From NCBI GenBank assembly GCA_034620365.1, contig JAQGEQ010000380.1, forward strand, positions 4,092,001 through 4,156,000: a DNA stretch of 64,000 nt. The letters are read 5' to 3'. The notes beneath the pieces are model-generated. The model saw nothing but the letters and a program-made list of their open reading frames with translations. It had not been told where the DNA came from and ran no database searches. The position numbers and the translations under genes were made by a program. This DNA is from Pegea sp. RAD2-039. Lineage: Eukaryota; Chordata; Thaliacea; Salpida; Salpidae. Below, piece by piece: positions 1 through 64,000 of this stretch; the first letter of the stretch is position 1, and every line of letters starts with the position of its first letter.

Positions 1-2775
1 TCTTTAAAGAATATTTCTTGTTATGTAAAATGATCCATCTAATTTCAAACTGTACTTGTCACGTATTTCAATTTAGTATAAAGTATTTTTGTTTGTTTCT
101 AAACCTTTATGAAATTCAAGATAATTTCACAAAACAAATATTTCATATGCTCCAGTAATCAAAGCTACCTTTCTAAATTGTATTTGCTTAATTAACTTCT
201 AAGACTTTCTATAAGATAATATCGATGCTGTTGATATTAAATTGAATCAAAATCATGTTCATGATAAGCAACATTAGTGATAGGCAAATAGCCTGAGGAA
301 GTGAACTACCTATACTCAGTAATTTATATTAGCGTCTTACTCTGTATCTACATATCTTCGTGTAAACGTGTATATTGTTACATACAATTATGTTCATTAG
401 ACCTAATACAGTTTTCTAAATATATTGTAAGATTACTGTTCAATTGATAAGTTTTGTGGTCCAAATTATTCTACTTTAAGTTCTTGACAAGGTAATGTTT
501 GTTTCTTAGACTCTTATAAAAACATGAAAATAACTTTTGAGATAAACTTTATCAAAATAAAATACTTTTAAGTTCTAGTTGCTACAAAATATAAATCCAC
601 GTTTGGTTTGACAGCAATTTTTTACTGATGCTTTAAATCTACTTATTCAAAATGTTTATTAAACTTTTAGAAAATTTTTCTTGTTTTGCTTAGTATCATG
701 TAATGTATAATGTTATTTACTGATCCCAACTTTCAGAAACTTAAACGTGTTGTTGATGAGCATTAAAATAAGTGCATGCAGCTGAGATCTGTTCAAGTTG
801 AAAAAAAGTAATCGGAGAAGACTATTACTAGACTATATTTTTATTATAAGATAATTACTTTTGGTATCTTTAAGCAAACTTTTTTGTATATTTAAAAAAG
901 AAAGTAAGCAAATATATAAGCTAATATGAGCACTGATTTAATTGAGTGTTACATGCTTTTTGTAACGAATATTCTTGCTTAAAAAATAAAACAGAATAAA
1001 TATAAAGAGAACAGTACAAGCTGCTATTCCTAAAGATCCTTCTTCGTATGAAGCTGTGCGTTTTCTAAATGTTGATGATTGAATTCCTATGATAATCTCT
1101 AAATGTCAAAGCCAAAAAATTGGTATAATGTACAACTTTAAATATTAAAAATTAATTTATTTCCGGGTTTTATTTCAAATAATGATTTTAACAGATTATG
1201 ACTTCTTCAAATTTTAAGTTGTGTTTTAATTTTATTACTTATTTAGGTTACAAGTAAACACAAAATCATAAACAACAGTTTGAATATTAACATCAGTTTT
1301 TATTCATTTTACTTTTTGGTTTGGTTAAGTTGATTCAATAAACAGAAATTCATTTACATCGATGATAATTAAAAAGCATCAATGAATAAGTGTTCTACAG
1401 TTATGTTTTATTTTTCATTTGTTCTCTAGTACAAGCATTCCTTTGTAACCAAGCATTTTGGAGAAGTAAGATTAATTGTCAATGATAATCAAACCACAAA
1501 AAATTACATATTGTTCAAATTGTTTGAAGTTTTGACTTATGAAATTATTAAATTTCATATTTTACAAATATCTAAAGATGCTAGTCTATTAATTATTGCA
1601 TTTTTACAGCTTACTTCAGACACTTAACCAGCCAAGCGTAAAACTTTTATGTTTCTCATTTTCTATTCAGAAAGTAATTGTAGACGAGATATATGATATC
1701 TGTTGCCATTTAAACAGATTTTTATAGTTACAATAAATCTCAAATTAAATTGTTTGTTAAAAACGTTTAGTTTATTTCAGTTATCTTATGTTTGAAATAC
1801 ATCAAAATGTATCATATTGATAGATAGTTGAACCATTTTAACAAAAAGAAGCTTATATTACTTCCTGATAAAGAAAATAATAACAAGTAATTGACAATTA
1901 TTTCTCCTATAGCTTTTCATCTAAGCCAGCTAAAAGTAGCTTAAATGGAAAATGAGTTAAGCATAAAATGATTAGTTCAACTTTCATTTGATTAATTGCT
2001 ATCACTTATCAGAAAATCATTTATGACCTAATTTTTGATCTATTTTATTACTCATTTACGGAAAGACATTTTTTGTTAAAAATTTTAATTGATTATCTTA
2101 TAGCTGCCAAAACAGCTGTCAAAAGAAACTTAAATCAATTGAAATCACCTTGCATGTTTAAGCACCAAATTGCAAGCTGGTCAAAAAACTAATTGAAGTC
2201 TTTTGATAAATTCTGTTTGCACCATGAACCTTAGATGAACTCTGTCAATACTTAGGTTAAGGTCCTTGCACTTTAATTCATCAGCTTTTTTTGGTCTAAA
2301 GGTATTCTTAAAATTACTGTTTTGATAATTGAGATCAATCTTTTTAGTTATCTATTTTTTCATATTTTTAATTACTTTTTTCTCTTTACATGGATGGTTT
2401 TAATATTCTTTTCATTCAAGTCGAAAGTTGGGTTCCTGTCGGGAACATAACGCAAGTCCAACAACGTTTTAAAAGGAATTTATCAGGGTTGTGTCATTTG
2501 AAAATAGACAAAAACTATTTTAGGAGTATTTTTCTTTGCTTTTGTCTGGTATTTTAGCTAAACGTGAGATTTCTTCTTCTTTGAATTTCTCGATAGTTTG
2601 AAGAAATTACTTCATCAGATAAACAAACGGGATTTTGCTAATCTTAAAACGTGTAGCAATAAATTAAAGATTATCTGAGTGGATATACCTAATAAGAGAC
2701 AGTTATTACTATTTAAGTAATTGAATTATTGTTAATTAGTTGTTCATTTCATCAACTTATTCTTTCAACTTATAG
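1..2775. other. Upstream non-coding DNA / probable intron of PRSS23-like gene
   Basis: No open frame with recognisable protein similarity is visible on either strand. The stretch ends in a plausible 3' splice site (a T-rich tract followed by TTATAG at 2770-2775), so its right-hand part is probably the intron before the PRSS23-like last exon. I looked for an exon encoding the protease TAAHC histidine motif and did not find one here, so it probably lies to the left of the window. A short imperfect hairpin (GTTCC/GGAAC) lies near 2433-2447. Confidence 0.5.
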
Positions 2776-3405
2776 GGTGTGAAAAAACTGAGGGTTGGTC
2801 GTTTAATCGAACGTAAAGCAAGAAGAAAGGGTAATAAGAAGGTGAGAAAGACACGCGATGTTGAGGACCAAAAAGCCATCATTCAGAAGATGAAGTGGAC
2901 CAGAGTACGAGAAACCTTCCTCACTAATGCATGGATGCAGCAACCAGAACAAAACTATAGTTTGGGATTGGCTGCTGTCGAGCATGATTATGCTCTTTTA
3001 GAGCTGAAGAAGAGTATCGGGGGTGATTCAATGAAGTTGGGAGAAAGTCCAGAAGTGAATGATATTCCAGGACACAAGAGAGTTCATTTCAGTGCTTTTG
3101 AAAACGTGAAAAAGATGCCAAGACTCTATTACAGATCATGTATCGTCGAAAATCAGACAAATGAGTTAATGTATCATGAATGTGACTCTGTTAGAAGCTC
3201 AGCAGGAGCTGGGATTTATATTCGAATGTATGATCGCGAGTTGAAGAGCTGGGATAGACGGGTAATCGGAGTCTTTGCCGGATCTCAATGGGTGGATCAA
3301 GGAGCTGGTAAAACTCGTGAATATAATACTGGAGTGAGATTGAATGCAATCAAAATTGCTCAGATTTGTCTCTGGAAGACAGGCTCTGAAAAATGTAAAC
3401 TTTAG
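2776..3405 (+). CDS. PRSS23/PRSS35-like S1 protease homologue, last exon, predicted inactive
   Basis: This is the 3' terminal exon (209 codons plus TAG) of a trypsin-fold secreted protease of the PRSS23/PRSS35 family. The exon opens after TTATAG, and the first codons (GVKKLRVG) continue an upstream exon, so no start codon is assigned. Recognisable family blocks are KLRVG at the start, EHDYALLELK with the catalytic Asp (codon 70 counted from 2779), the HFSAFEN block, and the C-terminal IGVFAGSQWVD and AQICLW segments. The serine site, which in PRSS23 is GxSGSGVYVRM, here reads SAGAGIYIRM: the nucleophile codon at 3208-3210 is GCT (Ala). The His-containing exon is not seen in this window. The protein is therefore probably a secreted pseudoprotease, comparable to PRSS35, which also lacks the serine. 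A lysine/arginine-rich stretch lies at codons 9-25. Family assignment is from recalled similarity and is strong; inactivity is inference. Confidence 0.88.
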   Translation, partial: GVKKLRVGRLIERKARRKGNKKVRKTRDVEDQKAIIQKMKWTRVRETFLTNAWMQQPEQNYSLGLAAVEHDYALLELKKSIGGDSMKLGESPEVNDIPGHKRVHFSAFENVKKMPRLYYRSCIVENQTNELMYHECDSVRSSAGAGIYIRMYDRELKSWDRRVIGVFAGSQWVDQGAGKTREYNTGVRLNAIKIAQICLWKTGSEKCKL

Positions 3406-3801
3406 TGACGATGCATCTCTGTCACGTGAATTTAAGAGCACCTAATGCAGTATAGTGCTTTTGTGGTTGCTTTCTACTACCGTTCGCCACTTCTTTTCTT
3501 CTTTTTTCTTTCGCCTTTATTTCTTTTATCAACTTATTTGAGTTTTTCTTTATTTGCAAGCGATTCTAAAATCATCGCACTCATTTAACTGCAACCTTTT
3601 TACAAATTCATTTCAACTTAATGTTGATTATATCGCTACAAACACGTAAAAGTAGCCCTTGGAAATCTCAACAGTTTACAGGGAATAGCATAAACATATA
3701 ACTTTTATCTGTGTTCGTTTCTTTCAAGTCTTCTCTTCTTTCTTCGTATCATCTTTGTTACATTTTGTCATCAGCATAGCTTTCAATATACAAGAAACAA
3801 A

Positions 3802-3807
3802 AATAAA
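3802..3807 (+). terminator. Putative polyadenylation signal, PRSS23-like gene
   Basis: AATAAA about 400 nt after the stop codon, the first such hexamer downstream. It would give a moderately long 3' UTR. Position-based inference only. Confidence 0.4.
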
Positions 3808-4206
3808 TTTAATTTAATTTTTCTTTTATTAGATAATGATTATTATACTGTTTGAAATATTGTGTTTATTATTTTAAAGTGTTAAATCGTTTTTTGAGAG
3901 TTAAATCTCTGAGCTTTGCTAGCTCTGTAAGACTTGAATGAAAAAATAAATTCCTTAACAAAAGAAAAAAAAACTATTATAGAAATCATTTGACAATCAA
4001 AGCAGTGATCATTTAAAATGGTAATTTCGATGTAAAAACTTTATTTAATAAACTTAATCCTAAATTTTTGATGATGTTTTCTTAAAATTTTTGTTAAGAT
4101 ATAGGTCGCTGGCCGATTATTGAAATGATACGTGTCCATATTTTGTAGATTTGTCAAAATTTGTTCATTTACACAAGCAGTAAAGATAAAGACTCATATC
4201 CTGAAA

Positions 4207-4257
4207 AGCTTTTGTTACATAATAGATATCGCTAGTCAAAAGTATGTAACAAAAGCT
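4207..4257. repeat. Perfect 15-bp inverted repeat, 21-nt spacer
   Basis: The arm at 4207-4221 (AGCTTTTGTTACATA) is the exact reverse complement of 4243-4257. Part of the right arm (ACAAAAGCTACAAA) recurs as a direct repeat near 4363-4376. The arms could form a stem-loop or be the end of a small decayed transposon, but no target-site duplication or full element is evident. Confidence 0.6.
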
Positions 4258-7200
4258 ACAAAAATATTTTCATAGCACCTTTGACATGTTGTTTTACATT
4301 TAATCATGAACTTTATGTGTCTCAGAGATGTTATTAGTTTTCTGTTTGATAGACATAATTTGACAAAAGCTACAAACATATTTTTTTACTTTTTCTTTGA
4401 AACGATGACCAGCAATTTTCATATGAATTTTGAAAACACTTCACTGAGAGAATTTAGTGGTTGCAAGACTTACACAATTTTTTTCTGTAAATAACTTAAA
4501 ATATCGGCTGAATTTACAAATGAAATTTTGTAAAAGTTTTGGTCATTTGCTTACAATTTTAATAGTCAGCCTAAAACTCAATTATAGAGATGCTGGCTCA
4601 CATTTTTCACTTATAATGTAGTAGTAACTGCTTATCTATTTATAAGGTACTATAAATATTATAAAAAAAAAACATAATCTATTGATTAAAAACTTGATAA
4701 TATTTTCTTCTTTTATCTTCTCATTAACTATAATCTAAACATATTTTGATTATTTTTGCTATACAATTTTATCTATTTTTATGATAGTAATCATTTAGTC
4801 TTAAAGAGTGCTTTAGACTATAAAAAATGTTTAAATCAGACATTAAAAAATATTAACATTCTTTATTGGCGTACCCATTAATCATGCTGATAATTCATTT
4901 CTCATCGATTACAACTATGATTAATCTATAAGCGTTTCACTTAAGCTTCGTTATGTTTTTTTATTTGGTCCATCTCTTATACTTATGTTATGATTATTAT
5001 GGCAGCGGTTAATGATGTTGTAGCATGCCAGTGTGGTTTTCATTATTCTCTGCGTTCTTTTATTTGTGAAGCATTAAAATGAGTAACAAAAATAGAAAGG
5101 TGTTTAAGTATTTTAGGTGCAGTAAACTTTTTAAACATTTAATTAATAATCAAATTATCCAATGATTTTAGCAGTTTTGTTATCTTAAGATAATACTTCT
5201 GATTTGCAAACTTATACAGCATCAAATTTTTACTAACTGGTCAAAGGTTTTATTTTATTCATTTATGGTATAAAGTTTTAATGTATAAGTTTAATTAAAA
5301 TTAATACTGGCATTCATAACTAATCCAAAATAACTCTAAAGTTTTCTCATTAAATTATTTATTTTTTCATTTATCATTCAAACGTCTAAACAATTGAAGT
5401 TGGCATCTAAACGATAATCTCTGCTATAGTTGCAGATGCGTAAAATTGTTAAATTTCTTTCATTTATCATTTTTTAAGACGATGACATCATCATTTAAAT
5501 CCATGTAATCTTACATGCAATTACTACGCCAAATATTTGATCAGTGTTTTATATATAGTTTTATCTTTAAAAAAATCGTTTGGCTTATAGCTTGCTGGGT
5601 AAATAATAAATCAAGTGTAGAACAAAAGTATTTTTGAAACTTGAAAAGCATACTATAAAGCAACATTTTACTAATCGCATTTGAGTTGGTGTTATTTGAT
5701 AGTAAATTACTCTATCTGACATTAATGGATGTTATAAAATTGCCAGAAAAAACTTAACATGATTCTAACTTTATCTGATTTTTAGTAATTGGTTCCTTTT
5801 TTATAAGCAGTTGTTTATTGTCTTGGATATTTTTGCCTATATATTCTTTTCTTTAATAAATGCAAGATTTTTGAAATATTTTTATGAGTTTATAAAAGAT
5901 AAACTAAGCTTCTGATTATTTTTTATAATTAATATAAAAACTGAAATGAAACTACCAGTAAAATGATAGCTAGTTGAACTAAATCCTGGTGTATATAAGA
6001 TTACAGAAATTGTGACAAAAGTAATTAGAGTCTACTTCATCAGATGACTTGTTTAATTTTTCACAATTCAATCAAACTTTCAAATGCATTTTGATGTCAA
6101 AGTACAAACCATAAAATAGATGAAGCGTTTGTTTCTCGATTTGATATAGTTTTTATGAATTTAAAATTTACACAAGTTATACGGACGATTAATTTTGTTT
6201 AACCGTCACGAAAACTGATATTATGCAGCTTGTAATATAGGTTTCTTCACCGACACAGGTGATGAGCCTTGTAAAAAGTAATAAATTATTCACAGTAAAA
6301 TTTTAAGCCACTTAGAAGAACCAATACTTTCAACGAAAAATGACTAAAAAGCTAAAAGTTTGTATCGGAGTGACAATCAATAATTAAATAATCATATGGA
6401 CAATTCAAAGTCAAGCATCAAATAAATAGTGTAAACCTTAATTCAACAAAGCATTCTTAAGTCCTTTCAAGCAAAAATTAACAAAAACAAAAAAGTTTAT
6501 TCATGTCAATCAGGTTTCGAATTGAGAATATTTTTAGCTGAACTAAAATATGCAAACTGCATTACAACTTGTCAATCAATAGTCGTTCACCATATCCTGT
6601 GTAGGATACAAACGTATAAAATAAAAACTTTCTTTTAAAGTATATATTGATATGAAAATCTTTTCAAGTTTTGTTGATTATGTTTTTGTTTAGTTGCTTG
6701 TTGGTTTTATATGCTTAAAGATTTTAATTTCTGTTAGAGTAAATGTGTGCTTCTATGAAGTAAAGCTGATGAAATGAAAAAAGCTGAAAAGTTTGTTTAT
6801 CATCTAAAGATTAGAAAATAGCTAACTTAATAATTTGAAGAAAAAGCTTTAAGTTTTACCAATTCTCGCATAAGATTAATTTGCATTTCCTTTAAAAAAT
6901 AAAGTATAAACCAGAATATAGTAAACATTTGTGCTTAATTGTTTGAAATTGTCAAAAATCCCACTAAATATAACGTAACAAGTAAAAAATATTGGGAATA
7001 CAACTTTGGGGCTCATAAGAATCGATAAGCTCCCAAACAAAAAGCCTTGTGAAAAGACATTAAAATTTTTTCAGAGCAGCAACAAAATTTGTCGACAGCT
7101 GTACAAATTGAATCAGTATTTAGAATCTTTATATCAATGTTCCTTTAGAGATAACAGTTTAAAGCTTTTAGAAATAAAGCGAATAATGAATAATGAAGCG

Positions 7201-10200
7201 ATTGATCACAAAGTTCGATGGTTGAAAATTCTTACATGAAAGCGTAAGTTACTAAAAAGTCGATAAAATCTATGAAAAATATAAATCAGATGAAGTTAAG
7301 TACTCATAATCTTAGCTATTATCTTAATTGTGATTCAAAAATTGATATTGATGAACTAGGAAGTAGTTAAATTCTTTTAAAATCATTGGTAAGTTATCAA
7401 AGAAGAATTTTTTTTGATAGCGTGATGAATATAAAACTCATCATCCAATGATAACATTTATTGTTAATGCAAACTGATTTTTTTCTATAAAAACGAGATT
7501 ATTTCCGTCAAGATGAAGCTTTAGGTCAATGGTTTTGAGTAGCTTAAGAAAATTCTTTAAAAATAGTTTTTAATTTTTATTTAGATTGATGGGAAGTAAC
7601 TCAAAGTATTTTTTGAACAAATCAGATGGTAAAAACCATTTTGATGTTTTAGGTAATATATTGGTCTATCCCATTAATTTCTGTAAGTTGCTGACAAGGC
7701 AGCACTTTTTTGAATTTTTGAAATTTCGTGAAAATAATTTGTTTTTAGCTCGACTATAATTAATTAAAATCGGTTTTCGTACTGTTCACTAAAATTGAGT
7801 TGAATCGAATAATTATCGACATTTGCAAGATAGAATTGTCGTTCTTTAGAGATATAGTTTTAATGTAACAGTTTAAGTTCAATTTTAGAACTATTACGAA
7901 AAATTATCTTTAGCAAAACATCTTCAAGGGTAATATCAACGAATCATGTCTTACTTAATCCAAAAATGGTATAAACTTAACAATTTTACACTAACGTTCT
8001 GTTTTGCATTTAGTTTTACTTCAACGTTCGATTATTATCTGATTGTTATTTTAGTTTACAAACCTGATTTTTGGGATTCTTTAAATTTTAATAATTCATT
8101 TGCGAAGTTTATGTACAAAGATAAATTACTTTCTATAAATCGTACTGAAGAAGCTTGAAAAGGTAAATTATTTTTCTTAATAACCGAATTAATTGTTATA
8201 CAGATAAAAAAATACGATAGAAAAAATTCAAACATGACAAGGCTGTGATGAGTGTTCAACATATTTTCTAGTCTTCAGCTTTCATATATTTTTGGATCTG
8301 CAAAGAACTTTTCATTTTAGATAAGTATCAAAATATTGACTGTTGGTTTCTGCTGTATACTTGACAAAGATGTGTACATTAAAATTTGATAATTATATTT
8401 AGCAAATAATCGAGATATATTAAAGAGTAAACATTAGATACAAAACATAAGAGTGCGGTTTTGAGTTTGAGAATTATTTTAAAAAATCATAACTAATTTA
8501 GTTGTTTAATTTATATTTTAATTCACAAGTACTGTTTAAATAAAAACTTTACCAAAAATTTAAGAGACCTCTTAGTGACTTTACTAAATACTCTATAAGT
8601 ATGTATAGTTGATTCTTACAAATTATAACTGTATTACTGTTTGATAAAATTTGTTTTTATTTTAAAAGGTTTCCTTGGATAAAAGTGAATTGTTTAAATA
8701 ATTAACAATTTGTAGAAAATAGTTTTGAGCATTTGAATGTCGATTATTGTATTATGTAGTTGCGCAACCTTTAGAAGCTCAGTAAATCCAAGTGAATACT
8801 AATACCGACGGTTTAATCTTGTTGCAAACCATTTGCTGTTGTATCTGTTACACTAAATCCAACAAATATGAAAATTTTATCATTCGGACGTCTAGCTTTT
8901 AATAATTGCTTTTCAGTAGCAGAATATTCAAAATATTTTGACAAAATTTAGATAAAAATTTTTAATCGAAAAAAAGAAGAACAAAAAGTTGAAATTATCT
9001 TTTTAACAAAAATTTTCTGAACTTATGATAAAAGTATCTTTTGTATTTTTATTATTATGAAATTCATAGCAACAAAAAAACTTGTATATCTTGTCAATGA
9101 ATACTATAAGATAAAGCACGAATTTGGTAAAGAATTTTTCAAATCAAAAAGTAACAAGCTGATCAAAAGAAAATTATTCAATTTCCATGTACCAAATGTA
9201 ATTTTTCATAATTTCTGAAAACCGAATTACATTGAATTTTATATCGAAAAATATTAATTTTGTCAGAAATAAGCTGAACATACTTAAATGTAATAAATAA
9301 AGAATTTATGGAAAATTTTACAAGTAATTTACAAATTAATCGTTTTCGAATTTTGAGGAAAATAATAACTTTTTTTGTTGTATTCACTAAACAACTACTT
9401 TAAGAAGTGCTCATGTACTGCTGTAAATATTTATTTAAATATCATAAAATAAAAACATGGTATATAGAAATATGTCAACTATAGTTTTAACAATATTCAA
9501 ATATTTTCATCAAATCATTAAAAAATAATTTGTAAATTTTCGTAACTGACTATTTAACCGGGTTCAAAATTAGTGTTATGTAATCAATAAAAATAATATC
9601 TTTTGTTATATTATTTACAAAAAATTTATTGAGCTTATCATTAATTTTTTAAGTTGGTTATTAATTAAGTATACAAATCAGTACAAATATTTTACTAATG
9701 TAATAAATCAATGGTTTTTATCTATTTAGTATTTCATATATCTATATCTATATGGAATCTATATATAGAGTTTTCTATTCAAAATTGAATTGTTTTATTA
9801 ATGTCATTAGAAAAAATATATTTTATTGCATTATCACTTCTTTTATCTGTATTGGTCTGATAAAATCTTTCAACAATTTAGTCTGTGTTATAAGATGTGT
9901 TATTTTCATAAACTTATTGAATAAGAACAAGATTGTTAATATTGTTGATGATTTAAAATAAACGAAAAAGCTTGGTGATGTTGTAAGTACATGTAAACAT
10001 TGACTAATCTACAATAAATTTCAAATTAAACTGTTTTGTACGTAGCTTTGCTTGTCAAACAGTTTATATAAGATTATAAGTTACGAAAACTTTTACTTTA
10101 GGATAACAACTTCATGATAGGAAGCTTTTATCTTTTGCTGTACATCTATTAATCTTAACATTCAAAATAAAAAGTTTAAATATTCACTCTTTTCAAAACT

Positions 10201-13200
10201 GCTTTACAGAATCAAAATATTTACACTTTGAAAAGGAAGTGTAGACTTGTGAAATTTCACTGAAGAAAAAGTTGCATAAACAATTCATCTGTTTGGTTAT
10301 ACCCTTGAACTGATTGATCGTAAAATTTAATATGAATGATTGACAATATATAACTTAAATCGATTATGTAATGTTTATGAGCAAATGAAAAGGATTACCG
10401 CATTTAACTGTTTGCGTTTCTTCGAATATTATGATTTATTTTATGTAATACTTTTGAAGTTAAATCTTTTACAACAAAATTAGAAGTCAGCAATTGATCA
10501 AGCAGTTAATGTAATTACGGATTTGAGTTTACTAGTAAGCTAATATTGTAGTTGGTGCAAGATAGAAAAAGAAGTTTACAAAACAGTGCTTTAAAATTTG
10601 GGGAAACATTTTACAAATCTCACAACTTTTGATTGTTCAGATAATTTAGCCAAAACCAAAACTCAGTTAGTTTTTAAAACGACCTTCTAGAAATTACTTT
10701 ATGAGCTAATGTAGATATAAATTATTTAGTTTAAAAAGTCTAGAAACTTAAAATAGAATTTATTACTTAAAGAAAAAACCTGTTAAATAAAAGGAAATAA
10801 CATTTTTAATAAACATATTCTAAGTAACTATTTAGCTTACAAATGTCTATAAAATTTGATTAAAACTTAAAACCAAAGCTAATCACTTTATTTTGTCAAA
10901 TCAATCTTTAGCTTTTTATAAGATATAAAGCCAAGGTCGAATTCAAGATGAGTCACGTGATTTAATTTTGTTTTGTAACTTAGTTTATTATTTATAAGTT
11001 TTAGCTACTTGATGGATAATGTTTTTATTCATTTTTCTAAACGCTCCAGTATTTATTTTTTGCTAAAATCAAAAATTTTGTTGTTGAGTGCTTTCTTTTA
11101 TGAATTTGGAAATTAATATAGCCTGAATTAAGGTATGAAGACAGTTCACGGTTTATTGGGTTTAGCAATACTATCTGATACCTTTTATTCAAAAACTGTA
11201 AACGTGTTTCAATAACATTGGTATTGATTACTAAATACAACAGTTTAAACGTAAACTGATAAAATAGAAAAAGCTTTTTGTCTGAAAATTGTTATAAAAA
11301 GTTAAACTTAATTTTACATGTCTTTTCATTTACAATGTCTAATTTCAGAAAGTTATTTTACTTTTTTTGAAAATTATTTTCTTCTAAATGATTTAGAAAA
11401 TACAATATCACATATTTAAGTGATTAAAAACACATCATTAGCTTTCCAAATTATTTCTCTTTCAAAAAATTCCTGACATGATTTTTTGTCTTTTTATTCT
11501 TATTTTTAAGTATAATTATCAGTCAAGCTATCAAATTTATGATTCATACAGATAAACTTAACAAGGGCATCTTTTTGCCAACAATTTCAACTGCAGACTA
11601 TTTTTCCAACTTATTTTCCTCAGTTTAGAAAAGATTTAAAAAGTGATTACGTAATCAGACTATAAAAACCATGTAAAGTTTAGGTTTTTCTAAATTTAAC
11701 ATGCTTTTGACATGGCCTAAACATTTTTAAATTAAATAAAATTTTTAGAGTGGCGTAAATCTTTACTTGATTACGTAATATAAATGTACTAAAAAATGAA
11801 TAATTGCCTTTCTTTAGTATTTTAACGCTTTAATTTAAAATTACTTTTGTTATTAATTTAGAATAATTTTATAATTATGTGTTGTTTAAGTATAAAAAGG
11901 AGATTGCTCATAATTGTCATTCAAATTTCTATACAAGCTGGTATTTATTTTGAGCAAACTGTTTAAATAATTTGTATGTTTGATTGTTATTAAAGAGATG
12001 TATAATTACAATAGAATGATATTGGTGACAAATAGTGAAGTAAGAACTATATTTTGAACTATTCTAGTTGTTCAAAGCAACAAGTTTGTTCGATTTAGAA
12101 TAGCTTGATAATAAAACTTTATAAACTAAATTAATTCAGATTATCTTAGATTCAATTGACTGTAAATTATCTGCATGAAATAATGCTTTTGTTGTAGGAA
12201 AATAAACATGCGTAGACTTAAACTAACTTTTATTTATACCAAAAGAAAGCAGTTTATAAAAGTATGTCATTCAAAATTATATGCATTTAAAGATTTGTGA
12301 TCTTTTTTATGATAATAAATTTTAAAAATATCCATCATTAATCCCTAAAAAGTATTTTCTTTAGAGCTGTATAAAACTGAAAAAAATTTGTTGAGCTAAA
12401 TATAAATAATTTGATAATAAATATGAATAATATCTTGAGCTAAATATAAATTGAATTAAAAAAACATTCAAATTACTTAAATTTGTTTTCTTAAAGATCT
12501 ACATACTGGTTCTATTGCATCATGATTATTACATTGTATAAAGAATTCAAGCCATAAAGTTTTATTCATAAAAATTTGTAATATATTGTACTACATTATA
12601 TGGTACTAAATTGATAAATGATTAAAAAAATAAAATACTCTATGGAATGGTCATTATATCTCTACTAACCTCCAGTAAATCGAGTTTTTTATAATAAGTT
12701 TTCAAATTATCAGTAGTTGAAATTTTCTAAGATAATAGCTTCTTACAAGTTTATTAAATTCATTTCAACAAAGTTTTAACCCCAAAAATCAGTTTAACAA
12801 TTAAGTATAAAATGTTAAAACATAAAAATTAATAAGCTACTAAAGATGTTTTTAAAAGTAAAGATTGTTTAATAGATAACAAACTTATTAATTCTTACAA
12901 CTTTAGAGTTAAGATTTTATGTTTAATAGAGAACATTATCAAAATAAACTCAATAATATTTTGTTAAATCAATCTTCTAATTTATCTTTTAGAAGGTTTT
13001 CAGCTTTGATTCAGCTTTCGATACTTTATTACTATTTATTTTCAAAACAATGTTGACAAAAATGAATCGCTAATGATTGATAATAGTGATTTCATTTTCT
13101 AATATAAATTCATTAAGTTTAGGACTCAAAAAATTTGTAAATTTTTTAAGACGAGATAGAAAGATTTTGTTTCTAGGATTCAAGTATAAGACTTTAAAAC

Positions 13201-14474
13201 AACTTCATTTGTAGCTTCTGTCTTTTCATTAAAATTGTATTTTGGTGTTAGATTTTTGTTTCAGATAGTTCAAATTTCATTCAATCACAAACCTCAAGAT
13301 TGAGCAATGTGTATTGAACCAAATAAAATATTCTTTTTATCTCCAGCAAAACTAAAGCTTTTAAAAACAACAGTTGGTATGAAAAATTTTAAAGTCAATT
13401 TAAACATAAAAGAGTTTACACTTTGCAATCAGACAACTTAAGATATAAATGAATCGTTAAATCATTCAGTTAGTTTGTTGAATACTTTGATAAAGTAATG
13501 CAAATACAAACTAATAAATAAAACTCATGCTTGTTTAACTTGTTTAAATGAAAGAAAATGAACTTATTTATACAGATTTGGTTTAATTTGTCAAATATTT
13601 TCACATTTGAATTTGCTTTACAAATGTAAAGTAAAATATTACTAATTGTATGATTATCTAAGTTAAATATAAATCTAAATTGGAAAATTTAATCTTGCTT
13701 AAAGTAAATCTTTTTTTAATAAAGCAATGTAATATATCTTGTGATAAATGTAGTCTGTTAAAATTTTGAAAATTATGGTTTATAATTAAAAACTATTTTC
13801 AATTTAAAATTTAATTTTTCAGTTTCATAATATAATGAAGCTAACGTAAAAAGCTTCTTAGAAATGTAAAAATGTAGATTGATGAAATGCACTCACATTA
13901 TTCGAATACTTTTTCTATTTAGAATTACTCAATTGGAGTAACGATAAAGGTTATGATGTTAACAATACATTGAAAACAAATTCTGATTATTAGTATTTAT
14001 AAGTTATGGTATAACTTTCAATATATAATAAAAGCTTAAAAATCATTTCTGTGAACTAGCCAATTTGCTATTAACTTTTATAAAGTATTAAATCAATTTC
14101 ATATCCTTTCAGTTGATAACAAATATCATAAATCCAAGTTTTATGAGGTTGAAATGACTAATTTTATAAGTTGAGACATTTTTTGAATCAAAATGCAATT
14201 TATGTTTTTTTGATATATGTAAATTCTGACCAAATTCTTCATCTATAGCGTTTTGATACTTATGTCACTGTAAAAACGATCTTATAACAATTCATTATAA
14301 ATTAAGAACTTTATTTTATAGATTCACTAATTTACCAATGTCAAAAGGTTAAAAAATACTGCTCTATACCAAAATTAAATTGTAAGAAAGGTTTGAACAT
14401 TTTCAATGGTTTTTATCTCACGAGTAAATATTTCAACATAAACCGCGAAATGTAATTAACATATAATCATTTAA

Positions 14475-14496
14475 TGCAGCAAACCACTTTGCTGCA
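14475..14496. repeat. 9-bp perfect hairpin, 4-nt loop
   Basis: TGCAGCAAA at 14475-14483 pairs with TTTGCTGCA at 14488-14496 across the loop CCAC. It has higher G+C than its surroundings. No coding or RNA family is recognised. Confidence 0.5.
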
Positions 14497-16804
14497 ATGA
14501 ACCTATTTATTAGATACCTGAAAAATTACTTAACAATTTATGATTAAAACGAAAGTTGACAGATTTTGTTTACCGACTAAAAACTTTAAAAAACTTTTAA
14601 TGAAATTTCATATGAAGTGAGTGTCGATTTGCAAACAAATTCAAGGTTTAAAATGAAATAAGATAATTCATTAGAACTTGAACTTAATTTTATATAAGCA
14701 AATTATCAAGCTTTGCAACATTACATATTCAAGTAAAAGATTCATAAAAAAATTTAATCATAAAAATCTCTAACAGCTTGATTCGGTTTACAAGGTTTGC
14801 CTATTTTACTACAAATTTCTGAACAGAAAACTGAAGTCTTAATTAGTTTTGAGATAGAAAGAACTCAATATTATGATTCTATCAGGTGTATTATATTACT
14901 ATAAATAATAAAGTTATCTAAAAAGCAAGTTTAGCTGATAAATTTCAACGATAATGTACAAACGGTTTGCTTCTTTATAAGAACTGTTTCAATTAATCAA
15001 AATTTGAAGTTGTAAAGTTGAAACTCTTTTCTAATAAACGAAGCCTTTCAACAACTATTGAGCAAATTTAAAAGATTTTGACATTTTAAAGTCATCACAT
15101 GTAATTAAAAACTTGTTAGGTGATTAGGATAATTATAAAGCTCTAAAATATTAAAGCAAATTTACAAGTCATAATGAAATCTAAATCTTTTTCTAACTTT
15201 TATAAAACTGAATTTATATAAAACATAAATTATTTATTTTAGAAGATATTCAGTTTTTATTTTGATATTTTCATCTCAATTTTGCAATTTGAATGCTGAA
15301 GGTATTTCACAGCAAAATAGTGGTAGCTTGTAATTAATCATTTGCATAATAAAAGAAGTTCAAATAAGTTACTGGATAAACTTCATTAAAAAATAGATTA
15401 AATCATATAATTTGTTACTAATGTAAGTTTTTAAGGTTTTATTTAAATACATTTCTTTTTAAAGAAAAACAAATTTTAAAAACTGACACTGAGAACTTTG
15501 GGGAGGCACATTAATTTTGCAGTAAAAAATTATATATTTATTCTTTAACTAAACTTTTTAAGTGAATTTTTAAAGTCATACGTGCTTAAAAAACCAATTG
15601 TAAAAAATACCATCATATATATCAGAAGATTCTCTTTTAGTACGTGGTCAAAATTATTTTTCTGCACTTTTGCTTTCATATAAAACTTCTCAACCAAGAG
15701 ATGTTTCAATCACTTCCTCAAAAATTTACTAAGATTTGTCAATTTTCATTTTCAGATCATATAAATCATTTGTTATCACGAATATAATTATATTTTAGTT
15801 TAGTTTAGTTTATTGTTCACATTAGAAAATTCTCTTTCAGAACCAAAAAATGCATGAATGAGTTTACTTTCGATAAAAAAATTCCATACTTGTTGACTTT
15901 GTAAGATAAATAACTTTTTTAAAGGATAGCAATAGATCATTTAAAGTAAACTGGAAGTTAAAGATTTTATCTTGGTTGCTCATAATGTATAAACTTCTAT
16001 CAAAATTGCGTCTTCTTATTCGTTACCGCTTCCGCATTTCAACAAGAAGAATAGTTTATAGCTCAATAAAAAATCAAACTTTAAACTAACATAATTAGAC
16101 TATAAACTAATATATAAGAATATTGAAATCATAACCGGTGCAGGAAGAAAAATTATTTGATTGTCAATTTGTCTTAAGTAAGATTGATTTTATTTTTATG
16201 AACTTCAACTAGTAGGTAACAGTTCAGACATGCTTCAAATGAGATGAACTAGTGAAAACACTTTTATAGCAAATATTTAGATTTAAACGTTCTGGACGAA
16301 AATAGTTCTTGTATGAATTGGTTCCTTGCTGAGAAATTTATTGATCTGGTTAATAGAAATTTTGTTTTAAAAGCTATTAAGATATTACTGCAAGTGTTTA
16401 ACTTGTTGCATTTTTTCTTCATGACTTTTTGCTTACTGATATTGAGAAAGCTTCCAAATAATTATCTTTTATGTCATCAGTTACTGAGCAGATAACCGGT
16501 AAATAACACATCAGTTGTTACCTGATTATGAAAAACCACATTTATCTCTCATCGTTATAAAGTGGCTTTAATGTATAGTTGGCTTTGTGTAACTAAGAAA
16601 TTCTCATTGTAAAATATTAGGTTAGACTCAAAAGTTGTTATTTCAAAAATATTGTGTAAAAACGCGCAATTACTGGTATGAGTGAAATTTGAAAGATTTT
16701 AAAATCTAATACTCCTAAACTTTCAATTAAAAAACATATAAATGAAAATAATTTAAGCAAAAGCCATTAATTATTATAATTTTATGTTGTTAGTTATAAT
16801 AGAA

Positions 16805-16880
16805 AATGTGCTAGTCTGATAAAGTGGTAATAAGTTTAAGTTACCTTACCAGCAAAGCAGGTTTGAACCCCACGAAATGT
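16805..16880 (+). other. Degenerate tRNA-like sequence (possible SINE head)
   Basis: TAGTCTGATAAAGTGG near 16812-16827 resembles a tRNA A-box/D-arm. GGTTTGAACCC at 16860-16870 resembles a B-box/T-arm, at a tRNA-like distance. Acceptor and anticodon stems do not close cleanly and no anticodon can be assigned, so this is not called a working tRNA. It may be a tRNA pseudogene or the head of an old tRNA-derived SINE. Confidence 0.3.
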
Positions 16881-19156
16881 TTATAGCAATTGTTTAGATT
16901 TGAAACTTGTGAAAATCTTCTACTAGCAAACTTACCAAAAGCCTCGTCTAAATAAATAGTTTTGTGTTTGGTAGTTCTAAAGTTTCAAAGATTCACTTGC
17001 ATTTAGCAGAAGTATCAAAGTATCTACCAAAAATAATAGTGTGTAGGTTCAATCTCACAATTGCACTCATAGATATTTCTAAGACTTTTATGTTTTCCGT
17101 TTTTCAAGTAATGTCTTACTATTTAAAATATTTATCTCTGTCGATTGATTGAAGAAAAAAAATTTTTTAAACCTGTTTCAACTGAGCTACCGTTAATCAA
17201 CCGTCACAGTTTGGAAGTTATAAGTATTCAATAATAAAATAAATGAAATTCTTTTTATCAGACAAATGATAAACCAAAATTTAAACAATTAAAACAATTA
17301 AAATAATTAATCAAATCGAAATCAACAATATTTAAACTTTTTTGGATATTTATTAAAAGACTTATTAATTTTTATAAATACAATATAAGAAAAGTTGCTA
17401 AAATTCTTCTTATACAAAATGACTTTAGTTTTCTGATGATGCTTAAGTATGAATATTTTTGAAACTTAAAATAGTTTACTAAGCTTGTTAAAATAATACA
17501 AATTAAATTAGTTCAAATAGTTAATTACTACTAAGGAAATTCTTAAGAAGTTTCAGCATGCAAATATGTTTCAGAATTTTTATACCATAAATACTTTTCC
17601 ATTAAAATACTATAAACGTAAACTCTAAATTGAAGAAAGTAAAAATATTTTCCAACGATGTCTTTATTATACTCAAGTATTGAATTAATTTAATATTTCT
17701 TAGATAGTTAGCACACCAATTTAATTATTATTCCATATAATTATAAGTTAGCAGAACTTAAAATTAGTTACATGTGCAGCTAAGCAAATTTGATAAAAAA
17801 AGATTAGATGGTTATTTTGTTTGTTGTAAGTTTTTTTCTTTAATTTTCTAAGATATTAAGCTGAAATAAGGTCTGAAATTCAAAGAAATTATTTAAAAAT
17901 TTATTTGCTTTACTCTAGACAATCCAATGACCAAAGTAAATGTCCACACTTGCGATTTACAAACATAATAAATATTATTTGTAATTTTTAGCTCCATTTC
18001 TAACTATGCAAATGTTTGGAAACTATTTGGAAAGTATTTAGAAACTTTTTTAACAATTATTTTGACATCTTGTACAATTTTTCTTAATTGAATCACTTAT
18101 TAATTTAACTGAGTTAAAAGCTAAATATTGTGCACATTTAAGCTTAGTTTTTGCATATTCAAATAAATATAAAAAGTTTTTATGTAAAAACAAACTGGAT
18201 TATTAAAAAAAATGACACATAAAACTTAGGAATACATATCAACAAATGTAAGTAATCTTTATGGTGATTATATGAAAATGAAATATGTAAGTACAGCAAA
18301 TCTAAAAAAACGATGCAAACTTACAACTGAAAAAACAATGTAATTAAAAATTATAACAAGCTTAAAATGCTTAAGCACATTTAAGCCTTAATTATTTTCA
18401 TGTTTCTTTGTCAATTCTCTTAAATTCACTTGGGTATAACAAAAATTAACAAATTTCATCTTAATTTTTACCAATTAAAACAATTCGTAAAAAATATTAC
18501 CTTAAATTTTCTAAAGTCAATTACTTTCATAATTATTTTCTACAAGATTATCAAAGAAAATCTCAGCTAAGTACATTAAAGTTTAGACTTTAAACATAAA
18601 AATTGGATTGATTAAAATTTTAGACTTTGAGCCATTTTTTTTGCTAATAGAACTTTCTAATATATTTGAAGTTTCTTGAATTTGTATTTATTACTTTTTA
18701 ATTATAAATCAATTTTTTCTTGTTTGACTTTAGACAATCAAACTTCTTATTAGAAATATAGAAAACAACTTTTTAATATTGATTTATTTTTTATTTTAAA
18801 CTTATATGTCATTTTTGATTTAGTTTTGGTTATCAGTTCTAAATTTTTTCTAAAGTTTTTTGAAGGTATAATATTTGAACAGATTAAACGTAGGTGATTA
18901 AGAGTCTAAAAAACAATGCTCCTTAACCATAAGAATGAAAAATATTCCCAAGAATAAAAGAATGCTGTATCATTAACAGCACTAAAGGTTTGGATAAATC
19001 ATTCTATTAACACAAAAATATTCAAAATAAATCGAAGTTTTAGTATTTTTGAAGATGAATAAAAACTTAGGATCACTTTATTTTATTTATTCAGTGGTTC
19101 TTCTTGAAAAGTATACTCGCTACCCACGAGGTAATTGCATCGCTGTGTTTGTTCTT

Positions 19157-19230
19157 AACTTTCCTAACCACCAAGTTTACAGTTTCTCTGTAAAACAGAT
19201 TTTCTTAGCTAGACAGGTGGCTGGGAAGTT
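19157..19230. repeat. Nested imperfect inverted repeat (foldback)
   Basis: The outer arms 19157-19172 and 19216-19230 are near reverse complements (about 13 of 15-16 positions, one gap). They enclose an inner hairpin, GTTTACAG at 19175-19182 with CTGTAAAAC at 19188-19196. The block is richer in G+C than its flanks. Its role is unknown. Confidence 0.4.
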
Positions 19231-22200
19231 GTAACACGTTAAGTTGCCAAACTTACATGATGAAAATTGACTTTTTAATAAACATTTGTACTTCAAGCTG
19301 GATGTACAGATGAAGGCTCTTATTGTATAGATATCAGCTCACTGCAAAAATTTTCAATTTTTGGCATTCAAATTGGAAATATTTGAAGAAAAGCTATTTA
19401 TGTATGTTCAAAGAAAGTTTGAAAAACTGAAATCGCTGTGGATTTTTCAAAGTTCATTATTAAAAAATAAAGATAAAACTGAATACTTATTTGATTCAGC
19501 GTTTTTACAGTTGACTGAATAAAATAAGAAACTTAAACAAAATCAAAAGCTAAGATTATGTCATTGGTATTTACAGAAAAAATATGATGGCAATACAGAA
19601 CTTAAACAAGAAGAACAATTTTAAAACATAATTTTATTATCAGTTGGATGATTACAAGGCAGATTAGGTTAAAAAGCTAGTCTTTATTAAGCATTTGAAG
19701 AGCCAAAAATATCTGAAAGATTTCTTTGTATGCATCATACAATGTAATCGCCTTGAAATATATTTCTCTTTTCTAACTAAGTTTAGTGAAAAATATGATG
19801 ACAATGCTTTGTTTTAACCTTCCATAAGATATAAATTACTCAAGTAACTCAGACGTACTCTTTGTAAATTATAAAATATATATTTGTAGATTTGAAAATT
19901 AATTTCAATCTTAGTTATCAAGTCAGTTCTATGAAATCTTTCATAAGTTTTATTTTATCAACAATTCTTCTTTATTAAAATACACAGAAGCAGTGAAAAT
20001 TAAAAAAGTATTTTCAAAGTTAAGCTGCTTAAAACCCAAAACAGGGAATTATTCAAAATGCGAAATGTTGGTTCTGCTCATTTAGAAAGTATTTCTAATG
20101 TTTTAATATTTTTTATTCAAGTAATGAACTTACTAGATAGACCACCAAGACTGATTTACTTTTAGAAACGCAAAAAAATTTATAATATTTTAATTCTTTT
20201 GTTATCTAATTTAGTTCAAGTTTTAAGAAAACCAACAAAATTAAAATAGTATGTGTTTTATTGAACTATTTACAATATTACTAGCTGAAAAAAACCTTTT
20301 TTAATTACAAACTTATCGAAAAAAGTACAGTTAAATAGTTTTTAGATATATATATTTTGCTGTGAATTAAACTTGAGATAGTTCCTGAAAATTTAAATAA
20401 ATACCAATTTTACTTAATACTGTTCAAATCAGTTTAAACTTGATGTTAAATGTAATAAAACTTGTCGAATGTACAATTGGAGACTTCAGTATGTCTGTTT
20501 CATTTAAGTTATTAAACATAAGAAGTAGAACAAATGTCATTGGAGAAACTTTTTTAACTTGATTGCTGGTAAAATTATTACTAATTTACAATGAATCTTT
20601 TGTAAATTGTAATATTCGAAAAGCGAAAAATAGGTTATTAAAAAAAAACGAATTTTAGTGTAAGGTTTGTAAAATAAACTAATTCAACATTTTATCTGTT
20701 ATTTTATAGATTTTAGGAACTTCAAAGCCACTATAAAAGCAAAAGGCTTGTTCAAAAATAAAAGTCTATTAAACTCAAGGCATTTTTCATTGCCTTGTCC
20801 CAATTATAAGCTTTGTGGTGTTTGATGTAAGATTGGCTACTGAACAAGAGTGTATCATTTAATGAAAATCCGTTAAACAGATTTTGAGATTTGTAAGGCT
20901 TGCTTAACGCATGTAAGATTATATTTAGTGGTTGAAGGTACGAAGACTATTTCTCAAAAGCTACCATCTATTGTGAATTTTCAAAGTTTTTTAAACATTT
21001 ATTGCAATTAAATTACAACTTTGTCATTTTAATTGTAATTTGATTTGCCATATTTCAGGCGTTAACACATTCAAAGGTTACCAATTGTCACTTTTTCAAG
21101 CTAAATATCAAATATGAAAACACGAAATGCTTTTTCTAATTCAGTTACAAGCTAAATGCATTTATTGTTCAAAAATAGCCAATAGCCTCATCGAAATATT
21201 TTGATGTTTGTTTTAATTAAGATAATAGAAAACTTCAGATGATTTAAATTTGGTCAATATTGAACATTTCTTAAATCCTTTTAATTAAATTATATTTATT
21301 TATTTTTGATTCAATCTTTCAACGTGTTAGGTTTCGGCTGATGTTTTTAACTCCGTATTTAATACGATGATAGAAGATTACTTCCGGTAAATTATGAAAA
21401 CAAATATCATCAACAAGTTCAGAAAACTTATCAAAGTATTTATGTAAAATGATAAATCAAATTTGATATGATACTCATTTAACAACTTGTCATATTTATG
21501 GAAATATTTTATTTGGTATCTTTGATAGATTTAGTTCAAAAACTCCAGACTAATACGACTTAAGCTCAGAATTTCTTAGTAAAATCTTTTAAGTTTAATT
21601 GCGTTATATGATTATTCGATTTTTTGTATATTTGATTTAAAAAGCAGATTATTATTGATTGGATTATATTAATTGTTTATGACATTAGCTTGGATTATAT
21701 TAATAAATTTTTAATTTTACTTTTATTATAAATTAAAATCATTTATAAAATTTTTTAAAATAATAAATTGTAATTTATGACTAAAACCAATTTCACTTAA
21801 ATAAAATAATAAAGTGCAAATAAAATCTTTATCTTAAAAATTAAAAGTTATATCTTATATCGATAAATTAAACTAATAATGAATTAATTATGATAAAAAT
21901 AAAAAAAAATAATGTTTTATTTATCAATATTTATTTTTCAATTTTTATTATTAATATAATATTATTTTAGTACTAATCTTTACAAAAAATAATTACTGCT
22001 TTTTGGTTTGAATGTAATTTTTTGATCAAATAAAAGAATGTAGAATTATAAGGATGTGCAATAATAGGTAACGATGGCTAACAGTTTTGCTAAACTAGAC
22101 ACTAAAGGTAGTAAATATACTACATGAAAAATCATTGAAATGTTAAACATTCTTAAGTTGTTTTTTAATCTTTCATAGTTTGTCGAGTAGAAAAAGGTTG

Positions 22201-25200
22201 ATTTCAACTCACCAAATACCATTAGATAAAAATTACAGTTGAAACCTACAATCATGTTTGTAGCGCCAGTAAATTACAAATGATTTACAGATGTTAATAT
22301 TAATTAAATTTTGCCATAAACACATAAACAACTTTGAAACTATTTATCTCAAGTTAAATGTTTAGCTTTGTATAACTGCTGAAAAAGATATGTAATTATA
22401 ACTTAAGTCAAATGCAAAGTTTAATTAAATAAATCCACATATTCAACGATTAAAAATCAAGTTTACGAGTTAGAATCAAATACATCTCCAAAATAAAATA
22501 TTTAAGAGAACCATTACAAGGCAAATAGTTAGAGGCTGGAAAACATTTCAACTCTAAATATGGTATCTAGTCAACAGTTAGTGCATGAAAATAGAATTAT
22601 AATTGAAAAACGTTAAAAATAGGAGTAAGTATTAAATTAAAATCTTATATTTCAGCAAAATTAGTTTTTATTTACTGTCTAGATGTTGTTGAAGGTTAAA
22701 AATTAAATTTTGAGCATTTTACACCCTAAAGTTTTTTTTAGCTTTTAAAAGTAAAAAAATAAAATTTCACAAAAATACCTTTTACACAGAATAAAAATAA
22801 AAATCATTTTAAGAGTAAATAAAATTTTTAAAAAGATATAAGTAAGAAAAATAAATAAAAATCAATTTGAATACCTAATGGAAAATGGAACAGATTAGTT
22901 GAAGGTATTGCGTGACCTTGACTCTAAGCTTTTAAATAAAAAATGAGTTTTTTAATTCTAAGTTACTTAATTGAAGTAGCTGTACGTTTTAAGCTGCTTA
23001 CTTCCTTTTCAAATAAGAGTAAGTCTTTATAAATTTATAAAGCTTATGGCAAATTGATAAAGGTAAGACGTCTTATACATCATTAATATTGTAAAGTTCT
23101 TGCGTCTCAAATAGACGTGAGTATTTTTTTGAGCTTGAATATTAAATTTTTATGGACTAAATATTTCTTAGTATTAAAACCTTAAAAAATTCTGAAGTTC
23201 AAACACAAAGAAATGTGTCAAAGATTTATTTGTATGTGACGAAAATATAAGACAGACGAAATTACTAAATGAAAAATTATCGATACATAAATTTGTACGT
23301 GTTTTATATCAAAAGGATAAAATGTTCAAATTTTTAATGTGGTCTTTGATACAATTACATATTTTCCAGCTTACTGACTTGCAGTGAAAGATTGTGATGA
23401 TTTCACACCTACAGTCAATATTTTAGGTATTTTTTAATGTTATAATTTAAACACAGATGAATTGAATCATTTACATGTTTGGCTTCGCTTGTATAGCAAT
23501 CTCCAAAAGTTTAATTTATTAATAATTTAAGAAATTTTCCATTTTTATCTCAGAAATTCAAAGATAGATTTTTCTGCAAAAATTTTAATCAGATTAACAT
23601 CAAATACTGTCTGAAAAAATGAAGATCAACTTTGTATCTAATTTGCAGATACTTGAGAAAAGGCACGATTAAAATATTATAAATTGACTTTTCATGTTAA
23701 GACACAGCAAAAAACTTAAAGTAGTTTTAATAGCCTTTTATTTGGAGTTTTATGGTATACCACAAGGTAGCTTAAAACTCTTAAAACAACTCTATAAAAT
23801 TTGATAAGCAATTTATATAGGTGATCTTTCGATAAATAAACCTCTAAACTTATATATGTAGAAAATGAGGTAATTGAACAAATATTGATTAATTTAAAGA
23901 AGAAAATTATTCAAATACAAGCTTCATAAAATTTAACAGCAACAAAACAACAATAATATACCAATTGATGTAACCGTTAAAATACATTTACAAGGATACT
24001 AAAAGTTGTTCATAATATTGTCAAAAATCTTAAAATATTAATATCCTATTCATACAAAAATATCCCAATAAAGTTTTAAAAGTTAAAAAGGATTAGGAAC
24101 TTATAAAATTATTTAAGCAAACTTAAGCTCCTTATCAAAATCATATTGCTATTAAAAGTTTACAAAAATGAATTAGAAAAATTAAACTCAATTAAAGCAA
24201 AATTGTCTACTTGTTATACTTGAAAACTGTATCAACTGATTACTACATTCAACAAAGTTTGCTTTGTTTATTTCAATTAAATTTTGATTGCAAATGTAAG
24301 CTAGCGATAAAAGTTAAGCAAAATAATTTCTTTAAACAAATCATCGCTAATTTAATTGATGAATAAGTTTGAAATCAAATATAAAAATACATAAACTTAG
24401 AATAAATAGATAAACAACGATGTTCCAGAAGTTTTTGTGCTGTGATTTTCAAAAGGCTTTAGAAGACACAAGTAGAATTGAAAACTAGAAGATATATAAA
24501 TTATAAGAGCGTAAAATCAATTTTATTTGAAGTCAACACAAAATATTTATCTTATATTTAAAAAATTAACTTAGAGCTTGTTTTGATGGTAATGTAATCT
24601 TTAAGACTACGTTAAGTTAAAATATTTCAAAAATTATTTTATTTTTGAACTAAATAGTTTTACTTTTATAAAATTAGTAAAATATTTTAAATAATTTCTA
24701 CATTATTACTACAGTATTTTCTATTTAATTGTTTGTTTTTATGTTATCTTAATGTCATTCAAGTTATGAGCTTATTAAAATAAGAATTCCTTTTGATTAA
24801 CGGATTTTTTAAATGTGTCACTTTTTAATTGCAAATATTTTTTAAAAAATGTTTGACAGTTTGGTCATTATATAGCACTTTTGTGATGTTTTGTTTATAA
24901 AAATAATATTTATGTATTAATAAAATTTCAATTAAGTCAAATTATCATCTTAATTTGATAAAATCAAACGAACAAAACTATCTTTGATGATCGAATGATG
25001 TTCAAAACTAATTAATTTTTACACTAAAGTACCTTGATATAACAAATAATATATTGTTATATTATATAGAATATTGAATAAGTACAATAAAGCAAACTAA
25101 CTGTTAATATAAATTTAATTTTAGATAAAACATTGTCGATTTTAACCAACAATGACAAGAGAAGTGTTTTAATGTAAGTATTAAAACTTCACATCATCAC

Positions 25201-28200
25201 ATTAGCTATAAGCTTTACAATAATTTATAACTTGATAGGTGGTATAAAGCTTCAATTTGCAAACAGTTGTAAAAGACACATAGTTAAATCTGCATAAACT
25301 AAACCTTTGTTAACTCAGCTACATTATATTAAAACATTAGTCTACATGTAACTAATTAAGTAGAAGTTTATTGTTTAAAAAAACACAATTTCAGTTTGAA
25401 AGATGTCTTCTATTCAGTTAAAATGTCTGAAAAATCCAGTTATATTTGATATGATTGTAGAAAGATTACAAGATAATTAAACAAATGTGTTTAAAAAAGG
25501 TTTCTTTTGTTTAAAAAAAAAGTATAAACATTTTTATTCATATTCTTTATTCATAAAGATGTGTCATATTTCTAAAGATTAATTTTATGGAAAGAGCTTT
25601 TTCATAGAATTTTAAACTCTAAAAATGGTAATTAAAATTATTATTATTATTTTTTACCAACATTAGTAACTCACTAAAATAAATACAAATGTTAACTTTA
25701 CTTCTCGTAGAATACAATTAAACAGATACAATAAAATGATGTTTGTAAACTAAAATACATTTTTATATTAAAAAAATTATCAAATATTAGTAAATAGTTA
25801 AATGTTAACTACTCCCGTGTTAAAGTCCTATTCATCAAAAGTATTATTAATATTATGTATTTGATAGATTTTATTCAATTTTATAATTTTTACTTTTAAA
25901 CAAAGCTTTCATTAATAGAAAATATTGCTTTTAATGTAATAAGACTTATATTTTATTTGCAAGAAACAGTTATGAAGATGCTCATGATGATATTTAATCA
26001 TAAAGGACTTATAATTTTATAAGTAAGACCTTTTTCAGGAAATTGCTAGCTGCTAATGTAAAATAGCATTTGTTAAATCATATATCAGTATATAATTATT
26101 AGATTTAAAAAACACTTTACCAGATTCTCAAAGTCACTCAAGTGGAACGGAAAACATTTTTCATTTAATGCACTTTTTATTTTTTGCTTATTTGTGCTGT
26201 TCTTGAAAATCAATTGCTCAAAAGTTCATCTACTCAAATTAAGTGAAAGTGTTATAAAAATATTTTTATGCTTAAGCGAAAAGCAACTATTTAAAACCAA
26301 TAAAATGTGTTGATAAGGTTTTTTTGCCAGGCTTCAGTTACACTGAAATTAAATTAAAAATTGTAATTATATCTAAATTTAAAACCAAGCTTACAAAGAT
26401 TTTGGAAGTTAATTAGCTACAGTGTAATCATAAACTTCCTTATATGTAATTACATATTTTATCTTTATAAAGTTTAGTTAGCTTCCTGTATACTTAACAA
26501 CTTTTCACTTTTCAGAACATCTATCATCTTCTGAATAATATCTTTGTATTAATTCATGTTTTAAGATGTTGTCTTTGGTAGTAGCTTAATGTAACAAATC
26601 TGTCTAATTATAACTATATATATAATAAGTTGTATAAAAATACAATTAGCCTTAATTAAAAAAATTAATAATTTTAACAATTTGAAAATAGTATTTTATC
26701 ATTTGCTTATTAATTTAATAAGTTTAACTTATTAAAATGAAAGATTGTAAACGATTTCATTTTTACTAAGCAGTAATTCGATGATAATTTTTAAAATGTT
26801 TGTTTTAATACTGTGGATACATATACTTTATTTTAAAATAAGTGCCATGGAGAGAAACATAAAAAAACTTATCTGCTCTAAACTTTTCACAGTGAATTTT
26901 AGCCAAGGAGTAATTGAACCATGTATAAAAAATATTTCAGCTAATTTTAAGTAGTCATGTTTAATATTTACAGCTTTAAAATTGTAGATTTTTTGAATAT
27001 CATGTACATAATTTAATTGAAAAGACACAAACAATTAAGTTAAGTGGAAATGTGTTGATGATAACAACTAGAAATAAGTATAAATGAAGGCTTTGTTGTA
27101 AAAGATTTGTGAAGTGAATACCAGCTTTGTTGGTGGCCTGAACTTGTTAATTTTCTAGGTTTTTATTCTTTTTTTCTAAAAAAGCTTTCATCATTTAATG
27201 ATGTATTGCGTTTGAGCAAATTAATAACCTTCAAACATAAACCTGTTTCTAAAAAACAATCATTGTCAAATTACTTTTGATAAAATTAAATATATATTTT
27301 GAAAAATTAGATAATGTATTTTTGTAATATATTTTCGTTTTTAAGTCTGATGAAGTATACTTTATTTTAAGTTTATGGTAAATATCTAAAAGCTTTTGTT
27401 TTGAAGTTTGTTGCAGTAGAACTAAAATCAAATTAAACACAAAATGTTTGAAATATCAATAAAATAAAAAGTTCTTTACAAGACGACTAAACATTAACAA
27501 TAAAGTAGAATAAATTAAACAAAATTGAATGCTAAACTATTTTCTAGCACTTTAGGTTTTAGATGGCCCTATATTTAATCAGCAAAATATTCTAATTGTA
27601 AGGCAGTTTTTCAGTTCAACCAAAAACTGATAATATGATTAATTACAAAATTTTTTCAGCTTATTCATTTACAATCAAACTTATAGATAACAAAGTAATT
27701 TTTGGCTCTTTATAATATTGAGAATTAACTTTCTAATAATTATCATTTTTTAGGCATTTATAAGAGATAATAAACAAAATATTAGTTTCTTTGTTTCATG
27801 CTAACCTTTTAAATTTGTGAAAGATTAAATAAATACCTGTTAGAAAATTAATTGTACAAATTTTTATCGGAAAATAGAAACAAAATATTTGATTGGAAGC
27901 AACACCAAACTATATCAAAGTTTAAAAAGTACTTTTTATTGAATTTCTAGTTTTAAAATATCATTAAAATGAAATAACAATTTTGAAAACGTAATTCAGT
28001 AAATTTAGATTAATATTACTTAGAATTAATTGTTAAACTAAATTTCAATAATAGTTTATAAATTTTCTAATACGAATAATCGTTCAAAAAATAAGATGTT
28101 ACTAAGAAGTACTTTAAAACGTAATCAAACCATTTACTAGAAATATTTTATAAAAGATATATTATCATGTTTGTTTTATTAATATGTTCAAGTCTTATAG

Positions 28201-29925
28201 ACTACTTTATTATTTAGAAGTTTCTTAGTATACACTCAAAATATTGATTGTTTGAATTAAGTGTGACAATCAGAGTAAACACAAACCTAATTCAGAACTT
28301 ATATACAAGTTTTAAGATTATAAATTCATGTAAAAATTTGACTTTGCAACAATGATATTCTTTAAAAATATTTTTTATAGCACAACAAAATTTTAAAGGT
28401 CATAAAACCAATAAAAGTCAGAACAGTTTACATAAAATTAAGTTTCAAAAATCTTGAAAATTATTTACCTAAAACTTGACAAATTATTAGTAAATAAATC
28501 TTAAGTATCTGCCTAAAACAAAAATAGGATTCAATCTATTACCGTTAAAACTGAAAACATTTATATAGGTGGCATTCGGTGAGGTATTCTGGCAATAAAT
28601 TAAGATTATTCATCAAAATAGCGATGAAAGCTATAAATGGTCTAACTGTTGGTTTTAGTAATACATCATTTCACATAAAACATATATTATTTGTATACTT
28701 GTTTACAAGCATAAAAAACTTAAACACCATGAACATTCAATTGAATAAAGAATAAAATATTTAATGAAAGACAAATTAGGTTAGTTTAGTACCTAGACAT
28801 TTTTAACTTGGACTTGGTTGTCGAAAATACTAGGGGCTCGTCTAATTTTAGCAGATTTAACTTTCAGGAAACAGCCATGTTCACATTTCTCACAAAATAT
28901 TTGAAGTAAAATCATGAATTAAGTTTAAAAAGTTTTATCTTTTAAAATAAGAATCATTTTAGTAAACTGAAAATGCTCTTTAGTAAATTATTTTTTTCTT
29001 TAAAATCTTCAATTAATAAAAATTATCATCAAAACAACAAATTATCTGTAAATTTCTTTTTCGAGTTTTTGAAAGTTGATAATTTTGTCGGTAAAAGTGA
29101 CATTTTTTAAACTACTTTCTGATAATACTGATATCTTCATTATAACAAAATCAGCCTTGGTTATTCTATTGTGTGCTAAGGTATTTTTTCAAAAATTAAA
29201 TGTAAAATTTTAACAATTTCTAGTAAACACCTGAACAAACAAAATTTCCTTATCAATTTGAGTCATATGTTAAGAAACTTATAAGTTTTTGGAACTCAAA
29301 TATTGAAAATAGATTTCAAAATAACGAATTTCTATCATGACATAATGAAACGGATGGGCTTAGAAAAATCTTTTCTAACAAGTAACAGAAATAAGTTGGT
29401 TTCTGCATAAAAGTTATCAATATTTATCAAAAGATTTGAAGACATTTAATTTAAACTTATCTTTTCATAACATTTTTTTTCAATCTGTAGAAGATATGAT
29501 TGATAAATCAAACACAGATGTCTCAAAAGCTATTTGAAGATTTAGTTTCATTGAAAAACTTGCTGAATCTCCTGGTTCTTATTCAAGATTGAATTTTAGA
29601 ACTTTATTCCCCAAATCAACTTTTCAATTTGCATTTACTTGAAAGAGCAACACAAGATTAGATTTAAAAGAGTCATCAGCATCAGCAGCAGGGACTTAAG
29701 ATGTAATTTACAGATTCAGCGATTTATGGAGTTAATGATTCAATGATGAAAATAAATTTGAAATGATTCAATTGAGTCACAATCATATTTTTTTGTTAAT
29801 TTTTCGTTTTAGAAAACTAATCATTACTATTACAATAATTGGAAGAAAACTAAGAGATTGTAGAGAGAGTTGATGATACCCGGGTGTTCATTTAAATTTG
29901 ATGATTAAAATCTATAAGAAAAGAA

Positions 29926-29931
29926 TTTATT
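29926..29931 (-). terminator. Putative polyadenylation signal, WASHC2 gene
   Basis: TTTATT on the + strand reads AATAAA on the - strand, about 235 nt past the WASHC2 stop codon. Position-based inference. Confidence 0.4.
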
Positions 29932-30165
29932 CATTGACTTGTTGATAGCAACAATTAAAAGAAAATTGCTGCAGATGAGATGAAAGTGGCTTGAAGAGAT
30001 TTAATTAAATGCAAATAATATAAACAACCAATCAAACAACAGTAGATCATATGGCAAAATGATTTAATAATTTTCTAAATTTCAAAATAGATTTTGTAGA
30101 AAAATAGTTTTAAAAAATCAGTGAATTGATTGAAGAAAAAAGATGAATGTGAAGAAAAGAATAAA

Positions 30166-33100
30166 TTATTTGAAAAGAGCATTCAAAGGATCTTCAAAAT
30201 CTACATCTTTCTTGCTCTGCTTTTGTTCTTTAGTGATTTTGATCTCTGATTTTCCTTTTTTAGAAGTAAATGAGGAAAAAATATCATCGTCTAGAAAAGA
30301 AAAAAAATTGTTGAAAAAGAATAAATTAACAGGAAATAGAAAAGATTAGATTTCGAAAGCTTTCAGCGTGAATAAAATATGAAGTTAGCTGGTAGAATGC
30401 AAATTTACCTATTTCAACATCATCATCGTCATCATCAAAAATTGAAACTTTTTTACTTTCGCGTTTTTTCGAAATTTTTTTCATATCTTTTTTCGGTTTG
30501 AATGAAGAAGCAAATATATCTTCGTCATCTTCATCATCATCATCAAATAAAGATGGTTTGCTTTTACTAGTTGAAAATCCCATATCTTTAAAAAGATCAT
30601 CTTCATCTTCAATCTTAAAGAAAATAGTTTTTTAAGTTTAATGTTACAATTGAAGAAATCTTGATTAGAATCTAAGAAACTTTATCAGAAGTGATCAATT
30701 TTCTGAATATGAAAAAAACTTTTCAAATCTAGTTTGAAAGATGATGAAATTATTGAAAATGGAAGAAGAATAAAAACCAAGCCTCTATTTGCTCTTATGT
30801 GATACATAAAGGAAGTTTTAATCCAACAATTCGGCTCTACTTAAAGACTTATAATTTAAAAGTCAGTTTCAACCACAATTTCTTAAAACCAAAATTATCC
30901 CCAAAAAAGTTTGAAAAAGTCGAAAATAAAGTTTTAAATTTTAAATATTTGTTCCCATAATACATATATGATGATATAAAGTTTTGAAAATTGGTTACAG
31001 TTCTTAGATTAAATAAAGATAATTAACAAACCATTGAAAGCTTGTTCTTCAGTTTTGATGAGGTTCTTTCTTTCGTGGTCGAAGAAGTAAAAATGTCATC
31101 CTTTTAAAGAATTTAAATCGTCGCAAATTTGTTATCAGCAATTTCAAATACAACAAATATGTGTTTAGAAGAAAAATTTGTTTACATTTCTAAAAATTTG
31201 TCATAAAACTGAGTAATTTTCATCAGGTATTTACAAAATAAAAAGTTGAAAGAATTTGAATAGCAGGAGCTTTATAGAAGTGTTTAATGAAAATTGAAAC
31301 GTTAAAAGTTATCATCAAATAACTCATAAAAATGAAATTAAATACTTTAATTTTTTCTCCACTATTTTCTAGACATCACTTAAGTGTCGGAAATTCGATG
31401 AGTTTACATGAAGCGTGATAAGCAGATCAGAAGACATTCATTAATTTAAAGATTATTTCAGAAAGTACAATAGACAAAAAGATACTTTGAAATTATCAAG
31501 AAGAAAATAAAATCTTTGAAATCCTTTTTATCATAATAAAATTGAAGTAAAAATTAGAAAATCAGCTAGAGTTGAAAATCTCTATCAGTGAGAGGATCTA
31601 ATCATGGCATGAGGTATTTTTTTTGATCTTTTAATTACTCTGCTAAGATAACGACAAAATATTTATTTAAGAATTTTTCAAAACTCACAAACGCTTTCTT
31701 ATCACAATACTTATTAACTGATGATTACAATAAAGATAGAAAAGTAATTTGTGGAGATAAACTTTTGGTTTAGTTGAAAAGTTTTCAAATGTTGCAATAA
31801 AGAGGTATGTTTTTCATCATCAATTTCAAGTAAACCACATCACTTTCAGACTGAGTAAAAATTGTTTCAAATCGAATTGACATTTTTAGTTGCTTGAATC
31901 ACATTTTGTAAATTTGTTTCTCGTTAAAATTGAATTAAATTTCAATAAAACTTTTAATTTATTCAAAGTTTCAATAAAACTTATAGATATTAATAGAAAA
32001 TAAAAGTTTTATGTTATATTACTACCAGTTACTTCGATTGAAAGAAGACGATCAATTATACAAAGATTAAAAAAACTATGAAACTAAATTGTTTATCTGA
32101 ATAACAAATGTCTTTTAAGCTTTGAACTTCAATTATTTATCTAAAACTTTGTATTACAAAATATAAGTTAATGTTAAAAGACTGTAATAAAAAGAAAATA
32201 ATTGCAAAGTTAATTTCAGGACGTCTAAATGAGAAGATATCTGATTAATCAGATGATTTAATTCTGTAATGAAATGGAATTTAACAAATATTTTGAAGAA
32301 GATTAATTTGTCAAATTAAAGTTTTAAATAATTAAAAGGAGAAAATCTAACAGTTTAGCTTCTTTATTTAATCTATTTGTAAAAATTGTTGAAAATTTAA
32401 ATTTAAAAGATTATTATAAATTCCTATCTACAAATAAGAATTAATTGGTTTGAAAAATGCAAATTGAGATATTTAGTTGGCGTAAAGTTCAACTTTAGAA
32501 GACTTTGTAAGTTCATTTTTTTAGAAATTAAATCTGCAAAAAACTGATTTTAGTTGAACAAAGCGACAACATTTTGTTTGTTATTCACAGCACAATGCAC
32601 TTGAAAGATTAAAAGGTGTTATAAGCCACAAAAAGATTCACTCAAAAACAGAAAAGGTTTTTTGCAGACATTCACTTCCTCTTTGGAAGCTCATGGAAAG
32701 AAGTTTTAATTTAAATTTTAACTTTCATGATAAGGGTGTTGATGGTCTATTTCAAAAGCTTTAATTACCCAACAGATTATCACTGTCATTAGCTCCTTAG
32801 TTGTGCTAAAACAACAAAGTGTTTCCAACTGAAAAGTAATTAATTTAAACCAAAAAAATTAAAAAAAAAAAGTAAATCCTCAGTGGTCTAGACTTTGAAA
32901 TCTATAAGTGTCTGGAAGTATAAAACATACTAAAAAATAAGTTTACAAAAACTTTCAAGCAAAAAATCAAAGAAGATAGATGAGAAGAACCTACAAAAAG
33001 TTAAACTAAGACAAATTCGAGAAGCAACTACCCGAGAATAATCTTTTGTACTTTTTGTAATCCTAAAATTTGTGTAAAAATTTGTTGAAACAAATTGACA

Positions 33101-36100
33101 TATTTTGAAAATATTAACTAGGATGAAAATAAACAGAAAAGTTGGAAAAAAAATTTGTGTAATTGAAATTAAAACTTAAAATATATAGATATGAAAAGTT
33201 GGATTAAAATATTCGAAGACAAAAAAATCATAAAAATTGTAGAAGACAGCAAAGCAGCAACAGACTTCAATATTTTTGTTTAATAGTTTCAAAGGTTTTT
33301 TTGTAAAGATCACAGAAAAGTTTTAATCAAATACAAACTTTCAAATGAGCTTTTTAAATTTATTCCCACATTCGAATTGAGAAAGAACAATTGTTTGTTT
33401 ATATACAAAGCGTTTTAATAATCCGTGACTAAAGTATCAGTTAAATGAAGTGTTTAGTTGACTTCTAAAAACTCAAAATTGATCTTTCAATGAATCAACT
33501 TTCTTTTTTTACATTTCTAAACTTCAAGTTGATAGAAAAAGTAAAATTGATTTGCAACTCACATCTTTGTTTTGATCATCAAATAAACTATTAGATAAAG
33601 ATTGATTCGTCTTTTGAGATAAGAATAAATCATCTTTATCTTCTTCAAATAAACTTTTAGAGGTTTGAGAGGCAACTACAAAAAATGAATTAATTGTTGA
33701 AAGAATAAAAATGAAAAAAATCACTTTTAGGAGGATGCGAAGATGACTTTACTGTTGAAGCTGGAACAGAAGGTGATGATCCTGCATCCACTTCAGGAAG
33801 AACCATCAACGAGTCTGTAAGAAGAGAGTATTATCTGCATCAGTAAAAACATCTATTTGTTTACTGATGATAAACCAGAGAGAATATTGTTTACTTATTT
33901 GCAAATCTCTGAGAACTAGAGGTTCTCTAAAATATCAAAATAATCAAACCTAACACTAACATGGTATGAATTGGTGATAACTAAACGAAATTTTCATGAA
34001 AAAAAATTTGTTTAAGGTGAGGCTGAAAAATGTTGTCAAAAAAATAGAAGTAAAAAAGCAAAAAGTTGAAGAAAATACTTCTGGAATGAATTATTTAAAA
34101 GATTTTTTGATTGATCATTCTTGGAGTATAATGAGTATTAGTTGAAAGAAGAAATCTGAAGAGAGGTCAAAAAACATAAGCTGGTGATGAAAGAGGGAAG
34201 GGTGAATAACAATTTTGTGATAGAAGGATTGTTATTTGGCAAATACATACAAGTTAAGTGAGTGAAGTTCGAATCGTAGAAGGAATTATGTTAACAGCTG
34301 TTTATACAAGGTTAAAGATAAATGAAGTTTGATAAAACTAACAAAACAGCAAATAGCTTGGCTGAGAAATTGTTTGATAATCAAATACTTGTATGATTTT
34401 AAGGGAAATAAGATAATATTTGAGTTTGTTTGGTTTATAAGATGGTGGTGATGACGGAGAAAGATAAAAATAAAATTTATTTATTGATTTATTATTTGTC
34501 ATTTAATCCGGTGTTCTGCTTGAAGTCCAACCAAAAATAGAAGATGAAAAAGAAGTCGTTAGCAGACGCAAGAGATTGTAAGGTGAGGAAAGACTAGGGA
34601 GCTACATTAACATCAAAATAACTTCAAGACATTTTTCCAACTCTCATTTCAATTTAAGGTTCATTTAATTGAATTATTTCCCGAAATTAAAACGAAAAAA
34701 CAAAAGTTGAAATTTGATATTTGAAATATTGAGCAGTTTAATTACAATTCAGTTGAAATATATTAAACAGAACATATGAGAAAATGAGAACGTTTTACTC
34801 AACACCCATCACTTCAAGCTGTTTTTTTTACTATCGTATTCAGCTAACTTAAAAAATATTAAAGTCTGTAGAGGTGCGGAAACCAAAACCATTTCTTGTT
34901 CTAATATTATCAAATCATCTACAACCACCACCAACTTGTAATGATATTTGTGGTTGAGTAAAAACAAAAGTAAAAACAAAAGCAACAGCAGACTACTTCG
35001 ATATCGACAAATTGTTGATTGCTCAATTGATGTTATGATGTTTAGGAATTGATTACTTACAACATATTTCTACAAATAGCTTTTAGGAGGGAGTCTATTT
35101 GGAGATTAGTTTTAATCTTTTTAGAGTACGAAAGAGAAGAAGATGATAAAAAAAGAATGAAAAGAAGAAAAATTTGACATTTAAATGTGTTAAAAAGATT
35201 GATTTCGAAAATGAAGTATGAATCGTTGAAAATTGATGAAGATAAGGTTGAAAAATCATAAACAATCATATAAAGAAAATAGAATCTCTTAATTCAGGAT
35301 TCTACATGAATCAATGAAGTTTATAGAGGAGCAAGTAGTCCTGAAGCTGATTAGTTTCAAAAAACAACGAAATTCCACAATGAGTGGAACGTCCGGGAGA
35401 CAGGTGGGGCTGTCTACTGCTGCTGCTGTTGTTGTAGGATTAAATGAGGATTTTTAATTGTATAAAAAGTATTAAAGTTGGTTTCCATCAAAAATGAAAA
35501 TACTTCAATTAAAAAAGCTCCATCTATTTGAGATTAATCAAATATTTTCAAAAAAGAAGATTTTGTAAGAAAGCTTCAGACTTAAACCAAAACGAAAAAC
35601 GACCATTTTAGGGGCACATTCATCAATACCTTTTTCAGCGGCTTTGGCTCGATTTCTTCGTCCCTGGCGTGTAGGAGGTCGCCGACCTGTCTGTCCTCGT
35701 GATCTCTGCTTTGTGAAGCATTCTAATGTTGTATTAGGGTCACTGGAGCGAGAGATAGTGGGTCGTTCTCCTGGTAGAAGACTTTTAGGATTAAGAAACA
35801 AATTCTTCTGCAAATGATAGAAAAAGGGTTTCCAAACTGAATTTTCTAATTACAAATTTACTCGTAGTTTGCTGACGTCGACTTTTCTTCCAGTATCTTC
35901 CACTTCATCAACTGATCTAAAAAGATCAGATAATGACGTCAATGAGCTCGATGATGTCACAGGGTAGCGAACACACATGAGTGACAAATCAACTTACTTT
36001 AGTGGCTTACTAGCGCCAACTGGCGGTGCAAATACGGCAACAGCGCCCGCTGGTGGCTTCTTTTTTATCAAAGGAGATGGAGATGAGATCTTATTGACAG

Positions 36101-39100
36101 TTTCTAAGTTTAAAGATAGAAAGATGAAATATGACGTCATCAAAAGCACGCAATTAAACTAAAAACTAACCTGTAATTTCGGTTGTGTCTTCAGATGAAG
36201 ATACAAGAGATGATGATGATTTGCTGACTTCTTTACTAATCTTAGGTGTTGGTTGGATGTTGAAGAGATCATCTTCTTCATCATCTTCCTCGTCACTGGC
36301 ATCAAACAGACCTTTTGTGGTGGCTTTTGTCAACGGCTTGTCTTCAGTCTTCTCTGACACTAACAAATCATCTTCATCTTCTTGATCATCCACATCCGGC
36401 TTTGTGAAGATCAAAAATTATTGATAAAAATCAATTTTAAAAAGAAAGAAAAAGTTCTTTGAATTATCAGAAGCAAATTAGAAAATCGACTGATGATATC
36501 AACACACGAATATGAGCTAATTTACAAGACACACAAGATTCTGTGTGAAGATCAACAAATGATCTGATGATTGAAATCAAGCAACTGAATTAAAGTTGGA
36601 AGTTTCACGGTTGGTTGAACATCAATGGTTTTCACCAATTATTTCCTGTTACGAGAAAAAAGTCGATTTTTTACCTTTTGCTCTTTGACTTTGGGTCGGG
36701 AATTGAGAAAGGCGAAGAGATCATCATCTGATGAAGATTCGGACACAGCAAACAGATCACTTTTTAAACTTTTAGTTTTCTTTTCAGATGATTTTTTGAT
36801 TTTTGAATCAAAAAGATCTTCATCGTCATCTAGGAAGAGCTGGGAGCCACTGACTCGCGTCTTCTTCTCAATTGAAGTCTTCGGAAGTTTTTTAGATGAT
36901 TTTAGGGGAAGTTTAGATGAAGATGAGAAAAGATCGTCTTCACTAGATCCCGTGCTGAACAAGTTTTGTGAGTTTTTGGAAGATTTGATGAAATTTGATT
37001 TTTTGGGTTTGGCAACACTTTTAAAAATTCCTTTATCTGATTCTTCATCACTAGAATTAAAGATCAGATCTTTAGCTGTTGTCTTTACTTCAATCTTTAG
37101 AGGTTGCGTTGAAGCAAAAGTCCCTTTTTTAACAGCTTGGGGTTTACTTGTTGCTGTAACCTTAAATTAAATTTCAAATTATTGCAACAAAAGCCAATCA
37201 CAACACTTCATCAAACAATTAATTGCTTCAATAAGAAATCTTTCAAAATCCTTAAATCTTTTCCTACCTCTGAAGAGCTGCTCTCAGATGATGAAGATCT
37301 TTTCGCTTTTTTCTTCAGAGCTGCTTTCAACAAATCACTTCCTCCTGCTCCAAACATTGAAACGCCACCTACTGGTCGCTTTTTATCTTCACTGATCCCG
37401 GATGTAACTGATGCAGATGAATATTTAATCATTAAACAAAGATTTAATCAAAAAGAAACCTTTTTTAGGAATTTCTTCACCAAAAAAATCATCTTTTTCG
37501 TCATCTTCATCAAATAGAGAAGATTTTGTTTTCGATGATGGCGTTGTCATGGTAACTGTCGAAATTGAAATTTTAATCGAATTAATTGAAGAAAACAACA
37601 AAAAGTGAAAAAATTTCTTCAATTTTTGTAAATTTTACCCGAAGCTGTCTTGCTCTGACTGGATCCAAATAACTGATCCTCATCCTCATCTTCATCTAAA
37701 TCACTTCCAGCAAATAGCGATGACTTGCTCTCTTCAACTTTAGCTCCTGGGATACTCTCTATTTGTTAAAAGTTTCAAAATTTATTTCTACTGATCGAAA
37801 TCTTGATCAAGACCTCCAAGTGGTTTGCCAGCGGATGCAAAGAGGTCCTCATCAGACTCTTCTGACTCATCAAACAAATTGTCTTTTGAAGTCTTTACTA
37901 CTTGATGCTTTGGATCTTCTTTTGTAAACAGATCTTCATCAGATGAGCTGGAATCATCTCCCTACAAATTACAGATTGCAATTTGAAATATTTCTTGATT
38001 TTGAAAACTTATTAAAGGAAGGAGTCACGTGACTAACATTGAAGAAGTTCTTCTTGATGACTCCTCCAAACAAGTTGACTCCTCCAGCAGGAGGTTTCTT
38101 TGTAGTTTTTTCGAGTTTAGGAACAGGAGCTTCAACCTCTTTTGGAGCAGATTCTTCAACTTCTTTAAAATCTTCTTTATCTGATTCAATCTCATCGACT
38201 CCTTCAAAAAGATCTGAAGAAGAAGAAGAGGTCAAAGATTAATGAGAAGATAGTTCATCTTCTAGATGAAAATACAAAAGAGTAATAAAACACTGACCTC
38301 CAGTGGTAGCTTCAACATCAAAGAGACCTCTTCCACTTCCAAACATACCACTAGTAGGAGCAAAGAGGTCATCTTCTTCTTTCTCAGCAAACATATCTGA
38401 AAAGATGATTGTGTCATCTCATCATCATCACATCTTCTAATTACCGAAATCTGATTCCTTCTTCTCTTTTTTCGTCGAACTTTTCTTCAAATCTTTTTTC
38501 TGTGACAAAATCTGAAAAGATTGAAATTTGATGGAATTTGATGAAAGAAACTTCGTGAAAGTTTACATCTGTTGAAGAAGGTTTAAAAAGATCTTCATCA
38601 TCTAAATCTTCTTCATCAGATGAAAGACTCTGATCACTTGATGATGAGCTTTTCAAGGATTTTTGCTTGGCATCTACAGCTGCTGAATCATCTTTCAAAA
38701 TAACAAAGTAATTTGGAATTGATTCAAATTAAACCAGAAATGCTTCCAGTTGAAGAGTAGAACCTGAGACATCTTCATCACTTGTATATAGAGATGATGT
38801 AGCATCAGACACAGTTACAGCTTTCTCAATTTCATCTTCCGATTCACTCACAGAATCAGTTTCACTTTCATCTAGAATAAAGAAAATAATTGAAAATAGA
38901 AAAGTTAAAATCAGATGAGGACCTTCAGTGTCTTCTAAATCTCCAATCCCAACATCTTCAGTTTCCATGAAAGGCCGACTTCCGATCAAATGAGGCAGAG
39001 GTCGGTTGATATAAGGGTCCTAGTCAGTTTTGGCATCAATTACTTATTATTGAAGATGAGAAGACCTACTTTTGCTTCAAGAATAAACTCTGCTGGTTCA

Positions 39101-41160
39101 CTATCATCATCGTCATCAGATTCAATGTCGGAGTCATCTGCTCCAACTTCCAAGACATCATAGCAGTTTTCAACAACTCCCAGACCAACTTTAATAGCTT
39201 CTTTCATCTAAATAAGATCATCTGATGATGATTGAAGTTTCATATCCTCATCACTTACATTAGATTGTAATTTCGACTGAATCTCCTCAGCTGATAGATT
39301 TTCTTCATCTTTTTTTTCTTCTTCTTGATTTGGAGGTGAATCTTCATCATATACTCGCTAGAATAATCACATTATCTCAATTCTAAATCTAAAGACTTAA
39401 ATGAGTACATTTGCTTTTGATGAATTTTAGAATTTTAAATCGAGTCAGTATTTAAGACAAACTACAGAATGATTGCAGAAAAAAATGTTCAAAAAATAAG
39501 AAATTTGTGTGGAACATGATATAGAAACTTTACAAAGTCTTATGAAGTATTGTTCTAAAATAAAAGAAATAAGAAACCAAAACTGAAAAGATTTTATTGT
39601 AATTTGTAAGGTTTGAAAATAAGGTGAAGCAATTTTGTACATTTTACAAGACTAACAAAGCAACATTCCCACAAAACTTGATTCACTAAATTCCAAATTA
39701 TTCTTTTAATTTCTCAATCATTTAAATCTAGAAGTTTTACAGAAAATACAAACTATAAATTATTTATCGACTAAAGTCATATTTTCGATAAATTTTAATG
39801 TTTTGAGCACAACAGCTTGTTATCACAATATACAAGTTTGAAAAGTTTTGAAATGTCACAAAATAGAAGATTAAATTTGTAAAAAAATCATTAGACAGAA
39901 ATAATTGTACAAAATAGTCTTATATTGATGACATATAGCTTGGAGAAAGTGACATTATTATCGATATAGATGTTTAGGTGGAAACAACTAGGCTCTCTTG
40001 CAACATTTAGAGTTTTAAAGACTAAAATATCAACTTTATCTGTGCAAGGTAGATTTATTCAAGTTCCTATCGCCTTTAACAATTAATTTACTCTTAAAAT
40101 ATTTTTTATCAACAAAATTGAAGATGTAAGCTAAAAATACTATCTTTTTATCAGCTTACTGATAAGCTTCTCATTAAAGTTGACTAATCTGAGTTAAATT
40201 GAAAAAATTATTTCACAAAAGTTTGCAACAAATTATTTCTCAGTTTAAAAATGTCTACCATAAAATTAGTAATTTGAATCATAAATGTTTTATAATATTT
40301 TTAATTAGTTTTATATAAATCATTTTAAATTCAAAGTAACTGAATAAAAAAAGACAAAAATATTAAAGTTAGCTCACATTCTCAATAAATTGAGTATCAC
40401 TCAACGACATAAAGCTGTTAGTAGCTGTTTGTAGTTTTGCATCTGCAGATTTTGTATCATGAACCAGCTTAGAGACATTGCGAGAAATCTCATGAGCTTG
40501 TGAAGTCAATTTGGATGCAAAATTTTCCATGTAAGCCAATAGCTGATGAAGCAATAATCAAAAATTTAATTCAAAGAATTCACTATTTTTCTTATGATAA
40601 AGGCTTAATGAATTGTTTTGTAAAAATATAAGTTGATATATTATTAATTTCAAAATTAAAAACTTTATTAGCTAATTAGGAAAAAATTATTAAAATTTTA
40701 ACTAAAAAAATATCAATTTTTTTCAAAATTACTGAAGTTAATTACTAGATCCTAATTAAGATTAGTCTTCATAAAAGTTTTAAAAACTAATAGCTTAAAA
40801 CTTGAGAAATTAGTTAAAATTAATGGTTTTAACAAGTAATAGTATATGACCGAAAAATGTATTAATATACAATTTATCAAAAAGTTTGATGTAAAAAACT
40901 AACTCCAATATCTGCTGCTAAAGACCAATTTTCAGCATTTTTTCTTATTTCTTCTAAAGACCAAATATGATCTTGATGGGATGCATCATTCTGAAAAATA
41001 ATAAATTGTAAAAAACAACTTTTCACTAAAAAAACAACAATATTGATAATTTATATTAATAAAATTGACTTTTAAACAATTAACAGCTTTATGACATTTA
41101 AAGCTAATATACCTTTACTTTATCAGAATTTAAGTTTTCTTTATTTGATTCATCAGACAT
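30166..41160 (-). CDS. WASHC2: WASH complex subunit 2 (WASHC2/FAM21), 25 exons, 1122 aa
   Basis: WASHC2 is the scaffold of the WASH complex, which drives Arp2/3 actin assembly on endosomes. Its tail binds retromer VPS35 through repeated LFa motifs (L-F, acidic run, L/I-F). Exons: 41113-41160, 40904-40990, 40378-40542, 39259-39357, 39070-39207, 38923-39019, 38764-38871, 38567-38691, 38445-38511, 38298-38396, 38038-38213, 37814-37961, 37639-37758, 37460-37555, 37268-37407, 36675-37160, 36171-36399, 35998-36103, 35862-35916, 35630-35807, 33725-33814, 33563-33675, 31032-31100, 30409-30613, 30166-30290. Phases agree throughout. The head (residues 17-220) carries the family signatures [24 protein letters not shown] and [13 protein letters not shown]. 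The tail is Asp/Glu/Ser-rich with about 15 LFa-type motifs. Residues 891-914 match the capping-protein-interaction motif, and the C-terminus FEDPLNALF matches the family end. It is shorter than human FAM21 (about 1340 aa). Head and end are secure; exons 20-23 are less so. Confidence 0.93.
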
Positions 41161-43756
41161 TTCAAAATTCATAAATCAAAGATTACAGAAATTTAATAAA
41201 TCTGTAAAATTTGATATTTTTAAAACTTGTTTAATATTTAACTATGCACATAATCAGAACCTTTTAAATGATAAGATGTTAATAATTATAGATATAGCAT
41301 ACTTTAAAGAAAACTTAAAATAAGTCTTTAACATAAATAATATTAAAGTATGTAGTGTTTAACTTTAATGGCATAAATAAACAAACAAACATTTTACTTG
41401 ATATCAATTTTGTAAGTTAACTAGATATCAAAAAGGTTTAGAGTTGTTAACTCTAATGGACTTTTTTGTTATGATCAAAATCTCAAACATATTAAAAAGA
41501 TGAAAATAACAAGCTATTAGCATTTACAGAGGTTATAAGGATATGAAATAGAACTAAAAGTAATTATTTGGAAATAAACAAGGCTATAAAAGTAATAATT
41601 GCACAAAAAAATTCATGTATTATTTATTAAAAGTAAAGATTCAATTATTGCTTCAAAATATATCTCCCTGATATTGTTATTTTTTAGTATTTACAATGGT
41701 GTTCGATATTCAGTATTCATAAAAGTTTAATTTAGTTTATCATACAATTAGTTTGACCAAAATACCAAGCTAGGTTAGAACATAAATAATTTTCAAAAAT
41801 TAAATAAAATAGCGAAATTTTTTTGAAACTAATTGTCTATATAATAAAAACTCTATCTTTTAAATTTATTCATTTTTTACTAGATTAAATGGAGATTTAC
41901 CTACTAGTATCCTTATGCAATGTATTTTAGAAATAATTTATCAAGTTTGCTAAATTCAGTTGAAATATGAATTCACCGCAGAAAATCATAAAATCTCAGG
42001 CTGTTGAAAGCTATGTTCGATTATATGTTTGGATAGAAGTAAATCTTACTTTGGTGTTTAAATTTGAAGTTTAGAAGATATCATCATCAGTATAAAATTG
42101 CAGATGTAAAAGTATCAAAAAACTATAAGAATTTTAAAACTTAATTGCTCTCTTTAAAAGAAAGATAAATGCATGTGTCTCTTTTAAAAACCATTCAGAC
42201 ATTTAGAAATTTGAAGAAATTTCTTTTTCAGACTATTTTGTAATGCTAAGAGATGAAGCTTGCACCAGCTATAAACTCCCTACATGTAGTCTTAAGTAAT
42301 TCAATCAATCTGAGTCACTTAGAGTGAAGATTTATCCTTTCAAAGGACTTGCCTTCTAGCTTCAAGGTTAAAAAAATTCACAAATCGACAAACTCTAAGA
42401 GATTGAGAACTTTTTATAGATAGCCTAAATGTTTTCTATCATGCAGTATAAACAGATTTGTAGCAGTATCAGTTGGACATTTAACTAAAATAAAGATTGT
42501 TTACCAAAGCTGTTTTTAAACGGCTACATTACATTGAACATCAGAAAATTTAGTAGATTTGTAGATTTATAAATGATCAAATTTTCTCTTAGACTACAAA
42601 ATTAATACGTCAAGTACTCATGTATACTGTGCATGTGGAGAAATAAGAAATAAATTTTTCAATTAATACTTGAAAAGAACTTCTAGACATCAAGTAGGTA
42701 CTGCAAATGAAATCAATAAACCTTTAATTCTTAGGTGAAAAGTTGTCTTTCATCAATTACATGTGAAGTTTGGGTTGAAGAAGCAATATTTTAAGCCAGT
42801 AAAGAGGAAAGCTGCTTTAAATACTTATGTAGTCTTTTTCTAGGACTTTCAAATGAGAAGATGAAAGCTAGCATTTTTAATAGATAATAAATTCATGCTA
42901 ATGAAAGATTCAAACTTTGTCAAAAAGAATGAACTGAATTTAGTTTACTTTATTCGAGTATTTTAACATTTTTAGCGATCACAAAATCTTTAATTGGAGA
43001 AAGTTGGTGAAAAAATGCTCTATGATTTAAGGCAATTACGTACTATCTTGAACATTAAATTTCGTATTCTAATCAGCGTATGTGGGAAACTACAGTTGAA
43101 AAAGTAGAGAAAAAAATCGTCATGATATAAAATTATGGAAGAAAAATATAAAACTATGATAATTAAAATTAACTTAATAAATTGATCAAAAGTGTCGCAC
43201 AATCTAGGCCTAATTTGAAAAAATCCTAGGAAAACCCGCGAAACACGCAATAACTGTCTCCCAAAAACTTGTTTTGTAAAAACACTATCTATCTTCTCAC
43301 AAAATTCTGAATTGCTATATAATAATTTTAATTTTCTGTATCGGGATTGTAATGAAAATAAATGTATAATAAATTGCTTACTACGGCAATAGTGAGTAAG
43401 AACCCAACTGTAGACCACACATAAAAACATTTCTTAATTTTTGTATAATGACACTGAATATTACAAGCTTACAAACAGTTGTTTCAAAAGTTTTTATTTC
43501 TTAAAATTGTTCAATTTATTTTCACCTGAATTTATTTGTGACTGAAAAAAGCTGTTCCAAATATCGATTATAGCTAAGTCATTTTCCTTGTGTATTTTTC
43601 CTTTGTTATTTTTAAATAAAATATTCTGCTGATAAATATATTTTCAGTTTACAAGCACATGTAATATAGATATAACTGGCATCAGCTAATCATTTTGTAA
43701 AGCTATACAAGTTCACAAGAAGAGTTTTAATATTACTCAAAAAAATTTCAAGTACT
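41161..43756. other. Intergenic region between WASHC2 and PDX1
   Basis: This stretch holds the presumed WASHC2 promoter (right of 41160) and 3'-flanking DNA of PDX1. No recognised gene is seen. One unusually long open frame is listed separately at 43020-43430. No clear TATA box or conserved site stands out. Confidence 0.5.
43020..43430 (-). CDS. Hypothetical 136-codon open frame, unrecognised
   Basis: An ATG-to-stop frame of 136 codons lies downstream of PDX1 on the same strand. I do not recognise the product. The visible features are a basic, Cys/Phe-rich N-terminal half and a hydrophobic segment near residues 87-100 (LILIIIVLYFSSIILY) that could span a membrane. By a rough estimate from base composition (about 8 percent stops), a frame this long is unexpected by chance, but the composition is not convincingly protein-like. 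It could be a decayed exon, a retroelement scrap or chance. Confidence 0.2.
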   Translation of the reverse strand: MFLCVVYSWVLTHYCRSKQFIIHLFSLQSRYRKLKLLYSNSEFCEKIDSVFTKQVFGRQLLRVSRVFLGFFQIRPRLCDTFDQFIKLILIIIVLYFSSIILYHDDFFLYFFNCSFPHTLIRIRNLMFKIVRNCLKS

Positions 43757-43766
43757 TTTATTTATT
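43757..43766 (-). terminator. Putative polyadenylation signal, PDX1 gene
   Basis: Two overlapping TTTATT hexamers on the + strand (AATAAA on the - strand) lie about 70-75 nt beyond the PDX1 stop codon, a typical spacing. Confidence 0.6.
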
Positions 43767-43832
43767 ACCAAATAAACATTTCGGTTGCTGTATATTTACA
43801 AAACACAAAACTTCAACTAAGCAGGAAAATAT

Positions 43833-45849
43833 CTATTTGCCAGCCCATCTAACCTGTAGGTCATCACAGTTTATTCCAACCTGTAAGCAAGTAGAAGTTT
43901 CAATAAATCTAGGTTTAAAGTGATTTAATTCATGTTGTCTTAATATCAAATATTTCCAACTTCTTACCATCGCTGTTCCCAAATCTTCGCTAACTTCAGC
44001 CAAAACTGCTGGATCTTTATAGTGAGTAACAGCTTGAGCCATGGCACGAGCTCTTTTTTCAGGACAATTGCTCTTAAATATTCCAGACCCGACAAAAACT
44101 CCATCAACTCCGAGCTGCATCAGAAGTGAGACGTCCGCTGGTGTCGCTACAAAAATCAGTTTATATATGAAGATGTTTAGTCGGATCAGTTTTCAAATAA
44201 AAATATCCTTACCTAGACCACCAGCTGCAAAGTTAGTGACGGGTAAGCGGCCTAGCCGCGCTGTTTCCTTCAACAGATCATATGGGACCTAATATACAAG
44301 TAAAAGTAGTTAGCATGTGAAAGTAAGACTCTAAGCTAAATTCAAACCTTGATAAACAAGTATTAAATCGAAGTATGGTTAATAAAGAACGTTTTCTCAA
44401 AGAATTTTCAACAATTAATCACTAACTTGTAGCTCTTTTGCATATGTGTAAAGCTCATCATCATCTAAACTTTTAGCGCGGCCAATTTCTTGTTTAATTG
44501 TGCGTGCGTGTCGTACGGCTTCAACTACATTACCAGTACCAGCTTCTCCCTACAAATAGTATTACTATGTTGCTTAAAAAGAGACTTGCTCGTTAAAGAA
44601 TAATTTTTCCAGCTAAAAACGCAAATTATTTTCTAATTGAAATTATATTTTATATATTTTTAGTTTATGCCTAATTAAAATTCCCTTTGAAAGACTACTT
44701 AAATTTATCAAAATAAGTTCTACTTGTTATTTAATAAACAATCACCTTCGTTCGAATCATTGCAGCGCCTTCAGAAATTCGTCTCAAGGCTTCACCAAGA
44801 TTACGAGCTCCACAAACAAATGGAGTTGTGAAAGATTTCTTATTTATATGATTATCTTCATCAGCCATAGTTAGAACTGAAAAATATATCTTTATTTTTT
44901 GCTTGCTCATTGATAAAAATCAAATCTAAATAATTAAGAAGTTTTACAAAAAATAAGCTCGAAAAATGATGTCAAACCTTCAGACTCATCAATCATGTCA
45001 ACTCCTAGATGCTGTAAGATTTGAGCTTCACCAAAATGACCAATTCGCACTTTAGCCATCACAGGAATATTTACAGCATTCATAATTTCTTTGATCAACT
45101 AAACATTCAGAAAAAAGATCTTAGTGTAAAGTCTGATCTAGTGATGTAGTACTCACTTTCGGATCACTCATGCGAGCGACACCTCCGTCTTTTCTTATAT
45201 CTGCAGGAACTCTTTCAAGAGCCATGACAGCACATGCCTTAAAATAAACTCATGTTTTCAATGATCAAAAAATTATACCAATTTAAAGCAAGAAAGAGAA
45301 GTAAATGATGATTTTAATTAAACAAATGTAGAATACTCACTCCAGCAGCTTGTGCAATTTTTGCTTGTTCAGCATTTACAACGTCCATAATAAGACCCCC
45401 TCTAACCATTGTAGCAAATCCAGACTTGACAACAAAAGTCCCTGAAAAATTATTCGTCAATTTCTATTGAGAATTAAACGTTCGTTTGCACAACTTTCTG
45501 CAAGACTGTTGCGCGGCTATTGCGTAACTTCAAGAGCATAGTAACAGTCGTTTACAAGCTGTGTGGTGTTAGATTGATAAAATATGTCTTAGGTCAGTTT
45601 TTGAGTCAATTAATTATAATTTTATATAAAAAATGCTTTTGGGATATTTTTGAAAGTTAAATATTTTATAATATTTTATAAACATGTTAAAACATGTTAG
45701 ATAAATAATTGTAGAGGTTCATAAACATTCAAATCTGTATTTTTAACTTTTATTTAAATAATTACAAACTATAGCATCTAATGTTAACATTAAAACTTTG
45801 AAAAGTTAACTACAAAACCATTTTTACCTGTTTGGTTTGTTTCTACCAT
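43833..45849 (-). CDS. PDX1: Pyridoxal 5'-phosphate synthase, PdxS/PDX1/SNZ subunit, 9 exons, 293 aa
   Basis: This is the synthase subunit of the DXP-independent vitamin B6 pathway, a (beta/alpha)8 enzyme. It makes PLP from ribose 5-phosphate, glyceraldehyde 3-phosphate and the ammonia supplied by PdxT. Exons: 45828-45849, 45341-45441, 45157-45237, 44978-45098, 44746-44876, 44427-44549, 44213-44288, 43968-44146, 43833-43880. Phases agree and the total of 882 nt gives the usual PdxS length. Key residues are present: Asp27 in [10 protein letters not shown], Lys84 in [10 protein letters not shown] and Lys152 in IRTKGEAGTGN (equivalent to B. subtilis D24, K81 and K149), plus the phosphate loop FAAGG and [11 protein letters not shown]. 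The short tail ends in WAGK, unlike the longer bacterial end. One family position differs (HFGEA where HFVEA or HIVEA is usual). Eight GT-AG introns rule out bacterial contamination. It lies head-to-head with PDX2. Confidence 0.97.
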
Positions 45850-47044
45850 GATAGAGAGATTTTCAAAGCTTTTACAAAGATTTACTTAAAATTTTGTCAA
45901 ACTTAAAAAAAATAAAATTTATTAATCTTTTTTGATATTCTCTATACTCAATTTCAATTTATCTGAAGTTATCAAAAAGATACAAAGCAACAAAACAAAA
46001 AGTTGAATCTTTCACTCTATATTGCATGCCAAAGTTAAAACTACTTATGCAACTAACACTGTTCATACAACTATCTAACCGCATAAGCATTTGATTTCAA
46101 GCTAATTCGTAAGTCTATTAAAACTTCAGCTAGTGACCTTCTCATCTCTTCTTTCCCTTTTTTCCCGCACTTTTGTTTTGACTAGCATATCACTACTTGA
46201 TAACTAGTAAAGTTAACTGATTTATTATTTAGTTTATTTATCAGAATATTTTTGTTGAACCTAATCGGTATTAGGCTTGCTTACTTCAAACTGCTTCAAG
46301 TTATTCTTTAGCTGAAATTTAAAATACTTTGCAGAATTTTATAGGAAAACTCTTTACTTATAGACTGAAATTCTAGAATAAATCAATACTCAGCGTCTAG
46401 AAATTTTCGTGTATTAAGTTAGCTGTTAACAAAGAGTTCAGTTAGATTTAAATATCCTCTGGGTAAAAACTCAATGAAGTGGAACTTTTATTTGTGCTGA
46501 CGCACTAACTAAAAGGCAGCTTTTGCAGTTTTATATGTAGTTTCTCCTATGCGCTTTTGATTTTGATTTTTTTGGTTAGTCTGTTGATTTAGTTTCTTAA
46601 GAGGTTGCTGTGCTTACTTAATAAATGCCTTCAAACTTTAAATTTAAAAAGATTAAATAGTTTTTTAATTTTTATCAGCAATTTTACTATAGTTAACATT
46701 TTAATAGATTTAAACTAAAAGCTTTCAAATAGGATCATACTATCTAGTTATTTTTTTACTGAATACGCAAGTTAAGCAAATTGTTCAGTTTCATCAACTG
46801 ATTTTTAACAATTTATAAAAATTTTACACTTTACTAAATATAAACAAACTTATCATTCCGTAATTCATAAGTTTGTTGCAATAGTTATGACAATGAACTA
46901 TTAAAAAAATTTCTTTAAAACCGTTTAATTTACAAATTAAAATTTGAAAAATTTTGAAATTCATCAATATTTTCAGAATTATTTTTACATAACCTGCTTG
47001 TGAGCATAGTGTGATCTTTTGAAAGTGTAAATAAAGCAAAGATC
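45850..47044. promoter_or_regulatory. Divergent PDX1/PDX2 intergenic region, likely shared promoter
   Basis: About 1.2 kb separates the two start codons, which point away from each other. No other gene is visible; the 71-codon - strand frame at 46824-47039 is of low complexity and not supported. In fungi the SNZ and SNO homologues are likewise paired and co-regulated, so a shared bidirectional promoter is a reasonable inference. I do not see a well-placed TATA box or a clear palindromic operator for either gene. Confidence 0.5.
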
Positions 47045-48336
47045 ATGGATCAACAGTAAGTAACTTACTCTAATAATTATAAACTCTTAAGTAATGATAA
47101 AAAGATAATATATAGAGTGAAATATTTCTAGAATATGAGTATTTTTGTTTATTAAAGATTAAAGTTACTTGAAAAAACGTTTGAAACTCTAAAAAAATCA
47201 AAGTTTGAAGTAAATTAAAAGTAAACAACAATAATATTAACAGGCTTAAAATTGGAGTGCTAGCTATACAAGGTGGTTTTTCTGCTCATACTGATACCCT
47301 CAAACAATTAAGCGATCTATCAGCAGATGTAAAACTGGAGGTTATTGAAGTACGAAAAGCCAGTGACGTGAGAAATTTGATCCTTTTATGTTTGAAAATG
47401 AAAAGAACAATTTATTTTTGTAGTTGGATACTATAGATGGGCTAATCATACCAGGTGGTGAAAGCTCAGTGCTGTCACTTCACTTAAGTATCGGAAATTT
47501 AATGGAAAAAGTGAAAATGTTTGTCAAGAATAAACAAAAAGTAAAATTGAATAATTTTAATTAATTGCTGCGATAGATGATAACAATGATAAGATACTGA
47601 AGTTGTCTATTATTATCTAGTCTACTAAAGGTTCTTTAAAATTCTTTATCTTTTGTTATTAGCTTGTTTTCTATTGGTACTGAATCAATATCAGGATATC
47701 AAAACATCCTCTTAATACTAATATCTAATTTCATCAATTTTAGTAAAAATATTTTAGTTTATTGAAACTTTAAAGATTTCACAACAAAGTTGAACTCTAA
47801 AAGAAGCTTCAATTATCAAATCAAGCTAAAAAAAGTTGTTGTTTTTACAGTTTACTTGGGGTACTTGTGCTGGTCTTATTCTTCTATCTGAAAGTATTGA
47901 AGGTGAAGGAAAGAATGAAGTTCAACAGGTTCAATATTCGTCATTCACATAAAAAAATTAAATTTTAATCTTTTACCCGAAGATTGGAGGCTTAGACATT
48001 ACTTGCAAACGAAACTACTCAGGTCGTCAAAACAACAGCTGTGAGAGTCCACTTATTCTTACAGAAGAAGATCTAGTAGCTTCTAACGGAAACAAGAAAG
48101 AATTTAAAGGAATTTTTATTCGCCCACCAGGTGTTGTATCGGTTAATAGCCCGGATGTTAAAGTATTAAGCAGAAGAGATTTAGAAGGTTCTTCTGAGAT
48201 TGTAGCTGTTCGTGATGGTAACGTGATGGCCTGTTCTTTTCATCCCGAGCTTTGCAATCACGATAGTCAATTTACATGGCATCGCTATTTTGTGAAAAAT
48301 GTTTTAAAATATAAACATCCAAATTGTAGCATTTAA
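47045..48336 (+). CDS. PDX2: Pyridoxal 5'-phosphate synthase, PdxT/PDX2/SNO glutaminase subunit, 5 exons, 227 aa
   Basis: This is a class I-type glutamine amidotransferase that hydrolyses glutamine and channels ammonia to PdxS. Exons: 47045-47055, 47244-47367, 47424-47540, 47851-47928, 47983-48336 (684 nt, in phase). The start MDQQ is followed directly by the family opening KIGVLAIQGGF. The oxyanion-hole motif PGGESS is at residues 55-60, the nucleophile is Cys90 in WGTCAGLILL, and the His197/Glu199 pair lies in SFHPEL, completing the Cys-His-Glu triad. RNYSGRQNN (120-128) and IRPPGV (156-161) are further PdxT blocks. Compared with bacterial PdxT (about 190-200 aa) it has modest insertions, for example around 135-152, and a short C-terminal extension. 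Exon 5 uses the weaker acceptor CCCGAAG. It is divergently paired with PDX1, which fits co-expression of the two subunits. Confidence 0.96.
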
Positions 48337-49635
48337 AATCTGTAATGATATATGAAACAATTTATTGTTTTACATTGTGACAAATATGTTCAAATTTCAT
48401 GAATTTGAATTGAAACTTGTTATACTTTTATCATTTTTTTCTTTTTGTACTTTATTTTAACTAAATCGTATAAAATTTGATAATAACTTTACTTAGTTTA
48501 TCACTCAGTGTAAACTAGAATATTAAAGTTAAATAAATAATTAGATTTTTTATTTGTTATAAAGTTTCAATCAGATAAAGTGATAAAAAAGTTTATTGTC
48601 AATTTAAAGTTGTTCTTCAAAACATTCAAGCTTTTATTTAAATACTAAAACTTCTGAGCAATAAGAGGAAACATTTTGATGATTGCAATATTTATTTTAT
48701 GAGTATTATGTTATGTAAAAATAAGTTTAAATGATAGTTTACCTTCAAAAAAATTGTAGTGAACTCTATTTGCTTAGTAATCAGTTTTTTTATCTCATAA
48801 CGTCATAAAATATTTATTTTTCAACAAAATAAATAAAAGCTACTTTCAAATATAAGAAAGTCACAAAAATGTGATAAATGAGAAAATTCTTAGAAAAGTT
48901 TTACAGACTATCTACATATTTAAAATAAAAGGTTTAGTGATGAAACTTTTTTAAATTTTACAATAAGTTAAAAGATCTAGTACAAAAATTTGATAAATTA
49001 TATTTGTTAGATGTAAAAAATGATGTAATCAAAGCTTTCATCAACTACAGTTAGTTATAATTTAATTCTTAAAATAGAATGTTAAGGTGAAATTTTGGGC
49101 GGTTGCAAAGTTTTTAAATACTTCGCCATGCTTCATTGCATATAGAATAAAAAAAATATTCAAAATCATTTTCAAAATTGGTAAGTTTGATTTAGACATT
49201 TAAACAAATTTTCTTACGATTAAAGAATGAATTGACGAATCATTTTTTTATAAAAGGAAGTTTATAATAAGGGCAAATTATTATTAGCTTTGAATGAAGA
49301 AATTACGTCAATAGAGAAGTTGTTTTTATTAAAATGTTATTCTAAGATTTATCAAAATAAAAGAAACTCTTTTTACTTTCATCAGTTTTAGCAATTGATA
49401 GATTTTTTTGGCTGATTTTATAAAGATAGATCATCTAATGCTGATCATTTAATCAAATTATGAGTTTGATATTTTGTACATTAAATTTTTGTAGCTCATT
49501 ATTAAACTTCTTATGTAACTATAAGCGTAGACATAAAGTAAACAGTTTATCTTTAATAAAATTAGAATGAGCTTGGTAAAACTTCGATTCGTTAATTATT
49601 AACTAATATCAGATGTTTTCGTATATATTTACAGC
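48337..49635. other. Intergenic region between PDX2 and annexin
   Basis: AT-rich, with no protein-like frame. An AATAAA at 48532-48537, about 200 nt after the PDX2 stop, is a candidate polyadenylation signal. The right end runs into the annexin promoter. Nothing else is recognised. Confidence 0.5.
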
Positions 49636-49704
49636 TATATATAAAAGCTGTGTTTTAATTTCTAGTTCATTTTTTCAGCTCGCATAAACTGATTGTTTAC
49701 AACC
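49636..49704 (+). promoter_or_regulatory. TATA-containing annexin core promoter and 5' leader
   Basis: TATATATAAA at 49636-49645 lies about 60 nt before the annexin ATG at 49705, leaving room for a start site about 25-35 nt downstream and a very short 5' UTR. A TTTTTTCAG at 49671-49679 could instead be a 3' splice site (cis or trans) just before the leader. The sequence alone does not decide between these. Confidence 0.5.
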
Positions 49705-51469
49705 ATGGGTAATATTGAAGCTACTGTAAGTCGTTTTTAATCGTTTGTCAATTTTATTCGTTATTTTTGTTTTACTTGAACTTGTTCTAAACTTAAACCT
49801 TTAGCTGTTAAAAATATTTTGTGTGACTACAATTCTTTATAATAATCACTAAATGACAACTTTCATACTTCAATTAGCCTACTGTGCATGAATTTGATGG
49901 ATTCGAAGCTTCCGAAGACTGTGAAAGATTAAACAATGCGATGGACGGAGCAGGAACCAACGAGAGAGTCATCATAAGAGTTATTACAAGAAGGTAATTC
50001 ACATTTAGACTTCTTTAAATTTTACTTTTGCAATAAAATTTTGATTTATTTCAAACAGAACAACTTTTCAAAGACAAATTCTCAAAGAAGTTTATGAAAA
50101 TATGTTTGGAGATAACTTAGTTGAACGTCTTAAAGAAGAGCTTCGGGGAGATTTTGAAGAAGCTATTCTAACATTGATGGAAGTAAGTAGATATTGTTTA
50201 TTTTCTAACCACAAGTAAACCAATTGACATATGTGTGTTGATAAATTGTAAAAAATATCTCTATCCAGTATTTCGTTTGTTTGTCGATAAGTGGAACTAT
50301 CAATGTGTGCAAAGAGCTCCTTATATATGAAATAACTCATCTACTTTTCACGTGAACAAATAGCTACTTATGAAACTTCAACAAACATTGTCTGTAAATG
50401 ACTAATCGGAATTATCAAATACTTCTATCTTTGGTTTGAATCACTTTTAACCTTTTACAGTTGAATCCTGTTAGTGACGCAAGAAAACTTCGAAAAGCAA
50501 TGATTGGACTAGGAACAGATGATAAGATCTTGATCGAAGTTCTGTGTACAAAATCTAATGAGAAATTAGAAGCTATTCGAGTAAGTTGAAAGGTTTATGT
50601 AATCATGAAGCTTGTAGTTGATTAAGAAATAACCAAGGGTTTGATAGAAGAACAAATTGGTCGTTTCAAAATAAGTCTTTTGATGAACACCTTTTTAGAT
50701 TGCTTATACGGAGATGTACGAACGCTCACTTGTTGAGGATCTTCGTGATGAAACTTCTGGAGACTTTAAACATCTTCTTCTTGCTTTGATTTCTGGGGAT
50801 CGAGATGAGCTGTTTGAAATTGATGAAGATGCAGCTGAGGCTGATGCACAAGCGATTTATGATGTAGGAAATAAGTGGTAGATGATAGGAAAGATTTATA
50901 AAATCAAATCTTTGAAGGCTGGTGAAGGAAGATGGTTTGGGACTGATGAGGATGAATTCACCAAAATCTTGGCAACCAGAAGCTATTTACAACTCCGAAT
51001 AATATTCCAGAAATATGCTGAGGTTTGTGTTAAATCATGTTTTAAAATTAGTTTATTTTGAGTGAAGATAGATGAATAAATGAAGTTTTAATTGTTTAAA
51101 CAGATAGCTGGTAACAGTTTCAGAGAAGCTGTTGAATCAGAAACATCCGGTAATCTTCAAGATGCTTACATGACTATCATTGATATGGTTGAAGATCACT
51201 TAGCTTACTATGCTAAGAAACTTTATGATGCAATGAGAGGACTCGGTACTGATGAAGATGCTTTGACCAGAATCATTATAGGAAGATCTGAAGTTGGTTT
51301 AAATGATTTTGTGTTTGAACTGTAAGTTTATATATATTTTTTATAGATTGATCTTGGTGCTATCCAAGATAAGTATGAAGAGATGTATGGGAATCAATTG
51401 TGGCAAGACATAGATGATGAATGCTCCTCAGATTACAAGAGACTTCTACTCAATGTTCTACGAGATTAA
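49705..51469 (+). CDS. Annexin, four-repeat, 8 exons, 320 aa
   Basis: Annexins are Ca2+-dependent phospholipid-binding proteins of the cytosolic membrane face. Exons: 49705-49725, 49878-49993, 50059-50182, 50461-50580, 50699-50863, 50918-51022, 51104-51292, 51347-51469 (963 nt, in phase). The length is that of an annexin with a short N-terminal head (about 15 residues, MGNIEATPTVHEFDG), so no long regulatory tail. Four annexin repeats are visible. The type II Ca2+ loops read GAGTNE (repeat 1), GLGTDD (2), RWFGTDED (3, altered from G-x-G-T) and GLGTDED (4). The matching acidic caps lie in RGDFEEAI, SGDFKHLL, SGNLQDAY (Asp lost from the usual GD) and SSDYKRLL. Repeat 3 therefore probably binds Ca2+ weakly. 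The last exon joins at GRSE|IDLGAI, a classic annexin junction sequence. The subfamily cannot be decided by eye. Confidence 0.95.
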
Positions 51470-51751
51470 AGTATCACCATTTACATGATTAAATGACTCT
51501 TATAGCTGCATCCTATCATAATCTTTGATGGTTTAATAATAGCTTCTGTTCTTAACTATCAATTTTGTGAGCGCTATATAAAGTGATCTTCATCATAACA
51601 AAAGATTGATTTGTTGAACTTAAAGACTTTGCAAGTCTGAAAATACTTTTTATTTGACTTTAAAAAGCTTAGTGAAAATTTGAGCTGTGTAGAAAGAAAT
51701 ATTTAAAAGAATATTCCAGAAAAATTTTAAAGTTCATTTCTTTAACGAGCA

Positions 51752-51757
51752 AATAAA
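51752..51757 (+). terminator. Putative polyadenylation signal, annexin gene
   Basis: AATAAA about 280 nt after the annexin stop codon, in the about 690-nt gap between the convergent annexin and HSP70 genes. The rest of that gap (51470-52161) is AT-rich and shows no gene. Confidence 0.45.
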
Positions 51758-52161
51758 ATTGTGCAATAACAAAAAAGATAATTTTTCTTTTAGAAATCAG
51801 CTTTGTAAGAATTATTATTACTTAATATTAGTAATAATACAATCAAATAAATAGATGATAATTTACCAATGGTTTTCTATTTAAAGAAAGATTGTTAATG
51901 TTAAATTTTTAGAAATGTTTATCCCAAATAATTAATTGATGAATTAAAGAGTAAAAGAAAAATAAATTCCATTTGAAAGTTTTTAAATTATAAAAAATAA
52001 TTCAGCAAAAGCAATAAAACTAATTTGTTATTTGAATTTGGTAAAAAGCTCAAATAAAAATGTGGATAACACAAAGCTTCATACAAGGATTTTTATCAAA
52101 TATAAATCTTAAGACTTGAACGAAATAAAGTTGGAGAATTTGAAGATACAAACGATAGATC

Positions 52162-54848
<2,687 letters not shown>

Positions 54849-57800
54849 TTTAAAATCTCTTAAAGAATGTATTAAAAATAAAATTTCTGAAAAAATCAAT
54901 AATGTGGTAAGAAAATAAAAATTTATTTATTCAGAATACTTTAACTTTAAAAGATGTTGTTATTCAATTAGCTTATTAAATAATAACTTGTAAATTTCTT
55001 TTTATCAATGCATCTAAAAAGCAAATTACTTTTGTGATTAGTAATTAAATTAATTTTTATCAATTTGTTTAAATAAAACATTTAGGTTACTATCTAGCGA
55101 AAATCTAAACAAAAACCTGACGATACAAACAAAATAATTTTGATTGAAAAGCCGAATAATTGAAATATTTAAGGGGCGATGCAGTAAAAAAATAGATGTT
55201 CAAACATATCGGGGCCAGTAAGTAAAACATTTAAAACAAAATGTTGAAAGAATTAAAGAAGTAGCATTATTAACCAGTATAGCGCTAGCAAATTAAACAA
55301 TAGCACATGAAAGCTAGTTATCGCATAATACATAAACAATTTTGAATTTCAAAAACATAAACTGTGTTTACCGAACATATTTTTAAAACTAAAAAAGCAG
55401 TTACAATGAAACTAAATTTTCGTAAAAAAGTAAATACAAATAAAAAACAAACTTAAAAATAATAGATCAGCTCAAAATAAAAATAACACTTCTAACTTAA
55501 AATTGTAATATAAACTATAGCAAAAAGTTAATAACTTTTTATATAAACACATATTTATATGAGCTTTTACTCAATAAAAATTAAACTACCTAATCAAAAC
55601 TACTTATACAATATTTTTAACTAATATTATAATAAAAAGTAGTTTTATTTAATTAAAAGAATTTTTATCTAAATATAATGCTCATTCATTATACGAGTAT
55701 TGGAGTTTTTCTTGTTTAAATATTATAAAATCAGTCATAGCTTTTACTTTGTTTTTAGAGCTTTGATAATCAGTATCGATTTGATAACAAAAAAAAGCTA
55801 TTTTTATGAAATCGAATTTGGCTTTAATTTAAGTCGTTTTTCATTTAAAACTTTTACCCAAAAAAGTATAGCGTAGCTAAAACAAACCGAAATATCATAC
55901 AAAGTTTAATAGCATTTTAAAAGTCCTTCCTGCAAGATTATAAGCAAAACCTTTTTCTGTAATTATAAAATTTTTAATAATTTGTACCAATGTTTTAAAA
56001 GTAATGAATAGTTTTTTAAGTTGTTTTGATTAGAGTAAAAATGTTCTTTCAAGCCAAATTTGTGTTACACTTGCAAGAAATTTTGTTACGCTTGCAAGAT
56101 TTTGTAAAATTAAAAGTAAGTTTTTCTCTAAATAATTAATGTAAATTATTTTTGATATATAATAATTGTTTAACAAGAAATAATTCTTTAACACTTTTAG
56201 AAATTTATTTAAAAAATGTATAAGCTTTTGATGAGTCAAAACTTCTTAAAAATGATTTTTTTAGTTGTAATTCAATCTTTAAAAAAGGTAATTATCTTTA
56301 AAACCCCATCAAATACATAAATCAAATATTAATCAAATAATATAATTAAATATATTTAATTGATTTTAGAAACATTAGAGAATTAAATCAAGCTCGAATA
56401 AGTGTTGACCTTCATGAAATCAGTTTTATTTAAATATTCAAGATCATAACTGAAAAAAATCATTATCGACACCATTATGTATATTATTTATATAAAAAAC
56501 AACCTAAATAACATTCAGTCAGTACTTATAATTATTAGCTGACTAAAGAAAAATTATTATGACCTTGTCACCTTTTACATAAGATTGCTTTAAATAAATT
56601 ACCAAAAGTTTTATTTTAGAAATATGAAATATACTTGATTTCGAAATGACATAAAAATTGCTCTCTTAATAAAGTTCTATAATTTTGTAGGAGTACAGAG
56701 AGAAGTTAGATGCACTGAATTAGTTCAGAGATTGTTAATAACATATAAAAGTTGGTTACAACAAATAACTGAGAAAATACGACTTATTTTAAATCATATT
56801 TTCAAAATATAACTTTAAACAAATTAAAGCCTAATCTACCAGCATAATAAGTAAAGATGATATTTTGACATTTCTAACTGTACTCTATTAAACTTTATTC
56901 AAAATAATTACAAAATTAATTTACTGCTTTTAAGTCTTAAATTCTTACAAAAAAATCTCTTACTTCTGGATATTTATATAAAATATTTTTTTGGTTCTTT
57001 AGTACTTACTGGACTCAGTACTTTTGAATGTAAAAAGTTAAAACAACAGAATTTAATTTGTTTATATTGTAATTATAATCACACTTTATATAGAGCTTTA
57101 TTCAAATTAATAAGACGACAAACAACGACAATTATACTAACGATACGCGCTATCTACTATAAGGCTTATTACCGAATGACAACCGGAATACATGAATGAC
57201 ATTTATTATATTTAAGTTAGCTGTAAAATACTTTACTGTTATACCACATATATTTACCTGAAGAATTTGTTTTGCAAAAATTATGTCTTGTGTGAAAAAA
57301 TTTACAAAGTTTATATTTGAAATTGAAAATTTATATTTATATATGAGTATTATAGGAAAACTATATTGGTAACATAGTTTCAAATGCCTTTTAGAGTTTT
57401 ATGAAGATAAAAGAACTTAATAAGTTTCAAATTTCTTATGGATATAAAATGGCTTTTTAGGTGTGTTTAGTAGCATCATTTTTATATAAATTTTTATATA
57501 TTTTTTGCAATGCTTACTCGATTGAAAATGTAATCGCAAAAAACATTAAAACAATTTGACTAATAATCAGTTTTAAAATGATTTAGGACCATATTTCGAT
57601 GAGACTGTTTGATTTAGTTAAGTTTACTTATTTAATTGATTGATCAAAACTTTTTTTTGTACATTTCCAATTTGCTCATGTAGTTTCTTGGCTGTATAAA
57701 ACACAATTCAACAAATCCAGTTTCTCTTCAAGATTTACAATTTAAAAAATGGATACATTCCTCAGTTCCCTTTTTTAAATTTTGATTAGATTAAACTAAT

Positions 57801-58547
57801 CTTAAATGGTTGAAGGTTTAAAAGATTATTTGTCTCTTATTAGTATAAAAATTACCTTGATGGTATTGTGAAAATCTTTAAGAATCTTTTTTATACTTTA
57901 TTTCCGCAGCTTAAGAATATAAAATATAACAAAAAAGTATATAAACCAATGCTCTTTTATTTCAGTAAATTAAAGAAAAGTCATGATCATATATTCTTTA
58001 GCGGCTATTTTTATTGGATTCATTTGTGATCTGAAGCAGCTTGAAAATAGCACAATAGTTAATAAATCAATCAGTAATCTTAAAATGATTTCAGTAAATA
58101 AGATCTTTTGTGAGATAATCATTTCAGGTTAACTTTTTTTTTATATTATTTTTGTTGCAGAAAAAAAGATTCTGTTTCATATTGATGAATGATTTTGTTA
58201 TGGCACAAACTATTGTTAGATTGAAATTTTTTCTTTTTAATGATAAATATAAAGTGTTTTTTACAGTTCATTTTTAATCTGTTCCTGTGATTTACAAACA
58301 AACTTTAATAATTATTTTTAAAATGAGGATTAATAACTTTTGGATTTTCAGTAATTTATCCAAGTAACGTTGAGAGAGTTAAAAAGAAAAAAAGAAAAGT
58401 GATTTAACTCAACCAGATTTTAACAATTTTTGTCAAACTAATAAAAATTAGTAGTTAGTTATAGATAGATAACTGAGTTTAATTTCAATTAACATTTTTC
58501 AGAAGTTTAAAGTTATTTTTAATAGAAAAGTTGTTTTTAGCTTGGTG
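54849..58547. other. Intergenic region between HSP70 and the zinc-finger gene
   Basis: It contains the HSP70 upstream region and then AT-rich DNA. A G+C-richer patch at about 55155-55230 might be a 5' untranslated exon or promoter of HSP70 (- strand), but no strong splice pair could be fixed. A 49-codon frame at 57983-58132 is listed separately. The other short frames (56030-56239 and 57150-57383, - strand) are low-complexity and unsupported. Confidence 0.4.
57983..58132 (+). CDS. Small 49-codon ORF with signal-peptide-like start
   Basis: The ATG at 57983 opens a frame beginning MIIYSLAAIFIGFICDLKQ, a short hydrophobic core ending near a Cys that resembles a secretory signal. A plausible donor (TCA|GTAAAT) lies inside it, so it could be a first exon. 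I recognise no product. In DNA this AT-rich, a frame of this length is expected often by chance. Confidence 0.12.
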   Translation: MIIYSLAAIFIGFICDLKQLENSTIVNKSISNLKMISVNKIFCEIIISG

Positions 58548-59559
58548 ATGAATACTAGACCCTTCAAATGTCCCTACTGCCCTAAATCTTTTAAGTTATC
58601 TTCACACAAAAAGGAGCACATTCGCATCCATACAGGTATCTTTAATAAAGTTGATATAATTGCAAGTTTTGTTTCAAATAAACTGTTTGTTGAAAAAAGT
58701 TTAAATACTTTCGAAAGTTAGTATGTAGTGAAATTAGTTTTCAAAAAGTATTATGACATTCATAAAACTTCAATAATTTTGAAAATAAAATTGATATTCA
58801 TGTTTAACTAAGCTTTTGTTATATGCATAACATAATTACTGTTTTGTTAATTAAAAAATATACTTAAAATAAACATAAAACTTAAATAATTTTTATGGAG
58901 TAATAATAAAAACGTTTTGAACAACTATAGGTGAAAAGCCTTTCAAGTGCAGATACTGTGGACACGCTTTTTGCCAGATCTCTAACATGAAGACTCATGA
59001 GATGGTTCATACTAGAAATTTCCAGCTAAGCTGTTATATTTGTAACAAAAAGTTTCGACGTAACGAAGGACTTCAAAACCATTTGATGAAGCAGCACACT
59101 GTACAACGCGTAAATATTAACCATAAATGAAATATCAACTCTACTAACGTTGACTTGCAGCAGCACCAAAACATTCGAAACTATGATTGTCGATTGAGCC
59201 TAAAAGCGATTCTTGAAGCTAGAATGGGGTAAAGAAAAATGATGAGAATCAGTACAGATTTTCACACAAGATATTTTACAGCAAAAGCTCAACGTCAAAC
59301 TTTTCTTCATCTCATTTGATGTCAAATAGAGAGATTCACAATGAGTCAACAAAGATCCCAAATACAGCTTTCATGATTTCGGTTGAAGAAAGTAAGATAG
59401 AAACAGCAATTAGAGCAATTTGCTCAAAATTGTTATTTGACAGATTCAAAAAACTTACAGTATTCTCATAATGGTGTGTCTATGATACAAGAAAGCTCAA
59501 GTTTAGTTCCAATTATTCAATGGCTACCTGTTGTAATAGGCTGGAAAATCAAACCTTAA
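58548..59559 (+). CDS. Small C2H2 zinc-finger protein, three fingers, 5 exons, 186 aa
   Basis: Probable nuclear DNA-binding protein. Exons: 58548-58635, 58931-59109, 59161-59228, 59282-59391, 59444-59559 (561 nt, in phase; introns 2-4 are only 51-53 nt). Finger 1 uses C8, C11, H24, H28, followed by the TGEKPF linker (residues 29-34). Finger 2 uses C36, C39, H52, H56, and finger 3 uses C64, C67, H80, H85 with a four-residue His spacing. The fingers are standard Kruppel-like. After them, residues 90-186 form a Ser/Asn-rich tail without a domain I recognise, ending IGWKIKP. The fingers are secure; exons 3-5 rest on open frames plus splice consensus and phase. A TTTTTAG directly upstream (58534-58540) is a possible acceptor in frame with the ATG, so more N-terminal coding sequence may exist. 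Confidence 0.82.
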
Positions 59560-61924
59560 TTTAATTTTTTGATTCAAATTAATTGAAAAGTTGGATTTAA
59601 ATTTTATGTAAATATAGGAGAAATACTAGAACAATTGTTTATCTATAAAATCGTATCACTATTTTCATGAATTATTATATTTAAAAATCAAAAAATAGCA
59701 AAATAATAAGAATCGATTTTCTATTTTATCGCTTAGCTAAAGTTCAAACAGAATTCAGTGAATAGAATATTTCGTGCACAATTTCATCTGATTTTATTTT
59801 ATTCATGCCAAAAAGCATGACCAAAACTCACCAATTTCTATACTGCTTCAAGGCTAAAAGTTCAGGTCAAATATAAGTCGTACAAAACGTGTAGTAGAAG
59901 ACGTTCAAATAATTGCGACTTCAATTAAAGGTTAATGTGACTAAAAAAGAAATGATTTCTTTGAATATTTTTGATCCTAATTTTATAAATAAATTAAAAA
60001 TAATTAATAAAATTTTGAAAAATTAACATGCATTTAAAAAAAACTTTCAGAGGTGATCAAAATATTTGATTCTAAATAAAAGTATATTGATATCAAAATA
60101 AGTTTAGTTTAAAATATGACGTTTTAAACTTCATTTCAATGGTTTGACTGAAAATAGTTTAAATTGCGCAAAAAAGTTGATAATTCTTAAACTATTTGTA
60201 AAATTCAAACTTTAAATTATCAAGCTTTCAAAACAGCGCTTAATAATAAATATATATGATTATAAAGCAAGCGATTCCATATTTTAATATCTATCAAATA
60301 CTCCAATAGTCTATTAGGTAAACTAAGTCTCATATATTTCAGTTTAGGCAACTAAATTTATATATCTTCAAAACTAAGGTTTTAAACTTTTTTCTTTAAA
60401 CCACTCAAGTAAATATTATTCAAAAGATATATAAGATATATAAGATATGAAACTGAAAAACAGACAAGAGCAACCTCGTGTATTGCTAAATCTAAAAGAA
60501 TTCTTTAAAGAAATAAATATGCAAATAAATTGCAAGCCTTGCAAAATAATATCAAAATATAAAATAGTGAAAAGAAAAAGGATACATTTAACTTAAGTCT
60601 TCAGATAAACTACAGAAAAAGTTATATTCACAGAAAATTAAAAAAGATTTAATTTATCAAATGTCTTTTATCCACTAAAGAAATCTTTGTAACGATCATC
60701 GTTAAGACCGTAAAAACTGTCAACTTGGTATTAAGGTTTTAAAAGAGATTTATAAAAAAGTTTATAACTTATTTACAAAACAAATCTAATTTAACTTTTA
60801 AAGTTGGCAAGAAAAAAATGCAAAATTAAAATTAATATTTTTCATTTTGTTTCTGTTATACAGTGGCCTGCTTCAGCGGAGAACGGCTAACATTTTATTC
60901 ATCGTCAAAACGTTTATCAGAAATAGAAAAATCACAATTTCATTTTTAAGAAAACTCTTACTCGTATATTTCAATGGTTCGTAAACTTTCCTAAATCTAA
61001 TTTTTCCTGTTTGTGAATCTAAAGAACTCTTTATAGAAGAAAATTCTTTAATTCAATAGTGAATAAATGCTGGGGGCTAAAAAGTTTCAATATTCAACTG
61101 AATTAAATTAAACTTAACTAATTAACCAATTTTTCAACTACTATTCATAGTTTTGATGGCATCCAGACTTCCGCCGTGTTTCCTGAGGTTTGTAGTAAAT
61201 TTTATAAAATGACAAGTTTTGTGTAATTTATAATTCTTTATTTATCTATAAGGGTTTTAATGGATGCTTTTGATGCCTTTGAAACCACGACTCTTGACTT
61301 AAATGATTATTGAAAGATATATTGACATTTGAATTGTTATTATACTTTAGAAGATTTTTTTGGTTTTGAGCTCTTATCTGAATTTAAAAGCTTTTTAGTT
61401 TAAAAGAGATTCTGTTCACACAAAAAGAATTTTGTTGTTTCAGGCCACAGGCTAAAAAAATAAAGCTACTAACGAGGTGTTAGAGCATTTTTATTATAAA
61501 GCTCCGACTCTCAGCAGTTCGTCAAAGTTGGAGTTCCCCTGGTTTGTTTCAAATTACTTTGGTTGGTGATTCTGATTCTACAAATATAAACTGACTATTT
61601 AAATGCTTCAGCAAAAAAAACTATTTCTAACTTCCACTTTTGCTGCAACATTTTTAGTTAGTTCAGAAAAAGCATGAACAAAATATTTGTTTAATTCTAA
61701 TGAAGTGATCATTTAATGTTTCATTTTACCACCAACTAGGGTTTACATCTTCGATGTTTCATGAGCAAGCTTGTATATCGGCAATTTTACTTTTAATTAG
61801 TTTGGTTGAAATTTTTAAAAAGATTTAGAGTTTCTTAAAAATATACAAACAAGCAAAAAACTTAGAAAACCAAATTTCATCAAGATCTTGTTGAATGAGA
61901 AGTTTCACTAATAAAGATAATATT
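59560..61924. other. AT-rich intergenic stretch with a few G+C-richer exon-like patches
   Basis: No recognised gene. A three-unit tandem of AGATATATA lies near 60425-60450. G+C-richer patches with splice-like borders occur at about 60863-60990 and 61151-61313 (described separately). A short stem (CTCCGACT with AGTTGGAG, one G-T pair) lies at about 61502-61533. A candidate polyadenylation signal for the zinc-finger gene is AATAAA at 59988-59993. Confidence 0.4.
61156..61313 (+). CDS. Possible two-exon micro-ORF, 30 aa, unrecognised
   Basis: The ATG at 61156 opens an exon to 61187 (donor GAG|GTTTGT). Joined to 61253-61313 (acceptor TATAAG) it gives a 30-residue frame, MASRLPPCFLR then VLMDAFDAFETTTLDLNDY and a stop. 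The codon mix is more protein-like than the surrounding DNA, and the first exon could also be read in another frame from an upstream exon near 60863-60990. No family is recognised and the splice sites are weak. Confidence 0.15.
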
Positions 61925-62750
61925 CGAACTGTTGTGCAGTGAGCAGGAAGAAGAGTCTCTTAGTTTACAAATCAATAGATTTTGAAACAAATCCGTAGCT
62001 TTGATTTCAACAAAAAATCATAAATATTTGTCGTTTTATTTTATGTTGAAAAAGTCAACAGCAAAATAAAAATCTTGCAGAATCCGTTTGACAATATATA
62101 AAAGAAGAAGAAAGAAGTAAGAAGTCTCTAGAACTAAAGCAATTGATGAAGAGTTAAAGACTTTAAATAACTCTCTTGTTTCTTTTTAACATAATGTCAT
62201 ATTACGACAAACGAAAAACTGGAACAAGCAGCTTAAATTGAAAAAAGACTTCAGAAGACACACGAAACGATTATTTTAGTAACATTGAGAAGAAAATTCG
62301 AAAGAACGTGAAGGCAAAAACTACCTCTGTTTTACTCCGCTTTTGATGGTGAATGGTTCAGAGCAGCTTTCATCAAACTGGACTATTGCCTTAATGTCCA
62401 CGTGAAACGATTTTACCATGTTAAAGTTCATTGTTAAAGAGGTTTGGTATATCTTTAACAGTGTCGATAACAGACCTTTCTTACTGACGTTGTCGAAAGC
62501 TATGGTAAGGTCAATGAAGACGATGTATAAAATCCTGTATAATTCATTGCAAGTTTCCTGTAGTTGACATAAAAAGAATCATGTCTGTAATAGAGCGTTT
62601 TGATCTGAAACCACATTGTAACTTAGAATATCCTTTCAGCCAATATTTGCAGCCGAGTAAGTAACATATGAGTTTTGTCCACGATGACAAGGATATTCCT
62701 CTGTGATTATTACAATTGGACCAAGCTCCTTTTTCTTATTGCCACGCTCC
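61925..62750 (-). mobile_element. Non-LTR (LINE) reverse transcriptase remnant, frameshifted
   Basis: Read on the - strand, reverse transcriptase landmarks of LINE elements appear in order: CNNHRGISL (62688-62714), LQCGFRSKRS (about 62592-62621), FIDLTIAFDNV (about 62486-62518, motif A region with the catalytic Asp), EPFTIKSGVKQR (about 62325-62360), FFRIFFSMLL just after, and a badly decayed FADD-box-like region near 61937-61965. The pieces lie in different frames with stops between them, so it is a dead, truncated copy. The endonuclease domain and 3' tail were not recognised. The order and wording fit jockey/CR1-like LINE families common in invertebrates. Confidence 0.8.
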
Positions 62751-64000
62751 ACGCCTGCTTAAACTAATGTACGCTTCTTATGTGTACTCTGTATTTTTCT
62801 ATTGTTTTAAAGAGATTTTCATTGGTTGCAGTCAGCCACTTAAGAAAGAAAGAGACCAGATGCTGAAGATATTTTATCTTTCTCGTTTTGAAGGAAGCAG
62901 TGCTCACTTATAGGGCTGCTTGGTTGTCCGGATGCTACTGCCGTTTCCATGTCAGATTCAAAATGGCCTATACCTTTGATCCGCTCATATGCAAGATCAA
63001 AATTGTGGCTTTCAGTGCCATCTTCTACCTACCAACTACATCCCCTTTTCATCACTTAGTAAACTTTTATTGTAATCTTTGCATCAAAGCTGCCTACCAG
63101 GGCTGATAAGACTCTGATTTTTTAGCTGCGTAGCTTTTACTACGATTTAGATTTTTTATCTTGGTTTACTCACACAGCCTTTGCTTCTACCAAAGTAACC
63201 GTAAGGCAGTGGGACTATTTGCTAGTAGTTATGTTTCCTACCTACAACTTTCATAAGCTAAAAGTTGAGCAAATTCTCTTTTCTAAAATAATAACTCGAA
63301 TGTGTATTGAGAGAGTTTAAATCAACTAGAATTTGAACAAACACTATAGTCATCTTTTTACTATTATTTAAAAAATGATAATTTGCTAACGATTTAATTC
63401 TTTACCTTATATCTTACTATCAAAGATAAATAATTTTTCGTAGAATTGAACTTTATACATTTCTTAGGATTATTTATCCTTGATATTTATATATTATGAG
63501 AAAATTAATATATTGATGACAGCAATTTTACTTATTGATCATAATTCAGATTACCTGGAACTAGAAATCACAAGTACATCTTTTAACTGAAAAAATATTG
63601 CGACATCAACTACTTACCAAAGTTCCAATTTTAAAACAACAAACTTGTAGATGAATATAAAACTTATTTTTAGATCAAAGTATATTTTGCGGCAAGTTTT
63701 TAAGTATGAAAATATCACGATTATTTATTCATAGAATCTTCTATACATTATTGATTCAGTAAATTGTTTTCGATCTGAGCAGAGACATTTGCAACTTTTC
63801 ATTTTTTTTTGTATTACTAAAACTCAAGGCAAAACAATAACTATCAAGCTAAAGAAAATACATAAAAGTTTGTATTTGAATGTAATTTTGCTGCTGGTAA
63901 ACAAAATATCAGAATATGAACTAATGTAAAAAGTAAAGAAGTATTTTAACATTATTCCATCTGATCAAATGCTGAGGACTTGACAACGTGATTCAAGTCA
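62751..64000. other. Flank of the LINE remnant; no gene recognised
   Basis: Between about 62750 and 63240 the DNA is noticeably richer in G+C than elsewhere and contains two + strand frames (62716-62913 and 62888-63106) overlapping and beside the reverse transcriptase remnant. Neither encodes a recognised protein. They may be antisense or linker parts of the same decayed element. From 63240 to the window end the sequence is ordinary AT-rich DNA with no supported feature. Confidence 0.45.

Follow-up and report, generated by a model that had tools for sequence, protein, structure and literature searches.

A linked, intron-bearing gene pair predicted to encode PLP synthase in a tunicate genome

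Gene models and catalytic residues of PDX1 and PDX2

By building spliced gene models in the window (the whole stretch of 64,000 nucleotides analysed here), we found at 43833..48336 the genes for both subunits of the DXP-independent PLP synthase, with limits that agree to the base with those of the original prediction. PDX1 (PdxS/SNZ), the synthase subunit, occupies 43833..45849 on the minus strand, with nine exons and eight introns encoding 293 aa, and PDX2 (PdxT/SNO), the glutaminase subunit, occupies 47045..48336 on the plus strand, with five exons and four introns encoding 227 aa. The claim that both subunits are present at full length was borne out by family models. Spliced PDX1 passed the cut-offs of the curated, full-length model TIGR00343 (E 4.4e-140, 466.2 bits; cut-off 438.45) and of NF003215 (E 3.5e-147, 489.6 bits; cut-off 395), and PDX2 passed those of TIGR03800 (E 1.6e-38, 132.5 bits for a 217-aa model; cut-off 105.55) and of Pfam SNO (E 1.3e-45, 156.1 bits for the 227-aa model; cut-off 27). 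Judged by sequence, these family matches lie far beyond chance.

In PDX1, the start codon is found in exon 1 (45828..45849, 22 nt), followed by exon 2 with D27 (45341..45441), exon 3 (45157..45237), exon 4 with K84 and E108 (44978..45098), exon 5 with H118, R140, R141 and K152 (44746..44876), exon 6 with the GEAGTGN motif and K190 (44427..44549), exon 7 (44213..44288), exon 8 (43968..44146) and exon 9 with the C-terminal tail and the stop codon (43833..43880), the residues being placed by alignment. In PDX2, exon 1 (47045..47055, 11 nt) carries the start codon and is followed by exon 2 (47244..47367), exon 3 with the GGES motif (47424..47540), exon 4 with the nucleophile C90 in GTCAG (47851..47928) and exon 5 with H197 and E199 in FHPEL and the stop codon (47983..48336), the motifs being located by homologue alignment. 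Both first exons are tiny, and they and their start codons are the least certain parts of the models; the PDX1 N-terminus encoded from exon 1 is matched by MTETKQ of Arabidopsis PDX1.1. For PDX2 exon 3, whose donor is GTAAAA at 47541, an upstream donor gives the 217-aa model, which drops 10 residues before GTCAG and is ruled out by homologue alignment. This shorter model was used for the TIGR03800 score, the pdxT locus comparison and the homologue alignment, and the 227-aa model for Pfam SNO and the PdxT tree.

The spliceosomal introns claimed earlier are likewise confirmed, as all 12 are GT-AG, GTTTGA and GTTCAA being weak donors among them, and the length of 8 of the 12 is indivisible by three. 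Exons are richer in GC than introns (0.43 vs 0.25 in PDX1, 0.37 vs 0.22 in PDX2). The alignment of PDX1 with Arabidopsis PDX1.1 is gap-free over 292 residues, so that no residue is gained or lost at any PDX1 exon junction relative to PDX1.1. Identity amounts to 71.5% with PDX1.1, 70.8% with PDX1.3 and 61.6% with yeast Snz1.

Alignment also upheld the presence and the numbering of the catalytic residues named in the original prediction, that is D27, K84 and K152 in PDX1 and C90, H197 and E199 in PDX2. All three PDX2 residues are in place in the corrected model; we take Cys-His-Glu to be the catalytic residues of the PdxT glutaminase, and C90, H197 and E199 presumably play this role in PDX2, which also reads IRPP where 7 of 7 sequences compared read IRAP. 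In PDX1, K84, K152, E108, H118, R140, R141 and K190 correspond to B. subtilis residues at an offset of +3. In B. subtilis PdxS, according to excerpts of PMC3024981, K81 binds R5P, K149 is the PLP lysine, E105 is a gate and H115/R137/R138/K187 form the P2 site. K84, E108, H118, R140 and R141 are identical in all nine aligned PDX1 proteins, K152 in eight and K190 in six; R289, set against the essential C-terminal R288 of B. subtilis, lies in a gapped tail where four of the seven other proteins have R and three have K.

One could argue that the pair is a relic, non-functional or repurposed, with little or no transcription or a role other than PLP synthesis. PDX1 does differ at eight positions that are otherwise invariant across 8 comparison proteins (24, 38, 91, 211, 224, 225, 255 and 276), and the assembly contains salvage genes, namely PDXK and two PNPO, so de novo B6 synthesis is not necessarily essential. 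However, none of the eight odd positions coincides with a catalytic residue checked, and all of these are present. Moreover, the 14 exons hold no stop codon or frameshift, and both partners have been retained, whereas moonlighting by one subunit alone would not call for this. We consider a relic improbable.

Genomic context and host

The head-to-head order described before was also recovered, with PDX1 on the minus strand, PDX2 on the plus strand and an AT-rich interval of 1195 bp between the start codons (45850..47044), presumably a shared bidirectional promoter. In a DNA search of the genome this interval matched only itself, with no second copy, and thus yields no repeat-based evidence of integration. 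By searching the unspliced 105.7-Mb assembly with Pfam SOR_SNZ and SNO, we obtained five matches, each an exon at the pair's locus, and two matches, both at the same locus, respectively. At that sensitivity we thus found a single copy of each gene. The DXP-dependent route was sought through PdxJ (PF03740), for which the genome gave no match; the same search matched 4 of 14 control genomes.

The neighbours agree with the claim that genes of animal type adjoin the pair. On one side lies an exon of a WASHC2/FAM21-like WASH-complex subunit (CAP-ZIP_m, 35541..35849, minus strand; PF15255, E 3.7e-7); on the other lie an annexin gene with two frames carrying annexin repeats (50699..51322, plus strand; PF00191) and an HSP70 gene (largest frame 52868..53509, minus strand; PF00012, E 4.3e-73), all eukaryotic or animal-type. 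By eye, GPTIEEVD closes another frame of this HSP70 gene. Third-position GC is 0.28 in PDX1, 0.24 in PDX2 (217-aa model) and 0.24 in the HSP70 frame. The contig that carries the pair (working label C6; C14, C18 and C235 are other contigs of the same assembly) measures 4.27 Mb and ends about 127 kb away from it.

The assembly had been thought to be an animal genome, and our profile searches support this and narrow the host to a tunicate. First, Wnt matches are spread over 8 contigs and there are 71 homeodomain matches. Second, on C235 two homeoboxes of posterior Hox type lie 22 kb from each other, and C18 carries Hox3- and Hox4-type genes together, names which we take from homeodomain signatures. 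Both observations speak for an animal. In tunicates, according to excerpts of PMC7337526, Hox12 and Hox13 are linked and separate from the rest, and Hox2-4 are linked, an arrangement which the genes on C235 and C18 may or may not match. As to tunicate identity, C14 has a GT2 frame (PF13632 5.8e-17, PF13641 6.6e-10, PF03552 1.1e-7), followed in the same orientation by GH6 frames that start 1.5 and 2.5 kb further downstream and score 35.0 bits (over) and 21.9 bits (under) against PF01341 (cut-off 27). From their order, the GT2 and GH6 frames would form one fused CesA. PMC6523144 (in part) describes the GT2-GH6 fusion as the tunicate CesA and reports its GH6 domain from all 8 tunicates and from none of 35 other metazoans; look-alikes of the CesA domain that it found in Monosiga, Mnemiopsis and Octopus are judged non-orthologous. 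As GT2 followed by GH6 is the architecture of tunicate cellulose synthase, the host is a tunicate; going by its gene content, the assembly is that of an animal and, among animals, of a tunicate.

Could the pair nevertheless come from a contaminant or symbiont, or have been joined to an animal contig by an assembly error? The assembly gave no COX1 match by which its purity could be judged from a mitochondrial barcode, and the tunicate-diagnostic GT2/GH6 frames sit on C14, the pair on C6. Against such an origin, the pair lies inside the 4.27-Mb contig between the WASHC2-like gene and the annexin and HSP70 genes, a Tlx-like homeobox is found on the same contig, both genes have spliceosomal introns, and the window has a GC content (0.265) like the values of 0.25-0.30 measured at the Hox, CesA and salvage loci. 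The non-animal scaffold that the original prediction had allowed for did not materialise, and we regard contamination or misassembly as very unlikely indeed.

Origin of the pair

For comparison, we used the best 80 of at least 591 confirmed prokaryotic PDX1 matches, a biased set made up mostly of Chloroflexota and Streptomycetaceae. The PdxS tree comprised 85 rows (the tunicate, two Arabidopsis, yeast, 80 prokaryotic loci and one viral contig) and the PdxT tree 38 rows including Plasmodium, 33 Streptomycetaceae rows having been thinned to 6 beforehand. Among these best 80, the closest relatives of both subunits are Chloroflexota, with 76% identity over 280 aa for PDX1 and 42-43% for PDX2, whose loci had been picked by PDX1 similarity; by these values, no prokaryote among the best 80 of at least 591 appears close to the tunicate pair.

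The nearness of Chloroflexota could point to horizontal gain, in which an ancestor of this species, or of the tunicates as a whole, would have acquired the linked pair from another eukaryote (fungus, alga or protist) or a bacterium, introns and composition adapting later, and which is compatible with a working enzyme. In agreement with this, the four eukaryotic rows of the free PdxS tree were united in 0% of 200 bootstrap trees. Also, a transfer of CesA into tunicates has been published (PMC6523144, PMC6339383, both in part), and a review states that animals are unable to make vitamin B6, some sponges being named among the owners of the pathway (PMC7954711, in part). However, the same Chloroflexota protein shares 77-79% identity with Arabidopsis PDX1 and 74% with tunicate PDX1, so that its nearness is not specific to the tunicate. 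The tunicate branch in the PdxS tree is long and has no supported bacterial partner, pairing at 40/38 with a Caldilineaceae (Chloroflexota) MAG (L014). Furthermore, a PdxT match was found in 61 of the 81 loci (80 prokaryotic and one viral contig), and in all 61, one of them viral, pdxS and pdxT are co-oriented and not divergent as in the tunicate, and the 12 introns would argue against a recent event. Horizontal gain is quite conceivable, though we would not call it probable.

Grouping the eukaryotes together was not rejected by AU tests of PdxS (p 0.365, with four rows), nor was tunicate with Arabidopsis (p 0.44); PDX2 with Plasmodium was not rejected either (p 0.51) and was seen in 50% of bootstrap trees. 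Neither the 85-row PdxS tree nor the 38-row PdxT tree nested the tunicate protein with support in a sampled bacterial group. The original prediction had looked to such phylogenies to choose between ancestral retention and transfer; with plant, yeast, Plasmodium and prokaryotic rows they gave no supported bacterial nesting, and both trees, with their open backbone, allow either origin. On balance, we lean slightly towards lasting vertical inheritance or a very ancient gain of the pair rather than any recent transfer. That an invertebrate chordate makes its own B6 with a linked pair handed down from the common animal ancestor is a reading we can offer only tentatively.

Predicted function and comparison with known systems

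We consider it very likely that the tunicate nuclear genome encodes a complete, working DXP-independent PLP synthase, its function being predicted. The divergent genes would be expressed probably under one shared promoter and, by analogy with characterised enzymes, a 12+12 assembly would form in which a PDX1 dodecamer is decorated with PDX2. The C90-H197-E199 residues of PDX2 would take ammonia from glutamine and channel it to PDX1, which would bind ribose 5-phosphate at K84 (P1 site) and complete PLP with glyceraldehyde 3-phosphate on K152 (P2 site: H118, R140, R141 and K190). An active pair would supplement the salvage route usual in animals, through PDXK and PNPO, with B6 made de novo.

Tunicates are the sister group of vertebrates, and with a complete pair in this group, autonomy for B6 would reach far into the chordates. 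If ancestral retention were true, B6 dependence would not be common to animals or even to chordates, and it would have arisen by repeated separate losses, the vertebrate loss coming after the tunicate split. The pair would also make the question of loss versus transfer testable by intron positions and denser tunicate sampling, and bears on the nutrition of filter feeders and their need for symbionts to supply the B6 cofactor. By title and abstract start among the matches listed, we found no report of PDX genes in tunicates in the open-licence PMC literature, although the pair may already stand in databases.

The closest parallel in an animal is the sponge Suberites domuncula, for which Seack et al. 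reportedly described SNZ and SNO in 2001. As in the tunicate, both DXP-independent subunits are present in an animal, and the two sponge genes reportedly share the linked, head-to-head arrangement, but the tunicate pair belongs to a bilaterian, a chordate. Arabidopsis PDX1.1 and PDX1.3, which we take to be PDB 5lnt and 5k2z, match tunicate PDX1 at the catalytic residues except for R at the K152 position in 5lnt, presumably an engineered mutant; plants have several PDX1 paralogues (PDX1.1, PDX1.2 and PDX1.3 in PDB), whereas one copy was found in the tunicate. Yeast SNZ1/SNO1 (PDB 3fem is Snz1) form the same two-subunit enzyme, and fungal SNZ/SNO genes, those of yeast included, occur as divergent, head-to-head pairs. 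Yeast has three SNZ/SNO paralogue pairs (PMC6385983, in part), in contrast to the one tunicate pair with its 8 + 4 introns. In Globodera rostochiensis, again an animal with a B6 synthesis gene, PMC4901422 (in part), with reference to Craig et al. 2008 for Heterodera, counts one SOR/SNZ-family gene among those gained horizontally, a published reading of transfer; the tunicate, in contrast, has an adjacent two-subunit pair. Bacterial and archaeal pdxST belong to the same protein families, with identities to PDX1 that reach 76% among the best 80 of at least 591 matches, and differ from the tunicate genes in their shared orientation at the 61 loci with both. The enzyme is ordinary and the host is unexpected, the pathway being already known in animals from sponges.

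The PDX1-PDX2 pair and its predicted proteins

By combining splice signals and homology in exon models built from the translated window, we found that PDX1, the PdxS/SNZ synthase subunit of PLP synthase, is encoded on the minus strand by nine exons (45828-45849, 45341-45441, 45157-45237, 44978-45098, 44746-44876, 44427-44549, 44213-44288, 43968-44146 and 43833-43880), giving 293 residues without a stop. PDX2, the PdxT/SNO glutaminase subunit, is encoded on the plus strand by five exons (47045-47055, 47244-47367, 47424-47540, 47851-47928 and 47983-48336), giving 227 residues. The two genes are divergent, with start codons 1195 bp apart across an interval of 26% GC; searched as DNA against the assembly, this interval matched only itself. 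The introns measure 54-386 bp and are GC-poor (22-25% vs 37-43% in exons). A six-frame Pfam search of the whole assembly (105.7 Mb, 387 contigs) returned five SOR_SNZ exon matches, all at the PDX1 locus, and two SNO matches, both at the PDX2 locus. The original prediction of an intact, intron-bearing pair is real, with full spliced models, GT-AG borders at 12 of 12 introns and curated models passed, two of them PdxS models passed by spliced PDX1.

For PDX2, an exon 3 end at 47510 was ruled out by a ten-residue hole before the GTCAG motif, compared with seven homologues, which a GTAAAA donor at 47541 fills. With this donor, C90, H197 and E199 were borne out as first numbered. TIGR03800 was passed by the shorter model (exon 3 ending at 47510) and Pfam SNO by the corrected 227-residue one. 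The top solved-structure matches are Pdx2 and PdxT chains, and the three that we aligned, which we take to be those of Plasmodium, Methanocaldococcus and Thermotoga, are 39-42% identical to PDX2.

PDX1 aligns without gaps to Arabidopsis PDX1.1 over 292 residues. Its identity is 71.5 and 70.8% to Arabidopsis PDX1.1 and PDX1.3, 61.6% to yeast Snz1 and 68-74% to the five prokaryotic proteins in the alignment. The B. subtilis catalytic residues K81, K149, E105, H115, R137, R138 and K187 (excerpts of PMC3024981) correspond there to K84, K152, E108, H118, R140, R141 and K190, respectively. K84, E108, H118, R140 and R141 are identical in all nine aligned proteins, as is D27, which had also been named as catalytic. 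K152 is identical in eight of nine, the exception being entry 5lnt with an R, presumably an engineered mutant, and K190 in six of nine. PDX1 deviates at eight positions invariant in the other eight proteins, none of them D27 or a catalytic residue that we checked. Judged by sequence, the assignment of both proteins to their families is secure, and the predicted enzyme is an ordinary PLP synthase.

Genomic surroundings and host

The window (4,092,001-4,156,000) lies within C6, a contig of 4,267,586 bp. Pfam identified as neighbours a WASH-complex CAP-ZIP_m exon, annexin repeats, HSP70 and a C2H2 zinc finger. Third-position GC is 0.28 in PDX1 and 0.24 in PDX2 (shorter model), similar to the adjoining HSP70 frame (0.24), and a search of 43700-48500 gave no repeats of at least 25 bp. 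On the minus strand, acidic frames carrying DLF/LFD motifs extend over 33600-39300, a pattern that fits the tail of FAM21, a WASH subunit. By eye, reverse-transcriptase-like frames at 62324-62764 (motif AFDNVSKKGL) look like a LINE fragment, and a 208-aa open frame at 2779-3405 (41% GC) resembles a trypsin fold; neither the latter nor the one frame scanned of the former matched Pfam.

We looked at host markers across the assembly. First, Wnt gave 27 matches on eight contigs and none in 14 control genomes, all prokaryotes. Second, there were 71 homeodomain matches, including a Tlx-like one on C6; homeobox class names (Tlx, posterior Hox, Hox3, Hox4) follow homeodomain signatures and are putative. 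On contig C235, 22 kb separate two posterior Hox-type homeoboxes, and at C18:809-837 kb the homeoboxes of Hox3- and Hox4-type genes are interrupted by introns. In the tunicate Corella, Hox12-Hox13 are linked, as are Hox2-4 (PMC7337526, in part). Third, C14:71.7-75.7 kb holds a GT2 frame (PF13632, PF13641, PF03552) and, downstream on that strand, two GH6 frames (PF01341), one above and one below the Pfam cut-off, a tunicate-type cellulose synthase locus that serves as host marker. According to excerpts of PMC6523144, tunicate CesA is a GT2-GH6 fusion, the GH6 domain was present in all 8 tunicates examined but in none of 35 other metazoans, and Monosiga, Mnemiopsis and Octopus have sequences that resemble the CesA domain but were judged not orthologous. 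With the GT2-GH6 arrangement as tunicate marker and the Wnt and homeobox genes as animal ones, we conclude that the host, as read from its genes, is a tunicate. Being an invertebrate chordate, this host is more surprising than could be known when the pair was first noticed.

At a GC of 0.265, the window is in line with the 13 loci that we measured for Hox, CesA, Tlx and salvage genes (0.25-0.30). COX1 had no match in the assembly, so the mitochondrial genome seems missing from it. An rDNA unit (C27:4256-9800) holds full 18S and 5.8S, with 28S running beyond the examined end; three shortened 18S copies lie at the C1 end, on C125 and on C278, and two of them seem to lack internal parts since both ends of the 18S model matched at far too short a length.

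Salvage and predicted synthesis of vitamin B6

One pyridoxal kinase fragment was found in the assembly, its top solved matches being the pyridoxal kinases 6yjz and 1lhp, which we take to be mammalian. Two PNP oxidase genes (C108:177800-178153 and C258:790609-790971) each carry both Pfam domains, one of the two with an extended N-terminal frame; a single such gene is usual in animals. PdxJ, of the other de novo B6 route, had no match in the assembly and matched in 4 of 14 control genomes. Since salvage genes are present alongside the PDX pair, salvage and de novo synthesis of B6 both appear open to this animal.

Origin of the pair

A review (PMC7954711) describes animals as lacking the ability to make vitamin B6, counts some sponges among the organisms with this pathway and cites 2001 work on SNZ and SNO of the sponge Suberites domuncula. 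A cyst nematode has a SOR/SNZ-family gene among its acquired genes (PMC4901422, in part). Ciona has 14 putative alga-derived gene families (PMC3494510, in part), and a word search of the text available from that paper found no pyridox, PDX1 or SNZ. Among the literature matches listed, no title or abstract start concerned PDX genes in tunicates; other papers or public gene databases may contain them.

Our prokaryotic comparison set comprised the best 80 of at least 591 confirmed PDX1 matches, to which one viral contig was added (81 loci); the viral collection yielded one relative (65%). Among the matches listed, the closest prokaryotic PDX1 was that of a Caldilineaceae MAG (76%), the other 79 of the best 80 reaching 68-74%, and the free PDX1 tree joins the tunicate with this MAG at support values of 40/38. 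In the alignment, the MAG protein is 77-79% identical to Arabidopsis PDX1 vs 74% to tunicate PDX1; Arabidopsis being nearer, the 76% match marks no donor.

Tunicate PDX1 and PDX2 both sit on long, unsupported branches in free trees, where eukaryotic rows are only eukaryotes with solved structures. The four eukaryotic PDX1 rows are split and were united in 0% of 200 bootstrap trees, and AU tests rejected neither a constraint uniting all of them (p 0.365) nor one joining tunicate and Arabidopsis PDX1 (p 0.44). Grouping tunicate with Plasmodium PDX2 was not rejected either (p 0.51) and appeared in 50% of bootstrap trees. On the question first raised, ancestral retention versus transfer of a linked pair, these phylogenies give no sign that a sampled bacterium was a recent donor, and they would be compatible both with an old transfer and with retention, which they do not separate. 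Gene orientation can also be compared: PdxT was detectable at 61 of the 81 loci, and in 61 of 61 the prokaryotic or viral-contig pdxS and pdxT are co-oriented, whereas the tunicate PDX1-PDX2 pair is divergent.
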